The position numbers and the translations under genes are program-made. DNA of 64,000 nt from Algihabitans albus (GTDB taxonomy: Bacteria > Pseudomonadota > Alphaproteobacteria > Kiloniellales > DSM-21159): assembly GCF_003572205.1 (NCBI RefSeq), contig NZ_QXNY01000007.1, forward strand, positions 62,001 through 126,000, read 5' to 3'. The notes below the pieces were generated by a model, which worked only from the letters and a program-made list of their open reading frames with translations, was not told the DNA's origin and ran no database searches. Positions 1 to 64,000 of the stretch are shown here, one piece after another. The first letter of the stretch is position 1. Every line of letters starts with the position of its first letter.

Positions 1-25
1 CGCCAAGAATGTCTTGTACGTTCAT
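1..25 (-). CDS. 5' end of a gene running off the left edge (partial)
   Basis: An ATG on the minus strand at 23-25 opens a frame reading MNVQDILG before the window ends. A GGAG lies about 12 bases upstream of the ATG. The opening resembles the N-terminus of CBS-domain proteins, which often start M-x-V-x-D/S-I-L. Eight residues are far too few to assign a family, so this is a candidate gene start only. Confidence 0.3.
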
Positions 26-618
26 TGGTTCTGAAAACTCCTTTGGATCCAGGAGGGACGGCGAGCATACAGGGTCTTCGCTGCAGCGCAACATGAGGGC
101 GGAAAGGGTGCGTCCAGGCGCCGTCGGGGGCAGTACGAGCGGGAGCGCTCATCGCGGTGTGAAGGCCAATCCGAGGCCGCTGCACGGTCGAAGGCAGATG
201 GGACTCTTCCAGGTTCCCGATTTAAATGCCTCACCGAGTTGGTACGGAGAGCGACGCCTACGGTTGGGCGTGAGACGGCCTGTCCGGCGTTTTCAAAGCC
301 CCACTCCGAGGGATATCGGGGCTCGCACGGCTCACTGTGCCGCCGTGAAGCAGGTTACGAGAGGGTCGCTTGTCTCAGAGATGGAGTTCCACGTTCTTCC
401 GGAAGATCAGTCGCCGCGTCGCCGATTGCAAACCCTTTATAGAGTACTATTGCAGGAAGTCTCACCCTGTATGAAAGCTGACAATCGCACAGGTTCGGCG
501 CGGGGGGGGGTGTCCGCAATCGGGTGATTGGGCAGTACGGGGAGTCCACAGGTATCGACACGGCGCGCCGCATCGCTGCCGCAGTCACGGTCCGGCTATC
601 GATCGCTTGGGCGCGAGG
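26..618. other. Intergenic region, no convincing gene
   Basis: Open frames exist on both strands, but their translations are rich in Arg, Ser and Gly, have no recognisable fold pattern and lack good ribosome binding sites. A run of nine G lies at 502-510. I see no tRNA, terminator or repeat. The right part is downstream of the PNPOx-like gene. The left part is presumably the promoter region of the gene leaving the window. Confidence 0.5.
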
Positions 619-1251
619 CTAGGGCTGTACCCAGGTCTCGGTCAGGTTGCCGGCGTCGTCCCAGGTGAAGCGGGCGGCGCGGTGGCCCTGATGGCTGAGG
701 TAGAGCCAGTCCAGCCGGCGGATCTGGCAGAGCACGACGGTGAAGTTTCGGCGTCCGGCCAGGCTCTCTTCCTCCGTCGGGCTGCGGTCGGCCAGGGCGG
801 CGGGCAGGCCCGATGTCGGTGTCTCGGTCGGGCGGCCGGGCGGCTGGTGGGTCATGTAACAGCGGCGGCTGAACAGCCGGGTGCCCTGCCAAGCCGCGTC
901 CGCGGCGGCGTCCGCCTCCCGATGGACCTTGGCGAGGGCCTGAACGCGGAGCTGAGTTTCCTCGGCCGCATCGTAGAACAGGAAACTGACGCGCGGGTCC
1001 GTCCCGATCTGGCGGATCTTGGCGCTGCGTGCGTCGCTGTGGACGCGCAGCAGGTGGTGTCTCCGGTCGACCCCGCGCAGCACGACACTGCGGGCGTCCG
1101 GCCCTTCGTCGGGCGTGGAGGTCGCCAGGACCGGCAGATGAAAGCCGTGCTTGCGGTCGCTCACCCCGACCTGCAGCAGATGCCAGCAGTTCTCGAGAAC
1201 GGTGCCGAGGTCCGGCTCGTCATCGCGATGGCAGATGTGCACCAAGGTCAT
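619..1251 (-). CDS. Pyridoxamine 5'-phosphate oxidase-like FMN-binding protein
   Basis: This 210-residue protein has the split-barrel flavin pattern. RSVVLRGVD near residue 53 is followed by the strand corresponding to LRVHSDARSAKIRQI, then RVSFLFYDAAEETQLRVQA near 85-105, and a C-terminal W-x-Y-L arm (LDWLYLSHQGHRAARF). This matches the cyanobacterial/alphaproteobacterial PNPOx-like family (Alr4036 type) better than true PdxH. FMN binding and a redox role are family knowledge; the substrate is unknown. The start has only a weak Shine-Dalgarno. It is divergent from the phosphohydrolase gene across about 125 bp. Confidence 0.8.
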   Translation of the reverse strand: MTLVHICHRDDEPDLGTVLENCWHLLQVGVSDRKHGFHLPVLATSTPDEGPDARSVVLRGVDRRHHLLRVHSDARSAKIRQIGTDPRVSFLFYDAAEETQLRVQALAKVHREADAAADAAWQGTRLFSRRCYMTHQPPGRPTETPTSGLPAALADRSPTEEESLAGRRNFTVVLCQIRRLDWLYLSHQGHRAARFTWDDAGNLTETWVQP

Positions 1252-1377
1252 TCTTCGCGCCCCGAAAGGGCCGGTTGAAAAACGATAGGTTCAGGCTCGA
1301 AACCATCTACTTTCGCAGATAGGCAGGCTACTCTTCGGTTTCCAGGGAGCGGCCCTGTAGTGGCATAGTCGCATCCC

Positions 1378-2343
1378 ATGAGCACGAGCTTTCGGCTGGC
1401 CACCTTCAACCTGGAGAGTCTCGGCGACGGCGACCGCGGCGGGCCGCCGCTGGCGCCGCGGCTGTCGGCCCTGCGCCCGCTGCTGCTGGCCCTGGAGGCC
1501 GAGGTGGTCTGCCTGCAGGAAGTGAATGCCGTCTCGCGCGACAAGCGGCCGCGCCAACCCGAGGGGTTGGAGGCCCTGATCGCCGGGACGCCCTATGCCG
1601 AAGCGGCGCGGTGCCTGTCGCTGGGCGTCACCGGGACGCACCTGGCCGACCGCCATAACCTGGCGATTCTGAGCCGTCTGCCGATCCGGAGTTGGCAGTC
1701 CTTGCACCATGCCTTCGTGCCGCCGCTCGACTTGCCGCTGATCGGACGGGAGGGCGTGCAGGTGACGCGAAACTTCGACCGTCCGCTGCTGTTCGCCGAG
1801 TTGGAGCTGGCCGACGGACGGATGCTGCACCTGCTCAATCTGCATCTGCGCGCACCTCTGGCCGCCGCCTTTCCAGGCGGCAAACGCGAGGGCACCTGGC
1901 GCGACACGGCGGCCTGGGCGGAGGGCCTCTACCACGCGTCGCTGCTGCGCAGCGCTCAGGCGCTGGAGGCGCGGCTGCTGGTGGAACGGATCTTCGACGC
2001 CGAGCCCGAGGCCCTGATCGCCGTCTGCGGCGACTTCAACGCGGAGGGGGAGGCCGCCGCGCTGGAGGTCCTGGCGGCACCGCCGGCCAAGACGGGCTTG
2101 GCGGAAAGTGCCGGGCGCGCCCTGGTGACCCTCGATCCCGGCCTGTCGCCCGAGCGCCGCTTCTCCCTGCGTCACGCCGGCCAGGCGCTGATGGTCGATC
2201 ATATCCTGGTCAGCCCGGCGCTCTTCGCCGGCTATCGAGGCATCGACAGCCTGAACGCGCACTTGGTCGATGACTGCGCTCAGTCGGCGGGTGCCGAGCG
2301 CGGCTCCTTCCACGCACCGCTGGTCGCGGCGTTCGACCTTTAG
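1378..2343 (+). CDS. Endonuclease/exonuclease/phosphatase (EEP) family hydrolase
   Basis: This 321-residue protein shows the DNase I-like metallophosphoesterase signature in order: ATFNLES at residues 8-14 (Asn of motif I), VVCLQEVN near 42-49 (metal-binding Glu), LLNLHLRAPL near 154 (catalytic His), CGDFNAEGE near 217-225 (Asp and Asn), and a terminal MVDHILVSP near 272-280 (Asp-His). All catalytic positions are present, so it should be active on a phosphodiester or phosphomonoester. There is no signal peptide, so it is probably cytoplasmic. The substrate (nucleic acid, lipid or nucleotide) cannot be read from sequence. Its 3' end faces the channel gene with a 26-bp gap. Confidence 0.85.
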   Translation: MSTSFRLATFNLESLGDGDRGGPPLAPRLSALRPLLLALEAEVVCLQEVNAVSRDKRPRQPEGLEALIAGTPYAEAARCLSLGVTGTHLADRHNLAILSRLPIRSWQSLHHAFVPPLDLPLIGREGVQVTRNFDRPLLFAELELADGRMLHLLNLHLRAPLAAAFPGGKREGTWRDTAAWAEGLYHASLLRSAQALEARLLVERIFDAEPEALIAVCGDFNAEGEAAALEVLAAPPAKTGLAESAGRALVTLDPGLSPERRFSLRHAGQALMVDHILVSPALFAGYRGIDSLNAHLVDDCAQSAGAERGSFHAPLVAAFDL

Positions 2344-2369
2344 AGCCTGCGATCCCGGTCGCGGTTCGC

Positions 2370-4928
2370 TTAGCGGTCGCCCCCGTCCGACCCCCCGCCG
2401 TCCGACCCCCCTTCGGGGCCGACCTCGCCGCCGCGCGGCGCCATCGCGGCGGCGGGTCCGGACCCGGGCGCGATGGCCTGGCCCGGCGCGGTGACGATGT
2501 GCAGGTCGCGCTGGGGGAAGGGGATCGAGATCTTGTGTTCGCGAAAGACCCGGTCGACCGCGAAGTGCAGGTCGCTGCCGACCCTCAGGTAGTAGTCGGT
2601 GTCGCGCACGTAGGCCCGCAGCTCGAACTCCAGGGCCGAGTCGCCGAAGTTGCGGAAAAGGACATAGGCAGCCGGCGTATCCAGCACGTCGGGATGTTCC
2701 TGAGCGCAGGAGAGCAGCAGGTCGTGGACGAGCTGGGTATCGGAGCCGTAGGCGACCCCGACCTTCACGGTGGTACGCGCGACGCGGTTCTTGTGGGTCC
2801 AGTTGGTCACCGGCTGGGTGACCAGCTCGCTGTTCGGCAGGATCACCGAGGCGCGGTCGAAGGTCTCGATCTCGGTGGCGCGCACGGAGATATGCTTGAC
2901 CATGCCCTCGTGGCCGGCGGTGACGATCCAGTCGCCCACCTTGACCGGGCGTTCGATCAGCAGCAGCAGGCCGGAGACGAAGTTGTTGACCACCTCGCGC
3001 AGGCCGAAGCCGATGCCGACCGAGAGGGCGCCGGCGATGATCGCGATGTTGGAGAGGTCGAGCCCGAGGGCGGCGACGCCCAACAGCAGGGCCAGGATCA
3101 CGCCGACGTAACCGCTGGCGGCGACGATGGAGTGGCGCACGCCGATGTCGAGCCGGGTCTGCGGCAGCAACCGGTCGGACAGCAGCCGTTTCACTATGCC
3201 GGTGGTGGCCAGGGCCAGCAGGAAGACGATCACCGCCAGGACGAAATCGAGCGGCGAAATGGTCAGGCCGCCGATCTCGAAGCCTGTGACGATCTCGCGG
3301 GTCCAGAGATTCAGCAGAGCGGAGGGGACGCCGAGCAGGTTCAGCAGCATGTAGAGGCTGCCGAGCACCAGCGCGGCGTCGATCGCCAGCGAGACCCAGA
3401 ACAACAGGACCCGCGCGCCCTGTTCGCTGAGACCGCTCGAGCGCGTGACCCCCTCGAACCAACCGCCCTCCGGTGTCAGGAGTTGTTCCAGCCCCTCACG
3501 CAGGATCGCGCGGAGCAGCAGCAGTCCGCCCAGCAGCAAGGCGAAGAACATCAGGCGGGACAGCAGGAAACCGCCCATGAAGGCATAGCCTGCAAGTGCC
3601 GTCAGCGGGGCGGCCGCCAGCAGCAGCCAGATCAGCAGACGGGCGGCGGGCCAGTAGCTGCTGCCGATGCCCTTCGCCTCCGGCCAGAAGCGGGATGGCA
3701 GCAGGCCCATCAGGAGGATCGTCACGACGGTGATGGCGATCAGCAGGAAGACCGAGGCCAGAGCCTCCGGCATCGGCGACATCGTGATGCCGATGGTGTC
3801 CCAGCCGAAGGTGAAGAGGGCGTTCGCCGCCGCGAAGGCCGTGATGCCGTTCGCCAGGGCGACGGCCCCGTCGGGCGAGGTCGGGACGATGCGCCAGGCC
3901 GGCAGCTTCGGTGAGAGCGCCGCGCGTGCCAGGCCGGCGACCAGCAGGAAGAAGGCCAGGGCGCGCAATCCCGAATCGATCAGCTCGGCAAAGTGGCCGG
4001 TCAGCAGCCCCTGGCCGATCAAGGCACCGGCCAAGGCCGCCAGCGCCAGCAAGGGCAGCAGCGCGTCGGCGGCGCCGTCGACCACGACGGCTAGAAGCCG
4101 TCGGGTGTAGGAGGGATCGGAGATGGCCGGATCGCGGCCGAAGCGGCCCTTCAGGAAGAGCCGCACCGGCCAGGCGAGGACGCCGGCGAGCAGGAAGGCC
4201 AGCAACGCCAGGAAGTAGGGGCCGGGCCGGCTCGTGAGCGCCGGCGCCTGGCCGTACCATTCCAGCGGCGCGGCCAGAGCGTGGCCGACCACCGTGACCG
4301 CCTCTCCGAAGGCATCGAGCCAGGTCTGCGGCTCCAGCGGGCTGGGGAAGAGCGTCAGCAGCTCGGCCGTCAACTCCTCCTGCTGAGCGCGGCTGATGTC
4401 CCGCAGCAGCACGTTGGCCTGCGTTTCCGCTAGCTGCGCCTGACGCAGCCGGGACTCGAAGACCGCAATTCTTTCCTGGATGTTCTGGCGCGCCTCGGTG
4501 ATCTCGGGCCGCTCTTCGGGCTCTCCCTCGGCTGGGGGCGGACCCAGCGCCTCCCGTTCCTGACCGAGCGGCGTCAGCGCGTTCTGCGCCCGTCGCTCCG
4601 CCGCGTCGGCTTCGGCGATCAGCGCATTGAGGTCGTTCTGCAGTTCGGTGGTGCGCGTGGGTGACGGCGGCGTGCCGCTGAGCTCCTCGCGGACCGCATC
4701 CAGGGTTTCATGCCAGGATGCGCTGATTTCGTCGAAGGAACGGGCTTGCTGCTCCGCCAGAGCGGAGAGCGGCGTAAGCAGGACGAAAAGGGCAAAGGCA
4801 CAGAACGCCAGGCGGGCAAACACGATCCGGTCGAACCTCGAGAATGATCGGCAGGTCGCCGAGGGTAGCGGCGCTGGGTAGCAGTCCGCGAGCTGGCCCG
4901 ACAAGCCCTGCCGCCGCCTGTTCCCCAA
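2370..4928 (-). CDS. Large mechanosensitive channel, MscS family with DUF3772-type periplasmic domain
   Basis: The protein has up to 852 residues and builds a stretch-gated pore that relieves turgor on hypo-osmotic shock. It has a signal peptide (FARLAFCAFALFVLLTPLSALA), then a helical periplasmic region rich in Glu/Gln/Arg (about 60-210, DUF3772-like), then about ten hydrophobic segments. The C-terminal MscS core has the pore-helix and beta-domain motifs IIAGALSVGIGFGLREVVNN and ERPVKVGDWI, and ends in a Gly/Asp/Ser-rich tail. A GTG at 4821-4823 directly before the signal peptide is a better start than the ATG at 4928. It belongs to the large MscK/YbiO-like class. Confidence 0.9.
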   Translation of the reverse strand: MGNRRRQGLSGQLADCYPAPLPSATCRSFSRFDRIVFARLAFCAFALFVLLTPLSALAEQQARSFDEISASWHETLDAVREELSGTPPSPTRTTELQNDLNALIAEADAAERRAQNALTPLGQEREALGPPPAEGEPEERPEITEARQNIQERIAVFESRLRQAQLAETQANVLLRDISRAQQEELTAELLTLFPSPLEPQTWLDAFGEAVTVVGHALAAPLEWYGQAPALTSRPGPYFLALLAFLLAGVLAWPVRLFLKGRFGRDPAISDPSYTRRLLAVVVDGAADALLPLLALAALAGALIGQGLLTGHFAELIDSGLRALAFFLLVAGLARAALSPKLPAWRIVPTSPDGAVALANGITAFAAANALFTFGWDTIGITMSPMPEALASVFLLIAITVVTILLMGLLPSRFWPEAKGIGSSYWPAARLLIWLLLAAAPLTALAGYAFMGGFLLSRLMFFALLLGGLLLLRAILREGLEQLLTPEGGWFEGVTRSSGLSEQGARVLLFWVSLAIDAALVLGSLYMLLNLLGVPSALLNLWTREIVTGFEIGGLTISPLDFVLAVIVFLLALATTGIVKRLLSDRLLPQTRLDIGVRHSIVAASGYVGVILALLLGVAALGLDLSNIAIIAGALSVGIGFGLREVVNNFVSGLLLLIERPVKVGDWIVTAGHEGMVKHISVRATEIETFDRASVILPNSELVTQPVTNWTHKNRVARTTVKVGVAYGSDTQLVHDLLLSCAQEHPDVLDTPAAYVLFRNFGDSALEFELRAYVRDTDYYLRVGSDLHFAVDRVFREHKISIPFPQRDLHIVTAPGQAIAPGSGPAAAMAPRGGEVGPEGGSDGGGSDGGDR

Positions 4929-5104
4929 CCTTGTCCCGGTAGCGCCGAAGCGAGGGGAAAAGGGGGCAAAAAGACGACCGTCACGCCTTCTTCGCGCTGT
5001 GCCGCCCGTGGCATCTTGTTCGTAGGTCTAGTTCAATGCAACCACGGGTGCCAGGAAGCGGGCTCAAGCGACCGCTATCCGGCCTACGGCCCTCTGCAGG
5101 CGCC

Positions 5105-6133
5105 CTATTCGGCCGCTCGGCTCAAACGGTCGCGGTCGTGGGGGGCCATGAAATCGATCCGCAGGCCGGACGGCACGACGCCGGTCGGGTTCACTGTCGC
5201 GTGGCTGCCGTAGTAGTGCCGCTTGATATGCGTGAAGTTCACGGTTTCGGCGACGCCCGGCACCTGGAAGAGTTCACGGGTGTAAGCCCAGAGATTGGGG
5301 AAGTCGACCAGGCGGTCGCGGTTGCACTTGAAGTGTCCGACGTAGACCGGGTCGAAGCGCACCAGCGTGGTGAAGAGGCGCCAGTCGGCTTCGGTCAGGG
5401 TCTCCCCAACCAGGTAGCGGTTGCGGGCAAGCCGCGCCTCGAGCCCGTCCAGGCAGGCGAAAAGCGCTTCGAAAGCTTCCTCGTAGACAGACTGTTCGGT
5501 CGCGAAGCCCGCCTTATAGACGCCGTTGTTGATCCGGTCGTAAACCTGGGCGTTGACCGCGTCGATCTCGCCGCGCAGCGCTTCCGGATAGAAGTCCGGC
5601 GCGGAGGCGTCGCCGATCTCGCTGAAGGCCGCGTTGAGCATGCGGATGATCTCCGCCGACTCGTTGCTGACGATGGTCCGGCGTTGCTTGTCCCAGAGGA
5701 TGGGGACGGTGACCCGGCCGCTATAGTCCGGCTTGGCCTTGGTGTAGAGCTGGTGCGCGAAGTCGAAGCCGTGGAGCGGATCGCCGGCGGGATAGCCGGA
5801 GGTGCCGCCAGCGCCCTGGTTGTCGCTATCGGTCGGGCGGAACTCCCAGCCGTTCTCTGCCATGTGATAGTGCACCGTCGAGGTGGAGATCACCCGCTCC
5901 AGACCCTTCAGCTTGCGGAAGATCAGGGTGCGATGCGCCCAGGGGCAGGCCAGGCTGACGTAGAGGTGATAGCGCCCGGCTTCGGCCTCGAAGCCGCCGT
6001 CGCCGCTCGGCCCGGGGCTGCCGTCCCGCGTGATCCAGTTGCGGAAGGCGCTGTCCTGACGCCTGAAGCGCCCGCCGGTCGACTTGGTGTCGTACCACGT
6101 GTCGTGCCAAACGCCCTCGACCAGCAAACCCAT
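5105..6133 (-). CDS. yqjG: Glutathionyl-hydroquinone reductase (Xi-class GST)
   Basis: This 342-residue enzyme uses glutathione to reduce glutathionyl-hydroquinones and so clears quinone adducts. The family hallmark YVSLACPWAHRTLI near residues 58-71 carries the catalytic Cys and the PWAHR pattern. NESAEIIRMLN near 155 and the helical GST C-domain with YLVGETLTEADWRLF near 235-250 complete the fold. Length and motifs match YqjG/PcpF. A strong GGGAGGAAA precedes the ATG. It is the last gene of a three-gene set after wrbA and pirin, with a 76-bp gap to pirin, and all three fit quinone handling. Confidence 0.92.
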   Translation of the reverse strand: MGLLVEGVWHDTWYDTKSTGGRFRRQDSAFRNWITRDGSPGPSGDGGFEAEAGRYHLYVSLACPWAHRTLIFRKLKGLERVISTSTVHYHMAENGWEFRPTDSDNQGAGGTSGYPAGDPLHGFDFAHQLYTKAKPDYSGRVTVPILWDKQRRTIVSNESAEIIRMLNAAFSEIGDASAPDFYPEALRGEIDAVNAQVYDRINNGVYKAGFATEQSVYEEAFEALFACLDGLEARLARNRYLVGETLTEADWRLFTTLVRFDPVYVGHFKCNRDRLVDFPNLWAYTRELFQVPGVAETVNFTHIKRHYYGSHATVNPTGVVPSGLRIDFMAPHDRDRLSRAAE

Positions 6134-6209
6134 CTTGGTTTCCTCCCGCTGCAGGTATCACGGACGCGGGCGCCGGCCAATCGGATAGCCGGCGCCCGCG
6201 CTCCGTGAG

Positions 6210-6935
6210 TTAGGCCGGAACCTCGGCGATCAGGATCTCGCTCTGGTCCTCGGCGGTCAGCTCGACCGCCTCCACGTCGGCGAGCGCGACACCATCGCGG
6301 GCCTTGGCGGAGAAGGACGTGCCGTCGCCCTCGACCTTCACCCGACCGACCGCCGGCACCAGATAGGCGCTCTTGCCTGGCTGGGGCCGGTAGGTCACCG
6401 ACTGTCCCGGCTTCAGGGTGGCGGCCAGGATGCGGGCGTCCTGGTGAATCCTCAGGGGACCCTCGGTACCGCCGGTCTCCTCGCCGGTTCCGGAGGCCAG
6501 CACCACCAGCTCTCCGCTGCGCTCGCCCTTGGGAAAGGCGCTGGCGGCCCAGCCGGGGGCGATGCCCGGTTCCGCGGTTTCGATCCAGATCTGGAAGATC
6601 TTGGTCTCCTCGCTTTCCACGTTCATCTCCGAGTGCTGAATCCCGCTGCCGGCCCACATCACCTGGACGTCGCCCGCCTCGGTCCGGCCGGCATTGCCCA
6701 GGCTGTCCTGGTGGGTGATGGCGCCCTCGCGCACGTAGGTGACGATCTCCATGTCGCGGTGGCCGTGGGGGGCGAAGCCGCGGCGCGGCTCGATGGTGTC
6801 GTCGTTCCACACCAGCAGCTTGCCGAAGCCGCGCCGCGCCGGATCGTCGTAGCCGGCGAAGCTGAAGTGATAGCGGGCGCTCAGCCAGTCGTTCTCGAAG
6901 CGCCCGAGGCTCTCGAAGGGACGATGCTCGATCAT
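6210..6935 (-). CDS. Pirin-family bicupin (YhaK-like)
   Basis: This 241-residue double-cupin protein has the metal-site motif GFAPHGHRDMEIVTYV near residues 52-68 followed by GSGIQHSEMN near 95-104, which together give the His, His, Glu and His ligands. Pirins can act as quercetin dioxygenase-like or redox-sensing proteins. The length and the weakly conserved second cupin match the E. coli YhaK group. A good AAGGATC Shine-Dalgarno precedes the ATG. It lies 53 bp after wrbA and before the glutathionyl-hydroquinone reductase gene on the same strand. Confidence 0.9.
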   Translation of the reverse strand: MIEHRPFESLGRFENDWLSARYHFSFAGYDDPARRGFGKLLVWNDDTIEPRRGFAPHGHRDMEIVTYVREGAITHQDSLGNAGRTEAGDVQVMWAGSGIQHSEMNVESEETKIFQIWIETAEPGIAPGWAASAFPKGERSGELVVLASGTGEETGGTEGPLRIHQDARILAATLKPGQSVTYRPQPGKSAYLVPAVGRVKVEGDGTSFSAKARDGVALADVEAVELTAEDQSEILIAEVPA

Positions 6936-6988
6936 GGCGAAAGATCCTTTTTGTGCCGGCTCCCGGGCCGATTTCAGTTATGTGTCCG

Positions 6989-7588
6989 CTAGGCACTCAG
7001 TTTCTTGGCGACTTGGGCGACGGTCTGACCCTGGTAGCGGGCCAGCGCCAGCTCCTTGTCGTTCGGCTGGCGCGAGCCGTCGGCCCCGGCGATGGTCGCC
7101 GCGCCGTAGGGGCTGCCGCCCTTGACCTCGGACAGATCCGTCAGTTCGGCCGCGCCGTAGTTCAGCGGCACGATGACCATGCCGTGGTGGGCCAGGGTGT
7201 TCCAGGTCGAGGTGATGGTGGTCTCGTTGCCGCCCCCGGTGCCGGTGGAGGCGAAGACGCTGCCGACCTTGCCGACCAGCGCACCCTTCATCCAGAGCCC
7301 GCCGGTCTGGTCCCAGAAATTTCGCATCTGGCTGGCCATGTTGCCGAAGCGGGTCGGGGTGCCGACGATCACGGCATCGTAGTCCGCCAGTTCGGACGGC
7401 TCGGCGAGCGGCGCGGTCTGGTCCAGCTTGGCGCCGGCCTTCTCCGCCACCTCCGGCGGCATCAACTCGGCGACGCGCTTGACGGTGACTTGGACGCCCT
7501 CGACGGAGCCTGCACCGTCGGCGACGGCGCCCGCCAGGGTTTCGACGTGGCCGTAGGTCGAATAGTAGAGCACCAGTACCTTGGTCAT
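6989..7588 (-). CDS. wrbA: NAD(P)H:quinone oxidoreductase, WrbA type IV
   Basis: This flavodoxin-fold enzyme reduces quinones by two electrons, avoiding semiquinone radicals. It is 199 residues from [18 protein letters not shown], and the phosphate-binding loop YSTYGH is characteristic of WrbA. Further family motifs are [20 protein letters not shown] near 78-97 and [13 protein letters not shown] near 115. I moved the start from an upstream ATG at 7663 to 7588, where the flavodoxin begins and a GGGAG precedes it. It heads a set with pirin and yqjG and is divergent from the LysR gene. Confidence 0.95.
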
Positions 7589-7718
7589 TCTTGGAGACTC
7601 CCTTGCCCGTCTCGTCGGTGAAAGCCGTTGCCGGCTGGTTCGAAGGAAAGATGGTGCGTTCACCCAAGGATGTTAATAAGCTGAATTGTTAATTGATTGT
7701 TTCTTGGAGGAAACGCCA
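7589..7718. promoter_or_regulatory. Divergent promoter region between wrbA and the LysR gene
   Basis: The 130 bp between the two start codons include an AT-rich stretch at 7670-7705 with two GTTAAT direct repeats ten bases apart and several TTAA cores, unlike the GC-rich surroundings. LysR regulators usually bind T-N11-A sites in such shared regions. The exact operator cannot be fixed from one sequence. Confidence 0.4.
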
Positions 7719-8654
7719 ATGAGGCTCGAAGACGTCACGGCCATGGTCGTCTTCGCCCGCGTCGTGGATCTGGGCGGCTTCTCCGCCGCAGCGCAGGCGC
7801 TCGGCCTGTCCAAGTCGGCGGTGTCGAAGCAGATCAGCAAGCTGGAGGACCGGCTCGGCACGCGGCTGCTCAACCGCACGACGCGGCAGCTTTCCCTGAC
7901 CGAAGCCGGGGCGGCCTTCTTCGAGCGCTGTCAGCGGGTCGAGGCCGAGGCGCTGGCGGCCGAGGAGGCGGTGACGCATCTGGCCGAGGCGCCGCGCGGT
8001 CTGCTGAAGGTCAATTCGGCCCTGTCCTTCGGCGTCCGGCATATCGCCCCGGCGCTGCCGGCCTTCCTGGCCATGTGCCCGGAACTGGAGGTCGATCTCT
8101 CGCTGAACGACCGTCCAGTGGATCTGGTCGAGGAGGGTTACGATCTGGCGATCCGGATCGGCAAGCTCGACGACTCGAGTCTGGTGGCGCGCCGTCTGGC
8201 TCCGATGCGCCGCTTTCTCTTTGCCGCGCCCGACTACCTGGCGCGCGCCGGGCGGCCAGAGCATCCGAACGACCTCAAGCAGCATGACTGCCTGCTCTAC
8301 GCCTATCAGACCAGCGACCAGACCTGGAGCTTCAAGGCGGCGACGGGCGAGGCGGAGCGGGATGTGAAGGTGCGGATCTCCGGGCGGCTGCGGATCAACA
8401 ACGGAGATGCCATTCTGGAGGCCTGCATCGCCGGGCAGGGCATCGCCCTGCTGCCCAGCTTCATCTGCAGCGACGCCTTGACGGAGGGCGCCGTCGAGCG
8501 GCTGTTGCCCGACTGGGCCGACGGCACGCCGGGTGGGGTGCACGCCGTCTTTCCGGCGAGCCGGAACCTGTCGCCCAAGGTTCGCGTCTTCGTCGACTTT
8601 CTGCTGAGCCGCTTCGGCAGCGAGCCCTATTGGGACGCGCCGCTGCGCGATTGA
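7719..8654 (+). CDS. LysR-family transcriptional regulator, likely regulator of the quinone operon
   Basis: This 311-residue protein has an N-terminal winged HTH (FSAAAQALGLSKSAVSKQISKLEDRLGTRLL, about 20-50) and a CrgA-type effector domain (GLLKVNSALSFG, RPVDLVEEGYDLAIRIG). The start at 7719 is chosen over 7686 because TTGGAGG lies just upstream and the HTH begins at the normal distance. Divergent placement beside wrbA suggests it controls wrbA, pirin and yqjG. The E. coli LysR protein YhaJ, which activates yqjG-region genes and sits beside the pirin gene yhaK, is a functional parallel. The inducer is unknown. Confidence 0.9.
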   Translation: MRLEDVTAMVVFARVVDLGGFSAAAQALGLSKSAVSKQISKLEDRLGTRLLNRTTRQLSLTEAGAAFFERCQRVEAEALAAEEAVTHLAEAPRGLLKVNSALSFGVRHIAPALPAFLAMCPELEVDLSLNDRPVDLVEEGYDLAIRIGKLDDSSLVARRLAPMRRFLFAAPDYLARAGRPEHPNDLKQHDCLLYAYQTSDQTWSFKAATGEAERDVKVRISGRLRINNGDAILEACIAGQGIALLPSFICSDALTEGAVERLLPDWADGTPGGVHAVFPASRNLSPKVRVFVDFLLSRFGSEPYWDAPLRD

Positions 8655-8695
8655 GGTCCGCTCTCCCCGACGCCCTGCTTTGCTGGGCGGCCTTG

Positions 8696-10249
8696 CTAAG
8701 CCGCCGTGTTCTGCAGGCTGCGATAAAGGTCGGTGCCTTCCTGCGCCAGGGTGTCAGCGGTCTGTACGGCTTCGGCGATGGAGTCCAGGCTGGTGCTGAC
8801 TTCACCGACCGCCCCGGCCGCCGACTGCATGTTCGCGGCGATCTCGCGCGTCGTCTCGGTCTGTTCCTCGACCGCTCCGGCCACGCCCGTGACGCTTTTT
8901 TCCACCGAGGTCACGGCGTTCTTGATGCTGTCGAGACGCTGGACGACGTCGCCGGCGATGGACTGCATGCCGGCGATTTCCGTGGAAACCTGCTCGGTGG
9001 CCTTGGCCACCTGGGTCGCCAGCAGCTTGACCTCCGAGGCAACGACGGCGAAGCCCTTGCCCGCCTCGCCGGCGCGGGCGGACTCGATGGTTGCGTTGAG
9101 GGCCAGCATGTTGATCTGTCCGGCGATCTCCTGGATCACCGAGACGATGCTGTTCATGGCGTCCGCCGCGCCGACGAGTTGCTGGGTCGCGGTGTCTGCC
9201 TTCGCGGTCTCCTCCATCGCCGTTCCGACCTGTTCGGTGGAGAGGGTCATGCTCTGCGAGATTTCGGTCGCGGAGGCCTGAAACTGCCCCGCCGCCGCCG
9301 CCGCCGATTGGACCACCTGCGCCGTTTCATTGGATGCGGCGGCCGCCGAGGTCGTCTGCTCGTTGGCGGTGCCGACGGCTGCCAGGATCTTGTCGAGATT
9401 GCCGTCCACCAGCTTGCCGACGCGCTCGGCTTCGTGGCGCGCGTGGACGCGCTGGGTGATGTCCGTGGCGTAGAGTACGACCTTGAAGGGCTTGCCGTCG
9501 GGATCGAGGATGGCGTTGTAGGAGGCCTGCAGCCATAGCTCCCTGCCATCCTTGCCGATCCGCTTGACCTCCGAGGCGCGATGCTCGCCGCGCGCCAGCG
9601 CCTCCCAAAACTCCCGGTAGTCCCGGCTTTGCGCGTCGTCGGGCACGAGCAGGAGCCGATGGTTTTGGCCGATAACCTCCTCGAGGCGATAACCGACCGC
9701 GTTCAGGAAGTTCTCGTTGGCGTCGAGAATGGTGCCGTCGAGCTGGAAGGACACCACCGCCTGGGACGTGTTGATCGCCGCGATCTGTCCGCTGTAGTCG
9801 GCGTTCTGCAGCGTTTGGGCGGTGACGTCGATGGCATGCTTGATGACCTTGACGACCCGGCCGCGCGCATCGACGACGGGACTGTAAGTCGCCTGAATCC
9901 AGATCGGCCGCCCGCCCTTGGCAATGCGCTTGAAGACGCCGGTCGGCGGCTCGCCGCTGCGCAGATTGGCCCAGAACTGCCGGTAGGCATCGCTCTCGGC
10001 GAAGAGCGGATCGACGAAGAGGCTGTGATGCCGGCCCTGGATTTCCGCCAGATCGTAGCCCATGGCCGCCAGGAAGTTATGGTTGGCGGTGATGATCGTA
10101 CCGTCAGGCTCGAAATGAATGATGGCCTGCGACCGATCCAGCTCCGCGAGCATCGAAGCTATTTCGACGGAGGTGACCTTGATCCTGCCGCCCGCCGATA
10201 TCCGGCCGCGCCCGGCACCTAGGATGCGGCCGAGGGAGAGGTGCGCCAT
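8696..10249 (-). CDS. Soluble methyl-accepting chemotaxis protein with two PAS domains
   Basis: This 517-residue chemoreceptor lacks membrane segments. Two PAS domains lie in tandem ([18 protein letters not shown] near 35 and [18 protein letters not shown] near 155), each followed by a PAC-like [20 protein letters not shown] or [12 protein letters not shown] segment. The signalling domain follows, with the hairpin tip [30 protein letters not shown]. The arrangement resembles Aer2- or energy-taxis-type cytoplasmic receptors that bind heme or flavin, but the cofactor is not evident. The start at 10249 has an AAAGGAC Shine-Dalgarno; the upstream in-frame extension is not protein-like. Confidence 0.93.
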
Positions 10250-10574
10250 GAGTCGTCCTTTAGCGAAAAGCAAAGCAGCGATGGTGTGAGCGGAGCCGAG
10301 AGGTGGCCACAGCGTTGACGATAATTGAATTCGGAGACTGCCCCCTAATGGTTGATGGAGGGTAAAATTTGATCGAGTTTTCCGAGTCTTAGCCGCTGCA
10401 GCCAGACCGATTTGCAAGTCGTTCGATTCTGCAAGACCAGCATAATTCAATCTGAAATTGTGCCGATTTGATAGATAGTCAGCGAACTACACTTCTAATT
10501 GTATCCAATTTACCACCGCTTAATCATAGCGTGACACTGTCCGATGCAAACAAAGGGTAGTCCGGAGGAGCCCC
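10250..10574. promoter_or_regulatory. AT-rich divergent intergenic region
   Basis: About 325 bp separate the soluble chemoreceptor from the secreted sensor-like gene. The stretch 10320-10530 is markedly AT-rich for this genome, with several AATTG/CAATT runs, as expected for two divergent promoters. I see no gene or clear operator in it. Confidence 0.5.
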
Positions 10575-11189
10575 ATGCGCCGCATCTTGCTCAAATTAGC
10601 TATTTCCCTCGCGTTTCTACCGTTGGCTATCGGCGCGGTTGTCGGATCGGCCGAAGCCGACGCGCCGCGGGTGCAGATTTCCGAGGCCGACCTGGATCTG
10701 ATGCGCGACTGGGTCGCGGTGCCGGTCACCATCGCGACGCTGCGCGGACTCAATGCCGAGCAAAACGCGCTGTCGCAAGCCGATATCGATGCGCTTGACA
10801 AGGAGTGGCGGGCCGAGCGCGAGCGGATCGGCGACCGGCCCCTGGTGGCCGAACTGATGGCCCGGCCGCTGTCCAACTATCTGCTTCGCCGTCAGGCCAT
10901 GGCCGGCGGCCTCTACACCGAGATCTTCGTGGTCACCGACCGCGGCCTGAACGCCGGGCAGAGCGCCGTGACCGGCGACTACTGGCAAGGTGACGAGGCG
11001 AAGTTCACAAAGACCTTCGAGGTCGGCGCCGATGCGGTCTTCATCGACGAAGCCGAATTACACGAGGCTTCCGGCACCTGGCGGCAGCAGGTCAACTTCA
11101 CCATCCCCGACCCCGAAACCGGCGCGCCGATCGGCGCCGTGACCATCGAGATCAACTTGACCGAACTGGCACGCCGCCGCGCGCTCTAG
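10575..11189 (+). CDS. Secreted protein resembling a single Cache/PDC sensor domain
   Basis: This 204-residue protein has a clear signal peptide (MRRILLKLAISLAFLPLAIG, cleavage near AEA-DA) and no later membrane helix. The mature part resembles a stand-alone Cache-type ligand-binding domain: a long helix, then YTEIFVVTDRGLNAGQSAVT and GDYWQGDEAKFTKTF, then a strand pair ending GAPIGAVTIEINL. A GGAGGAG precedes the ATG. It lies 69 bp before a transmembrane chemoreceptor on the same strand, so it may be a soluble periplasmic sensor working with that receptor; this is inference. Its TAG stop lies within a CTCTAGAG palindrome. Confidence 0.7.
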   Translation: MRRILLKLAISLAFLPLAIGAVVGSAEADAPRVQISEADLDLMRDWVAVPVTIATLRGLNAEQNALSQADIDALDKEWRAERERIGDRPLVAELMARPLSNYLLRRQAMAGGLYTEIFVVTDRGLNAGQSAVTGDYWQGDEAKFTKTFEVGADAVFIDEAELHEASGTWRQQVNFTIPDPETGAPIGAVTIEINLTELARRRAL

Positions 11190-11258
11190 AGTCCGCACAG
11201 AATCCGGCGCCCCGGTTCGCGCCAGACCCCGGACCGCCGAAACACGGAGTCCTCGACC

Positions 11259-12944
11259 ATGACCTTCCTCGACAATCTGCCCATCGTGCGCAAACTTACG
11301 GTGGCTTTCGCCGGTATGTTCCTGATCGGCGTTCTGGCCTCGGGCGTTGGCCTCATGCAGATGTCCGCGATCCAGGAAAGCGCCCAGGCCACGCGCACCA
11401 CGATCGAAACGCGCGGTCATCTGGAGGAGCTGCGCGAGGCCTTCATCGAACAGCAGGGTGCCATCCGCGCGCTCCTGCTGAGTGGCGAGCGGGCCTATGT
11501 CGCGCAGTACGATCAGGCCGTCGAGCGTTACGGACTCTCCTATGGGGTGGCCCGCAACTCGCTCAGCGACCAGGAAAGTGTCTTGACGAAGCTGGCGGCG
11601 CTCAACGAGGAGGTCGCGGCCTGGCAGAACGACGTGGCCGCCCGTCAGATCCGGTTGATGCGGGAGCCGCTGACCATCGACGAGGCGCGGGCGATGGAGG
11701 TTTCCGGCCTCTCCACCATGGCCATGCAACGGGTCCAACAGATCTATGTCGGTCTCCTTGAGGGTAAGCGCGTCGAGATCGAAAACCGCGCAGCCGAGGA
11801 GAACGCGGCCTTCTCGACCGCCTTCGCCGTGCTGATCGCAGGCGCTCTGCTTTCGCTCGCGGCGGCCGTCGGCTTCTGCCTGCTGCTGGTGCGCAGCCTG
11901 TCGCGTCCGATCTCCGCCATGACCCGGGCCATGAGCCGGCTGGCCGACGGCGATACCTCGGTCGAGGTGCCGAGCGTTGGGCGCGGCGACGAGGTCGGTG
12001 CCATGGCCGCGGCGGTTCAGGTCTTCAAGGACAACGCCATCCGCAACGCGGAGCTTGCCGCCGCCTCGGAACAGGAGGCCGCCGAGCGGTCGGCGCGCGC
12101 CGACCGACTGCGCGGCGTAACGGAGAGTTTCAGCCGTGACATCGGCGACGTGCTGGATCAGGTGACCGGCGCCGCGCGGCAGCTCCAGGGAACCAGCACC
12201 AGTCTGACCTCGACGGCGCAGGAGACAAGCGAGCGTGCCTCCAACGTCGCTTCCTCCTCCGAACGGGCCAGCCAGAACGTCGAGACCGTCGCCGCGGCCT
12301 CGGAGGAGTTGGGGGCCTCGATCCAGGAGATCACCCGACAGGTCAACAAGCAGCGGGAACTGGCCGGCGAGGCGGCCAAGGACGCGAAGGCGAGCGATGC
12401 CGAGGTGCGCCGGCTGGCCGACAGTGCCCAGAAGATCGGCGACGTGGTCAGCCTGATCACGGACATTGCCGAGCAGACCAATCTGCTGGCGTTGAACGCG
12501 ACGATTGAAGCCGCCCGTGCGGGCGAAGCGGGCAAGGGCTTCGCGGTGGTGGCCAGCGAAGTCAAGAACCTGGCCAGCCAGACCGCCAAGGCGACGGAGC
12601 AGATCTCCAGGGATATCGACGCGATTCAGTCCCAGACCTCCGCTACCGTTGGCTCCATCGACGTAATCGGCCAGCGCATCGGCTCGATCAGCGAGATCGC
12701 CACCGCCGTTGCCACCGCCGTCGAGGAACAGTCGGCCGCGACCCAGGAGATTTCGCGCAATGTCCAGTCGGCCGCGGCCGGCGCGCGCGACGTCAACGAC
12801 AACATCTCCGGCGTCACCGAAACGGCGGGCGGGCTCGACCGCTCTTCCTCGGAACTCGCCGATGCTTCGCGAGTCCTGACCACCCAGTCGGAAGAACTGC
12901 AGCGCTTCGTCGCCCGTTTCGTCGAGGACGTCCGGGCGGCGTGA
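11259..12944 (+). CDS. Transmembrane methyl-accepting chemotaxis protein with four-helix-bundle sensor and HAMP
   Basis: This 561-residue receptor has TM1 near 15-35 ([20 protein letters not shown]), a periplasmic helical region of about 150 residues of the 4HB_MCP type and TM2 near 190-212. HAMP follows ([18 protein letters not shown]), then a coiled coil and a signalling tip, [20 protein letters not shown] with [23 protein letters not shown] precedes the ATG. It probably signals to a CheA/CheW array encoded elsewhere. The gene immediately upstream encodes a secreted sensor-like protein that may present ligands to it. Confidence 0.95.
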
Positions 12945-12969
12945 CGGTGGTATACCGGCCTATGGCATC

Positions 12970-13003
12970 GACGGGCACGGCAGAGCCGAGCCCGTCCCGC
13001 TTT
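12970..13003 (+). terminator. Possible rho-independent terminator after the chemoreceptor
   Basis: GACGGGC at 12970-12976 pairs with GCCCGTC at 12990-12996, followed after CCGC by a TTTT run. The stem is short and the U-tract is displaced, so this is only a plausible terminator. Confidence 0.4.
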
Positions 13004-13203
13004 TGCTTTGCCGGTCCCGCGCTTCGTGCTATCGAACTGAAATGACTGTTCGTTCGTTCATCTCCGTCAGAAGCCGCGCCTCGCTGCGCGGCGATCTGCG
13101 ACGAGGGTGCGGCCGCCGACGCGCGGCCTGAGCCGGCCTCGTGCGTTGGCGCGAAGGGCGGCTCCTGTCAGTCCCTTCGACCGCACCGCGAGAGTTCCGA
13201 ACG

Positions 13204-13737
13204 ATGAGCTACGAGATCCAGCAGGCCACACCCGCAGACGACGCCCAGATCGAGGCGTTGCTCGACCGCACCTTCGGCTACGACCGCAAGCAGCGGACCT
13301 CCTACCGGCTGCGTGACGGGATCGCGCCGCTTCCGCGGCTGTCCTTCGTCGCGCGCCATGCCGACGGCGGCCTGCTGGCCTCGATCCGCTACTGGCCGAT
13401 CCGAATCGCGCGGACGCCCGCGATCCTGCTCGGTCCCCTGGCCGTCGAGCCGGCCTTGCAGGGACAGGGTTACGGCAAGGCGCTGGTCCGTCACAGCCTG
13501 AGCGAGGCGAAGCGCCAGGGGCACCGTCTTTGCGTCGTGATCGGTGCGCCCGGCTACTATGAACCCTTCGGCTTCGTCTCGGCGCCGGCCGCCGGCCTGG
13601 TGATGCCCGGCCCGGTCGCGCCGGAGCGCTTTCAGGTGCTGGCGCTGCGGGCGGGCGCGCTGGCGGGCTTGCATGGCGTGCTGGGCCGGACGGATGCCGC
13701 CGACCCGGAGAGCGACCGCGCGCCGCGCCGCGCCTAG
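13204..13737 (+). CDS. GNAT-family N-acetyltransferase (YhbS-like)
   Basis: This 177-residue acetyl-CoA-dependent transferase has the acetyl-CoA pyrophosphate-binding motif LAVEPALQGQGYGKALV near residues 79-95 (Q/R-x-x-G-x-G/A) and YEPFGF near 119-124, typical of YhbS-like members. The acceptor is unknown. The start at 13204 begins the fold; the longer reading from 13141 adds a non-conserved arginine-rich stretch. The TAG stop at 13735-13737 lies inside a perfect 22-bp palindrome that also contains the stop codon of the facing tspO gene. Confidence 0.85.
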   Translation: MSYEIQQATPADDAQIEALLDRTFGYDRKQRTSYRLRDGIAPLPRLSFVARHADGGLLASIRYWPIRIARTPAILLGPLAVEPALQGQGYGKALVRHSLSEAKRQGHRLCVVIGAPGYYEPFGFVSAPAAGLVMPGPVAPERFQVLALRAGALAGLHGVLGRTDAADPESDRAPRRA

Positions 13738-13755
13738 AGCGCGATCGCGCTCTAG
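13734..13755. terminator. Perfect 22-bp palindrome carrying both stop codons of a convergent gene pair
   Basis: The sequence is CTAGAGCGCGA on one arm and its exact reverse complement on the other, centred on GATC. The GNAT stop (13735-13737) and the tspO stop (13752-13754, minus strand) are both within it. It can form a hairpin in either transcript, so it may act as a compact bidirectional terminator or 3'-end stabiliser. There is no U-tract on either side. Confidence 0.55.
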
Positions 13756-14264
13756 TTCAACACCACGATGCCGGCGTTCAGGACAGCGGCGTAGGTCAGC
13801 CACAGCAGATAGGGGACCAGCAGCCAGGCGGCCGGACGGCTGAGGTCGGCGAAGCTGCGTGCGGTCAGGGCCACGAGCAGGAAGAGCAGCAGAATCACCA
13901 GCAGGCCGAGCAGGGGCGCCTGGGCCCCGAAGAAGACGAAGGGCCAGGTGAAGTTGACGGCCAGTTGGAGGCCCCAGAGCAGCAGCGGTTTGCGTGCCCG
14001 TTCCGGTTCGCCCGCCGCCACGGCCGCCCGCCAGACCAGCCAGGCGGCCACCGCCATCAGAACGAAGAGTAGGGTCCAGGCGACCGGGAAGGCCCAGCCG
14101 GGCGGTTTGACTGCAAGCTGCGCGAGCCCGTCGTACCAGTCCTGATTGGCCTCGGCTGGAAAGCGGCCGATCTGCCCGACGCCCAGGGGCAGCGCCAAAA
14201 ACCCGGCAAGCAGGAGCCAGTCGCGCGCCGTCGTCCGCCGGGCGGCTTGCGGCGGCTCCGTCAT
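13752..14264 (-). CDS. tspO: TspO/MBR (translocator protein) family membrane protein
   Basis: This 170-residue protein has five predicted membrane helices and TspO signatures: KPPGWAFPVAWTLLFVLMAV near 52-71, WGLQLAVNFTWPFVFF near 97-112 (the conserved W-x-x-Q-x-x-x-N-x-x-W pattern), and a terminal PYLLWLTYAAVLNAGIVVLN. TspO proteins bind porphyrins and in alphaproteobacteria influence pigment or oxygen-linked regulation. Its start overlaps the stop of the upstream VWA-like gene (ATGA), so it is translationally coupled to the MoxR operon, an unusual neighbour for it. Confidence 0.92.
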   Translation of the reverse strand: MTEPPQAARRTTARDWLLLAGFLALPLGVGQIGRFPAEANQDWYDGLAQLAVKPPGWAFPVAWTLLFVLMAVAAWLVWRAAVAAGEPERARKPLLLWGLQLAVNFTWPFVFFGAQAPLLGLLVILLLFLLVALTARSFADLSRPAAWLLVPYLLWLTYAAVLNAGIVVLN

Positions 14265-16390
14265 CGGCCTTCGCGCCGCCAGGCGAAAAGCAGGGCGGCG
14301 AGGGCCAAGGCCAGGGCGGCCAGTTCCGGCAGCAACGGGCGGGTCTCGACCCCGGTCACCACGAAGGCGCCCTGTCCGACCACGCCGAACCAGTCGTTGC
14401 CGGCGCGGTCGCGGTCGGCCCGGATCTTGCGCACGGCGATGTCGGCGTTCTCGAGAAGGCCCTGGGCGCGCCCGCCGGTTGCCTCGATCACGGGTGCCAG
14501 GATCTCGTCGGTCGCGCGCAGGTCCGCCATCTCGATGGGATTGACCGGGCCGGCCGCGGCCAGGGCGACGCGCTCGCCATCGCTGACGCGGTAGACGCCG
14601 GGCTGATCGACCGGCAGCGCGGCGGCGGCCCGTCCGGGGCCGCTGGCCTCCAGGTCCAGCGTCACGGTCTCGCCGTTCGGCAGGGTCACCTCGACGGACG
14701 ACCAGTCCTCCTCCAGGCTGCGCTGCTCGATCTCCAGGCGGTCGCCGTGGACGGCGGCGCGCAGATCTTCCTCCTCCAGGTCCGGTTCCTTCATCAGCCA
14801 GTGCGCGACCCGCCGCGTCAGTTCGGCCTGCGGACCGCCGCCCTCGAAGCCGCGCGACCAGAGCCAGATGTGGTCGCTGGTCAACTGGGCGACCCGGCCC
14901 TCGCCGATGCGGTCGAGCACCAGCAGCGGCCGCTCGTCGGCACCGGTCATCAGGATTTCGCCGTCCCGGGCATCCGTGTCGACCTGGCGGAACCAGCGGC
15001 CCCAGCCGGGCGGTCCCTCCTCACCCGCCAGCAGAGCGCCGGGCAGGGCCGAGGTGACAGGGTGGCGGTGGCCGAGGTCGGTGACCGCGGCGTGGAAGGG
15101 GCGCTCCACGACGTCGCCGGTGGGCGTCGCCGGCAGGACGCGGCCGAGCGGTGTGCGATAGAGCGACAGCGGCGTGGCGAAGGCGGGGCCGACCGCCTCG
15201 AAGAGCGCGCCGCCTTCCTCGACGTAGCGGGCGATGTTCTCCAGGTAGAGGTTCGGCAGGACGCCGCGGCGGCGGTAGCGGTCGAAGATCACCAGGTCGA
15301 ACTCGTCGAGTTTCACCTCGAAGAGTTCGCGCGTCGGGAAGGCGATCAGGGACAGCTCGTGGATCGGCGTGCCGTCCTGTTTCTCGGGCGGCCGCAGGAT
15401 GGTGAAGTGCACCAGGTCGACGCTGGGGTCCGATTTGAGAATGTTGCGCCAGGCCCGCTCGCCGACATGGGGCTCGCCCGAGACCAGCAGGACGCGCAGG
15501 CGGTCGCGCACGCCGTTGACCACGACGGCGGCGGTGTTGTTGCGTAAGGTCAGTTCGTCCGGCCCGGCCTCGGCCTCGATCTCGATCACCGTCGCGCCGC
15601 GGCGCTCGACCTCGAAGCTGTACTCCACCTCGCTGCCGAGCGGTACGCGCAGCAGTTCCGGTTCGGCGCCGTCGCGGGCGATCCGCAGAGTGGCCTGGCC
15701 GCCGGGCGCGGACTCGGGCAGATCGTCGACGCGCAGGGTGAGCGAGAGTTCGCGCCCGACGATGCCGTAGCCCGGCACGTTGGTGAGGGTCAGGCGCCGG
15801 TCGCGTTCGTCGTCGCGGCCGCTGCGCAGCAGATGGACGGGCGCATCCAGCGCGAACTGCTCGAGGCTCTCCGGAACGTCGTGGACCTGGCCGTCGCTGA
15901 TCAGGAAGACCGCGCCGACGCGGGTCTGCGCCACTTCGGACAGGGCCTGATCGACGGTGGCGAAGAGGTTCGTGCCGCCGCTCGCACCTCCCGTGCCGCC
16001 AGGTCCGGGACCGGCCCCTCCCGTTCCGCCGCCCAAGCCGCCCCCTTCCGAGCGCACCACGCGAACCTCGGTATCGGGCAGGGCCTCCAGCGCCTCGGTC
16101 AGCGCGGCCAGGGCCGTCGTCTGCTGATCCGGGCGCGGCGCGATCTCCGTGCTCGGACTCTCGTCGAGCACCACCAGCGCCACGTCGCGCAGGGGCTCGC
16201 GCTCCTCCGACACCGCAGAGGGATTGGCGAGGGCCAGCAGCAGCGTGGCGGCGAAGAGCGCGCGCAGCAGGCCGCCGCGCGCCCTCTGCCAGAGCGTGGC
16301 GCCGCAAATCGCGGCGCTGGCCAGGGCCAGGGCCGCGAGCGCCGGCCAGGGAATCAGAGGGTCCCAGGCGAGGGTAAGATGATCCAGCAT
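14261..16390 (-). CDS. Membrane-anchored VWA-like protein with glutamine-amidotransferase-like domain
   Basis: This 709-residue protein has two N-terminal membrane helices (about 14-60). A VWA-type domain follows whose metal site looks intact: LVVLDESPST gives D-x-S-x-S, TNLF gives the Thr, and LISDGQVHD gives the Asp. A Gly-rich linker lies at 15975-16045. Further on are beta-rich regions and a GATase1-like fold (LVIFDRYRRRGVLPNLYLENIARYV, split here by eye), and a final membrane helix before RREGR. It ends the DUF58-DUF4159 series by 15-bp spacing and is coupled to tspO. The function is unknown; a role in the MoxR chaperone system is likely from context. Confidence 0.85.
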   Translation of the reverse strand: MLDHLTLAWDPLIPWPALAALALASAAICGATLWQRARGGLLRALFAATLLLALANPSAVSEEREPLRDVALVVLDESPSTEIAPRPDQQTTALAALTEALEALPDTEVRVVRSEGGGLGGGTGGAGPGPGGTGGASGGTNLFATVDQALSEVAQTRVGAVFLISDGQVHDVPESLEQFALDAPVHLLRSGRDDERDRRLTLTNVPGYGIVGRELSLTLRVDDLPESAPGGQATLRIARDGAEPELLRVPLGSEVEYSFEVERRGATVIEIEAEAGPDELTLRNNTAAVVVNGVRDRLRVLLVSGEPHVGERAWRNILKSDPSVDLVHFTILRPPEKQDGTPIHELSLIAFPTRELFEVKLDEFDLVIFDRYRRRGVLPNLYLENIARYVEEGGALFEAVGPAFATPLSLYRTPLGRVLPATPTGDVVERPFHAAVTDLGHRHPVTSALPGALLAGEEGPPGWGRWFRQVDTDARDGEILMTGADERPLLVLDRIGEGRVAQLTSDHIWLWSRGFEGGGPQAELTRRVAHWLMKEPDLEEEDLRAAVHGDRLEIEQRSLEEDWSSVEVTLPNGETVTLDLEASGPGRAAAALPVDQPGVYRVSDGERVALAAAGPVNPIEMADLRATDEILAPVIEATGGRAQGLLENADIAVRKIRADRDRAGNDWFGVVGQGAFVVTGVETRPLLPELAALALALAALLFAWRREGR

Positions 16391-16405
16391 GACGCGGCCG
16401 CCCTC

Positions 16406-19231
16406 CTACTGTCCCAGCCGTTCGAGGATGTAGGGCACATGCACCTGATCGGCCTTGTAGTTGCCGGTCAGCGCGTACATCACGAGATTGACTCCGAAGC
16501 GGTAGGCCATCTCGCGCTGGCGTTCGCCGCCCGGCACCGCGGCGGCCATCGGGCGCCCCAGGTCGTCGATGGCCCAGGCGCCGGCCCAGTCGTTGGAGCC
16601 GATCACGACGGAGGCGACGCCGTCGTTGTCCGCCTCGTCGGGGTTTTCGACCCAAAGCGTGCCGCCGTCGTAGCGGCCGGGAAAGTCCTGCAGCAGATAG
16701 AAGGCCTTGGTCAGCACATGCTCGGGCGGGACCGGGACCAGCGGCGGCACCTGGATCCCGTCGGTCAGCCGTTGCAGGGCCTGACCGTTGCGGCTGGACG
16801 CGCCGAACAGGCGGGTGCCGACGGCCGGTTCGCGCAGGTCGATCAGCAGGGTGCCGCCGTTGACGAGGTAATCGTTGAGGGCGCGCCGCGCCGCCGAATC
16901 GAGGTTGGTCTGCTCCGGCGTGATCGGCCAGTAGAGCAGCGGAAAGAAGGCCAGTTCGTCGCGGCCCAGTTCCACCGCCATGGGGTCGGACGGCTCCACC
17001 GCCGTGCGCCGCAGCAGCAGACGTGAGAGACCCGACAGCCCGGCGCGGCTGAGGTCGTCGACCCGCGGCACGCCGGTGATCACGTAGGCCAAGCGGGTGT
17101 CCAGAGTCGCGGCCAGGATACGGCGCAGGTCCTGATCGCTTCCGGATTGCGCCCCGGATTGGGCTTGCGCCGTGGATTGGGCTTGCGCCGTGGATTGCGC
17201 GTGCGCCGCCGGGGTCTGGAGCAGCAGTCCGGACAGCAGGAGCAGGCCGAGGGCGCCGGCGCTGACGCCGCCCTTGGCCGCCCGGCGCAGGCTGCCGGGC
17301 CGCAGACTGAGATGGCCGCGCAGCGCCAGCGCGATCAGGGCGTCCAGCAGCGCCACCACCAGCGCCGCCGTCAGCAGCCAGGGCAGCAGGTCCCGCTCCT
17401 CGCCGCCGGCGTAGACGCGCGACTCCAGGCCGCGCGGCAGGTTGCCGATGGGGATCAGGGAGGGATTGCCGGCCACCAGATTGTGAGCGCGGCGGCCTGC
17501 GTCTGTCCCGTAGATGCCCGGCGGATGGCGCGGACCGATCTCGCCGGCCTCGATTGCCTCCGCCGTCAGAGCCAGGGCGGTGACCGGCGGCGTGCCGAGC
17601 CGGCCGAAACCGTCGAGGGTGGAGAGCGGCGGCAAGGTCGCCTCGCTGGCGCCGCTGACGCCCTGACTGACCGCCACGACCCGCCGCAGCATCTCGACGA
17701 AGAGGCCGGAGAGCGGCAGGTCGGACCACTCCGTGTTCGCGGTGGTGTGGATCAGCGTGACCCAGCCCTGGCCGCGCGGTTCCGCCGTGACCAGCGGCGT
17801 GCCGTCGGTCAACTGCGCCCAGGTCTTGTCCGGCAGGTCCAGCGCCGGCTCCGCGAGCACCTGGCGGGACACGGCGACGTCCTGCGGCAGCATCAGCCCG
17901 GCGAAGGGCGAGTCGGGAGCGAAGGGGGCCAGTTCGGCCGGATCGCTCCAGGTCAGTGCGCCGCCCATGACGCGGCCCCCCCGGCGCAGCTCGACCGGCA
18001 GCAGGCCGTCGTCGCCCTCCGCCAGACGGGGACCGGCGAAGCGCAGCAGCAGCCCGCCGGCCTGGACCCAGCTCTCCAACGCCGTCGCCTGCTCGGGCGG
18101 CAGCGGACCGAGGTCGGGCAGGGCGATCACGGCGACGCCGCGGTTCATCAACTGCCCGACGTCGCCACGGCTGATCTCGGTGAAGGGCGCCAGCGCGCGC
18201 TCCAGGAAGTAGAGTTCGCTCAGAAGCGGTTGCGCCGCGTCGAGCGGGCCGGCGGAGACCAGGCCGACCGGGCGGCGGCGCCAGCGCTCGTCGAGGAACA
18301 GCACCGCGCCGGCGCCGGCCTCGCCCTCGATGTCGAGACGGGTGATGCGGTTGCGCAGCTCGATCGGCAGGGTCAGGGCCTGGGCCGTCTCGGCGGCGCC
18401 CGGCTCGAAGTCCAGAAGCTGCTGGGCGACGACCCGACCGCGATCGTCGCTGGCCCGCACGGTCAGACTGTCGGGCGCTTCGCTCGGTGCGCGCCGGGCG
18501 CGCAGGATCAGCGCGGCCGTGTCGATTTCCGGCGGGAGCAGCAGACGGGGCAGGTCGCCGGGCGCGTCGCGGTAGATCTGGACGCTGCCGAGCCCGGCGA
18601 GCGCCTGGGCGAACTCCGCGGCTTCCGGGTCCGCTCCGCTTTCCAAGCCGTCGGACAGCCAGACGACCGTGGCCGAGCCGTCCAGCTCGAGCGCGCGCAG
18701 CCGCTCGGCGGTGGCCGGACGGTCCAGCGCCCAGGGCCTCGGCTGCAGGCCGAGGGCGATGCGGCGCGCCTCCGCCGCGGGCAGGGCCGAGAGCCGGGTT
18801 TCCGCCGACTCCCGCCCGTCGGGCGCGGTGGTCGCCAGGACCACGGTCCGGCGGTCCCGCTCCGCCTGATCGAGAAGATCGCCGAGCAGGCGCTCGCGCG
18901 CCGCCCAGTTGGCGGCGGCGGCCCAGCCGTTGTCGACCACCACGACCACGGTGCCGCCGCCGGCGAGCTGGGCATTGGGATTGAGGATGGGACGGGCCAG
19001 ACCGAGGATCACCAGCGCCGCGAGCAGCATGCGCAGGGCGATCAGCCACCAGGGCGTGCGAGCCGGCGTCTCCTCCGGCGGCTGCAGGCCGAACAGCAAG
19101 CGGATCGCCGGAAAGCTAAGGCGCTTCGGCGCGGGCGGCGTGACGCGCAGCAGCCACCAGAGGATCGGCAGGCCGGCCAGGGCGAAGAGCAGCAGGGGAT
19201 TGACGAAGCCGAGAGGACCGAGTGTCAGCAT
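16406..19231 (-). CDS. BatA-like / DUF4159 membrane protein
   Basis: This 941-residue protein begins with a BatA N-terminal domain (NPLLLFALAGLPILWWLLR and PWWLIALRMLLAALVILGLA, two helices). A VWA-like domain follows with a degenerate metal site (VVVDNGWAAA instead of D-x-S-x-S, though LSDGLESG is kept), then a GATase1-like middle and a helix pair near 640-685. The C-terminal DUF4159 domain (about 725-941) contains YWPITPEQTNLDSAARRALN and GGTLLIDLREP. A short repeat in the linker (AQSTAQAQSGAQ) comes from an 18-base tandem repeat at 17158-17193. It follows DUF58 by 4 bp. Confidence 0.9.
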   Translation of the reverse strand: MLTLGPLGFVNPLLLFALAGLPILWWLLRVTPPAPKRLSFPAIRLLFGLQPPEETPARTPWWLIALRMLLAALVILGLARPILNPNAQLAGGGTVVVVVDNGWAAAANWAARERLLGDLLDQAERDRRTVVLATTAPDGRESAETRLSALPAAEARRIALGLQPRPWALDRPATAERLRALELDGSATVVWLSDGLESGADPEAAEFAQALAGLGSVQIYRDAPGDLPRLLLPPEIDTAALILRARRAPSEAPDSLTVRASDDRGRVVAQQLLDFEPGAAETAQALTLPIELRNRITRLDIEGEAGAGAVLFLDERWRRRPVGLVSAGPLDAAQPLLSELYFLERALAPFTEISRGDVGQLMNRGVAVIALPDLGPLPPEQATALESWVQAGGLLLRFAGPRLAEGDDGLLPVELRRGGRVMGGALTWSDPAELAPFAPDSPFAGLMLPQDVAVSRQVLAEPALDLPDKTWAQLTDGTPLVTAEPRGQGWVTLIHTTANTEWSDLPLSGLFVEMLRRVVAVSQGVSGASEATLPPLSTLDGFGRLGTPPVTALALTAEAIEAGEIGPRHPPGIYGTDAGRRAHNLVAGNPSLIPIGNLPRGLESRVYAGGEERDLLPWLLTAALVVALLDALIALALRGHLSLRPGSLRRAAKGGVSAGALGLLLLSGLLLQTPAAHAQSTAQAQSTAQAQSGAQSGSDQDLRRILAATLDTRLAYVITGVPRVDDLSRAGLSGLSRLLLRRTAVEPSDPMAVELGRDELAFFPLLYWPITPEQTNLDSAARRALNDYLVNGGTLLIDLREPAVGTRLFGASSRNGQALQRLTDGIQVPPLVPVPPEHVLTKAFYLLQDFPGRYDGGTLWVENPDEADNDGVASVVIGSNDWAGAWAIDDLGRPMAAAVPGGERQREMAYRFGVNLVMYALTGNYKADQVHVPYILERLGQ

Positions 19232-19235
19232 GGTA

Positions 19236-20138
19236 TCAGCGTCCCCCGGGCTGTACGGCGAGCGTCTGGTACAAACCGAGCAACGCCGACTGCGGTGTCG
19301 AATCCGTGTGGTGCAGTCCGGCCGTCCAGCCGGCCCGCCGCGCGATCTCGATCAGGCCTTCGCGCTGTTGCGCGAGGCGCTCTAGATAGGCGCCGCGCAC
19401 CGTCTCGACCCGGCTGAGCAGCCAGGGCTCCTCACCCTCCAGCCCCTCGAAACGGACCCGCCCTTGGAAGGGCAGCCCTTCCTCGGCGGGGTCGAGGATC
19501 TGCAGGATGTGGCCGCGCAGGCCGCGTTCGGCGAAGTAGCGCACCCGCGCCTCGACGTTCTCCAGCGGCTGCAGGAAATCTCCGAACCAGACGACCTGGC
19601 CAAAGCGTGGCAGATCCTGGCGCGGTGCCAGCGCGTCCTCGTCGGCCAGCCGAACGGCGTCGCCGCCGCGCTCCAGCTCGAGCGCCAGGCGGGTCAGGGT
19701 CGCCCGGCTCGCATCGGGGCGGCGCCCCGTGCCGGCCAGCGCCACCCGCTCGCCGGCCTGGATCGCCAGAACCGCGAGGCCCAGCAGCAGCAGGTCGGCG
19801 CGCGCCCGCTTGGTTTCCAGGTTGCGGTCGGACGACCAGTCCATGGAGGGCGAGGTATCGCGCCAGAGCCAGACCGACTGCGCCGCCTCCCACTCCGTCT
19901 GGCGGACGAAGACCCGGTCGGACTTGGCGGTCTGGCGCCAGTCGATGGTCTGCGGGGTGTCGCCCAGTTCGTAGGGACGGAACTGCCAGAAGGTCTCGCC
20001 CTGTCCGACCCGCCGGCGGCCGTGCACGCCTTGAGCCACGGTGGAGGCCACCCGCTCGGCCGCGATCAGCAGGGGCGGCAGACCGGCCGCCAGGGCCTCG
20101 CCGCGTTGTTGCAGGGGAAGGTCCGGGCTCAGCGCCAT
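19236..20138 (-). CDS. DUF58 VWA-domain protein
   Basis: This 300-residue soluble protein has the DUF58 signature GETFWQFRPYELGDTPQTI near 46-64 and DWRQTAKSDRVFVRQTEWE after it. A VWA domain follows with an intact MIDAS, RDTSPSM near 93-99. DUF58 proteins are regular partners of MoxR AAA+ ATPases, probably presenting client proteins. It sits 48 bp after moxR and 4 bp before the DUF4159 gene, consistent with one transcript. Confidence 0.92.
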   Translation of the reverse strand: MALSPDLPLQQRGEALAAGLPPLLIAAERVASTVAQGVHGRRRVGQGETFWQFRPYELGDTPQTIDWRQTAKSDRVFVRQTEWEAAQSVWLWRDTSPSMDWSSDRNLETKRARADLLLLGLAVLAIQAGERVALAGTGRRPDASRATLTRLALELERGGDAVRLADEDALAPRQDLPRFGQVVWFGDFLQPLENVEARVRYFAERGLRGHILQILDPAEEGLPFQGRVRFEGLEGEEPWLLSRVETVRGAYLERLAQQREGLIEIARRAGWTAGLHHTDSTPQSALLGLYQTLAVQPGGR

Positions 20139-20186
20139 GGGCCGGTTAACTCTCGGGAACTTTGCGGGCGGGCCGTTTCATCCGGC

Positions 20187-21212
20187 TCAACGATAGGGCT
20201 CGCTGAGCAGCGCGATGATATCGTCGATCACCACCCCGTCGGCGCGGGCGGCGAAGCTGAGCGCCATGCGGTGGCGCAGCACGGGCCCCGCCATGGCGAG
20301 CACGTCGTCCATCGAGGGGGCGAAGCGGCCGTCCAGGACGGCGCGGGCGCGAATCGCCAGCATCAGCGCCTGGCTGGCGCGTGGTCCCGGTCCCCAGGCG
20401 ACCTGCGCTTTGATCTCGTCGCGCGCCGTTTCGGTCGGGCGGCCCGAGCGGACGATGCTGAGGATCGCCTCGACGATCTTCTCGCCGACCGGCACGCGGC
20501 GGACCAGGGTCTGCGCCGCCATCAGTTCGGCCGGCGACATCACCTGCCGCGCCTCGGCGCCGCGGGTGCCGGTGGTCGCAAGCAGCATCTGCCGTTCGGC
20601 CTCGAGATCCGGATAGCCAACTTCGATTTCGACGAAGAAGCGGTCGAGCTGCGCCTCCGGCAGGGGATAGGTGCCCTCCTGCTCTAGCGGATTCTGGGTC
20701 GCCAGCACGTGGAAAGGGTTCGGCAGTTCGTGGGGCGAGCCGGCAACGGTCACGCGATGCTCCTGCATGGCCTGCAGCAGCGCCGACTGGGTGCGCGGGC
20801 TGGCGCGGTTGATCTCGTCGGCCATCAGAAGCTGGGCGAAGACCGGCCCTTGGATGAAGCGGAAGCTGCGCCGGCCGCTCTCGCCCTCCTCCAGCACTTC
20901 GGAGCCCAGGATATCGGCCGGCATCAGATCGGGCGTGCACTGCACCCGGCGATCCTCCAGCCCGAAGACCGTGCCGAGTGTTTCGACCAGGCGGGTCTTG
21001 GCCAGGCCGGGCACGCCGACCAGCAGCGTGTGCCCTCCGGCGAGCAGCGTGATCAGGGTGTTGTCGACCACCTGCTGCTGACCGAAAATCACATGGCCGA
21101 TCCCCTCGCGCACGGCGGCGAGTCGGGCGCCCAGACGCTCGATCTCACCGGCCAGGCGGTCGGCCTCGGCCGTTGGCAAAGCTGTCTCTGCGGCGGTTTC
21201 TGCGGCGGTCAT
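20187..21212 (-). CDS. MoxR-family AAA+ ATPase
   Basis: This 341-residue ATPase (start at 21212, preceded by GGGAGG; an in-frame ATG at 21263 is less likely) has Walker A GVPGLAKTRLVE, Walker B LLMADEINRASPRTQSALLQ, and the MoxR block NPFHVLATQNPLEQEGTYPLPEAQLDRF (read in two parts: sensor 1 ATQNP and the LDRF arginine region). MoxR ATPases act as chaperones for metal insertion or complex assembly together with VWA proteins. It opens the operon of DUF58, DUF4159, VWA-like and TspO genes and is divergent from the DUF1285 gene. Confidence 0.95.
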   Translation of the reverse strand: MTAAETAAETALPTAEADRLAGEIERLGARLAAVREGIGHVIFGQQQVVDNTLITLLAGGHTLLVGVPGLAKTRLVETLGTVFGLEDRRVQCTPDLMPADILGSEVLEEGESGRRSFRFIQGPVFAQLLMADEINRASPRTQSALLQAMQEHRVTVAGSPHELPNPFHVLATQNPLEQEGTYPLPEAQLDRFFVEIEVGYPDLEAERQMLLATTGTRGAEARQVMSPAELMAAQTLVRRVPVGEKIVEAILSIVRSGRPTETARDEIKAQVAWGPGPRASQALMLAIRARAVLDGRFAPSMDDVLAMAGPVLRHRMALSFAARADGVVIDDIIALLSEPYR

Positions 21213-21421
21213 CTGCGGCTTGGCCTCCCTGCCGGTCCGGCGCTGCACCTCGGCCCGCGCCACGTGGTAGAGTCTCCCGGTACGGTCGTCACGCCAACAG
21301 GGTGACGCGAAAGCACGCTCAAAGCTAGGCCCCGACGACAGCTCGAACGGTAGATCACATGGTGGCCCAGGCGATGATAAAGATCTAAGTCTCGACTATG
21401 GCAAAGATAGGGAGCCAGGCG

Positions 21422-22012
21422 ATGGACGGACAGTCCGGCGGCCAGTCTTTCGGCGACACGAAGTCGCGAGGTCCCGCCGACAGGGCGGATGGCGGTCCCT
21501 CGAACGATGGACCGCCGACCTGGCCGTCCTGCGGCGACTTCGACATGAAGATTGCCCGCGACGGGACCTGGAGCTACCGGGGCAGCCCGATCGGCCGGAA
21601 GCGGCTGGTCAAGCTTTTCTCCAGCGTGCTGCGGCGCGAGGCCGACGGAGACTATTGGCTGGTGACGCCGGTCGAACGCGGGCGCATCGCGGTTGAGGAC
21701 GTGCCCTTCATCGCCGAGGAACTGGTCGAGCGCGGGGACGGCCCGGAGAGGATCCTCGCGTTCCGCACCAACCTGGACGACTGGGTCGAGGCCGATACGG
21801 CGCATCCGCTCCGGATCCTCCACGACGCTGAAAGCGGTGAGCCGACTCCCTATATTCTGGTAAGGGACGGCCTGGAGGCGCGGCTTGCACGCGCCGTCTT
21901 CTACCATCTGGTGGAGCTGGCGGTGCCTCAACGAGACGAAGAGGGACGGGAACGCCTCGGCGTATGGAGCAAGGGCAGTTTCTTTCCGCTGGACCCACCG
22001 TCCGGCAGCTGA
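21422..22012 (+). CDS. DUF1285 protein
   Basis: This protein of about 196 residues has an unstructured N-terminus and then the DUF1285 fold: FDMKIARDGTWSYRGSPIGR, KRLVKLFSSVLRREADGDYWLVTPVE, and further strands to FPLDPP. The biochemical role is unknown. Start at 21422 is preferred because GGAG lies 9 bases upstream; 21398 is an in-frame alternative. In alphaproteobacteria this gene commonly precedes a NUDIX CoA pyrophosphatase and faces moxR, as here. It overlaps the NUDIX gene by 49 bp. Confidence 0.88.
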   Translation: MDGQSGGQSFGDTKSRGPADRADGGPSNDGPPTWPSCGDFDMKIARDGTWSYRGSPIGRKRLVKLFSSVLRREADGDYWLVTPVERGRIAVEDVPFIAEELVERGDGPERILAFRTNLDDWVEADTAHPLRILHDAESGEPTPYILVRDGLEARLARAVFYHLVELAVPQRDEEGRERLGVWSKGSFFPLDPPSGS

Positions 22013-22632
22013 CCGGCGAGGCGGTGGAGCGCCGGTTGCGCGCCGCCGCGCCCGGACGCCGCTCCACCCTGACGCTGCAGCCGGAAGGCACGCGTGGCGA
22101 CCACGAGCTGAATCCCGACCTCTACGACCCGGAGCGGACCATGAAGGCGGCGGCCGTGCTGGTGCCGCTGGTCGAGCGCAAGGCCGGCCTCAGCGTGCTG
22201 CTGACCCGGCGCACCGCGCACCTGCGCGACCACGCCGGCCAGATCGCCTTTCCGGGCGGACGCCTGGAGCCGCAGGACGCCGATGCGCTGGCCTGCGCCC
22301 TGCGCGAGAGCGAGGAGGAGGTCGGCCTGCGGCGCGATCTGGTGACGCCGATCGGGCAGCTCGACGTCTATGTCACCCGCACCGGCTTCGAGGTCACGCC
22401 CGTCGTCGGGCGGATCCCGGCGCCGCTGGAGCTGACGCCCGACCCTTTCGAGGTCGCCGAAGCCTTCGAAGTGCCGCTGGCCTTCTTCCTGGACCCAGCG
22501 AACCGCGAGATCCAGAGCCGCGTCTACCAGGGCAAGACCCGCCACTTCTACGTTTATCCCTACCGGGACTACTACATCTGGGGCGCAACGGCGGGCATGC
22601 TCAACAACCTGGTCGAGGTGATGGGGACATGA
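21964..22632 (+). CDS. NUDIX hydrolase, CoA pyrophosphatase-like
   Basis: This 222-residue enzyme is expected to hydrolyse CoA or its derivatives to phosphopantetheine and 3',5'-ADP. The subfamily pattern is clear: LLTRRTAHLRDHAGQIAFPG leads into the Nudix box, which ends ALRESEEEVGL (RE-x-x-EE-x-G with the metal-binding glutamates). Later comes EVPLAFFLDPANRE, typical of the CoA-pyrophosphatase group. It starts inside the DUF1285 gene and ends in an ATGA overlap with the GFA gene, which points to translational coupling. Confidence 0.9.
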   Translation: MEQGQFLSAGPTVRQLTGEAVERRLRAAAPGRRSTLTLQPEGTRGDHELNPDLYDPERTMKAAAVLVPLVERKAGLSVLLTRRTAHLRDHAGQIAFPGGRLEPQDADALACALRESEEEVGLRRDLVTPIGQLDVYVTRTGFEVTPVVGRIPAPLELTPDPFEVAEAFEVPLAFFLDPANREIQSRVYQGKTRHFYVYPYRDYYIWGATAGMLNNLVEVMGT

Positions 22633-23036
22633 AGGGCGACATGGAGGAAACCCACGGCAGTTGTCATTGCGGAGACGTGCGCTGGGTCTTCACCCCGCCG
22701 ATCAAGACCGTCGTAAAGTGTCACTGCGGAAACTGCCGCAAGCTGCAGGGGTCGGACTACAGCACCTGGGTGGTGGTGCCCTCGGAGCAGTTCCATATCA
22801 CCGAAGGCGAGCGGAGGCTGACGACCTATCGCACCGGCGTGTCTAGCAAAAGCTTTTGCCCGCGCTGCGGCACCGCGGCCTACCTCGTGAACGGGCGTCA
22901 TTTTCCCGGACATGTGGTGCTGGCGCTGGGCTCGCTCGACGGTTGTTCGGACGCCTTGGCCCCGCACGTCCAGGTCTACACCCCGGACCGGGCGGTCTGG
23001 GTCAAGCTTCACGACGATGAGCCGGTCTTGAGCTGA
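22629..23036 (+). CDS. GFA-family zinc protein (glutathione-dependent formaldehyde-activating enzyme-like)
   Basis: This 135-residue protein (a second in-frame ATG is at 22641) carries the GFA zinc-binding cysteines: GSCHCGDVRW, CHCGNCRKLQGSDYSTW, and FCPRCGTAAY. Most members are not true formaldehyde enzymes, so only the family is assigned. The start overlaps the NUDIX stop by four bases. In many relatives the tRNA CCA-adding enzyme follows NUDIX at this position, so the GFA gene may have replaced or displaced it. Confidence 0.9.
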   Translation: MKGDMEETHGSCHCGDVRWVFTPPIKTVVKCHCGNCRKLQGSDYSTWVVVPSEQFHITEGERRLTTYRTGVSSKSFCPRCGTAAYLVNGRHFPGHVVLALGSLDGCSDALAPHVQVYTPDRAVWVKLHDDEPVLS

Positions 23037-23098
23037 GCGGCTCGGGGATAGAAAGAAGTTTCAGTGTCGAGAGAGGGAGCCATCCGGCGGATGACCGC

Positions 23099-23380
23099 AT
23101 GTTGAAAAAACTGATCACCATCGTCCTGCCCTTCCTGATCCCCTTTCTGCTTTATGCCATCTACGCCGGAATGCAGCGGCTGTCGCGGCGGCAGGAGGCG
23201 GCAACGGGCCATGCGCCGATGTGGAGCGGCGCGACCGTCGGCTGGCTGTCGATGGCCGGGGCGCTGATGGTCGCGGCCACGCTGATCACCTTCCGCTTCG
23301 TTGGTTCCCCGGCCTTTCTGGAGCCCGCGCCCACGGCCCTGCAGGCACCGCCGACCTCCTTCCCATCCGAGGCGCGCTGA
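23099..23380 (+). CDS. Small inner-membrane protein (DUF6111-like)
   Basis: This 93-residue protein has one helix at the N-terminus (LITIVLPFLIPFLLYAIYAG) and a second in the middle (WLSMAGALMVAATLITF), joined by a basic loop and followed by a Pro-rich tail. It resembles the small DUF6111 proteins often found near the NUDIX/CCA-transferase cluster of alphaproteobacteria. The function is unknown. It stops 4 bp before the end of the convergent thioesterase gene. Confidence 0.7.
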   Translation: MLKKLITIVLPFLIPFLLYAIYAGMQRLSRRQEAATGHAPMWSGATVGWLSMAGALMVAATLITFRFVGSPAFLEPAPTALQAPPTSFPSEAR

Positions 23381-23384
23381 TCGG

Positions 23385-23870
23385 CTACTTCGGCGGGTTG
23401 AGGGAGATACCGCGTCCGGCCTGAGGCGGACGGGGCAGGTCCTTATGGGCCTGCCAGACCGCCTCCACCCGTGCGGCCACCTCCGGCGCCATGGGCGCGG
23501 CGCGGCGGGTCTCGAGGTCCACGTGCAGGCTCATCCACTCGAGCGTGGCGGCCAGGAAGCCTTCCTCGGCGTGATACATGCGCAGGAAGATATTGAGCTT
23601 CTTCGAGTCCCAGCCGAGCAGTTGCAGCGTCACGACGAGCGGCGCGTCGGGCAGCAGTTCCTGTAGATACGTCACATGGGCCTCGACGGAGAAGATCGTG
23701 CCGCCGCTGCTTTCCCGATAGGCGGCATCGATACCGATCCGGTCCATGAAGAGATCGAAGGCCTGGTCGAAGGCCACGACGTAGTAGCCGACGTTCATAT
23801 GGCCGTTGTAATCGAGCCATTCCGGCTGAACGTGGGTGCGCTGCAACTCGAGCGCCGCGTCGAAGGGCAT
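23385..23870 (-). CDS. Thioesterase, 4-hydroxybenzoyl-CoA thioesterase-like hotdog protein
   Basis: This 161-residue hotdog-fold enzyme has the catalytic segment VQPEWLDYNGHMNVGYYVVAF (D-x-x-G-H-M-N) near residues 13-33, the 4HBT/FadM-type acyl-CoA thioesterase signature. SVEAHVTYLQELL near 62 is the dimer strand. The start at 23870 begins the fold and has GGAG nine bases upstream; the ORF from 24023 adds a non-conserved leader. In several Rhodospirillales and pseudomonads such thioesterases sit with carnitine catabolism genes, but none are here. Confidence 0.87.
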   Translation of the reverse strand: MPFDAALELQRTHVQPEWLDYNGHMNVGYYVVAFDQAFDLFMDRIGIDAAYRESSGGTIFSVEAHVTYLQELLPDAPLVVTLQLLGWDSKKLNIFLRMYHAEEGFLAATLEWMSLHVDLETRRAAPMAPEVAARVEAVWQAHKDLPRPPQAGRGISLNPPK

Positions 23871-24038
23871 GGCGGGGTCTCCGATAAAGTGCTGGAAAAC
23901 AGGGCTGTCTCGGTAAGTGGACTGGGGGCTTATAGCAGATCCACTCTCGCCGAACCTCAGCGTGACGTGTCGCTCGAGTTGGACCGGCGCGCCAGTTCGG
24001 GCAGCGTCCGGCCGCCGATCCAAACTCTTGTCGCGCCC

Positions 24039-24422
24039 TCAGGCCGCGGCGATCACCTCGATCTCCACGAGCCAGTCGTCTTCGAGCGTTTGCACCACGA
24101 TGGCGGTGGTGGGAACGCGGCGGCCGTTTAGCGCGCGCAGCCGGGCGGCCTGGTTCGCCTCCCTGAAGGCGGCGTCCCGCAGATAGCTGGTCAGGCGCAC
24201 GATGTTGTCCGTCGTCATCTCGGCTTCGGCGAGGATGCGGCGGAGGTTCGACCAGACCAGCACGAGTTGCTCCTCCAGGGTTTCGGGCGCCGTCCCTTGC
24301 GCGTCGAGACCCATGGTTCCGCTGACGAAGAGCAGCCGGCCGGTGCCCTGCACCTCCAGGGCGTGTAGATAGTCGTCGGCGCGATAGATGCCGTCCGTCG
24401 GGTTTCTCGGTGTCGTTTGCAT
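24039..24422 (-). CDS. RidA-family enamine/imine deaminase
   Basis: This 127-residue trimeric protein hydrolyses reactive enamine/imine intermediates from PLP enzymes. It shows LLFVSGTMGLDAQG near 30-43, VRLTSYLRD near 75-83, and the C-terminal VEIEVIAAA ending. The conserved substrate-binding Arg seen in canonical RidA (near position 105) is not obvious (it reads RRVPTTAIVV), so it may belong to an Rid2-7-like subgroup. AAGGAT precedes the ATG. It is divergent from an Lrp/AsnC regulator across 67 bp. Confidence 0.88.
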   Translation of the reverse strand: MQTTPRNPTDGIYRADDYLHALEVQGTGRLLFVSGTMGLDAQGTAPETLEEQLVLVWSNLRRILAEAEMTTDNIVRLTSYLRDAAFREANQAARLRALNGRRVPTTAIVVQTLEDDWLVEIEVIAAA

Positions 24423-24489
24423 GATGAAGATCCTTTCGCCATTCTCGATAAATGACCATCGATACTCAGGAAAAGGTCGATTTCGACTT

Positions 24490-25020
24490 ATGGATGTAGA
24501 AACAGAAGATCTTCGGCTGAACGGGAGGCAGGCGCGGTCCCTGGATGCTTTCGACCGAAGGATCTTGGCTGCGCTGACCGAGGACGCCCGCCTGACTTAC
24601 GCGGAAATCGGGCGGAGCGCCGGTCTCTCGGCACCGGCGGCCCACGAGCGGGTCAAGCGGTTGAAGGCTTCGGGCGCTCTCGCCGGCACGACGACCCGTA
24701 TCGACGCCGCCTCGGTCGGAAAGCCTTTCCTCGCCTTCGTGCACGTCGATGCGGAGGGCTGGGGCAAGAGTCAGCGGATGATGAGGCTGAAGCGCTTTCC
24801 CGAGGTGGAGGAGATGCATTCGGTCGCCGGCGACACCTGCGTCATCCTGAAGGTGCGGACGGCCAGCGCCCGTGACCTGGAGGCCTTTCTCTCGCAGCTC
24901 TACGTGCTGCCGGGCGTCCGGGGAACGCGGAGTTTCGTCGTTCTCTCGACCTACCTGGAGCGCCCCGTTCAGGCCGAGGTCACCTCGGACTGGCCGGAAA
25001 TCCCTCTGCCGCCGAAATGA
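24490..25020 (+). CDS. Lrp/AsnC-family transcriptional regulator
   Basis: This 176-residue protein (start at 24490) has an HTH near 25-60 (DRRILAALTEDARLTYAEIG and RSAGLSAPAAHERVKRLKAS) and a RAM/AsnC ligand-binding domain ending FVVLSTYLE. Lrp-type proteins sense amino acids. Divergence from ridA suggests it controls ridA and itself. The partner catabolic enzyme usually found with such pairs is not adjacent here. Confidence 0.9.
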   Translation: MDVETEDLRLNGRQARSLDAFDRRILAALTEDARLTYAEIGRSAGLSAPAAHERVKRLKASGALAGTTTRIDAASVGKPFLAFVHVDAEGWGKSQRMMRLKRFPEVEEMHSVAGDTCVILKVRTASARDLEAFLSQLYVLPGVRGTRSFVVLSTYLERPVQAEVTSDWPEIPLPPK

Positions 25021-25075
25021 CGGCTCCGGCCTGTACCGCAACCCATCGCCAGGCTTCGCGTGCGGTGTTTCCGGG

Positions 25076-26420
25076 TCAGGCCGACTGCACGTCGTCCAGG
25101 AAATGCCCGACCAGTTTGCTCAGCGTCTCCGACTTCTGGGACGGCGTTTCGGCCGAGTTGAGGAGTTCGGCCGTCGCGTTGCCGCTGCTCACGAAGGTTT
25201 CGGTCACTTCGGAGATGGTGGAGGAGGCCTCCGACGCGCCCTGGGATGCCTGGGTCACGTTGAGGTCGATCTGCTGGGTCGCCTTTTTCTGCTCCTCGAC
25301 CGCGGTGGCGATGCTGCCGGCGATTCTGGCGACGGCCGAAATTTCTTCGGCAACTCCCTCGATGGCGTCGACCTTGGCGCCGGTTTCGGCCTGCACCGCG
25401 CCGATTTGAACGGCGATGTTCTCGGTCGCCTTGGCCGTCTGGGTGGCCAGGTTCTTCACCTCGCTGGCCACCACGGCAAAGCCCTTATCGGCCTCGCCGG
25501 CGCGCGCCGCCTCGATGGTTGCATTGAGCGCCAAAAGATTGGTCTGCTCGGCAATGCTGGTGATCATCTCGACGATTTCGCCGATGCCCTCGGTGGCGGA
25601 CAAGGCGGTGGCCGCCTGGGCGCTGGTTTCCTCGGCGGTTCTCGAGAGCCGCTCCGCGGTCTTCTGGGAGATCCCTCGTGAAGCCGCCGACCACGGCGAG
25701 TTCCTCGCGGACCTGAGTGTCGAAATCGGCCGCCAGCCGGCGCAGGCGTTCGGCGCTTGCCGTGCGCTGCCGTTGCTCCTTCTCGCTTTCCACCTGACGC
25801 ACCTCGTCGGCCAGCAAGGTTTCCTTGAAGTGCTCGACGGTTGCTGCCAGCAGCCCCACCTCGTCCTGGCGATCGCGATGGGGGACCTCGAGATCGTGCC
25901 GCGACAGGCGATCGGCGACCTTCGCCAAGGCGGTGATCGGCCGCGAGACCGAACGGGCGGCGAAGATGCCGATCAGGGCCAGGGCGCCGGAGACGATGAC
26001 GAGCAGGCTGACGGCCTTGTTGCGGAGACTGACCGCGGGGGCGAGCATCTCCGCCAGATCCTGTTCGGCGAGAACCTCCCAGGTGACGCCGGCGAAGGTA
26101 AAGGGGGCGAAGGCCGAAGCGACCGGCACGTCGCGATAGTCCAGGGCGTCCATGTACCCGGACCGTCCGGCGAGCGCGGCCTCGGCCGGGTCGGTCTCGA
26201 CCTTGCGCTGCAGGATCGTCGTGGTCTCGCTGAAACGGGAATCGCTGCGCATCAGATAGTCTTGCCCGACGATGTAGGTCTCACCGGATCCACGAAGGCT
26301 TGGAAACCGGTCTGCGGAGTGCCCCGCGCGGCGCGGAAGCTGCGGCCCAGTCCGGTGTTGCGGTAGTCGCCCGTGACCAGGTTGGTCGCGTAGTCCGTGT
26401 CGGAGGTGTCGGACAGCCGG
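25076..26420 (-). pseudogene. Decayed Cache-type methyl-accepting chemotaxis protein
   Basis: Three fragments of one chemoreceptor lie in order but in different frames. The 5' piece (about 26290-26420) has TDYATNLVTGDYRNTGLGR and FQAFVD of a Cache domain. The middle piece (about 25680-26280) has ETYIVGQDYLMRSDSRF, a membrane helix and HAMP. The 3' piece (25076-25678) has [20 protein letters not shown] through to the C-terminus. The frame breaks lie near 26288 and 25678. At the first, about 50 Cache residues seem lost; at the second, much of the coiled coil is missing. The N-terminus (TM1 and the start of the sensor) is gone, cut at the neighbouring symporter gene. This looks like real decay rather than simple sequencing error. 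Confidence 0.85.
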
Positions 26421-26509
26421 GTCTCGCGGCCGGGGCGGGTGTTGGCGCGGCTCTGCAAAGCGGGTAGCGTCGCGGCATCTTCGTCGCCTTCTGCGATCTT
26501 GCGAGTCCC

Positions 26510-27451
26510 ATGCGTCTGTTGGCTTTTCTCGGCGGCCACGGCCCCAAGGTGCTGTTCCTCGGGGTCTTCATCGGCCTGGCCCTGCCCGATCTCGCGTCGC
26601 TGGCGCGCCCGCTGGTCGGCCCGGCCGTGGCGACCCTCCTGGTGCTGACGTTGCTGCGGGTGGAGTGGGGCCAGATGGTCGCCTATCTGCGCCGGCCCGG
26701 ACTGCTGGCCTTGCTGGTGGTCTGGCTGATGCTGATCTCGCCGGTCGCGACCTGGAGTGTCCTGGCCGTGCTGCCGGGACCGCAGCCGCTGGAAATCGCC
26801 CTGGTTCTGATGGCGGCGGCACCGCCGATCCTGGGGGTCACGGCCATCGCGATCCTGTTGGGGTTGGATGGCGCTCTGGCGCTGGTCATGGGGCTGGCGG
26901 CGACGCTGCTGACGCCGATCACCGTGCCGCTGCTGTCGCTCTGGCTGCTCGGGCTGGAATTGGAGGTCAGCATCGCCGGCTTCATGCTGCGTCTGGCGCT
27001 GGTTGTGCTGGGGGCCTTCGCCCTTGCCTTCCTGCTGCGCCGGCTGGCGGGCGTCGGCTGGTTTCGCGCCCGTGCCGCCTCGCTCGACGGCCTGGTCGTG
27101 CTGGTCATGCTGGTCTTCGCCGTGGCGATCATGGACGGCGTGACGGCGACGATCTTCGCGCGGCCCGAGGTCGTGGCACTCTGGATTCTCGCCGCCTTCG
27201 TCGCGAATCCACTGTTGCAGATTGCCGCCGTACTCGCCTTCTGGTGGCAGGGGCCGCGCCGGGCCCTGACCATCGGCCTGATGTCTGGAAACTGTAACAT
27301 GGGGCTGCTGCTGGCCGCGCTCCCGCCGCAGGCCGACTACGATGTGGTGCTGTTCTTCGCGCTGGCCCAGCTCCCCATGTATATGCTGCCCTTCGCCTTG
27401 ACCCCACTCTATCGTCGGCTACTTCTTTCGGTTGAGGGCGAGCGCGACTGA
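26510..27451 (+). CDS. Bile-acid:sodium symporter (BASS/SBF)-like transporter
   Basis: This 313-residue protein has about ten hydrophobic helices. Family features are ALVLMAAAPPILGVTAIAIL near 102-121 (the first crossing region) and GLMSGNCNMGLLLAALPP near 256-273, where a conserved S/G-x-x-N-x-G-L pattern binds sodium. Bacterial members import organic acids or other anions with sodium; the substrate is unknown here. There is no clear Shine-Dalgarno. Its start region has overrun the 5' end of the decayed chemoreceptor gene on the other strand. Confidence 0.85.
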   Translation: MRLLAFLGGHGPKVLFLGVFIGLALPDLASLARPLVGPAVATLLVLTLLRVEWGQMVAYLRRPGLLALLVVWLMLISPVATWSVLAVLPGPQPLEIALVLMAAAPPILGVTAIAILLGLDGALALVMGLAATLLTPITVPLLSLWLLGLELEVSIAGFMLRLALVVLGAFALAFLLRRLAGVGWFRARAASLDGLVVLVMLVFAVAIMDGVTATIFARPEVVALWILAAFVANPLLQIAAVLAFWWQGPRRALTIGLMSGNCNMGLLLAALPPQADYDVVLFFALAQLPMYMLPFALTPLYRRLLLSVEGERD

Positions 27452-27869
27452 ACCCGGCATGGTCGGGGAGACGGGTCGCGATTTCGTTGGTAAAGCTGCA
27501 ACACTCTGTGAAAGCTGACTCTTTTATCGGGCCGCGTTATAGTCTTTTGGCCTCAGGTGTGATAGCAGCAAGAGATCGCTTCTCAGGCGAGGGTTCGCAC
27601 ACGAACCACTTGTTAAGGGCCGGCGGCTAAGGTGACCGAAGGGCCGGTCGAGACGGCGGTTGTCGTAGAGTTGGTTACTGAGCCGTTACCGCGAATCCGC
27701 TTGCGCGGGCTCGTTTCGGGGGGCACCCCGGTCGGAAGTCCGGATCGGGAGTCGGGTCCCGGTTCGTTGGTCTGTTACATGGCAGAGTCTCCTGCTCGGA
27801 AGAGTCGCGAATCCTCGGACTCGGTCGGTCGCAGTCGGGACGTCTGATAGCTGGGATAAACGGGGCGCA
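27452..27869. other. Intergenic region upstream of mlaA
   Basis: About 418 bp with no convincing gene. A 71-residue frame at 27632-27847 has no family resemblance. The stretch 27500-27560 is relatively AT-rich and could hold the mlaA promoter. I see no clear terminator or repeat. Confidence 0.45.
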
Positions 27870-28781
27870 ATGGTGTATCGGGCTGTCTCGCGGACTTTGG
27901 GCCGCTTCATGAAACCTGTGTCGGGGCTTTTGATGTGCCTAGCCGTTCTCGGCGGCTGCGCATGGGCGCCGGGGCTGGAAAACACCAATGGCTACGCGCA
28001 GGCGCCGGCTCGGGATTTCCAGTTGGCTGCCAGGGCGGACGGCGAGTATTTCGCCAGCGATATCGCGGATGTGGCGGATGTCGGGACGGGCCAGTTCGTT
28101 TCGGCCGGCGATCCTCTGGAAGTGTTCAACCGCTTCATGTTCGCCATCAACGACACCCTCGACATTTTCGTGCTCAAGCCGATCGCGGTGACCTACCGCC
28201 GCTGGACGCCGGACCTGTTTCAGGAGGCCGTGAGCAACTTCGTCACCAACCTCAGCGAGCCGGTGACCTTCGCCAACGCCCTGTTCCAGGGGGACTGGGA
28301 GCATGCCGAAACCACCGGCAGCCGCTTCCTGGTCAACAGCGCGATCGGCTTCGGCCTGTTCGATCCGGCGACGGGACTGGGTCTGGAGCACCGCAACGAG
28401 GACTTCGGTCAGACCCTGGCGGTGCATGGCGTGCCGAGCGGCCCCTACCTGGTGCTGCCGCTGCTCGGACCTTCGACTTTCCGCGACGCGGGCGGCCGGG
28501 GCGTGGACTTCTTCCTCGATCCCTTCAACTACCTGGCGCGCGTGAACGACAAGGATACGCTTGCGCTGACGCGCACCGGGGCCGAGGCCGTGAGCTTCCG
28601 GGCCGCCAACATCGACACGCTCGATGAAGTGCGCCGCGATTCCATCGACTACTACTCGCGCATCCGCTCTCTCTGGCGGCAGCAGCGCGAGCGGCAGATT
28701 CGAAACGACGTGGGCGGGGTTGGGCCCGAGTTCAGCGGCGCCGAGCCCTCGACGGATCCGCGTCAGGTCAGCGTTCGTTAG
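27870..28781 (+). CDS. mlaA: MlaA/VacJ-family phospholipid-transport lipoprotein
   Basis: This 303-residue outer-membrane lipoprotein removes mislocalised phospholipids from the outer leaflet. The signal peptide ends in the lipobox LAVLGGC (Cys near residue 30). VacJ motifs follow: DPLEVFNRFMFAINDTLDIFVLKPIA (two overlapping stretches), NFVTNLSEPVTFANALFQG, FLVNSAIGFGLFDPATGLG, and GPYLVLPLLGPSTFRDAGG. The start could be 27870 or 27909; neither has a strong ribosome site. It is followed by mlaC. The MlaFED transporter genes are not in this window. Confidence 0.93.
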   Translation: MVYRAVSRTLGRFMKPVSGLLMCLAVLGGCAWAPGLENTNGYAQAPARDFQLAARADGEYFASDIADVADVGTGQFVSAGDPLEVFNRFMFAINDTLDIFVLKPIAVTYRRWTPDLFQEAVSNFVTNLSEPVTFANALFQGDWEHAETTGSRFLVNSAIGFGLFDPATGLGLEHRNEDFGQTLAVHGVPSGPYLVLPLLGPSTFRDAGGRGVDFFLDPFNYLARVNDKDTLALTRTGAEAVSFRAANIDTLDEVRRDSIDYYSRIRSLWRQQRERQIRNDVGGVGPEFSGAEPSTDPRQVSVR

Positions 28782-28877
28782 ACATTTTTCGCTAGTCTTA
28801 GAACGCTAAGAGTTTTCAGGGTTGAATAGAGAAGCGCGGCGAACGGCCCACCGGCCGCGAATGCGAGAAGGAGCGAC

Positions 28878-29540
28878 ATGACTGCAGTAATCAAGCGCGG
28901 ACTGCGCCAGGCGGGATTGGCCGTTTTTGCAGCGGCCCTGATGCTTGCCGGACCCCTAGGGGCGCCGGCCTCGGCCCAGGCCGAGACGCCGACCGAGTTC
29001 CTGCAGGAGTTTTCCAATACGGCTCTGACGCAGCTGACCGGCGACGATCTGAGCCAGGCCGAGCGCGAGGCCCGTTTCGGAACGCTGCTGGAAGAGGGCT
29101 TCGACGTGCCGGCGGTCAGCCAGTTCATTCTGGCCCGTTTCTGGCGTTCGGCCTCCGAACAGGAGCGCGCCGACTTCATCGAGGTGTTCAAGGACTACCT
29201 GGCCCAGCGGTTCCTGCCGCTGTTCGGCGGTGCCAGGGACGCCGAGCTTCGGTTCGGCGGCTCTCAGCCCTTGCAGGGGCGCGACGATCTGTTCGAGGTG
29301 CCGGTGACCTTCAGCCCGCCCGGCGGTGGCGAGCCGGTGCGGACCATCTGGCGCGTGCGCGGGCAGAGCGCCGATTTCAAAATCCTGGATGTACGCGCCG
29401 AGGGTGTCAGCCTCGCGGTCACGCTGCGCGACGAGTACAGCTCGGTAATTCGCCAGCAAGGCAGCGTTACCGGTCTGGTGCAGGAACTGCGCCGCCTGAT
29501 CGACAGCGGTCAGGTTCGCCCGGTCAACCAGCAAGGCTGA
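28878..29540 (+). CDS. mlaC: MlaC-family periplasmic phospholipid-binding protein
   Basis: This 220-residue secreted protein (signal peptide ending GAPASAQA) is a Tgt2/MlaC shuttle that carries phospholipids across the periplasm. Family features are FDVPAVSQFILARFWRSAS near 75-93, EFIEVFKDYLAQRF-like helices, and FKILDVRAEGVSLAVTLRDE near 162-181, the fold-closing VEGVSL-type motif. AGGAG precedes the ATG. It is 96 bp after mlaA and ends at a strong terminator. Confidence 0.9.
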   Translation: MTAVIKRGLRQAGLAVFAAALMLAGPLGAPASAQAETPTEFLQEFSNTALTQLTGDDLSQAEREARFGTLLEEGFDVPAVSQFILARFWRSASEQERADFIEVFKDYLAQRFLPLFGGARDAELRFGGSQPLQGRDDLFEVPVTFSPPGGGEPVRTIWRVRGQSADFKILDVRAEGVSLAVTLRDEYSSVIRQQGSVTGLVQELRRLIDSGQVRPVNQQG

Positions 29541-29578
29541 GGCGCGCGGCGAGAGCCGCCACAGGCCAGAGTTGTGCG

Positions 29579-29602
29579 AAAAGGGGCCTACGGCCCCTTT
29601 TT
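29579..29602 (+). terminator. Rho-independent terminator after mlaC
   Basis: A ten-base stem AAAAGGGGCC / GGCCCCTTTT with a three-base loop TAC, followed by further T. It lies 39 bp after the mlaC stop and is symmetrical enough to work on both strands. Confidence 0.9.
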
Positions 29603-29786
29603 ACCGTCTGCGGTCAGGTCTCAGGTCCGCGCCGGTTGTGTGCGAGCCGGCTGTCGGCGGCGGCCGCCGCGCTTCGACTTCGCGCGGCATGAAGGTGGTG
29701 CGGGAGGGGCGTCGGGAGGCGGCATCGCGTGAGCCTGCCGCCATCTTTCAGACGCTCCTCCTTCACTGGACGTTGCGCTGGGCGCG

Positions 29787-31460
<1,674 letters not shown>

Positions 31461-31640
31461 CAGGCGCGCCCTTCGCTGGTTTCGGTGGCTGTTGGGGAAC
31501 GGGACCCGTTCGGCGCCGCATCCTAGCGACGCGGGGCCGGGCGTCAACGGGTGCGTCAAGGGGTGCGTCAGCGCAGGGTGTTGGCGGGGCGCATCAGCGG
31601 GGGAGGCGCTAAACGGAGAGGTCGGCCGGGATCTGCGGAC

Positions 31641-33704
31641 TTAAGGGCCGCCCGGCGGTCCGATATCGCGGTTCGCCGCTCCCTCGGCGGCCTTTCCGCC
31701 TGCCGGCGCCACCTCGGGCGTCTTCCGACAGAGACGATAGGCCGCGAAGGCCGCCCCGATCAACGCCGGGCCCGGCCGGTGGGCCAGGTAGCGCGGTTCC
31801 CAGTCGGGCCGGAAGGTCGATTTGAACTGGCGCAGGCCCTGCAGGCTGTGGAAGCGGCCGCCGTGGCGGTAGACCGCGCTGCCCAACCGCTCGACCGGGC
31901 AGCTACTCTCCTCGAGTCCGCTCAGCGGGGCCATGCACAGGTTGAAGCGCAGCGCCCCGGCCTGCTTGGCCGCCAGGGCGGCGGCGGCGACCAGCGCATG
32001 CATCGTCCCGCCCGGTACGTCGCAGCGGGCGCGCATCAGGTCCAGTGCCCATTCCGACCCATCGCCGCTGATCCAGACACTGACGAAGGCGCAGCACTGT
32101 CCGTTCCGCCGGGCCTCGAAGACGGGAAAGCGGGCGAGGTAGGCGGGGTCGAAGTGACCGGTGGAAAAGGAGCGTTCCCGCCCGCGCTTGGCGTCCCGCC
32201 AGAGCCCCGCGACCTCGGCCAACGCGGCGAAGGGGGCTTCGCCGGGGGCGTGCCGCAGGATCTCCACGCCCGACTTCGCGGCCTGGCGCGTCTTGCGGCG
32301 CAGATCCCGCCGGCTGGAGCCGGCGAGATCGAAAGTCGCCAGGTCCAACACGGCCTCATGACCGATCCGCGCGGTCCGCAAACCCTGGGCGCGGCAGATC
32401 GCGGCGGCCTCCGGCCCGATCTTGTAGAAGACCGACCGGCGCGCGCCGGTCGCGGCGGCCTGGTGCCGGACTTGCGCGATCAGGGCGGGCCAGGTGTCGC
32501 GCCGTCCAACCGGATCGCCGAGCGCAACCAGCGTCCGGCCGCTTTGGCCGAACATGACGAAGCTCGCCTTGTCCCGGGAAAAGAAAAAGCGCTTGTCGCC
32601 CAGGAACGCGAGATTGGACTCGGCCCGATCGCTTATCTCGAAAGCCCGCGCGATCAGGGCGGGGTCGTCCGCCGTCGCGACGCTCCTATGCGCCGAGGGC
32701 TTGCGGCGCGGCGGCGCCATCGGAGGCCGCGGCCATGCCTTGCGCCGGGCTCGCCATTCGGTCCCGCCCAGTTCCGCGTCGGTCAGCAGCAGCAGGCCGA
32801 GGCAGAAGGGCAGGCCGTAGTAGACCATGCGGAAGCAAAGGATCCCGGCCAGAAGAGAGTCCATCGGCGCGTCGGGCAGGGCGATCAGCAAGACACCCTC
32901 GAAGGCACCGAGCCCGCCCGGCGTGTTGGCCAGGAGGCCGGCTGCCAGAGCCGCGATGTAAGCGGTCAGGACGAAGCCGACTCCGGCCTCCAGCTCGCCG
33001 GGCAGGAAGGCCCAGAGAGCCAGGCCCGCCGGAATCACGTCCAGCGCCGCCAGGCCGGTCTGGCGCAGCATCAGCGTCCGGTCGGGCAGGGCGACGCTTC
33101 GCCCGAAGAGAGACAGTTCGACGCCGCCGAGCGAGAGAAGCAGCCCGTAGATCGCGAGGGCCAGCAGGCTTCCCGCGATCACGCCGGAGCGCGAAACTCC
33201 GGCGATGGTCGCGACGGAGTCGCTGGCCAGCAGAGTCATGACGGCGAAGACGACCGTCAGCCCCATGAAGAAGCCGGAGGCGACCAGGGCCGAGGCCGCC
33301 GCCGCATCCCGGGGCGTGACGCCGTATCCGCGCAGCATCCGCCAGCGGGTGAGACCGCCGACCACCACCCCGAAGCCCAGCGCCTGTCCCATGGCGGTCG
33401 CGGCGAAGCCGGAGCGCAGCAGCGCCGAAACCGGCAGGGGCCGTCCCATCAGCCGGAAGGCAAGCAGGTCGTAGCTGGCGATGGCGAGATAGCTGAGGGC
33501 GGTCAGGGCAATGCCCAGCACCACCATGGTCAGGGAAACGCCGGCGATTTCCGCCAGCGTCGCGTCGAGATCGATCTCCTGAAAGCGGTCGCGCAGAAGA
33601 TAGAGAGCCAGCAACAGGCAGAGCCCGGCGAACGCCGTTCGGGTCAGGACCCAAAGCGCCTCCGTACTGCTGTTCGAGCCGCGACCGACAGAGGAGTCCG
33701 ACAA
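31641..33704 (-). CDS. MprF-like membrane protein: flippase-type helices plus DUF2156 aminoacyl-lipid synthase domain
   Basis: This 687-residue protein has an N-terminal set of about eight membrane helices (LPG-synthase transmembrane type, with NTPGGLGAFEGVLLIALPD) and a C-terminal DUF2156/GNAT-like domain (about 350-660), including ALGDPVGRRDTW and FKSTFRPDWEPRYL. This is the architecture of MprF, which adds Lys or Ala to phosphatidylglycerol and flips it outward. It is shorter than the roughly 840-residue Gram-positive MprF because there are fewer helices. The amino acid used cannot be predicted. The C-terminus ends in a short low-complexity tail. Confidence 0.85.
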   Translation of the reverse strand: MSDSSVGRGSNSSTEALWVLTRTAFAGLCLLLALYLLRDRFQEIDLDATLAEIAGVSLTMVVLGIALTALSYLAIASYDLLAFRLMGRPLPVSALLRSGFAATAMGQALGFGVVVGGLTRWRMLRGYGVTPRDAAAASALVASGFFMGLTVVFAVMTLLASDSVATIAGVSRSGVIAGSLLALAIYGLLLSLGGVELSLFGRSVALPDRTLMLRQTGLAALDVIPAGLALWAFLPGELEAGVGFVLTAYIAALAAGLLANTPGGLGAFEGVLLIALPDAPMDSLLAGILCFRMVYYGLPFCLGLLLLTDAELGGTEWRARRKAWPRPPMAPPRRKPSAHRSVATADDPALIARAFEISDRAESNLAFLGDKRFFFSRDKASFVMFGQSGRTLVALGDPVGRRDTWPALIAQVRHQAAATGARRSVFYKIGPEAAAICRAQGLRTARIGHEAVLDLATFDLAGSSRRDLRRKTRQAAKSGVEILRHAPGEAPFAALAEVAGLWRDAKRGRERSFSTGHFDPAYLARFPVFEARRNGQCCAFVSVWISGDGSEWALDLMRARCDVPGGTMHALVAAAALAAKQAGALRFNLCMAPLSGLEESSCPVERLGSAVYRHGGRFHSLQGLRQFKSTFRPDWEPRYLAHRPGPALIGAAFAAYRLCRKTPEVAPAGGKAAEGAANRDIGPPGGP

Positions 33705-34201
33705 GGGCGTTCACTTTCTCAAGATCCTGTGGAGACAAGGATGCCTGGGGAACCTTTCGCGGCGGTAAATTCGATCGATCGCCGCGCCTATTCGAGCTTT
33801 CGGAGAAGATATGAGACAGTCTTCGCCAAATACGGGACGACCCCCCTTTCGATGAGAAAGAAGGATCCTTCTTTGCGAAGCGACGTGATGGGGAACGGCA
33901 TCGAGACGCGGTTGGCCCGGCGCCCCGGTCGGTCAAGAGCAGGGCCGTATCGGTCAATGACGGCCTTTGCGCCATGCTTTCAATTTTAGCAATAACGCAT
34001 CCGATATCTCACGGTCTGGCAGTATTACATTTTTTAGGTCTAACAAGAGCGGCTGGACGATGCGATTTCGTCACCCAAACACCACAGGGACAAAGGTAGT
34101 ACCAGGGTTGGAAGAGCGTTCTAGACTGAGAAAGTCCTGGTTTCAGCCGCGATATTTCTTATACGAAAGCCACCGTCCACAAGGCAGAGACTGGCGAGAT
34201 C
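33705..34201. other. Divergent intergenic region, AT-rich in the centre
   Basis: About 497 bp lie between the MprF-like and methyltransferase genes. The stretch 33970-34070 is AT-rich compared with its flanks and probably contains promoters. A frame from 33967 overlaps the methyltransferase in another reading and has no family similarity. I see no RNA gene or repeat. Confidence 0.45.
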
Positions 34202-34933
34202 ATGATCTCCAAAGCGCGTATCAAGCGCCATCTGCTGCCGAATTCCTCGCGAGCCTACCTGCGCCGCTACAACGAGGATTTCGCGCGCGGGACCGCGCCG
34301 GGCATGCTGGTGCTCGATGCCGGGGCCGGGGATCAGCCCTACCGGCAGTTCTTCCACGACTGCACCTACGAGAGCGCGGACTTCGAACAGGTCGACAAAC
34401 CCTACGCGAAATCAACCTACGTCTGCGATCTCTGTGATATCCCGGTCGAGGACGGGCGCTTCGACAGGGTCGTCTTCAATCAGGTGCTGGAGCATCTGCC
34501 CGATCCTCTCGCCGCGCTGCGCGAGCTGGGCCGGACCCTGAAGCCCGACGGCAAGATGATCTGCACCTGTCCTCTGTTCTACGAAGAGCACGAGGAACCC
34601 TACGACTTCTACCGCTACACGCAGTTCGCCCACCGGCACATGTTCGAGACGGCGGGCTTCGAAATCGAGCGCCTGGAATGGATGGAAGGCTACTTCGGCA
34701 CGGTCGCCTACCAGTTCCAGGGCATGGCCAGCGCCCTGCCCGCCAACCCGAAAGCCTACCTGCGCCGGCCCTGGTGGCCGGTCCTCGCCTGGCCGCTGAT
34801 TGTGGCGCTCAAGGGCGCCGCCTTCCTGCTCGCCGGTCTGTTCTACCGGCTCGACACCGCCTGTAAGATCACGAACGCCGGCTATCCGAAGAACTACGTG
34901 GTGATCGCGCGGAAGCGGAGCGGCGGGCGGTAG
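34202..34933 (+). CDS. Class I SAM-dependent methyltransferase
   Basis: This 243-residue protein has motif I LVLDAGAGDQPYRQ near 36-49, an acidic post-I loop (YESADFEQVDKP), and the methyltransferase_11 pattern FDRVVFNQVLEHLPDPLAAL near 87-106 followed by LKPDGKMICTCPLFYEEHEE. A hydrophobic C-terminal segment (LAWPLIVALKGAAFLLAGLF) suggests peripheral or single-pass membrane association, as in methyltransferases of glycan or lipid pathways. No pathway neighbours are present, so the substrate is unknown. Confidence 0.85.
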   Translation: MISKARIKRHLLPNSSRAYLRRYNEDFARGTAPGMLVLDAGAGDQPYRQFFHDCTYESADFEQVDKPYAKSTYVCDLCDIPVEDGRFDRVVFNQVLEHLPDPLAALRELGRTLKPDGKMICTCPLFYEEHEEPYDFYRYTQFAHRHMFETAGFEIERLEWMEGYFGTVAYQFQGMASALPANPKAYLRRPWWPVLAWPLIVALKGAAFLLAGLFYRLDTACKITNAGYPKNYVVIARKRSGGR

Positions 34934-35163
34934 AGCCGGCGGCGGCCGGATTTTAGAGACAGACCTACCGTGAAATGGCTCGTATCCCGACGGCCGCGCC
35001 GGGAATTGGGGGCGTTCGGCGTCGTCCCGGAGAGTTTTTGCGGCTATTGAGATAAATTTCATTATTTTCCGGTATCCAGATCGACCGATGCTTCGTCGTT
35101 GCCGATGCTGATTGAACCGGAACTTTCCATCGGTATTCAAAGCCGAAACAGGATTCAACCGTG

Positions 35164-35898
35164 ATGAGACCACTCCTTCTCGCGTTCGCCTTGCTTTTTG
35201 GGTGTCTCGGTCCCGCGCGTGCCGAGACGCCGATCAGGGTCGTCGTGGACGATTGGCCGCCTTTCGGGGGCGAGTATCTGCCGAACGGGGGGATTTCCCT
35301 GGATGTCATCACCACTGTATTGGAGCGCGCGGGGTATGACGTCACAACGGAAATTCTGCCGTTCGCCCGCATTCTGAACGGCGCGCAATCCGGAATTTAC
35401 GACGTCGTCGGCAACCTGTTCCTGCAAGAGGAACTGCAGGCCTATCTCACTTACAGCGATCCTTTCTACGAGACCGAAGTGCGCTTCGTTCAACAGAAGG
35501 GACACGATCATGTCTTTACCGATGTCGAGAGTTTGCGGCCCTACTCGATTGCTGTCGGCGAGGGGTACCTCTACGAGGAGAGATTCGACAGTGCGGACGA
35601 CCTCAACAAGGTCGTCGTCACCACGACGATCCAGGGCGTCAGAATGGTCGCGAGCGGTCGCGTCGATCTGACCTTGGACAGTACGGATGTGATCGACTAC
35701 GCGATCAGAACCGACGATCCCGGCCTGGCGGATCAAATCGAGTATCTCCCCACAGTCCTTACGGCGCAGCGTATTCACATGGCCGTGCGAAGCGATTTCC
35801 CCGGTCGGGACAAGCTGCTTGCGGATTTCAATAGCGTCCTGGCCGACATGAGGGCCGATGGTTCGCTGGACAGGCTGCTTGAGAAACACCGTAACTAG
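35164..35898 (+). CDS. Periplasmic solute-binding protein, family 3 type, in a sensory locus
   Basis: This 244-residue secreted protein (signal MRPLLLAFALLFGCLGPARA) has the bilobal family-3 pattern: WPPFGGEYLPNGGISLDVI near 22-40, YLTYSDPFYETEVRFV near 95-110, YSIAVGEGYLYEERF, and the C-terminal DGSLDRLLEKH. GTG at 35161 directly precedes the ATG. No permease or ATPase gene is adjacent; a histidine kinase gene starts 59 bp downstream and a receiver gene follows. It is therefore more likely a ligand sensor for the kinase than part of a transporter (inference). Confidence 0.85.
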   Translation: MRPLLLAFALLFGCLGPARAETPIRVVVDDWPPFGGEYLPNGGISLDVITTVLERAGYDVTTEILPFARILNGAQSGIYDVVGNLFLQEELQAYLTYSDPFYETEVRFVQQKGHDHVFTDVESLRPYSIAVGEGYLYEERFDSADDLNKVVVTTTIQGVRMVASGRVDLTLDSTDVIDYAIRTDDPGLADQIEYLPTVLTAQRIHMAVRSDFPGRDKLLADFNSVLADMRADGSLDRLLEKHRN

Positions 35899-35957
35899 GG
35901 TCCATCGGTTCCGCCCCGTGCGGTCGAAGGCGCCGGTACGATTTCGTTGGATGCAGA

Positions 35958-37457
35958 GTGACGAGACCGATGTCGACTTTGACGCTCCTCCACCAAGCGA
36001 AGAAACCGGCCGACCGGCTTGGACGCCGGATTGTCTTTCTCATCGTTCTGTCCGGTGCGCTCTTGTCGGTCTTATCGGCCAGCGCTCAGCTCTTTCTGAG
36101 CTACCAGCGGGACCGCGAGGAAGTTCTGCAGTCGATCGACGTGATCGAAGAGAGTTTCCGGGAGGGTTTCGAGAACGCCCTTTGGGAATTCAACTTCGAC
36201 CTCGTTCAGACCCTAATGGACGGTATCTACAACAAAGCGGATGTCCATTTCATCGCTTTGGAAACCACTACCGGCCAGAAGTGGAGCCAGGGCGAGGCGT
36301 CCTCGACCGACCTGATCATGGACAAGCTGGATTTTCAGTATCGGCAGGAGGCCGGCACGGCAGTTCCGCTGGGCACAATGACAATCGGATTCAGTCTCGT
36401 GAACGTTCAGGAACGGGTCTGGGCCCAGTTCTGGACTCTGTTGTTCTCCAATTTCGCCAAGACCGCGTTGGCATCGATCATCATGCTGGCGATCTTCAAC
36501 CATTTCGTGAGCCGCCATCTCAGGAGTATCGCAACCTACGTCGCGGGATCGTCCTGGCTGAACCGATCCGAAGCACTGAAACTGGAACGGTCGGGCGACG
36601 ACCGGCAAGACGATCTCGACTACATCGTAACCGCGATCAACGATGCGAAGGCCCGCAGTGCCCAGGCCTACAAGGCCGTGCAGGCGGAGGTGAATCAGCG
36701 ACGCCTCGCCGAGCGGTCGCTCGCCCGGAAGGCGGAGAACCTCGTGCGGCTCAACGAACTGCTGGTGCAAACGAACCGGGAGCAAGCCGAGTTCACCTAT
36801 GCCATCTCACACGACCTGAGATCGCCGACGAATACCGTCGGCATGCTGCTAGACGAGCTGACCTTGTCGCATGGCGGAGTGTTCGACGACGATGCAAAGC
36901 ATCTGATCGACAGAGCGCAGAGGACCGTCGGACGCATGGGTAAGTTGGTGGAAGACGTCCTGAGCTACTCCCGCACGATCGAGGAGGAATTCGCGCCCGA
37001 GGCGGTCGATCTGAATTTTCTGGCGCAGGAGATTCTGGAAGATCTGCAGTCGGATATCGCATCCACCAACGCAACAATCGATCTCGGCGAACTCCCCGTC
37101 GTTACCGGCAACAGTCTGCAGCTCAGACTGCTGTTCCAGAATCTCATAAGCAATGCGATCAAGTTCCGATCGGAGGACAGGTCGCCGCGGATTACTATTC
37201 ACGCGGAGAGCGACCGAAAAGCCGGGAAGCGCAGCATCGTCATCTCCGACAACGGAATCGGAATCGCCCCGGAGTTTCACGATCGGATCTTCGGCCTGTT
37301 CCAGCGGCTGCACTCTTACGAGGCTTTCCCGGGCTCCGGCTTGGGCCTGACCCTCTGCAAACGGATCGTCGCCAACCACGGCGGCGCCATAGAGCTTCGT
37401 TCGGTTCCCGGTGAAGGAACCGCCTTCGAGTTTCCCCTACCGCTCTACATGCCTTGA
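35958..37457 (+). CDS. Sensor histidine kinase paired with a periplasmic binding protein
   Basis: This 499-residue kinase has TM1 near 24-47, a periplasmic region of about 105 residues with ENALWEFNFDLVQTLMDGIY (a W-x-F helix seen in many small periplasmic sensors), and TM2 near 157-180. A coiled coil follows, then DHp with FTYAISHDLRSPTNT (His near 284). The HATPase_c domain has NLISNAIKF, DNGIGIAPEFHDRIFGLFQR and GSGLGLTLCKRIV. Start is GTG at 35958 or ATG at 35970. It is transcribed with the upstream binding protein and the downstream lone receiver. Confidence 0.93.
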   Translation: MTRPMSTLTLLHQAKKPADRLGRRIVFLIVLSGALLSVLSASAQLFLSYQRDREEVLQSIDVIEESFREGFENALWEFNFDLVQTLMDGIYNKADVHFIALETTTGQKWSQGEASSTDLIMDKLDFQYRQEAGTAVPLGTMTIGFSLVNVQERVWAQFWTLLFSNFAKTALASIIMLAIFNHFVSRHLRSIATYVAGSSWLNRSEALKLERSGDDRQDDLDYIVTAINDAKARSAQAYKAVQAEVNQRRLAERSLARKAENLVRLNELLVQTNREQAEFTYAISHDLRSPTNTVGMLLDELTLSHGGVFDDDAKHLIDRAQRTVGRMGKLVEDVLSYSRTIEEEFAPEAVDLNFLAQEILEDLQSDIASTNATIDLGELPVVTGNSLQLRLLFQNLISNAIKFRSEDRSPRITIHAESDRKAGKRSIVISDNGIGIAPEFHDRIFGLFQRLHSYEAFPGSGLGLTLCKRIVANHGGAIELRSVPGEGTAFEFPLPLYMP

Positions 37458-37534
37458 TCGATTCAGGTTTTCCGGGGCGCAAGACCACCCTCGGTCCCAC
37501 CGCCTGCAGCGCACGAACTTAGGACGCCAATCAC

Positions 37535-37975
37535 ATGACTGCTCCAGACCTCCATCAAGCCGCATCGCGCCCGACCGTCATGTTGGTGGAGGACGACGAA
37601 ACCGATCAATTGATCTACAAACGCGTCATCGCCCGCTCCGGCCTTCTGGGCGAGGTGGTATCCTTCTACTATGCGGATGAAGCGCTGGAGTTCCTGAAGC
37701 GCGAAGATCGCCAGAAGATCGACGTCATATTTCTCGACATCAATCTGCCGCGCATGAGCGGATTCGAATTTCTCGAGGCTGCCACGATCGAACTGGGAGA
37801 GAAGTTCGCCAAGGCCGTGATCGTGATGTTGACGACGTCGCTCAACCCCAAGGACCGCGCGCGCGCCGGCGAGTTCAAAGTCGTCAAGACCTTCATCAAC
37901 AAGCCGCTCACCGCCGAGAACGTCCATGACGTCGTCGCGCTTCTGGAGCGGGACAAGGACGGCAGCCCTGTCTGA
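37535..37975 (+). CDS. Single-domain response regulator (Rcp1-type receiver)
   Basis: This 146-residue receiver has no output domain: acidic pair VEDDETDQ near 18-25, phosphoacceptor VIFLDINLPRMSGFEFLE (Asp near 68), Thr in MLTTS near 98-102 and the Lys of INKPLT near 124. The extended beta4-alpha4 region is typical of Rcp1-like receivers that serve phytochrome-type kinases. It follows the kinase gene by 77 bp. Copy A of the dispersed repeat begins 17 bp after its stop. Confidence 0.92.
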   Translation: MTAPDLHQAASRPTVMLVEDDETDQLIYKRVIARSGLLGEVVSFYYADEALEFLKREDRQKIDVIFLDINLPRMSGFEFLEAATIELGEKFAKAVIVMLTTSLNPKDRARAGEFKVVKTFINKPLTAENVHDVVALLERDKDGSPV

Positions 37976-37991
37976 GGGCTGACGCCGGAGC

Positions 37992-38132
37992 TCCAGACCA
38001 GATAGTGATCGGTCGGACCCTCGTCTTGGGTCCGGCGATGACGTTAAATCCAGTCTCGATTCAAAGTGTGAGAGTCTGTTTCTTGGGATCGGCGGAACCG
38101 CAAAGCGAGTCCATAGGATCACAACAGGCTCT
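37992..38132 (-). repeat. Dispersed intergenic repeat, copy A (reverse orientation)
   Basis: About 141 bp match copies B (45688-45830) and C (57963-58102) when reverse complemented. Shared blocks include AGCCTGTTGTGATC, GGACTCGC, GCGGTTCCGCCGATC and the CCGGACCC...GGGTCCGA hairpin. Its right end (AGAGCCTGTTGTGA in the minus reading) encodes the last residues and the TGA stop of the adjacent LysR gene. Confidence 0.85.
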
Positions 38133-39030
38133 CGGCGGCGAGCATCTCCTGCAGCTTCTGGCGGGCGTAGAAGACGCGGGGCTGGCGCAGGGCCGACTTC
38201 GGCCAGGCGAGATAAAGCCGGTTGATCAGCGGAGCGGCCTTGCAGCTCAAAATCACCAGCCGGCGCCTGCGCAGGGACTCCGCGATCAGATAGTCCGGCA
38301 GGACCGTCCAGCCGCTGCCGCCTTCGACCAGCGCACGTAGAAACCGCAAATCGGGCACGACCACGGATGGGCGCAAGCTGCCGGGATCCCGGCCCTCGCG
38401 TTCGATCAGGCGGGCGATCTGGCTTGGCTGTTCGTCGTAGGCGAGGGGCGGATGGGCCAGGGCGGCCGTCAGGCTCCTGTCGGCGCGGCCTCCCGGACCC
38501 AGCAGCCGTGCCGCCCAGGCGGGGGCGGCGACGGGCAAGAGCCGTTCCTCCTGAATGACTCGGCAGCCGATCTCCGGCGAGACCGGACGCGAGGCGGTGA
38601 TGGCGAGATCGACCTCGCCGGTCTCCAGTGCGCCGTAGATGACGTCGCGTCCACCCAGCGTGACATGGGCCGTAAGACCGAGGGCCGCGAGGGTGGCGAT
38701 CGGCTCCACCATGCGGGCGTTCATGAACTCCGACGGGCCGGCGATGCGGATGGTGCCCTCGATCGCCTCGGCCCGGACGCGCAGCATGGCGAAGGTCGCC
38801 TCCAGCGTGTCGTAGCTGGGGCCGATGGCGGTGGCCAGTTCCTCGCCCGCCGCCGTCACGCGCACGCCGCGGGCATGGCGCTCGAAGAGGGGGCGGCCGA
38901 GCTGGTCCTCCAGGGTTCGGATATGGGCGGAGGCCGCGGGCTGCGTGATCCCCAGCGCCGCCGCGGCGCGGGATACCGACCCGCTGCGGCAGGTCTCGAG
39001 AAAGGTGCGGAGCGGAATGAAGGGCGTCAT
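38119..39030 (-). CDS. LysR-family transcriptional regulator
   Basis: This 303-residue protein has an N-terminal HTH (GSVSRAAAALGITQPAASAH and IRTLEDQLGRPLFERHARGV) and the usual effector domain, with TIRIAGPSEFMNARMV near 92-107. It is divergent from a DJ-1/PfpI gene, its likely target. The final residues (AAESLL) and the stop codon come from the edge of repeat copy A, so the original C-terminus may have been altered when the repeat arrived. Confidence 0.9.
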   Translation of the reverse strand: MTPFIPLRTFLETCRSGSVSRAAAALGITQPAASAHIRTLEDQLGRPLFERHARGVRVTAAGEELATAIGPSYDTLEATFAMLRVRAEAIEGTIRIAGPSEFMNARMVEPIATLAALGLTAHVTLGGRDVIYGALETGEVDLAITASRPVSPEIGCRVIQEERLLPVAAPAWAARLLGPGGRADRSLTAALAHPPLAYDEQPSQIARLIEREGRDPGSLRPSVVVPDLRFLRALVEGGSGWTVLPDYLIAESLRRRRLVILSCKAAPLINRLYLAWPKSALRQPRVFYARQKLQEMLAAESLL

Positions 39031-39163
39031 GGCTAGATATAATAATATCTATGGCTGAACGAAAATATCCTTCTTTGCCCTGATGCCTCGGCGTGCCCAG
39101 ATCAGGGCTAGACGTAACAGCGTCGGCTGTCCCGGCGCGACACCTCATACAAGGAACATTCAG

Positions 39164-39868
39164 ATGCCGAAGCGCGCTCTCATCGTCCTGACCTCCCACG
39201 CCAAGCTGGGTGAGACCGGCAAGCCGACCGGGTTCTATTGGGAAGAACTGGCGGTTCCTTATTGGAGCCTGCGGGATGCCGGCCTCGCCGTGGATATCGC
39301 CAGCGTCGAGGGTGGCGCGGCGCCGGCCGATCCGGGTTCCGAGGCGGAGGAGAACCGGCCCGCAGTGGTCCAACGGTTCTTGGACGACGCGGATGCCATG
39401 GCTCAGCGGCAGGCGACCCTGCCCATCGCCGAAGTCGATCCCGCCGCCTACGACGTTGTGTTCCTGCCCGGCGGACACGGGACCATGTGGGACTTCGCCC
39501 AGAGCGAGCGGCTGGGCGAAGTCGTGGCCCAGGCCTACGAGGCCGGCGCCGTCGTCGGCGCCGTCTGCCATGGTCCGGCCGGGCTGGTCGGGGCCGAACT
39601 CTCGAACGGCAAGCCACTGGTTGCCGGCAAGCGCGTCAACGGCTTCACCGACGCCGAGGAAGAGGCGGTCGGCCTGACCGAGGTCGTGCCCTTCCTGCTG
39701 GAAAGCAAGCTGCGCGCGCTGGGCGGTCTCTTCGAGGGCAATGCCGAGACGTTCCAGGCGCACGCCGTTCGCGACGGCCGGCTGGTGACCGGCCAGAACC
39801 CGCGGTCGTCCGAGCGGGTGGCGACGCTGCTCCTGCAGGCGCTCGCCGACATCCGGGCCGCTGCCTGA
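39164..39868 (+). CDS. DJ-1/PfpI family protein, class I glutamine amidotransferase-like
   Basis: This 234-residue protein starts at MPKRALIVLTSHAKLG, with AAGGAA upstream. The nucleophile-elbow motif VVGAVCHGPAGLV near 126-138 supplies the Cys, with VVFLPGGHGTMWDF near 92-105 upstream of it. The family includes glyoxalase III/Hsp31-like deglycases and chaperones; TGQNPRSS near the C-terminus fits the Hsp31-like YDR533C group. It is divergent from a LysR gene. The activity is unproven. Confidence 0.9.
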   Translation: MPKRALIVLTSHAKLGETGKPTGFYWEELAVPYWSLRDAGLAVDIASVEGGAAPADPGSEAEENRPAVVQRFLDDADAMAQRQATLPIAEVDPAAYDVVFLPGGHGTMWDFAQSERLGEVVAQAYEAGAVVGAVCHGPAGLVGAELSNGKPLVAGKRVNGFTDAEEEAVGLTEVVPFLLESKLRALGGLFEGNAETFQAHAVRDGRLVTGQNPRSSERVATLLLQALADIRAAA

Positions 39869-40052
39869 GGAGTGAACCTCCAAAGGTGACGCTGCGGGCT
39901 GCGGCCGTCGGATCGGAAATCTGTCCGGCGGCCGCGCGTCCGAGCCGGCGGTGTGCGACGGCGAGGTCGTGGTCGGGCGAGGCTGTGCTTGGATCGGCCT
40001 TGCAATTTGGCATTAACAGTCCTAATTTCTGCCAGATTGCAAAGGATAGCTT

Positions 40053-40469
40053 ATGCCGGAACTCCGCCTCATCGACCGCAGCCGGGCCAGGCCCGAGACG
40101 CCCGAGATCACCGATGCCGAGGCGGCGGCCATGGCGCGGGCGGTGCCCAACCTCTTCAAGCGCTGGGGCGTCACCGACAGCCAGGCCTGCACTCTGCTCG
40201 GCGGGATTTCGGCACGCACCTGGGCGCGTTGGAAACTGGGCGGAAGCGGCCGGCTGCCGCGGGATCTACGGGCCCGCCTCGCCAACCTGATGGGCATTCA
40301 CAAGGCGCTGCGTCTGATCTTCCGCGAGCCGGAGCGCGGCTATGCCTGGATCGCGGCACCCAACGCGGTCTTCGGCGGCCGCTCGGCCCTGCAAGTGATG
40401 CTGGGCGGCGAGTTGACCGACTTGATGCGGGTGCGGCACTACCTGGATGCGGAGCGGGGCGCCTGGTGA
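40053..40469 (+). CDS. Xre/MbcA/ParS-type antitoxin (DUF2384)
   Basis: This 138-residue antitoxin has a helical N-terminal Xre-like DNA-binding part (LFKRWGVTDSQACTLLGGIS) and a C-terminal toxin-binding domain (LMGIHKALRLIFREPERGYA, WIAAPNAVFGGRSALQVML) that ends in LMRVRHYLDAERGAW. It should neutralise the RES toxin encoded next and repress the operon. Its stop overlaps the toxin's GTG start by four bases (GTGA), a classic toxin-antitoxin coupling. Confidence 0.92.
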   Translation: MPELRLIDRSRARPETPEITDAEAAAMARAVPNLFKRWGVTDSQACTLLGGISARTWARWKLGGSGRLPRDLRARLANLMGIHKALRLIFREPERGYAWIAAPNAVFGGRSALQVMLGGELTDLMRVRHYLDAERGAW

Positions 40470-41176
40470 AGCCCGAGGCCCCGCCCGTCTCCCGGGTTCA
40501 GTGGCCGAGAACCTACCGCATCATACGCTCCCGCTTTCCGCCGATCGACCTGTTCGAGGACATCGCGGACCCAGCCGACTGGGACGCCATTGCCAGCGCC
40601 GAGAGCAAGACCAACCCGCGCGTCGCGGAGTCCGTCGGGTTGCTCGACCTTGTGCCGCCGGCCCGGCGCGTCGCCGGCGAAGGGGCAACCTGGCTGATGG
40701 CGCCCTTCGTTCATGTCTCCCCGGACCGCCGCAGCCGTTTTTCCGACGGCAGCTTCGGCGTCTACTACGCGGGCGACCGCTTCGAGGTCGCCTTGTTCGA
40801 AACGATCCACCACCACGGCCGCTTCATGAGCGCGACCGATCAGGCGCCGGGCTGGACCTCGGATTTCCGGGAACTCGTGGGATCGGTCGACCGCGCGCTC
40901 CACGATCTTCGCGACGCTGCGGATTGGTCCGACTGTCTGGACCCGGACGACTACGGCCCGTCGCAGGCCTTGGCCGCACGGCTGCGCGCCGTGGGGGCCG
41001 ATGGCATCGCCTATCCCAGCGTGCGCTATCCGGAGGGAGACTGCGTCGCCGTTTTCTGGCCCGACCTGATTCCGATTCCCGTGCAGGCCCGGCATCTGGG
41101 CTACCATTGGGACGGAAGCCGCGTGGACCGGATTCGCGATCTGGGCAGCGGCGAGGTCTTCGCGGTGGAGGGTTAG
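40466..41176 (+). CDS. RES-domain toxin (NAD+-targeting)
   Basis: This 236-residue toxin starts at a GTG overlapping the antitoxin stop; a longer frame upstream is only an out-of-frame reading of the antitoxin. RES-family features are the early Arg region (YRIIRSRFPPIDLF), FSDGSFGVYYAGDRFEVALF and FETIHHHGRFM with the conserved Glu, and SVRYPEGDCVAVFWPD with the conserved Ser region. RES toxins degrade NAD+ or ADP-ribosylate targets. Length and partner match the parDE-like ParST/MbcTA group. Confidence 0.9.
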   Translation: MKPEAPPVSRVQWPRTYRIIRSRFPPIDLFEDIADPADWDAIASAESKTNPRVAESVGLLDLVPPARRVAGEGATWLMAPFVHVSPDRRSRFSDGSFGVYYAGDRFEVALFETIHHHGRFMSATDQAPGWTSDFRELVGSVDRALHDLRDAADWSDCLDPDDYGPSQALAARLRAVGADGIAYPSVRYPEGDCVAVFWPDLIPIPVQARHLGYHWDGSRVDRIRDLGSGEVFAVEG

Positions 41177-41221
41177 AGGGCTGTCCGGCGCCGGCTTTTT
41201 CTTCAATCGCGGAAACCATCC

Positions 41222-41764
41222 ATGACAACGGGTCACGTCTTCATCGCCACCAGTCTCGACGGCTTCGTCGCGCGCCGGGATCATCGGCTCGATTGGCTGA
41301 TGAAGCAGAATACCGAGGGCGAAGATCACGGCTACGAAGCCTTCCTGGCGGGCGTCGACGGCTTGGTCATGGGCAGCGGCTCCTACAAGACCGTCCTGGG
41401 CTTCGGCGACTGGCCCTATGCGAAGCCGGTGATCGTCATGAGCACGTCCTTGTCCAGGGCCGATGTTCCGGCCGAGCTGGCCGACCGGGTGCGGGTCACG
41501 GATCTCGGGCCGCGAGACCTGATGCGGGAGTTGCAGGCCGAGGGGTGGAGTCGCGCCTACATCGACGGTGGACAGGTCGTGCAGTCCTTCCTGCGGGCCA
41601 ATCTGATTCGGGATCTGGTCGTAACCCTCGTGCCGATCCTGATCGGCGAGGGGCGCCGACTGTTCGGAGAGATTGCCGAGGATATCGATCTCGACCTTCT
41701 TGGCGTGACGTCCTTCCCGTCGGGTCTCGTGCAGACCCGCTACAAGATCAAGCCGGCCCTGTGA
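41222..41764 (+). CDS. Dihydrofolate reductase-fold protein (RibD C-terminal domain family)
   Basis: This 180-residue protein opens with VFIATSLDGFVARRDHRLDW, as in the RibD_C/YyaP family, and has GLVMGSGSYKTVLGFGDWPY near 55-74, AYIDGGQVVQSFLRANLI near 115-132 and LVPILIGEGRRLFG near 139-152. It is expected to bind NADPH; the substrate is unknown. Its 3' end overlaps the convergent SRPBCC gene by 17 bp. Confidence 0.88.
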   Translation: MTTGHVFIATSLDGFVARRDHRLDWLMKQNTEGEDHGYEAFLAGVDGLVMGSGSYKTVLGFGDWPYAKPVIVMSTSLSRADVPAELADRVRVTDLGPRDLMRELQAEGWSRAYIDGGQVVQSFLRANLIRDLVVTLVPILIGEGRRLFGEIAEDIDLDLLGVTSFPSGLVQTRYKIKPAL

Positions 41765-42254
41765 CGGCGGCGGCGAGCCAGTCGCCGAGCTGTTGGAAGG
41801 AGGCGTCCCAGCCGCCTCCCACGCCCTTGCGGCCATCCTCACGCAGAATGCCCTCGTGGCGCAGGTAGACATGGGTGCTGGCACCCTCCGCCCGGAAGCG
41901 GACGGTGACCTGCGAGCGGGGTGTCTCCTCGCGCCGGCCGTCGGCCGTCTCGCGGACGTGGCACCAGGAGAAACTGAGGCAGCTTTCGGTCTCGACCACG
42001 CTGTAGGTTCCCTGCAGGCTGGCCCGGCCGCCGTCGTCCTGCGACAGCACGAAATGCCAGTGGCCGCCGACGCGCAGATCCAGAGTTGCCGAGATCAGGC
42101 AGCCCTTCCCCTTTTCTCTTCCGGGACCGAACCACTGCACGATCTGCTCGGGGTCGGTCCAGGCCCGGTAGACTCGGGCCAGCGGCGCCCGAAAAAGGCC
42201 CTCCAGGACGACCGGTTCCTCCCCGACGGGACTTCGCAGAAAGCCCACGATCAC
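41748..42254 (-). CDS. SRPBCC (AHSA1/ATPase-activator-like) protein
   Basis: This 168-residue START-like protein has LEGLFRAPLARVYRAWTDPE near 17-36 with QIVQWFGPG and the hydrophobic-cavity strands LDLRVGGHWHFVL, and ends WDASFQQLGDWL. Such proteins commonly pair with ArsR regulators, as here: its ATG overlaps the stop of the upstream ArsR gene. The ligand is unknown; the name AHSA1 refers only to the fold. Confidence 0.88.
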   Translation of the reverse strand: MIVGFLRSPVGEEPVVLEGLFRAPLARVYRAWTDPEQIVQWFGPGREKGKGCLISATLDLRVGGHWHFVLSQDDGGRASLQGTYSVVETESCLSFSWCHVRETADGRREETPRSQVTVRFRAEGASTHVYLRHEGILREDGRKGVGGGWDASFQQLGDWLAAAVTGPA

Positions 42255-42565
42255 GTCTCCTCATGCAGGTACCGGGCCAGGGCCTCGAACTGGCCGGTCC
42301 AGAAGGTGCGATAGTCGTCGAGCCAGTCCGACGCAGCCTTCATCGGTTCCGCCTCCAGCCGGCAGTAGCGGGTGCGGCCGCGTTTGCTGACCCTGACCAG
42401 ACCGGCGTCGTCGAGAACACGGACATGTTTCGAGACAGCCGTGAGCGACATGTCGAAAGGTTCGGCCAAGTCCGACAAGGCCGTCTCTCCGGTCGCGAGG
42501 CGTGCGACGATGGCGCGCCGGGTCGTATCGCTGAGGGCGGCAAAGGTTCGATCGAGGTCGGGCAC
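42251..42565 (-). CDS. ArsR-family transcriptional regulator
   Basis: This 104-residue winged-helix repressor has TRRAIVARLATGETALSDLA and FDMSLTAVSKHVRVLDDAGL (recognition helix) then VSKRGRTRYCRLEAEP. There are no metal-binding ArsR cysteine pairs, so it is a non-metal, SdpR-like type. The GTG at 42565 is chosen as start because GGAAGGAG lies seven bases upstream; a TTG at 42580 is the upstream alternative. It is coupled to the AHSA1 gene and shares a promoter region with the divergent GST gene. Confidence 0.9.
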   Translation of the reverse strand: MPDLDRTFAALSDTTRRAIVARLATGETALSDLAEPFDMSLTAVSKHVRVLDDAGLVRVSKRGRTRYCRLEAEPMKAASDWLDDYRTFWTGQFEALARYLHEET

Positions 42566-42581
42566 GGGTGCTCCTTCCAAA

Positions 42582-42639
42582 AGTGAACTATATGGTTGAC
42601 TTAAAAGCGGCGATCAATTAATCAACCATATAGTTCACT
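42582..42639. promoter_or_regulatory. Paired 18-bp operator arms between arsR and the GST gene
   Basis: AGTGAACTATATGGTTGA at 42582-42599 and its exact reverse complement at 42622-42639 flank a 22-bp AT-rich spacer. Each arm contains a near-palindromic AACTATATGGTT core like sites of SdpR-type ArsR repressors. The first arm ends 16 bp before the arsR start; the second lies 36 bp before the GST start. Confidence 0.75.
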
Positions 42640-42675
42640 AATAATCCAGAGCAGACGCTGAGGAGGCGACGGTCC

Positions 42676-43302
42676 ATGAAGCTCTACGATGCAATGACCC
42701 CGAACAATCTGCGCGTCCACATCTTCCTTGCCGAGAAGGGCATCGAGGTTCCGAGACAGTGGGTCGATGTCCTGAAGGGCGGGACCCGGACGCCGGCCTT
42801 CCTGGCGATCAATTCCCTGGGCGAGCTGCCGGCGCTGGAACTCGACGACGGGCGTATCCTGACAGAGAGCGTCGCGATCTGCCGTTACTTCGAGGCACTG
42901 CATCCCGCGCCGAGATTGCTGGGCGAAGGTGCCTACGGCCAAGCCCGGGTCGAGATGTGGAACCGGCGCATGGAGTTGTACCCTTTCGCCGCGATCGGCG
43001 ACGTCGCGCAGCACACCTTGGGCTTCTTCGCCGACAAGCTGGAGCAGAACCCGGACTATGCCGCCGCGCAGATGCGGCGGTTCGATAAGCTGTGGGCGTG
43101 GCTCGACAGCGAGCTGTCGGACGGACGGGCCTTCGTGGCTGGCGAGAGCTTCACCATTGCGGACATCACCGGCATGGCCGTGCTGTTCGTCTGCGACATC
43201 ATGGAGAAGGCCCTGCCGAGCGACCTGGTCCACGCGAAGCGCTGGGAAGAGGCCATGCGGGCACGGCCGACCTTCGTGGAGCGGATGCGGATGGCCGCGT
43301 AG
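42676..43302 (+). CDS. Glutathione S-transferase
   Basis: This 208-residue GST has a thioredoxin-like N-domain (MKLYDAMTPNNLRVHIFLAE with TPNN at the catalytic position, and NSLGELPALELDDGRILTES with the Glu/Ser glutathione-gamma-Glu site) and a C-domain motif FVAGESFTIADIT near 152-164. It resembles the bacterial beta/ThetaGST-like group without a catalytic Cys. It is divergent from ArsR/AHSA1 and probably co-regulated through the shared 18-bp operator arms. Confidence 0.9.
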   Translation: MKLYDAMTPNNLRVHIFLAEKGIEVPRQWVDVLKGGTRTPAFLAINSLGELPALELDDGRILTESVAICRYFEALHPAPRLLGEGAYGQARVEMWNRRMELYPFAAIGDVAQHTLGFFADKLEQNPDYAAAQMRRFDKLWAWLDSELSDGRAFVAGESFTIADITGMAVLFVCDIMEKALPSDLVHAKRWEEAMRARPTFVERMRMAA

Positions 43303-43331
43303 GGCGGAGGGCGCGTCGCGCGACCGGCGAT

Positions 43332-43366
43332 TGGCCGGAGGCGGCCAGGATACGCGCCTCCGGCCA
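43332..43366 (+). terminator. Hairpin after the GST gene
   Basis: TGGCCGGAGGCG at 43332-43343 pairs exactly with CGCCTCCGGCCA at 43355-43366, with an 11-base loop. No T-run follows, so termination by this hairpin alone is uncertain. Confidence 0.45.
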
Positions 43367-43596
43367 CCGCGCGGCTCTGAAGCCAGGGATCCCGGCGAGT
43401 GGCGCGGCCCCCGAATTCTGTCAGTCAGCTTCGCGTCGCAGGCGTACAGAAGTAAATAACCTCTACTAAATCAAGAATTGATGTGTATGATTAGCTTTCG
43501 TTCGATCACAATTATTTCTGTTCATAAAAAATATACCATTGGAGAAATATTATTTGGTCCACTGTTTGAAACTTATTGTGTTCGGGAATGTAGTCG

Positions 43597-45504
43597 ATGC
43601 TGTGGGCTTGGGACGTTCACGCCTCGCCGGAAGAACAGGGTGCGTTTTCGGCGCCCCGCATTCTGGTAATCGACGACGACGAGGTCGATCGCCTGCACAG
43701 CCGCCGCTTGCTGACCGAAATCTTCGGGTCGGAACTGCGGCTGGACGTCGCCACCACCTGGAACGAGGCTCTGCAGGCGGTCGCGGCCGATGTCCACGAC
43801 ATTTACCTCGTCGACTACTTTCTCGGCTCCGGCACAGGTCTCGAGATCGTCGAGTCCGCCCCTCAGACGGACCGGAACCGCATTTTTATCCTCCTGACCG
43901 GCCAAGAGAACCGCGATGTCGACCTGGCCGCGACACGGGTCGGTGTCGCGGACTTTCTGCTGAAGACGGATCTCGACGTGAAGCGGCTGGAACGCTCGCT
44001 TCGCTATGCCAACGAGTCCATGCGGCAGAAACGTCTGTTGATCGAACAGACGGACGAGCTTCGCAAGGCCAAGGCGGCCGTCGATAAGGAGATCCGGAAA
44101 CAGCAGATCCTGACCCGGGAACTGACAGAGGCGCAGAGCCAGCTCACCGAAACGCTGTCCCGTGCCGAAACGAGCGAACAACGCTATCGCTGGCTGGCGC
44201 AGCACGACATGCTGACCCAGATTCCGAACCGGACACTCTTCAACGAAAGGCTGCGGGAGTGCCTGGAACAGACGTCGAGGACGCGGAAGGGCCTCGCTCT
44301 GCTTCTACTCGATCTCGACCGCTTCAAATGGGTCAATGACAGTCTGGGTCATCAAGCGGGCGACGAGCTGCTGGTCCAGGTGGCTCGGCGGCTCATCGAA
44401 ACCGTCCGGGAAACGGATGTGGTCGCCCGGATCGGCGGCGACGAATTCGCGATCCTGGCAACCAACCTCGACGACGAGCAGTCCGCGGCTCTGGTCGCCG
44501 ACAAGGTCATAGCCGCTCTATCTCAGCCCTTCGAGATCTTTGGGCACCACTTCGAAACCAGCGCCAGCATCGGCGTGGTCCTGGTCGCGGCGGACGACCG
44601 CAAGGACCCGAAAGTGGCGATCCAGGAGGTCGATTCGGCGCTCTATCGTGCGAAGGCATCGGGGCGCGGTTTGTTCCGTTTCTACGACGAGGTTCTGGAC
44701 AAGGAAGTTCAACGGGCTCTTTTGATCAAACGCGAACTGCCTCTCGCGATCGCGGCCAACGACCTCACGCTGGCGTTTCAGCCCAAGGTGAGGCTGGCCG
44801 ATGGGGCCGTCACGGGTCTGGAAGCGCTGATCCGCTGGACACATCCGGTCCATGGCCCGATCTCGCCCGCCGAGTTCATTCCGATGGCCGAATCGACCGG
44901 ACAGATCATCCCGCTATCGGCCTGGATCCTCGACGAGGCTCTCGAGACAGTGACGAGCTGGAAGGGAACGGCACTCGAAGGGCTTCGGCTGGCGCTCAAC
45001 CTCTCTGCCGTTCAGCTCAAGCAGGGGGGCCTGGTTGGCGGCGTTCAGGAGCGCCTTCGGTTCTTCGACCTGAGTCCCTCGATCCTGGAACTCGAGATTA
45101 CCGAGACGGCCGCCTTGGAGAACCTCGAGCTTGCCACCTGTCAACTCAACCAGCTCCGTAGCCTGGGCGTTTCCATCGCGATCGACGACTTCGGAACCGG
45201 CTACTCGTCCCTGGCGCTGGCGACATCGCTGCCGGCCGACTGCCTCAAGATCGACCGGTCGTTCGTCGCCGGAATGCTGGAGAACCGCGCGGACGCGGCT
45301 GCTGTCGGCTCCACCGTGACTTTGGCCAAGAGTCTCGGTTTCGGCACCGTGGCCGAAGGTGTGGAGACCGAGGCGCAGCGCATCTATTTGAAAGATCACG
45401 GCTGCGACGAAGCTCAAGGTTACCTCTTCGCCAAGCCTCAGCCGAAGGATGAGATCCTTCGGTGGTACGAAGCGCGAAGAAGAAATCTGCTTTCAGTCGC
45501 CTGA
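43597..45504 (+). CDS. REC-GGDEF-EAL cyclic-di-GMP enzyme
   Basis: This 635-residue protein has a receiver (ILVIDDDEVDRLHSRRLL near 22-39, phospho-Asp in YLVDYFLGSGTG near 70) and a coiled linker. The GGDEF domain (NRTLFNERL, RIGGDEFAIL near 278-287, intact) suggests diguanylate cyclase activity. The EAL domain (GLEALIRWTHP near 406-416, ITETAALEN, IDDFGTGYSSL near 528-538, AEGVETEAQ) has its catalytic motifs intact, so it could also hydrolyse c-di-GMP. An AT-rich stretch from 43440 precedes it. The lone receiver and kinase genes across the repeat region may act on it. Confidence 0.95.
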   Translation: MLWAWDVHASPEEQGAFSAPRILVIDDDEVDRLHSRRLLTEIFGSELRLDVATTWNEALQAVAADVHDIYLVDYFLGSGTGLEIVESAPQTDRNRIFILLTGQENRDVDLAATRVGVADFLLKTDLDVKRLERSLRYANESMRQKRLLIEQTDELRKAKAAVDKEIRKQQILTRELTEAQSQLTETLSRAETSEQRYRWLAQHDMLTQIPNRTLFNERLRECLEQTSRTRKGLALLLLDLDRFKWVNDSLGHQAGDELLVQVARRLIETVRETDVVARIGGDEFAILATNLDDEQSAALVADKVIAALSQPFEIFGHHFETSASIGVVLVAADDRKDPKVAIQEVDSALYRAKASGRGLFRFYDEVLDKEVQRALLIKRELPLAIAANDLTLAFQPKVRLADGAVTGLEALIRWTHPVHGPISPAEFIPMAESTGQIIPLSAWILDEALETVTSWKGTALEGLRLALNLSAVQLKQGGLVGGVQERLRFFDLSPSILELEITETAALENLELATCQLNQLRSLGVSIAIDDFGTGYSSLALATSLPADCLKIDRSFVAGMLENRADAAAVGSTVTLAKSLGFGTVAEGVETEAQRIYLKDHGCDEAQGYLFAKPQPKDEILRWYEARRRNLLSVA

Positions 45505-45687
45505 GACGTGAATCGCTCTCTCACCTGATGGTGAGAGTAGGAGTCACGCCCGAGCTGGGATCGCCAGAGCGAGTCCACACTAGCGCGATCCTGTTCTAGA
45601 CCAGATGGCGGCCGGTCGAACCGACTTTGCCGGTCCGGGAACCGCGTAGGATCCATGCTCTCGCGGGTTTGGAGCGCAAGCGCGGCC
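45505..45687. other. Intergenic region with a relic of the dispersed repeat
   Basis: This stretch contains TCTAGACCAGAT at 45595-45606 followed by degraded matches of the repeat interior up to about 45638, in the orientation of copy A, and an upstream AGCGAGTCCA fragment at 45568-45577. It lies head-to-head with copy B. No gene is visible. Confidence 0.6.
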
Positions 45688-45830
45688 TCTAGAGCCTGTT
45701 GTGATTCTATGGACTCGCGTCGCGGTTCCGCCGATCCCAAGAAACAGACTCTCACACTTTGAATCCAGACTGGATTCAACGTCATCGCCGGACCCGATAG
45801 GTGGGTCCGACTGATCGCTATCCGGTCTAG
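45688..45830 (+). repeat. Dispersed intergenic repeat, copy B
   Basis: About 143 bp begin TCTAGAGCCTGTTGTGAT and end CCGGTCTAG. Interior blocks match copies A and C, including GGACCC...GGTGGGTCC. GAATCCAGACTGGATTC at 45761-45777 forms its own hairpin. The end CTAG contains the TAG stop codon of the receiver gene that follows on the minus strand. Confidence 0.88.
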
Positions 45831-46255
45831 GGCAGCTCTACCACGCGCCAGTAGTGATTGATCATGTCCATGGCCTCGACGAAGGTCTCCATGGCGTTTC
45901 TCTTGACGACATAGCCCGCCACGTTCCGCTCGTAGGCGGAGACACGGTCCCGGTCATGTTGAGACGTGGTCATGACGAAGACGATCGAGGTCTTCAGTTC
46001 CGGGTCCTGGCGGATGGCGTCCAGGAACTCGATCCCGTTCATTCTCGGCATATTGAGATCGAGCAGAATGATGAAGGGTCTCGGCAACCTCTCGAAGCCG
46101 TCTTCTCCCCGCAGGATGGAGAGGCCCTCCAGGCCGTTTCCGGCCACCACGACGGAATTCGAGATCTTGAGATCCTTGAAGGCGCGCTTGATGCAGAGCA
46201 CGTCCACTTCGTCGTCTTCGATCATAAGAAAAGTGACATCCCGGCGAGCGTTCAT
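45827..46255 (-). CDS. Single-domain response regulator (Rcp1-type receiver)
   Basis: This 142-residue stand-alone receiver has FLMIEDDEVDVLCIKRAF near 9-26, phospho-Asp in FIILLDLNMPRMNGIEFLD near 61-79, TTS near 95-97 and Lys in YVVKRN near 113. It is the second lone receiver in the window, again beside a membrane kinase and a periplasmic binding protein. The stop codon is supplied by the edge of repeat copy B. Confidence 0.92.
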   Translation of the reverse strand: MNARRDVTFLMIEDDEVDVLCIKRAFKDLKISNSVVVAGNGLEGLSILRGEDGFERLPRPFIILLDLNMPRMNGIEFLDAIRQDPELKTSIVFVMTTSQHDRDRVSAYERNVAGYVVKRNAMETFVEAMDMINHYWRVVELP

Positions 46256-46349
46256 AGCGCCAAGTCTCCCCTGAATAAAGACCGACCAGTTCGTGAGCTA
46301 GGCGGTTGCGAGCGCGATGCCGTCACCGCGGGTTTGAAGCCGGTCATCG

Positions 46350-48341
46350 TCATGCAGCCTTTTGGATCGCCTCGGCGCCGTGCCAGTGTTTCGGCCAAGT
46401 GAAGCGGAAAGCCGCCCCACGCGCGGTTCTGGGGTCGGATTCGATCTTGATGGTGCCGCCAGCCGACTCGACGATTTTTCGGACGATGGCCAAGCCCATA
46501 CCGCTGCCCTCGACCTCGTCCCGGCTCCTCAGAGCCTGGAACATCGCGAAGACCTTCTCGTGAAATTCGACCGCGATCCCCGGACCGTCGTCCTGAACCA
46601 GGAATTCGTAGAAGGCACCCCGATCGGCGGAGGTGATCCGGATGCAGCCCTTTTCGGAATCGTGGTGCTTGACCGCGTTTCCAATCAGGTTCAGGAAAAC
46701 CTGCTCCAGCGGGACGTGGGCGGTCAGCAAAAGCGGTAACGCCTGAGGTATCTCGAACCGGAAGTCGGCACGAGCCGCCGTCATCTTGAAAAGGTCGGGA
46801 AGCGCGGTGTTCAGATCGAGGAGCTGGATCTCCGTCTTCTCACGGCCTGCCCTCGAATACTGCAGGAGGTCGTCGAGCAGCTGTCCCATCCGCTTGATCC
46901 GCCCCTGAAGCAGGGTCAGATGCTGTTTCGTATCGTCCGACATAACCTCCGCGGCATCATCCTCGATCCAGGTCGCCAGGTTGGCGATGCCGCGTAGCGG
47001 CGCCTTGAGGTCGTGCGACGCGACGTAGGCGAACTGTTCCAGTTCCGCATTGGACCGCTGGAGTTCACCCGCATTAGCTTTGAAGACCTCGAGGGCTTCC
47101 GCCATGTCGCCCAATTCGTCTTGGCCCGAGACGTCGATGTCGACTTCGAGATTCCCTTGAGCGAGATCGCGCGTGATGTCGGCGAGCCGGACCAGCCGCT
47201 CAACCACGTCCTTGAGCACGAAACGCCAACTGACATAGATCGCCGCGACCAGTGCCGTGGCGGCGATGATCGCGAGAATGATCCGCCCGAAGGCCACGGC
47301 CTCGCGCGCCTCCTTCGACGATGCGTCGATCAGCGTCGAGACCTTGGAGACCAGTAGGCTGGCGTCGCCTTGGAGCACTTCCGCGTGCGCGAAGTTATCC
47401 GCACTGAGCTGCGACAGTTGCCGGCGGATTTCGATCAGCTCCGATTGAAGCGCGAAGAGATTGTCTGGGCCATATGCCCTTACCAGCAGTCTCTGCAGAG
47501 ACTGCGCGACCAGCGCACGCAAGTTGGGGTCTTTCAGTGCGACGGTGGATCGTGTCAAACCGCGAAGGTCGATCCCGAGCTTGCTCTGGATCGCCGCGAT
47601 CTTCGCCGCGTCACTGCTTAGCACCAGCTCGTTGACATATCTTACCAGGTTGTCGGAGAGAAAGCGCATCTCGGTCAAACGCTCGACCAGGTAGTAGTCT
47701 TTGTCGACCAGCTCTGCGAAAACCTCTCTCGTCTCCGGAGCCACGGAGGTCGAGGTCGACAGGACTCGGCGGAGATCGTCGGTCTTGGTCAGCAAGGTGG
47801 CCGAGACCTCCACGATCCGGGGTTTCACCGCCTCGATCATCCGCTCGGCATCCAACTTGGATTGCTCGGCTGCCTGGGTCAGTTGCACCCTAAGGCGATT
47901 GCGTTCGGCGACCAGTTCGACTTGACGCTGCAGATTGACGAAGACCCTGTCGAACTCCTCTTCGACCCTATTCAGCAGTTCGTCGGCCCCGCCGCTGCCG
48001 CGAATCTGCGCGAGGGTGGCTCGGAATTCCGTGTTGGCCGACTCGATACGCGCGGCCGCCCGTTGAAGGCGATAGCTGTCTTCCGCAGCGATCAAGGTCG
48101 GCGTCGCCGCGACGACCAGCAAGACCTGCGAAACCAGACGTTCCGTACCGAGAGCAGCCGGAAGTGCGCGGTCCAGTACTTCGTTCTGCGCACGCTCGAT
48201 CACCTGGTAGCTGACGATACCCACGACGGCGGCGAGAAGCGAGAAGAGCGAGATGCCGAGGAAAGCGTTCCGCAGCTTGTACGCGATCCCACCTTTCAAG
48301 ACAGCTCGATGTCTGGTGGTGGCTCCAGGTGGAGAAGGCAT
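46350..48341 (-). CDS. Sensor histidine kinase with large helical periplasmic domain
   Basis: This 663-residue kinase has TM1 near 24-46, then a long helical periplasmic region of about 310 residues (TorS/4HB-like, coiled-coil rich) and TM2 near 355-375. HAMP follows (VERLVRLADITRDLAQGNLE), then DHp FAYVASHDLKAPLRGIANL (His near 446), and HATPase_c with NLIGNAVKHHDSEKG and GPGIAVEFHEKVFAMFQALR. TorS-type kinases read a periplasmic binding protein; the divergent neighbour encodes such a protein and the lone receiver follows 94 bp downstream. The pairing is inferred from context. Confidence 0.92.
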   Translation of the reverse strand: MPSPPGATTRHRAVLKGGIAYKLRNAFLGISLFSLLAAVVGIVSYQVIERAQNEVLDRALPAALGTERLVSQVLLVVAATPTLIAAEDSYRLQRAAARIESANTEFRATLAQIRGSGGADELLNRVEEEFDRVFVNLQRQVELVAERNRLRVQLTQAAEQSKLDAERMIEAVKPRIVEVSATLLTKTDDLRRVLSTSTSVAPETREVFAELVDKDYYLVERLTEMRFLSDNLVRYVNELVLSSDAAKIAAIQSKLGIDLRGLTRSTVALKDPNLRALVAQSLQRLLVRAYGPDNLFALQSELIEIRRQLSQLSADNFAHAEVLQGDASLLVSKVSTLIDASSKEAREAVAFGRIILAIIAATALVAAIYVSWRFVLKDVVERLVRLADITRDLAQGNLEVDIDVSGQDELGDMAEALEVFKANAGELQRSNAELEQFAYVASHDLKAPLRGIANLATWIEDDAAEVMSDDTKQHLTLLQGRIKRMGQLLDDLLQYSRAGREKTEIQLLDLNTALPDLFKMTAARADFRFEIPQALPLLLTAHVPLEQVFLNLIGNAVKHHDSEKGCIRITSADRGAFYEFLVQDDGPGIAVEFHEKVFAMFQALRSRDEVEGSGMGLAIVRKIVESAGGTIKIESDPRTARGAAFRFTWPKHWHGAEAIQKAA

Positions 48342-48424
48342 CTAAACGCTTTCGTAAGAGGGAATAACGTAGAAAGTATCTCAAATTTGGTTAGCATTTT
48401 GTGAAGTGCATTGGAGACTCGCCG

Positions 48425-49882
48425 ATGAAGCGCCGGACGTTCTGCCTCGGCATGGGTTTGACGATGGGGTCGCTTTGCGTCCCTCCGGCTGTCCCCGCGA
48501 CCGCCGCAGCGCGCGGCGGAGCAGCGCTGGACAACCTTCACGAGACAGTCGCGCGCGCCGCACGAGACCTGGCGGCGAACCGGAGTCTCCGTCTGGCCGT
48601 TCTCATCCCGCAGGGCAGTCTCGCAAACGTCGCCCCGGTGGCCGAGGCTTTCGGCGCCGCGACCGGGATCGCCGTCGATTTGAAGGAGGAGCCGGTCGAT
48701 ACGATCAGCGCACGGATGGTCGTCGACACGATGTCGGGCGGTGGGACTTGCGATCTGGCGCTGCCCGCGACCTTCAATCTTCCCGATCTCGTGGAAGCCG
48801 GCGCGGTCGTCAATCTCGACGCGTTCGCCGCGAAGTACGAGCCGGCCGGCTTTCGGACCAGCGCGCTCTTCTCCCTCGGCGATCAATACAAGGGCAACCT
48901 CTACGGCTACCAGACCGACGGCGACGCCTACCTCATGTTCTACCATCGCGACTGGCTGGAAGACCCGGACGAGCGGAAGCGCTTCGCCGACCGGCATGGC
49001 TACGAGCTGAAGGTTCCGGAGACCTGGGAAGAACTCGATACCGCGATGGCCTTCTTCCATCGACCGGAGGAGCAGCGCTACGGCGGTGCCCTGTTCAGGG
49101 CGGCGAACTACATCGCCTGGGAATTCTGGATCCGCTTCCATGCGAAGGGCTTCTGGCCCTTCGACGAGGATCTCGAGCCGCAGATCGACAACGCGGCCGG
49201 TGTGGCGGCGCTCGAGGAATTGCTGGCCGCCTCGCGCAGCCTCGCTCCCTCCGTGCGGACCGATACCTTCGATGCGAACTTCAGGACCTTCGAGCGGGGC
49301 AATATCTTCTGCAACATAGGCTGGGGCGGGACCCAGAAGCATCTCAACCGTCCTGACTCGAGAATGAGAGGACGGCTGGCGTTCGGCCCGACGCCCGGCG
49401 GTTACGTCGACGGCCGTCTCCTGACCGTGCCCTACTTCAACTGGGGTTGGAACTACACGGTCTCCAGCGGGTCGCAGACTCCGGAGATCGCCTACCTCTT
49501 CGCGCTCTATGCCAGCAGCCCCGAGATGTCCACGCGTGCCGTGCGCGAACCGGCTGGATATTTCGACCCCTTCCGCTCTGAGCACTACAGGGATCCGCAG
49601 ATCGTCGAAGCCTATTCATCGGAGTTCCTGTTCGTCCATCGCAGAAGCATGGCGCGCAGTATTCCGGACCTCTATCTGAAGGGGCAGGGCGAATACTTCG
49701 ATGCCCTGCGGGAGAATCTCATAAAGGCGGACAGCGGCCTGATCGACGCCCAGGAGGCCCTCACGCGGACGGCGATGCAATGGCGGCAGACGACCCGCCG
49801 CAACGGCCGTCAAAGCCAGATCGAGCAGTGGACCTTCCTACGGTCGCGCTACCCCCAGGATGTCCGCGCACTGCTCCGCTAG
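48425..49882 (+). CDS. Extracellular solute-binding protein, family 1, Tat-type signal
   Basis: This 485-residue protein has a Tat-like leader (MKRRTFCLGMGLTMG, twin Arg) and the family-1 fold: LRLAVLIPQGSLANVAPV near 52, DLALPATFNLPDLVEAGAVV near 104-123, GYQTDGDAYLMFYHRDWLED near 160-179 and WNYTVSSGSQTPEIAYLF near 342-359. The start at 48425 has GGAG ten bases upstream; an ATG at 48401 lacks one. Sugars are typical ligands of this family. There are no permease genes, and the divergent histidine kinase suggests a sensory role. Confidence 0.87.
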   Translation: MKRRTFCLGMGLTMGSLCVPPAVPATAAARGGAALDNLHETVARAARDLAANRSLRLAVLIPQGSLANVAPVAEAFGAATGIAVDLKEEPVDTISARMVVDTMSGGGTCDLALPATFNLPDLVEAGAVVNLDAFAAKYEPAGFRTSALFSLGDQYKGNLYGYQTDGDAYLMFYHRDWLEDPDERKRFADRHGYELKVPETWEELDTAMAFFHRPEEQRYGGALFRAANYIAWEFWIRFHAKGFWPFDEDLEPQIDNAAGVAALEELLAASRSLAPSVRTDTFDANFRTFERGNIFCNIGWGGTQKHLNRPDSRMRGRLAFGPTPGGYVDGRLLTVPYFNWGWNYTVSSGSQTPEIAYLFALYASSPEMSTRAVREPAGYFDPFRSEHYRDPQIVEAYSSEFLFVHRRSMARSIPDLYLKGQGEYFDALRENLIKADSGLIDAQEALTRTAMQWRQTTRRNGRQSQIEQWTFLRSRYPQDVRALLR

Positions 49883-50008
49883 CCGACAGGCCGAGCTGGC
49901 CAGGAAGTCCGGGCAGTTGTTCAGAAGCGACCGAGGGCGTCGAATCCCGGCCGGCAAGCTGGGACAGGACCTGCCAACCTGTCGGTGAGTGCATAGAGGA
50001 GCTGCCGT

Positions 50009-51268
50009 ATGTCTCCAGCCAGCGACCCCAATGCCCGATCCCTTGTCCAGGCCGGCTTTTCATCGGATCCTCCGGTGTCGAATCCCGTCGCGCTGCGCGC
50101 TTATCGCCTGGCGCGGCTGCGGGCCGAACTGAGGGCTCGGGACTACGCCGGACTGCTGGTCACCGACCCGATCAACATCCGCTACGCGACCGGTACGAGC
50201 AACATGCAGGTCTGGGCGCTGCACAACGCGGTGCGTTACGCCTTCGTGCCGACCGAGGGGCCGGTGGTGCTGTTCGACTTTCACGGGGGACTGCATCTCT
50301 CGGCCGGGATCGAGACGGTCGCGGAGGTGCGCCCGGCTTTGAGCTGGTTCTACTTCATCGCCGGCGCGCAGGCGCCGGAGCGGGCGGCGCTCTGGGCGCG
50401 GGAGATCGCCGATCTGCTGCGCGCCGAGGGCGGCGGCAACCGGCGGCTTGCGGTCGACAAGTGCGAGCCCCTGGGCGTCGACGCCCTGCGCCGCGAAGGG
50501 GTCGAGATCCGCGATGGGCAGGAGGTCTGCGAGCGGGCGCGCGCGATCAAGTCGCCGGACGAGGTGATCGCCATGCGCCGCTCGGTGGCGGTAGCGGAGG
50601 AAGGCATGGCCAAGATGCAGGCCGTCCTGACGCCGGGCATGACGGAGAACGAACTCTGGTCGCATCTGCATCAGGTCAATATCGCGCGTGGCGGCGAGTG
50701 GATCGAGACCCGGCTGCTGGCCTCCGGCCGGCGCAGCAACCCCTGGTTCCAGGAATGCTCCGACAAGCCCATCGCCGCCGGCGAGCTGGTCAGCTTCGAC
50801 ACCGACTTGATCGGCCCGGACGGGCTCTGCGCCGATATCTCGCGCAGCTTTCTCTGCGGCCAGGTCACGGCGACGGTGGAGCAGAAGCGGCTCTACGGCC
50901 TGGCGCGCGAGCAGATCGAGGCCAACATCGCCTTGCTGCGGCCCGGCTTGCGCTTCGCCGAGCTGGCCGAGCGATCCTGGCGGTTGCCGGAAACCTGCCG
51001 GCCCAACCGCTATTCCGTGATCGCCCATGGCGTCGGTCTCTGCGACGAGTACCCCCACTGCGGCTACGTCGAGGACAACGACCGGGGCGGCGGCTACGAC
51101 GGCGTCTTCTCGGCCGGCATGACGATCTGCATGGAAAGCTATATCGGCGAAGAGGGCGGTGACGAGGGGGTCAAGCTGGAAGAGCAACTGCTGATCACCG
51201 AGACGGGCGTCGAGCGCCTCTCGCGTTTTCCCTACGAGGAGGTCTTGATGCCGAGCCGCTGGCTTTAG
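50009..51268 (+). CDS. M24-family metalloenzyme closely resembling DMSP lyase DddP
   Basis: This 419-residue protein has the pita-bread fold with all metal-ligand positions: FDTDLIG (Asp264, Asp266), ADISRSF (Asp276), AHGVGLCDE (His340), CMESYIG (Glu376) and KLEEQ (Glu391). As I recall DddP, features shared with it include RDYAGLLVTDPINIRYATGT, NMQVWALHN, GGEWIETRLLASGRRSNPWF with QEC, and Asp346 in HGVGLCDE, the position of the catalytic Asp for DMSP cleavage to acrylate and DMS. Non-DddP M24 relatives can share several of these, so activity is only likely. It is followed by a phosphatase and a DMT exporter on the same strand. Confidence 0.75.
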   Translation: MSPASDPNARSLVQAGFSSDPPVSNPVALRAYRLARLRAELRARDYAGLLVTDPINIRYATGTSNMQVWALHNAVRYAFVPTEGPVVLFDFHGGLHLSAGIETVAEVRPALSWFYFIAGAQAPERAALWAREIADLLRAEGGGNRRLAVDKCEPLGVDALRREGVEIRDGQEVCERARAIKSPDEVIAMRRSVAVAEEGMAKMQAVLTPGMTENELWSHLHQVNIARGGEWIETRLLASGRRSNPWFQECSDKPIAAGELVSFDTDLIGPDGLCADISRSFLCGQVTATVEQKRLYGLAREQIEANIALLRPGLRFAELAERSWRLPETCRPNRYSVIAHGVGLCDEYPHCGYVEDNDRGGGYDGVFSAGMTICMESYIGEEGGDEGVKLEEQLLITETGVERLSRFPYEEVLMPSRWL

Positions 51269-51364
51269 GGTTAGTCCGCCGCCCGACTTGAATCTCGCCT
51301 TGGAAATTCCGGTGTAAAACAGGGACTTGCCTTCGCGGGCCGCTTGGCGTCTTTTCGCGCCGGT

Positions 51365-52015
51365 ATGAACGACCGACCCTCCAGCCCCTCCGAGTCTTCC
51401 CCGCGCACGGCATGGCTGCGCCGGCTTGGCGGCTGGACCGTCGCGCGTCTGTCCAACCTGCATTGGGTCGATGAACGGCTGGCGCGCTCGGCCCAGCTCT
51501 ACGGCCGCCATACGGCGCTGATCCTGGAGCTCTACGGCTTCCGCACGGTGATAAATCTGCGCGGCGAGAACCCGGAGGCCGGCTGGTACAGCGCCGAGGC
51601 CGAAGCCTGCCGGGCCCTCGGCGTGGTCTTTCTCGACGTGCCGATCAACTCGCGCCGAATTCCCAGGCGCGCCGAGCTTCAAGCCCTGCTGCAGGCCTTC
51701 GACGCGCTGGAGGCGCCGGCGCTGATCAAGTGCGCGGGCGGTGCCGACCGCACCGGTCTGGCCTGCTTCCTCTACCTGATCGACCGCGAGGGGCCGGAGC
51801 GCTTCGCGGCGGCCCAACGGCACCTGACGGCCTGGCCCTACCTGCATATCCCCAAGCTGCAGCAACGCTGGCTAAGACTGTTCCTGGTCTACTGGCAAAG
51901 CCATCGCGGCCCCGAGATGCCGCTACGCCGCTGGCTGGACGAGATCTACGACCCGCAGGACTTCGCGGACTGGCTGAACGCACAGGGCAAGCGCGGGACC
52001 TATCGGAATGTGTAG
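51365..52015 (+). CDS. Dual-specificity/tyrosine phosphatase-like protein
   Basis: This protein of about 216 residues has the phosphatase P-loop KCAGGADRTGLACF near 121-134 (C-x5-R-T) preceded by FRTVINLRGENPEAGWY near 58-74, as in prokaryotic DSP proteins related to DUF442 and Siw14-like inositol-pyrophosphate phosphatases. The usual His before the Cys is replaced by Lys. A TTG at 51344 could extend it by seven residues. It is followed by an EamA transporter 50 bp downstream. Confidence 0.83.
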   Translation: MNDRPSSPSESSPRTAWLRRLGGWTVARLSNLHWVDERLARSAQLYGRHTALILELYGFRTVINLRGENPEAGWYSAEAEACRALGVVFLDVPINSRRIPRRAELQALLQAFDALEAPALIKCAGGADRTGLACFLYLIDREGPERFAAAQRHLTAWPYLHIPKLQQRWLRLFLVYWQSHRGPEMPLRRWLDEIYDPQDFADWLNAQGKRGTYRNV

Positions 52016-52065
52016 GGAAGGTCGTTCGAGATGGACCTCCGCCCGGCCGAGGACAGGCTGAGGCC

Positions 52066-52974
52066 ATGGAGGCCTGGATCTTCTGGACCCTGGGCGGGGC
52101 CTTCTTCCAAAACCTGCGCTCGGCGCTGCAGAAGCGGCTGAAGGACGACCTGGGCACCCAGGGCTCCGCCTTCGCGCGCTTCGTCTACGCCTTTCCCCTG
52201 GCCTTGGTCTATCTGCTGGCGACGGCCGAGGTGGGGGGCGTCGCCCTGCCGGCAATTCACGGGACCTTTCTGGCCTACGCCGTCCTGGGCGCCGCCGCGC
52301 AGATCTTCGCCACCGTCTGTCTGATCGAAGCCTTCGGCCATCGCAACTTCGCGGTGGCTACGGCTTATTCCAAGACGGACACGGTGCAGGCGGCCGTCTT
52401 CGGACTGATCCTGCTCGGCGACGCGCTGAGCCCCCTGGCGGGACTGGGGATCGTCATCTCGCTGGCCGGCGTTATCGCCATCTCCCTGAAGCGCCAGCAG
52501 GCGGGCTGGGGTCAGCTGCTCACCGGCTGGCTGCAGCCGGCGGCGCGGCTGGGCATCGCCTCGGGCGCCGGCTTCGCGCTCTCGTCGGTCTGCTACCGCG
52601 CGGCAAGCCTGTCGCTGGAGCCGGTCGGCGCTCCGGTACAGGCGGCCACGACCCTGGCCTGGGTGCTGGGGCTGCAGACGCTGGCCATGGGCGCCTGGCT
52701 GGCCTGGCGCCGGCCGGCGCAGCTCCGGGCCGTCTTCGCGAGTTGGCGGGTCTCGGCCTGGGTGGGGGCGGCGGGCATGGCCGCCTCGGTCGGCTGGTTC
52801 ACCGCCATGACCCTAGAGAACGCCGCTCACGTGCGCGCGTTGGGGCAGGTCGAGCTGGTCTTCAGCCTGGCCGCGTCTTGTCTGTTCTTCAAGGAACGCT
52901 CGACAGCCGTCGAGCTGCTGGGCATCGCCGCCGTAGTCGGTGGAATCGTCATTCTGCTGCTGGGAACAGGGTGA
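52066..52974 (+). CDS. DMT-superfamily (EamA-like) exporter
   Basis: This 302-residue membrane protein has ten predicted helices in two EamA-type repeats, for example GTFLAYAVLGAAAQIFATVC with ATAYSKTDTVQAAVFGLILL, and a last pair ALGQVELVFSLAASCLFFKE and LGIAAVVGGIVILLLGTG. The motif ALGQVELVFSL is a common second-repeat feature. It could export amino acids, metabolites or drugs; the substrate is unknown. An upstream extension in the same frame is an antisense-like artefact. Confidence 0.88.
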   Translation: MEAWIFWTLGGAFFQNLRSALQKRLKDDLGTQGSAFARFVYAFPLALVYLLATAEVGGVALPAIHGTFLAYAVLGAAAQIFATVCLIEAFGHRNFAVATAYSKTDTVQAAVFGLILLGDALSPLAGLGIVISLAGVIAISLKRQQAGWGQLLTGWLQPAARLGIASGAGFALSSVCYRAASLSLEPVGAPVQAATTLAWVLGLQTLAMGAWLAWRRPAQLRAVFASWRVSAWVGAAGMAASVGWFTAMTLENAAHVRALGQVELVFSLAASCLFFKERSTAVELLGIAAVVGGIVILLLGTG

Positions 52975-53099
52975 TCGGGGACGCGGGTGTGACGAGGGAC
53001 ACAGTGAAGGCCCTTCCATGACCGCCGATGCGTTTCGCACCATATTGATGAAGCAGACGTCATAAGACTAAAGGCCGAAGTCCGGCCAAGGGAGCCAGG

Positions 53100-53837
53100 A
53101 TGCGACCTCTGACCATCGGATTCATCGTTGCCGTTGCCGTGGCCGCCGGTATCGCGCTGGCGGTGCAGGAGTGGAGCCCCGGCAGCGGCTGCTCCAGAGA
53201 GCCCGCGCCGGGCGTGGATTGGAGCGGCTGCAACCGCCAGGCCCTCGACCTGAGGAACGAAGGCCTGGGCGGGATGATCTTCGCCGAGGCGGATATCGCC
53301 CGCTCCGCCTTGGCGGGTGCCGATCTGCGCGCGGCCGACTTCACCCGCGCGCGGGTGGACCGCGTCGTCTTCGACGGCGCGGACCTGCGCGAAGCCCTGT
53401 TCGACCGGGCCGAGGGACCGCGGGCCAGCTTCCGAAACGCCGATCTCTCCGGGGCCAATCTCGGCAAGGCGATCTTGCCGCGCGGCGACTTCGCCGGCGC
53501 CGTTCTGGCGCGTGCCCAGCTTGCCAAGGCGGATCTGCAGCGCAGCGATCTGCAGCAGGCGAACCTGGAAGGCGCCGATCTGAGCGAGACGATGCTGGCG
53601 CGCGCGGATCTGCGAGACGCGCGACTGGCGGGGACCGTCCTGGCCCGCGCCTACCTGATGATGGCAGACCTGCGCGGCCTCGACCTCTCCGCCGCCGAGG
53701 GGCTGACGACGACGCAGCTCGCCGAGGCCTGCGGCGATGCCGAGACCCGGCTGCCGGCCGGTGTCGAACGGCCGGATACCTGGCCCTGCCCCGCCCTGGA
53801 GCCGGCGACCGCCGGATCCAGGGAGGGCGAGGACTGA
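53100..53837 (+). CDS. Pentapeptide-repeat protein with N-terminal membrane anchor
   Basis: This 245-residue protein has one N-terminal hydrophobic helix (IGFIVAVAVAAGIALAV) followed by about 28 tandem A(D/N)LxX-type repeats between residues 45 and 205 (ALAGADLRAADFTRARV, NADLSGANLGKAIL). Such repeats form a right-handed quadrilateral beta-helix. Some family members protect DNA gyrase, but this one is extracytoplasmic by prediction and its role is unknown. It lies alone between the exporter and a convergent periplasmic DsrE-like gene. Confidence 0.9.
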   Translation: MRPLTIGFIVAVAVAAGIALAVQEWSPGSGCSREPAPGVDWSGCNRQALDLRNEGLGGMIFAEADIARSALAGADLRAADFTRARVDRVVFDGADLREALFDRAEGPRASFRNADLSGANLGKAILPRGDFAGAVLARAQLAKADLQRSDLQQANLEGADLSETMLARADLRDARLAGTVLARAYLMMADLRGLDLSAAEGLTTTQLAEACGDAETRLPAGVERPDTWPCPALEPATAGSREGED

Positions 53838-53885
53838 AAGGCCGCCCGGCCCCGGGGATCACACATCTGGCCGGGGATCGGACAT

Positions 53886-54365
53886 CTAGAAGGTGAAGAG
53901 CTTGAAGGCCGGGTCGGTCATCTTGGCGGCGACCATCGGCGGCTTGGCGACGCCGACGCCCGGCATCAGCGCGTCTGCCTCGAGCGTGCGGTTCGGCAGA
54001 TAGATGGCGCAGACCTCCACCGTCGCGCCTTTGGCCATCAGCCCCTCCAGCAGGCTGCGGACCGTCATCCCCGTCGGGGTGACGGTCTCGGTCGCCGCTT
54101 CCGGCGCCGTGCCGAGGGCGATGTCGCCGGCCGGACCGCAGAGCAGGAGGTCGACCCGACCGCCCTTGCCGGCGACCTGGTTGGACAGCACCAGGGCCAT
54201 GGCCTGGGTCTCGCTGTCGGCCGCCGTCAGCACGGTCAGAAGCGCCGCCGGCTCGCTGGCACGGGCGCTCTCGGGCAACGGGATCGCCAGGACGACAAGC
54301 AGGCTGGCCAGAAGGGCCGCGGCGGAGGCGGCGGCCATTCGGCGGCGGGGGATCGCAAAGCGCAT
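53886..54365 (-). CDS. Secreted DsrE/DsrF-like protein
   Basis: This 159-residue protein has a signal peptide (RMAAASAAALLASLLVVLAI, cleavage near ARA-SE) and then a DsrE-type alpha/beta fold: LLTVLTAADSETQAMALVLS, RVDLLLCGPAGDIALG, KGATVEVCAIYLPNRTL. Cytoplasmic DsrE proteins relay sulfur through Cys; here Cys residues are in LLCGP and VEVCAIY. A periplasmic version is less usual and its role is unknown. It may bind a metal or sulfur species. Confidence 0.75.
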   Translation of the reverse strand: MRFAIPRRRMAAASAAALLASLLVVLAIPLPESARASEPAALLTVLTAADSETQAMALVLSNQVAGKGGRVDLLLCGPAGDIALGTAPEAATETVTPTGMTVRSLLEGLMAKGATVEVCAIYLPNRTLEADALMPGVGVAKPPMVAAKMTDPAFKLFTF

Positions 54366-54563
54366 CGTGTCAATCTCCTAAGGTGCGGGGTGGGGTGGGT
54401 GAGCCGCAGGTCGCGCGAGGCTGACGGTCCGGCGGCGGGGCCACGTTGATCGAGATCAATTATATTCAAAATGTCGCATGTGTTAGGGTGCTGGCCGCGC
54501 TAAGCCGGCTCCGGCAAACTGCCGCTGCGTCATGAATTCTTCTTTATCTGGAGGCTGTTCCCC

Positions 54564-55814
54564 GTGTCCGTCGCTTCGCGTACCAACCTCTCCGTCAACG
54601 GCCCGCGCTTCTGGGAGACCATCGAGACATCGGCCGGGATCGGCACCGGGCCTGAGGGCGGGCTGCGCCGTTTGGCGCTGGGCGATGCCGACCGGGCGAT
54701 GCGCGACCGCTTCGCCGCCTGGTGCGGGGCGGCCGGCTACGGCGTCACGGTCGACCGGCTGGGCAACCTCTTCGCCCGCCGGGCCGGGGCGGACGATAGC
54801 CTGCCGCCGGTGGTGATCGGCAGCCACCTGGACACCCAGGCGGCCGGCGGGCGCTTCGACGGAATCGTCGGGGTGCTAGGCGGGCTGGAGGTGCTGCGCA
54901 GCCTGGACGATCTGGAGATGGAAACGCGCCGTCCGGTCGAGGTGGTCAACTGGACCAATGAGGAGGGCGCGCGCTTCACGCCGCCGATGCTGTCCTCCGC
55001 CGTCTTCGCCGGTCTGCGAGATCTGGATTGGGCGCTGGCGCGGGAAGACGACACCGGCGTCACCGTCGGTGCCGAGCTGGAGCGGATCGGCTATGCCGGC
55101 CCGGCGCCGGTCGGCGGGCGCGCGCTGGACAGCTACTTCGAGATCCATATCGAGCAGGGGCCGCGGCTGGAGGCCGAGGGCTTCCAGGTCGGGCTGGTCA
55201 CCGGCGCCTACGTGGCACGCGGCATGATCCTGAAGATCGACGGCGAGAACGCCCATTCCGGCCCGACCGCCATGAACCTGCGCCAGAACGCGATCGTGGG
55301 CGCGGCCATGCTGGCGGTGGCGGTCAACGAGGTCGGCTGGCGCTATTCCTGGTGCGACGGTAAATCTACCGTGGCGCGTCTGGAGGCCTGGCCGAACAAG
55401 CCGGGCATCCTGTCCGACGAGGCCAAGCTGTTCGTCGACTTCCGCAGCCCCGACGCCGAGACCACGGCCAAGATGGAGGCGGAAATCCGGGCGGCCCTGC
55501 CCGACGCCGCGCGGCGCAGCCAGTGCCGCATCGAGGTGGCGGAGGACTGGACCTTCGGCGACCTGGCTTTCGACTCCGGGCTGCTGGACCTGGTCCGCAG
55601 CACCGCCGGACGCCTCGAGGTCCCGCTGCTGGAACTGCCGAGCCAAGCGGGCCACGACGCCTACAATCTGTCCAAGCTCTGTCCGACGGTGTTGATCTTC
55701 ACGCCCTGCGCGGGCGGTATTACGCACAACGAAAAGGAAGACACCACGCTGGAAGATCAACTTCCCGGCTTGAACGTTCTGCTCAATGCCGTGGTCGAAC
55801 GGGCGATGCTCTAG
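54564..55814 (+). CDS. M20-family amidohydrolase (N-carbamoyl-L-amino acid hydrolase / allantoate amidohydrolase type)
   Basis: This 416-residue dizinc enzyme (GTG start, GGAGG nine bases upstream) has VVIGSHLDTQAAGGRFDGIVGVL (read in parts: the SHLDT His and RFDG Asp), WTNEEGARFTPPML near 132-145 (Glu pair), HIEQGPRLEAEG near 195-206 and GHDAYNLSKL near 363-372, then THNEKEDT. It hydrolyses N-carbamoyl or ureido groups in amino acid or purine breakdown. Neighbours do not show which substrate, so only the family is assigned. Confidence 0.92.
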   Translation: MSVASRTNLSVNGPRFWETIETSAGIGTGPEGGLRRLALGDADRAMRDRFAAWCGAAGYGVTVDRLGNLFARRAGADDSLPPVVIGSHLDTQAAGGRFDGIVGVLGGLEVLRSLDDLEMETRRPVEVVNWTNEEGARFTPPMLSSAVFAGLRDLDWALAREDDTGVTVGAELERIGYAGPAPVGGRALDSYFEIHIEQGPRLEAEGFQVGLVTGAYVARGMILKIDGENAHSGPTAMNLRQNAIVGAAMLAVAVNEVGWRYSWCDGKSTVARLEAWPNKPGILSDEAKLFVDFRSPDAETTAKMEAEIRAALPDAARRSQCRIEVAEDWTFGDLAFDSGLLDLVRSTAGRLEVPLLELPSQAGHDAYNLSKLCPTVLIFTPCAGGITHNEKEDTTLEDQLPGLNVLLNAVVERAML

Positions 55815-55944
55815 GCCCGTTCGCGAGGCGACGAATTCTCGTCACGACGGCGTGAACTCTACCGTGGTTAAGCATTCTGCAAGGGGTTGCGTGGTCATCT
55901 CTTGACGCAGTCGACTTCGATTCAACGGCTCCGGAGATACGCCG

Positions 55945-57663
55945 ATGACCTTCAACCCCTTCGCGCGTCTGCGCCTGACCGCGCGAACCACACTGCTGAC
56001 CATCGGCCTGATCGCTGTCTCGATCGCGGCGGTCAGTGCCGTCACGGTCTTGCAACTCAACCGCGAGATCGAGCGCCAGGTCATCGACCGACAAGCCGCC
56101 AGCCTGCGCATCGCCGCGATGATCATGGCGCAGAACTACAGCTCCTTCGAGGCGGAGTACGACGCGGCCGGCGACGTCGCCAAGCTGACCATGGGCGAGA
56201 TCCCCGAGTTCCTGCACCATCTGGTGATCGACCAGATCGGCCAGATGACCGGCGAGACGGCAACGCTCTTCGCCTTGCAGCCCGAGGACGGCGATTTCTG
56301 GCGGCGCACCACCAACATCATCAAGCCGGACGGCCAGCGTGCCATCGGGACGCCGCTGGGTAAGACCGGCGCGGTTCATGCCGCCATCTCGCGCGGCGAG
56401 ACCTTCATGGGCGAGGCGCACATCCTGGGCCAGGATTACTACACCATCTACAAGCCGGTCTTCGCTCCCGACAATCAGGTCATCGGCATCCTCTATGCCG
56501 GCGTGCTGAAGGCGGACGTCGTCGCGGTTCTGAACAAGATGACGCTGGGCCTGGCCGGCTCCGCCGCCGTGCTGCTGCTGCTCTCGGCCGCCGCGGCCTG
56601 GGGACTGTTCCGGATCATGCTGCGCCCGATCCCGACGCTGGCCGGCGTCATGCAGCGCATGTCGCAAAACCAGGCGGTCGCGGTTCCCTACCAGGACAAG
56701 CAGGACGAGCTGGGCGAGATGGCCCGCACGCTGGAGGTCTTCCGCGCTGGTTTGGAAGAGAACGAGCAGCTGCGTGCCGAGCAGTTGGAGGCGGAACGCC
56801 GCTCCGAAGAGGAAAAGCAGGCGGCCCTGCAGGGCCTGGCCGAGCAGTTCGAGGCCGACGTCGGCCGCATCGTCGAGGCCGTGCGCCAGGGCAGTGCCGC
56901 GTTGAACCGCGAGGCGGGCAGCGTCTCGAGCCTGGTCGAGCAGACCGAGGGCACCTCGGCCCGCGTGGCCGGCTCGACGCAGGAAGCCTCCAACGCGGTC
57001 CAGTCGGTGGCCAGCGCCGCCGAGGAGCTGTCCTCCACCATTGCCGAGGTGACGCGTCAGGTGAACGAAGTCAACGATCTGACCTCGCAAGCCGGCCAGC
57101 AGGCGGCCGGAACCACCGAGACCGTCGGCGCCCTGAACGAGACGGCCGACAAGATCGGCGAGGTGGTCAGCCTGATCTCGGACATCGCCGAGCAGACCAA
57201 CCTGCTGGCGCTGAACGCGACCATCGAGGCGGCGCGGGCCGGCGAGGCCGGCAAGGGCTTCGCGGTGGTGGCGAGCGAGGTGAAGAACCTGGCGACCCAG
57301 ACGGCCAAGGCGACCGAGGACATCGGCCAGCGCATCTCCGAGATGCAGGGCATCTCTCAGGAGACGGTCCGCGCCATCGACGGCATCCGCCAGGCGATCG
57401 AGAACGTCACCGGCATCGCCACCACGGTCGCCGCGGCAGTGGAGGAGCAGAACGCCGCGACCTCCGAGATCGCCCGTAGCGCTCAGGAAGCCGCCGCCGG
57501 CGTCGGCGTCGCGGCCGAGGGCATCGAAGAGGTGAGCGAGGGCAACCGCAACGCCCGCGCCGTGGTCGGCCAGATCGCCGAGGCCAGCGGCCAGCTGGTG
57601 ACCCACACCGACGACCTGGGTACCGCCGTCACCGGCTTCGTCGCAAAGGTGCGCGCGGCGTAA
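55945..57663 (+). CDS. Transmembrane methyl-accepting chemotaxis protein with Cache sensor
   Basis: This 572-residue chemoreceptor has TM1 near 15-35, a periplasmic single-Cache domain of about 165 residues ([57 protein letters not shown]), TM2 near 205-227, HAMP with [14 protein letters not shown] and a signalling tip [20 protein letters not shown] with [19 protein letters not shown]. Cache domains bind small organic ligands such as carboxylates, and the TRAP transporter genes are the next operon to the right, though this is only proximity. Confidence 0.94.
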
Positions 57664-57701
57664 CCCAAGGCTCTTAACTTCGATAAAGGCGTAAGACGGG
57701 G

Positions 57702-57740
57702 CGCGCCGGGCGATCAGAGCGATCGCCCGGCGCGTTGTCG
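57702..57740 (+). terminator. Rho-independent terminator after the Cache chemoreceptor
   Basis: CGCGCCGGGCGATC at 57702-57715 pairs perfectly with GATCGCCCGGCGCG at 57721-57734 (5-base loop), followed by TTGTCG and TTTT. The very GC-rich stem makes it a strong terminator. Confidence 0.8.
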
Positions 57741-57788
57741 TTTTGGGGGTGCGCTGCCGTTTCGGGACTGTGGGCTTGGCGGGGAAAG

Positions 57789-57865
57789 TGGTGGGCCCGG
57801 CAGGACTCGAACCTGCGACAACACCGTTATGAGCGGCGCGTTCTAACCAGCTGAACTACGGGCCC
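57789..57865 (-). tRNA. tRNA with CAU anticodon, probably tRNA-Ile2 (or elongator Met)
   Basis: Seventy-seven bases fold into a full cloverleaf: acceptor stem GGGCCCG/CGGGCCC, anticodon loop with CTCATAA (anticodon CAU) and a T-loop GGTTCGAGTCC. The A73 and a genomically encoded CCA follow at 57789-57792. The lack of an initiator C1-A72-type mismatch argues against fMet. The acceptor resembles tRNA-Ile2 whose C34 is lysidinylated by TilS, but tRNA-Met cannot be excluded without comparison. Confidence 0.95.
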
Positions 57866-57962
57866 ACGAGGCTCCGGCGAAGACCGCGAAGATACTGGCG
57901 CCGGGGCGAGGGTCAAGGGCCGGCCGGCGGCGGCCCTGCAGCCGTGCCTGCCCGGCGGCCCC

Positions 57963-58097
57963 TCTAGAGCCTGTTGTGATCGTATGGACTCGCTTCGCGG
58001 TTCCGCCGATCACAACAGGCTCTAACACTTTGAATCTAGACCAGATTTAATGTAATCGCCGGACCCAATAGGTGGGTCCGACTGATCACTATCTGGT

Positions 58098-58102
<5 letters not shown>
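57963..58102 (+). repeat. Dispersed intergenic repeat, copy C
   Basis: This 140-bp copy lies between the tRNA and dctM. It starts TCTAGAGCCTGTTGTGATC and ends ATCTGGTCTAGA. Three stems are visible: 17 bp TAGAGCCTGTTGTGATC with its complement at 58008-58024; 12 bp TCTAGACCAGAT (58035-58046) with 58091-58102; and GGACCCA/TGGGTCC (58061-58067, 58073-58079) nested inside the second. The end CTAG supplies the TAG stop codon of dctM. Confidence 0.9.
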
Positions 58103-59456
<1,354 letters not shown>

Positions 59457-59465
59457 CGCCCCGAC

Positions 59466-60134
59466 CTAACTCCCCTGACTTTGGCGCCTATGCTGGCGCT
59501 CGTATTCTTCCAGTTCTTCCTCGGCCTCGTGGACCAGTTCCTCGATATCGGAATGCTCGACGAAGGTCCCGGCCTCCTGCCGCAGCTCGGGCGGACCGAA
59601 GAGATAGATGAAGTTGCGCAGCGCCACCGAGAGGGCGGCGAGGCCCAGCACGACGAAGCCGAGCGGCAGCATGCCCTTGATGATCCAGCGCATGGGCAGG
59701 CCGGTCAGCGCCGAGGAGCGCTCGTTCAGCATGAAGGCGCGCTCGGCGAAGTCGAAACCGTAAGCCACGACGACGTAGCAGTAGGGCACCACGAAGACGA
59801 TGGCGCCGAACAGCTCGAACCAGGCGCGCAGACGCGGGTTGATCTTCTCGCGCACCACCTCGACCCTGACGTGGGCATTCTTGATGTAGGCGTAGCCGAG
59901 GCAGAGCAGGAAAAGCACCGCGTGCAGGTGCCACTCCATCTCCTGCAGCTTGGTCGAGCCGATCTCGCGGAACATGAAGCTGTCGATCAGGTCGGGATAG
60001 AACTCGATCAATTTGCGCATGGTGATGTCGACGGCGATGATCAGCATCAGCGGTACCGCCAGCCAGGCGGCGATCCGCCCGATCCAGGTGACGATGCCGG
60101 CCAGCCCGTCGCTGAGTTTCATCAGGGCATACAT
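59466..60134 (-). CDS. dctQ: TRAP transporter small permease subunit (DctQ)
   Basis: This 222-residue protein has four membrane helices: AAWLAVPLMLIIAVDITMRK, MEWHLHAVLFLLCLGYAYIK, AIVFVVPYCYVVVAYGFDF, and MLPLGFVVLGLAALSVALRN. The C-terminus is acidic and coiled (LVHEAEEELEEYERQHRR), an extension longer than in many DctQ proteins. It is translated before dctM and lies 411 bp downstream of dctP across several hairpins. Confidence 0.92.
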   Translation of the reverse strand: MYALMKLSDGLAGIVTWIGRIAAWLAVPLMLIIAVDITMRKLIEFYPDLIDSFMFREIGSTKLQEMEWHLHAVLFLLCLGYAYIKNAHVRVEVVREKINPRLRAWFELFGAIVFVVPYCYVVVAYGFDFAERAFMLNERSSALTGLPMRWIIKGMLPLGFVVLGLAALSVALRNFIYLFGPPELRQEAGTFVEHSDIEELVHEAEEELEEYERQHRRQSQGS

Positions 60135-60545
60135 GAGCGCGACCTAACCCTCCCCAAAAACGCCGATGACGCGGGTGCCGCCAAGCGGCAGCCGTGCGCC
60201 CTGCGTGTCGTCTCCCTTGCCGGGGTTGCATCCCCGGGCATTGCGCCCGACTGCCTTGCCCCCCGGACGGGGATGGGCAGTCGGCTTTAAGGCCCCCTTG
60301 CGAGGGGCCGGTGCCATCTCGGCCGTGCTGCCGGCCCGCGGGAGGGGCAGCACGGCGGAGGCGGCGAAGCCGGAAAAAGGTCTGTTCGACGCGCTCGGGT
60401 CGGAAGTTGCCGGCTCGGAAGCTGACGGGCCGAAAGCGGCGCGGCGGAGAGGCCGCCATTCGGGCGGCGCTCCAGGAGGCCGGAGAGGACTGCCGCCCCG
60501 TCCGAAGCCGCCTGGAGGTTGTGCCGTCAAAGGGACCGGCCTACC
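60135..60545. promoter_or_regulatory. dctP-dctQ spacer with strong hairpins
   Basis: This 411-bp GC-rich spacer has no convincing gene. Two inverted repeats stand out: CGACTGCC (60248-60255) with GGCAGTCG (60276-60283), and GCCGTGCTGCC (60322-60332) with GGCAGCACGGC (60346-60356, 13-base loop). Further G/C-rich pairs lie between them. These could stabilise or attenuate the transcript so that more DctP than DctQM is made. Confidence 0.55.
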
Positions 60546-61604
60546 CTACTGCAGGTAGCCCAACTCGCCCCAGCGCTTGTAGTTCTCGCGGAAGGTCGAG
60601 AGCGACTCCCAGACGCGGGCGAAGTCCTCGTCGTTGGCGCTTTCTTCCTCGACCACCTGGTCCCAGGCCGCTTCGAGTTCGGCCAGGATCTCGGGCGACC
60701 AGCTGTGGATGGTCACGCCCTTTTCCTCCAGCTCGGCCAGGGCCGCGAACTGCAGGTACTCGCCCTCGGCGATGCCGTGGCGCACGGAGTCGCCGCAGAC
60801 CGCCTCGATCTGGGCGCGCTGCGTGTCGGTCAGACCGTCCCACAGCGCCTTATTGATCATGAGGTCGAACATGGTCGACTGCTGGTGCCAGCCGGGGAAG
60901 TAGTAGTGCTTGGCGACCTGATAGAAACCGAGGTTCAGGTCGATCGCAGGCATGGAGAACTCGGTTGCGTCGATGGTGCCGAGCTCAAGGGCGGGGAAGA
61001 TGTCGCCGCCGGCCAGCAGCTGGGTCGAGACGCCCATCTTCTCCATGACCTTCGCGCCCAGGCCGAAGAAGCGCATCTTCAGGCCGCGCAGGTCGTCGGC
61101 CGATTCGATCGGCTGACGGAACCAGCCCGAGGCCTCCGGCGCGATCACGCCGCAGATGACCGAGTGGATGCCGTAGCGGTTGTAGATTTCCTCGAACATC
61201 TCCTTGCCGCCACCGAAGTAGTACCAGGCTATGTACTCGCCGGAGCGCGGGCCGAAGGGCACGGCGCCGAACAGCGGCAGCGAGGGAACCTTACCGGCCC
61301 AGTAGCCGGGGGTCGACCAGCCGGCCTCGACCGCGCCGGTGGCGACGGCATCGAAGACCTCCAGCGCCGGCACGATGGCGCCCGGCTCCTGGAAGACGAT
61401 GTTGATCTCGCCGTCGGAGACCTCGCGCAGCTTCTCCTCGATGCGCTTGCCGAGCGTGCCGAGCTGGGTGAGCGAGCCGGGGTATGTCGACTGCATGTTC
61501 CAATTGACCGTCTGGGCCTTGACCTCCGCCGTCGAGGCGAAGGCGCCCAGGCTGGCCGCCGCGGTCAGAGCGACCGCGGTCTGCGTGAGTGCGCGCACCT
61601 TCAT
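60546..61604 (-). CDS. dctP: TRAP transporter periplasmic substrate-binding protein (DctP)
   Basis: This 352-residue protein (start at 61604 with GGGAGGAAA upstream) has a signal peptide ending EVKAQ and the DctP fold: NWNMQSTYPGSLTQLG, VNIVFQEPGAIVPALE-like region, ADDLRGLKMRFFGLGAKVME near 150-169 with the substrate-carboxylate Arg in this segment, and GTIDATEFSMPAIDLNLGFY near 195. The lone conserved Arg in LKMRFFG suggests a carboxylate ligand. An additional Trp-rich GGGKEMFEEIYNRYG segment and the W-x-x-STPGYWAG motif resemble the TAXI-independent sialate/mannitol-binding DctP7-type group. Confidence 0.92.
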   Translation of the reverse strand: MKVRALTQTAVALTAAASLGAFASTAEVKAQTVNWNMQSTYPGSLTQLGTLGKRIEEKLREVSDGEINIVFQEPGAIVPALEVFDAVATGAVEAGWSTPGYWAGKVPSLPLFGAVPFGPRSGEYIAWYYFGGGKEMFEEIYNRYGIHSVICGVIAPEASGWFRQPIESADDLRGLKMRFFGLGAKVMEKMGVSTQLLAGGDIFPALELGTIDATEFSMPAIDLNLGFYQVAKHYYFPGWHQQSTMFDLMINKALWDGLTDTQRAQIEAVCGDSVRHGIAEGEYLQFAALAELEEKGVTIHSWSPEILAELEAAWDQVVEEESANDEDFARVWESLSTFRENYKRWGELGYLQ

Positions 61605-62149
61605 GCTGGATTTCCTCCCTGTGATTGGCCTCCCCGCCCCGGGCTTATCCGGTGCGGCCCTTAACATTCGCTGTGCTTCGGAGGAGTCGCTGGCCTGCCC
61701 GCTTGTGCAGCCTGCCGAATTAGCCCCGGCTTTGCCGCTATCCCCCCGAAACGGCTTCGAACCCTAGCCAAGCTGCCCCCCGCCCACAAGCCGTAAGTCC
61801 GCAGTCGAGCGCAAGGACGGGCGGGAGGACCTCTGGAGGGACTGGGAGCCTCCGCATCCCACGCCCCGCGCGGCAGGTGTGCCGCCGTGGACCGAGGGAA
61901 GTAGGCGAAAGGCGCCTCTGCGGCGGATATCCGGGGTCGGGTATCCGGGGTCGGGTATCTGGGAAGGTCGTCCAGCCGGCAGCGCGCCGGGCATTGCACG
62001 GCAGGCGGGGCCGGGCTATATAGCGCCGCCCGAGCCGCGCGTCGGTCCGCAAGTCCTCTTTAAGGGACCGTCCTCATAAGGGACTGTCGTCATAAGAGGC
62101 TGTCTGTGGGCGCCGCCGGTCCGGTCGGGTCGCTCGGCGACCTCTTTGC
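61605..62149. other. Intergenic region with two small tandem repeats
   Basis: There is no convincing gene. A 14-bp unit TATCCGGGGTCGGG occurs 2.6 times at 61928-61964. A 16-bp unit AAGGGACYGTCSTCAT occurs as two good copies and one degenerate copy at 62062-62109. The rest is GC-rich. The dctP promoter is probably near its left end and that of the tRNA-Pro gene near its right. Confidence 0.5.
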
Positions 62150-62226
62150 CGGGGAGTAGCTCAGCCTGGTAGAGCACTACGTTCGGGACGTAGGGGCCGG
62201 AGGTTCGAATCCTCTCTCCCCGACCA
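62150..62226 (+). tRNA. tRNA-Pro(CGG)
   Basis: A 77-base cloverleaf with acceptor stem CGGGGAG/CTCCCCG, D-arm AGCTCAGCCTGGTAGAGC, anticodon stem-loop CTACGTTCGGGACGTAG (anticodon CGG, reading CCG), and T-arm GGAGGTTCGAATCCTC. A73 and CCA at 62224-62226 are genomically encoded. A strong terminator follows 13 bases later. Confidence 0.97.
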
Positions 62227-62239
62227 GGTTAAAAGACAG

Positions 62240-62271
62240 AGGCGCCGCGGTTCAGACCGCGGCGCCTTTTT
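62240..62271 (+). terminator. Rho-independent terminator after tRNA-Pro
   Basis: A twelve-base stem AGGCGCCGCGGT (62240-62251) with ACCGCGGCGCCT (62256-62267), loop TCAG, followed by TTTT. It is a very stable, well-formed terminator. Confidence 0.92.
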
Positions 62272-62563
62272 CGTTCGCAAAGGCCGTAGCGGGACCGCTG
62301 TTCCCCAAGCCTCCCAACGCATGCGGGCAAGTCGATGCGGGTGGCCGCCGAAGCGGGCGGGAAGGGGCCCGGCTCCGGCGGCCGTCGCGCGCTCGGCCGG
62401 GTGGGGATCGGCGGCGCAGCGACTCTCTGTCCATCGCAGCGACTCTCAACGTCTCTTGGGATGGATGTCGCTTTGCTTACGGCTTGTTCCTTGCAAGCCG
62501 CTTACGCGGCGGTGCGCGGTCGTCGTGCCCGGATCGCCAAAGCTTGCAGCTTCAGACTCGGGG

Positions 62564-63076
62564 TTAGACGCGGGGCGCCTTATCGATCAGTTCGGCCTCG
62601 TGGTGCAGCGCGCGGGCCTGGCGTTCGTGCCAGTCGATCGCGGCGCGTTGTTCGGCCGAGAGGAAACCGGGGCCGCATTCCAGGGTCATGGCTTCGCCGC
62701 GGTGGACCTGAGCACGCTCGTGCAGCAGCGCCACCTGGAGTGCGCGGTAGTCCGTGTTGAGCGCGGCGGCGATCTTTTCGGCCGTGCGCTTCTCGCCCTC
62801 GCAGACCTCGCCGGGGCGGCGCGCTACGCCGAGCGGATAGATCAGGCGGACCTCGATGGTTTCCAACAGCCGCCCGCGGGCGTCGCGCAGTAGCACCTCG
62901 TTGGGATTCTCGGGATCGACCCGGTAGAGATGCAAGCCGGCCGCAGCGGTCGTGCTTCCCGAGGATCTTTCATGATCCCTATCCCTGAGTCCGCCAGACG
63001 GGATCGTGGCTTCGGACGGCTGCGGCATGGCGGCTCCCCGGAGAGCGGAGGGGTGAGGCGCCGCTTCGGGCTTCAC
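62564..63076 (-). CDS. Uncharacterised protein next to an S24-type repressor
   Basis: This 170-residue protein matches no family I recognise. The first 45 residues are low in structure (Ser, Gly, Ala rich). Then comes a compact part with HLYRVDPENPNEVLLRDARG, RLIYPLGVARRPGEVCEGEK, TAEKIAAALNTDYRALQVAL and AIDWHERQARALHHEAELID at the end. No signal peptide or membrane helix. A pair of GATAC-N5-GTATC operators lies 70-110 bp upstream, matching those at the repressor's own promoter, so it is probably the controlled gene. It might be a small effector or prophage-derived protein. Confidence 0.65.
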   Translation of the reverse strand: MKPEAAPHPSALRGAAMPQPSEATIPSGGLRDRDHERSSGSTTAAAGLHLYRVDPENPNEVLLRDARGRLLETIEVRLIYPLGVARRPGEVCEGEKRTAEKIAAALNTDYRALQVALLHERAQVHRGEAMTLECGPGFLSAEQRAAIDWHERQARALHHEAELIDKAPRV

Positions 63077-63144
63077 CGGTCCGCTGATGCGGCCGAGGGC
63101 CCGCCGCGCAGCCTCGCCAGCGTCGGTGCCGGCGAGGAGAAAAC

Positions 63145-63184
63145 GATACGAGTTGTATCACAGAGAGTCAATACTATCTGTATC
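63145..63184. promoter_or_regulatory. Operator pair upstream of the uncharacterised gene
   Basis: GATAC-GAGTT-GTATC at 63145-63159 and AATAC-TATCT-GTATC at 63170-63184 share one arm spacing, with centres 25 bp apart. A further GTATCGATAC palindrome overlaps the second at 63180-63189. They precede the minus-strand gene starting at 63076 and match the pair at 63851-63890. Confidence 0.65.
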
Positions 63185-63200
63185 GATACGGTGAGATTTT

Positions 63201-63815
63201 TTAGATTTCCTTGATGACCTGGATGACGCGACCGATCACTTCGACCGTTTCGTCGGGGAAGATGGTCTCGTGCGGGTGGGTGCTGTCCGGCTCAAGCCGG
63301 GTCGGATTCGCGCGGTAGCGTTTGAAGGTGGCTTCGCCGCCGTTGGAGAGCCGGAAGACGTAGTAGCGGCCGTCGATCAGGTCGCGGTCGCCATAGTCCA
63401 CGACGATGACGCTTTCCTCCGGCGCGATACGATCCATCGAGTTTCCATGCACGCGCAGCGCGAAGACCGTGCTTCGCATGTGGGATACGATCACAACGTC
63501 ACCCGAGCCTGCCGGCATCGTATCCGACGCCGTCCACTGTCCGGCCTCTACCCAGGATATAATGGGTGCGTGGTGAATCTGCGTCTGTACCGGGCCAAGT
63601 TCCTTCGGGTTCGATTCGCCCGTCAGCAGCCAAAGATAGGGAACGTTGAGTTTCTTCGCGTAATCCCGGATCTGTTCCGGCCCCGGCGTGCGCTGGCCGT
63701 TCTCGTGATGACGGTAGGTTGCGTCCAGCATGCCCATGGCGCGCGCGAAGGCGGCGGCCGACGTATAACCGGCCGCCTCGCGAGCTTGGCGAAGGCGTTC
63801 TGCGACCTGAGACAT
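63201..63815 (-). CDS. LexA/CI-like transcriptional repressor (HTH plus S24 peptidase domain)
   Basis: This protein of about 204 residues (start at 63815; an ATG at 63824 is possible) has an Xre-type HTH (RLRQAREAAGYTSAAAFARA, then DATYRHHENGQRTPGPEQI) and a C-terminal S24 domain. The catalytic Ser is in VHGNSMDRI near 133-141 and the Lys in ATFKRY near 169-174. A possible self-cleavage segment is EAGQW, but its fit is unproven. Such proteins repress genes until autocleavage or a signal relieves them. Paired operators lie at its own start region and before the next gene, implying autoregulation. Confidence 0.9.
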   Translation of the reverse strand: MSQVAERLRQAREAAGYTSAAAFARAMGMLDATYRHHENGQRTPGPEQIRDYAKKLNVPYLWLLTGESNPKELGPVQTQIHHAPIISWVEAGQWTASDTMPAGSGDVVIVSHMRSTVFALRVHGNSMDRIAPEESVIVVDYGDRDLIDGRYYVFRLSNGGEATFKRYRANPTRLEPDSTHPHETIFPDETVEVIGRVIQVIKEI

Positions 63816-63850
63816 GGCCAACATTGTGGCCGATACGATCTGCGATGTCC

Positions 63851-63890
63851 GATACATGATGTATTGATTTTATCTGATACGATATGTATC
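63851..63890. promoter_or_regulatory. Operator pair at the repressor promoter
   Basis: GATAC-ATGAT-GTATT at 63851-63865 and GATAC-GATAT-GTATC at 63876-63890 have centres 25 bp apart, exactly as at the other pair (63145-63184). They lie 36-75 bp upstream of the repressor start, suggesting cooperative dimer-dimer binding and autoregulation. Confidence 0.7.
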
Positions 63891-63946
63891 GTTCGTGACC
63901 ATGACTCAAACCCGACGTCTCCGGGCGATCCGCCCGCGCCCGCGCC

Positions 63947-63984
63947 CGACCGTCCGGTCGCACCCCCAACCGACCGTCCGGTCG
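63947..63984. promoter_or_regulatory. Two copies of a TetR-like operator at the right edge
   Basis: CGACCGTCCGGTCG occurs at 63947-63960 and 63971-63984, 24 bp apart. The arms CGACCG/CGGTCG are palindromic around TC. This shape and spacing is typical of TetR-family operators. They lie just upstream of a GGAGG and ATG that open a rightward gene. Confidence 0.45.
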
Positions 63985-63996
63985 GAGGTGCAGTCG

Positions 63997-64000
63997 ATGC
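63997..64000 (+). CDS. Start of a rightward gene cut by the window edge (partial)
   Basis: ATG at 63997 has GGAGG eight bases upstream (63984-63988). An in-frame ATG at 63901 is an alternative, but the intervening peptide is rich in Arg and Pro and covers the two operator-like palindromes, so it is less likely. The gene may encode a TetR-type regulator controlled by these palindromes; only its first codon is present. Confidence 0.4.

Follow-up and report, generated by a model that had tools for sequence, protein, structure and literature searches.

A DddP-like M24 protein of Algihabitans albus carries the DMSP lyase residues and lies outside the strict DddP branch

Background

DddP enzymes are lyases that release DMS from the marine osmolyte DMSP, and solved structures are available for RlDddP of Ruegeria lacuscaerulensis (4rzy, 4s00, 4s01) and RdDddP of Roseobacter denitrificans (4b28). 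A review (PMC5395565) assigns the binding of the DMSP sulphur to a conserved Trp, given there without a number, and a Tyr, and the removal of the alpha proton to an Asp. In PMC4108388 the Asp (Asp377 of RlDddP) is proposed as the catalytic base, the role of the Tyr (Tyr366) is discussed, and both residues are described as invariant in DddP. The same paper reports a fungal enzyme, FgDddP, which is active in E. coli, is 32% identical to RdDddP and forms one clade with the other verified enzymes. A DddP from a scallop symbiont, likewise reported as active in E. coli, is placed on an independent branch and is 55% identical to DddP2 of O. doudoroffii (PMC10989825). Here we compare with these systems a DddP-like M24 protein encoded in a stretch of 64,000 nucleotides of A. 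albus (contig NZ_QXNY01000007.1, positions 62,001 to 126,000), which as a whole is called the window.

The M24 gene and its product

The gene under study is the following.

50009..51268, + strand: DddP-like M24 protein, ATG start, 419 aa; Creatinase_N at residues 33-180, Peptidase_M24 at residues 188-398

An earlier note, made from the sequence of the window alone, had described this ORF as a DddP-like M24 protein, and it is present as described. The frame is intact and has a coding composition, with a GC content by codon position of 0.68/0.48/0.88 (window GC 66.5%). In phmmer searches the protein matched RdDddP (4b28) with an E-value of 3.5e-99 over query residues 27-414 and RlDddP (4rzy) with 4.8e-95 over query residues 25-414; the next solved matches follow far behind (proline dipeptidases, 2e-14; creatinase and DoeA, about 4e-7 to 6e-7). 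Over aligned columns it is 43.7% identical to RdDddP (387 columns) and 41.6% to RlDddP. Low identity alone does not exclude activity, since FgDddP has 32% to RdDddP as against 43.7% for the M24 protein. Homologues in two other genomes of the genus are 80-84% identical to it.

The predicted fold points in the same direction. An AlphaFold2 monomer model, built from 36 aligned proteins, reached a mean pLDDT of 89.1 and a pTM of 0.88. The four DddP entries rank 1-4 against this model (Foldseek TM-score 0.90), and VIA-align superimposes them with Z 49.0-49.1 and an rmsd of 1.8 over 399-401 residues. The next family, the Xaa-Pro dipeptidases, scores Z 35, and DoeA and creatinase, which have the M24 fold in common with our protein, score Z 33-34.

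Active-site residues and their distribution

Aligned with RlDddP, the following codons of the gene specify the residues expected in the active site.

50213..50215, + strand: Trp69, aligned with RlDddP index 95, candidate sulphur-binding Trp
50798..50806, + strand: metal ligands Asp264 and Asp266, aligned with RlDddP Asp295 and Asp297
50834..50836, + strand: metal ligand Asp276, aligned with RlDddP Asp307
51011..51013, + strand: Tyr335, aligned with RlDddP Tyr366
51026..51028, + strand: metal ligand His340, aligned with RlDddP His371
51044..51046, + strand: Asp346 (in HGVGLCDE), proposed catalytic base, corresponding to RlDddP Asp377
51134..51136, + strand: metal ligand Glu376, aligned with RlDddP Glu406
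51179..51181, + strand: metal ligand Glu391, aligned with RlDddP Glu421

In an alignment of 122 rows the M24 protein thus has all nine residues, that is, the six metal ligands, the Asp, the Tyr and the Trp. The six ligands and Asp346 pointed out in the earlier note all align with the RlDddP ligands and D377; beyond these, Y335 (Tyr366) and W69 (RlDddP index 95) are also conserved. That the sulphur-binding Trp of the review is the one at RlDddP index 95, and hence W69 in our protein, is what we infer from the alignment. Like RlDddP and RdDddP in fold, in the six ligands and in Asp377, Tyr366 and Trp, the M24 protein differs from RlDddP in that its first metal ligand comes about 30 residues earlier (264 versus 295). 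Moreover, Glu376 is followed by Ser, whereas Ala stands at this position in 80% of 35 strict DddP rows (defined below).

We started from 157 ORFs with a length of at least 330 aa and a score to the query of at least 80 bits, together with two PDB stretches. Thinning at 88% identity left 115 rows, and seven Oceanimonas rows were then added to reach the alignment of 122. Named rows come mostly from a contig scan with the patterns HGVGL[CA]DE and GGEWIETR, of which the best 80 of 553 were kept. The six ligands are found in 121 of the 122 rows, which makes this set unspecific; 110 rows have Asp377 as well, and 109 also the Tyr and Trp, a share that is biased upward because the scan sought HGVGL[CA]DE. 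Across the larger Asp clade the signature is consistent with lyase chemistry. Being common to many uncharacterised proteins, it can decide neither function nor the choice between DMSP and a related substrate. The step from ligands plus Asp to a DMSP lyase, which was implicit in the earlier note, is therefore weaker than it seemed, although the residues themselves are in place.

The ligands occur without the Asp in 11 rows, nine with Gly, one with Val and one with Asn. The last of these, L141 (genome G105, ORF 1420-2691), also has Val in place of Tyr366 and forms a long branch inside the 23-row clade of the query. It is a naturally occurring equivalent of D377N, the form seen in the crystal structure 4s01, and lyase activity is probably absent. 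Three columns separate 79 rows of the Asp clades from eight Gly rows (L168 omitted): H98 (99%) is replaced by R, C305 by Y and D377 by G. This pattern is seen in a second DddP-like protein of the host, L002 (G000:C4:587380-588561), whose gene, judged by eye, follows the ORF of a peptide-type solute-binding protein. Like the M24 protein, this paralogue is an M24 protein with the six ligands and the Tyr; it differs in having Gly for Asp377, Tyr for Trp, Arg for His98 and Tyr for Cys305, and scores 284 bits to the DddP profile. Setting 35 strict DddP rows against 19 from the query's clade (without L061, L068, L068b and L141), we found 11 columns that switch at the 80% level. None of these is a ligand or the Asp, Tyr or Trp, and two of them flank W69 and E376.

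Family score and tree position

The M24 protein scores 420.7 bits against the DddP equivalog model of NCBIfam (NF043017), below the cut-off of 600; against the DoeA equivalog it reaches 41.6 bits (cut-off 613). A search of 98 relatives with NF043017 gave five with a match above the cut-off and a large group at 387-444 bits, to which our protein belongs. The highest-scoring match came from genome G082; of 31 genomes of its family, 17 have a match above the cut-off, with a maximum of 903 bits.

The trees were built without reference sequences of the fungal DddPs, HWgs001 and O. doudoroffii; Oceanimonas relatives stand in. In the tree of 115 rows, RlDddP, RdDddP, an Oceanisphaera protein representing Oceanimonas and others form a branch of 33 rows with a support of 100, which we call strict DddP. 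L014 falls inside this branch although it has 517.9 bits to NF043017, so that the cut-off and the branch do not fully coincide. Next to join the strict branch are 19 rows that form its sister set (from Mesorhizobium, Roseibium, Kiloniella and others), along with four rows that include a Rhodobiaceae protein; together they make a branch of 56 rows with a support of 97. The M24 protein lies outside this branch, in its own clade of 23 rows (support 89) together with proteins of the Kiloniella order. The nine Gly rows, L002 among them, are outside the 105-row branch that holds the M24 protein; the direction of the Gly/Asp split is unsure because this tree is rooted on one distant row.

In a more careful tree of 67 rows the M24 protein again stays apart from the branch (support 99/95) that unites strict DddP with the sister set and the Rhodobiaceae-type rows. 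The deeper branches of this tree are poorly resolved, and where the Gly377 group belongs is uncertain. A topology in which the query's genus was made to group with 17 strict rows was rejected (AU p 0.0046; this group was defined with the first tree already known). Phylogeny had been proposed in the earlier note as a check on the DddP assignment, and its outcome goes against a place in the DddP clade, as does the score below the cut-off. By sequence placement and by the curated standard, the M24 protein thus represents a separate branch and is not a strict DddP.

The sister-clade proteins of Mesorhizobium, Roseibium and Kiloniella share the same Asp, Tyr and Trp with the M24 protein and are also below the cut-off (506-524 bits in the five that were scored, Mesorhizobium not being among them). 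They differ from it in being closer to strict DddP in the tree, and in having methylamine or betaine neighbours in most loci, which are rare in the query's clade.

The scallop-symbiont enzyme offers a further comparison. Its reported residue numbers D263, H339 and E390 (PMC10989825) fit the M24 protein (264, 340 and 391; N-terminus short, 51 residues from H to E) better than RlDddP (295, 371 and 421). E385 of the same paper may be a misprint, as it does not fit the spacing of the fold, and only the three residues named were used. In the strict rows the first-ligand Asp has an index of at least 288 (the two PDB stretches aside, and with start codons chosen mechanically); a single strict row, L138, has the same H-to-E spacing of 51. 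We take the similar numbering as a hint, not as proof, that activity may exist outside the strict branch.

The locus and its counterparts in relatives

Downstream of the M24 gene are two genes in which the earlier note had seen a phosphatase and an exporter, a description borne out by Pfam matches.

51344..52015, + strand: PTP-like phosphatase (PF22784, PF22741, PF04273 and PF13350, each 3-6 bits above cut-off)
52054..52974 (start approximate), + strand: EamA-family transporter (PF00892)

The phosphatase gene adjoins the M24 gene in each of the three genomes examined from the genus, and the EamA gene comes next in two of them. Neither was matched in L181 and L182, the two searched stretches from other genera; the link of phosphatase and exporter to the M24 gene is one at genus level only. 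An operon with the upstream solute-binding protein (48401-49882) was also considered. The 20-kb surroundings of the M24 gene in the other two genomes from the genus contain no match to this protein, which is therefore not counted as a partner. Two more genes of the window occur near the M24 gene in 3/3 genomes examined from the genus: one at 54564-55814 for an M20-type hydrolase whose 467.6 bits exceed the cut-off of 452 for NF006769, an allantoate amidohydrolase subfamily, and one at 53100-53837 for a pentapeptide-repeat protein (PF00805).

Neighbours were clustered into families, and one representative of each was annotated. Elsewhere in the query's clade the usual setting of the gene is a CnoX/Lon-N/DUF971 string on one side and UbiH, Amt, DapC and FtsK on the other: UbiH was present in 14/20 loci, DUF971 in 13/20 and MTTB in 0/20. 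There are two further loci of this clade, L068 with an MTTB gene and a dehydrogenase-GcvT gene, and L061 without MTTB. In most of the clade the place is thus a conserved chromosomal site without a pathway partner, and this site, seen in much of the order, has been left by the M24 gene in the query's genus.

The sister clade presents another picture. Of its 40 loci, 35 have MTTB, 34 have a dehydrogenase-GcvT fusion and 27 have BHMT, counts that are not independent since many of the loci are near-identical Mesorhizobium records. These loci fall within L063-L122 and come mostly from Mesorhizobium, Aminobacter and Roseibium. The DddP-like gene is accompanied in most of them by MTTB (family PF06253), dehydrogenase-GcvT and BHMT, which may point to an uncharacterised cluster for the degradation of methylated amines or betaines.

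Nine strict DddP loci were read. Three of them (L113, L114 and L124) share one gene family directly upstream, whose member in L113 belongs to the acrylyl-CoA reductase family (TIGR02823, 395 bits, cut-off 297; AcuI equivalog, 385 bits, cut-off 440). A fourth of the nine, the Oceanimonas locus L107, contains genes of the BCCT, Rieske GbcA-like, aldehyde-dehydrogenase and reductase types, and a BCCT-family transporter gene is also present in three of four Pseudomonas loci. The Oceanimonas-type genome G138 encodes two strict DddPs above the cut-off, 84% identical to each other (L194 and L202), as well as a Pseudomonas-type DddP-like protein (L209). A conjectured identity of L209 with DddP2 of O. 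doudoroffii was kept out of the argument.

DMSP metabolism genes of the host

The host belongs to the order of Kiloniella and has a genome of 4.68 Mb (99% complete). We found no ddd or acu genes at the M24 locus, in line with the earlier remark that acrylate-handling genes do not lie alongside. Genome-wide the picture is different, because the DMSP demethylase DmdA (620.5 bits, cut-off 410) and the acrylyl-CoA reductase AcuI (448.2 bits, cut-off 440) are encoded elsewhere. The two further genomes from the genus encode DmdA as well (600 and 617 bits). AcuI, detected in 55 of 58 relatives of the order (E 1e-60), is nearly universal there and discriminates little as support. The cupin DMSP_lyase family has a sole match in the host, of 26.8 bits (27.3 with neighbours in frame; cut-off 27), covering 67 codons in a frame of 118 aa.

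A DddP-type score of at least 365 bits was reached in 12/15 genomes with strong DmdA (at least 500 bits) versus 29/43 without, which gives no clear association (Fisher p 0.51); at the looser, curated DmdA cut-off the numbers were 21/24 versus 20/34 (p 0.022). Both p-values are uncorrected for kinship.

Function of the M24 protein

The fold match of the monomer model, the residue conservation and the DmdA and AcuI genes, next to a borderline cupin match at most, lead us to propose, with about even confidence, that the M24 protein is a metal-dependent lyase of the DddP type which works by beta-elimination, DMSP being its most probable substrate. Against this speak the score below the cut-off, the tree position, the same signature in the sister clade, the loss of Asp and Tyr in L141, the lack of ddd or acu genes at the locus, the near-universal AcuI and the absence of a clear link to strong DmdA. 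Metal content, dimeric state, lyase chemistry and substrate are what we infer from this comparison. The protein would act as a homodimer with a binuclear metal site, like DddP. The substrate carboxylate would be held by the metal pair and the onium head group by Tyr335 and Trp69; Asp346 would then strip the alpha proton and the leaving group on the beta carbon would depart, so that DMSP would yield DMS and acrylate. In this host DMSP would be the likeliest substrate, and the acrylate could be cleared via the AcuI encoded elsewhere.

The main rival is an enzyme that works in the same way but has another onium or betaine compound as its natural substrate, for example beta-alanine betaine or DMSOP, with DMSP as a side substrate at most. 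We consider this somewhat unlikely. It draws on the sister clade of strict DddP, where genes for proteins with the same Asp, Tyr and Trp adjoin MTTB, dehydrogenase-GcvT and BHMT, and on L068, a member of the query's own 23-row clade with MTTB and dehydrogenase-GcvT genes. Plasmid-borne relatives adjoin Rieske, betaine ABC, BCCT and sarcosine-oxidase genes, and such relatives are present in Rhizobia and Mesorhizobium; in addition, known DddPs are reported to cleave DMSOP as well (PMC10686828). However, MTTB is a neighbour in just one of 22 loci of the query's clade, namely L068, and the host has DmdA. Neighbours of the BCCT and Rieske type do not exclude DMSP, because similar genes also flank the strict DddP of L107. 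An extension of the same idea, which strikes us as doubtful, is that the whole Asp377-type clade, the M24 protein included, may consist of general onium beta-lyases freeing trimethylamine, dimethyl sulphide or similar compounds from beta-onium propionates, DddP being one specialised branch.

That M24 relatives without lyase activity exist, as the earlier note had cautioned, holds true, and the protein could be a hydrolase of the dipeptidase, creatinase or ectoine-hydrolase type that merely resembles DddP. Prolidases, creatinase and DoeA have the M24 fold and a binuclear-type site in common, and most of the solved M24 matches listed are peptidases. Yet DoeA and creatinase reach 32-42 bits, as against 420.7 for DddP, and Z 33-34 as against 49; the M24 protein retains the Asp, while the Gly-type rows such as L002 fall outside its 105-row branch. 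We regard a hydrolase as quite improbable. Departure of the gene from the order's conserved chromosomal place could indicate a DddP homologue that no longer has a catalytic function or has taken on an unrelated one, but with an intact ORF, complete active residues and 80-84% identity to two members of the genus this seems very unlikely to us.

Implications for dddP-based surveys

A search by titles and abstract openings, with subscription journals mostly outside its scope, found no published assay of a DddP-like protein from the Kiloniella order. Surveys count dddP genes from Pseudomonas and Mesorhizobium (PMC7039863), and a review assigns ddd genes to Rhizobiales and Pseudomonadales (PMC13360808). 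The Mesorhizobium proteins and the four Pseudomonas proteins that we examined, which are homologues and not the surveys' own sequences, lie outside the strict branch, as does the M24 protein. If these outer clades make no DMS, gene-based estimates of DMS potential would be too high; if they do, DMSP cleavage would be broader than the curated model allows. Should the reading as onium beta-lyases be true, many "dddP" sequences from sediment and soil would release something other than DMS.
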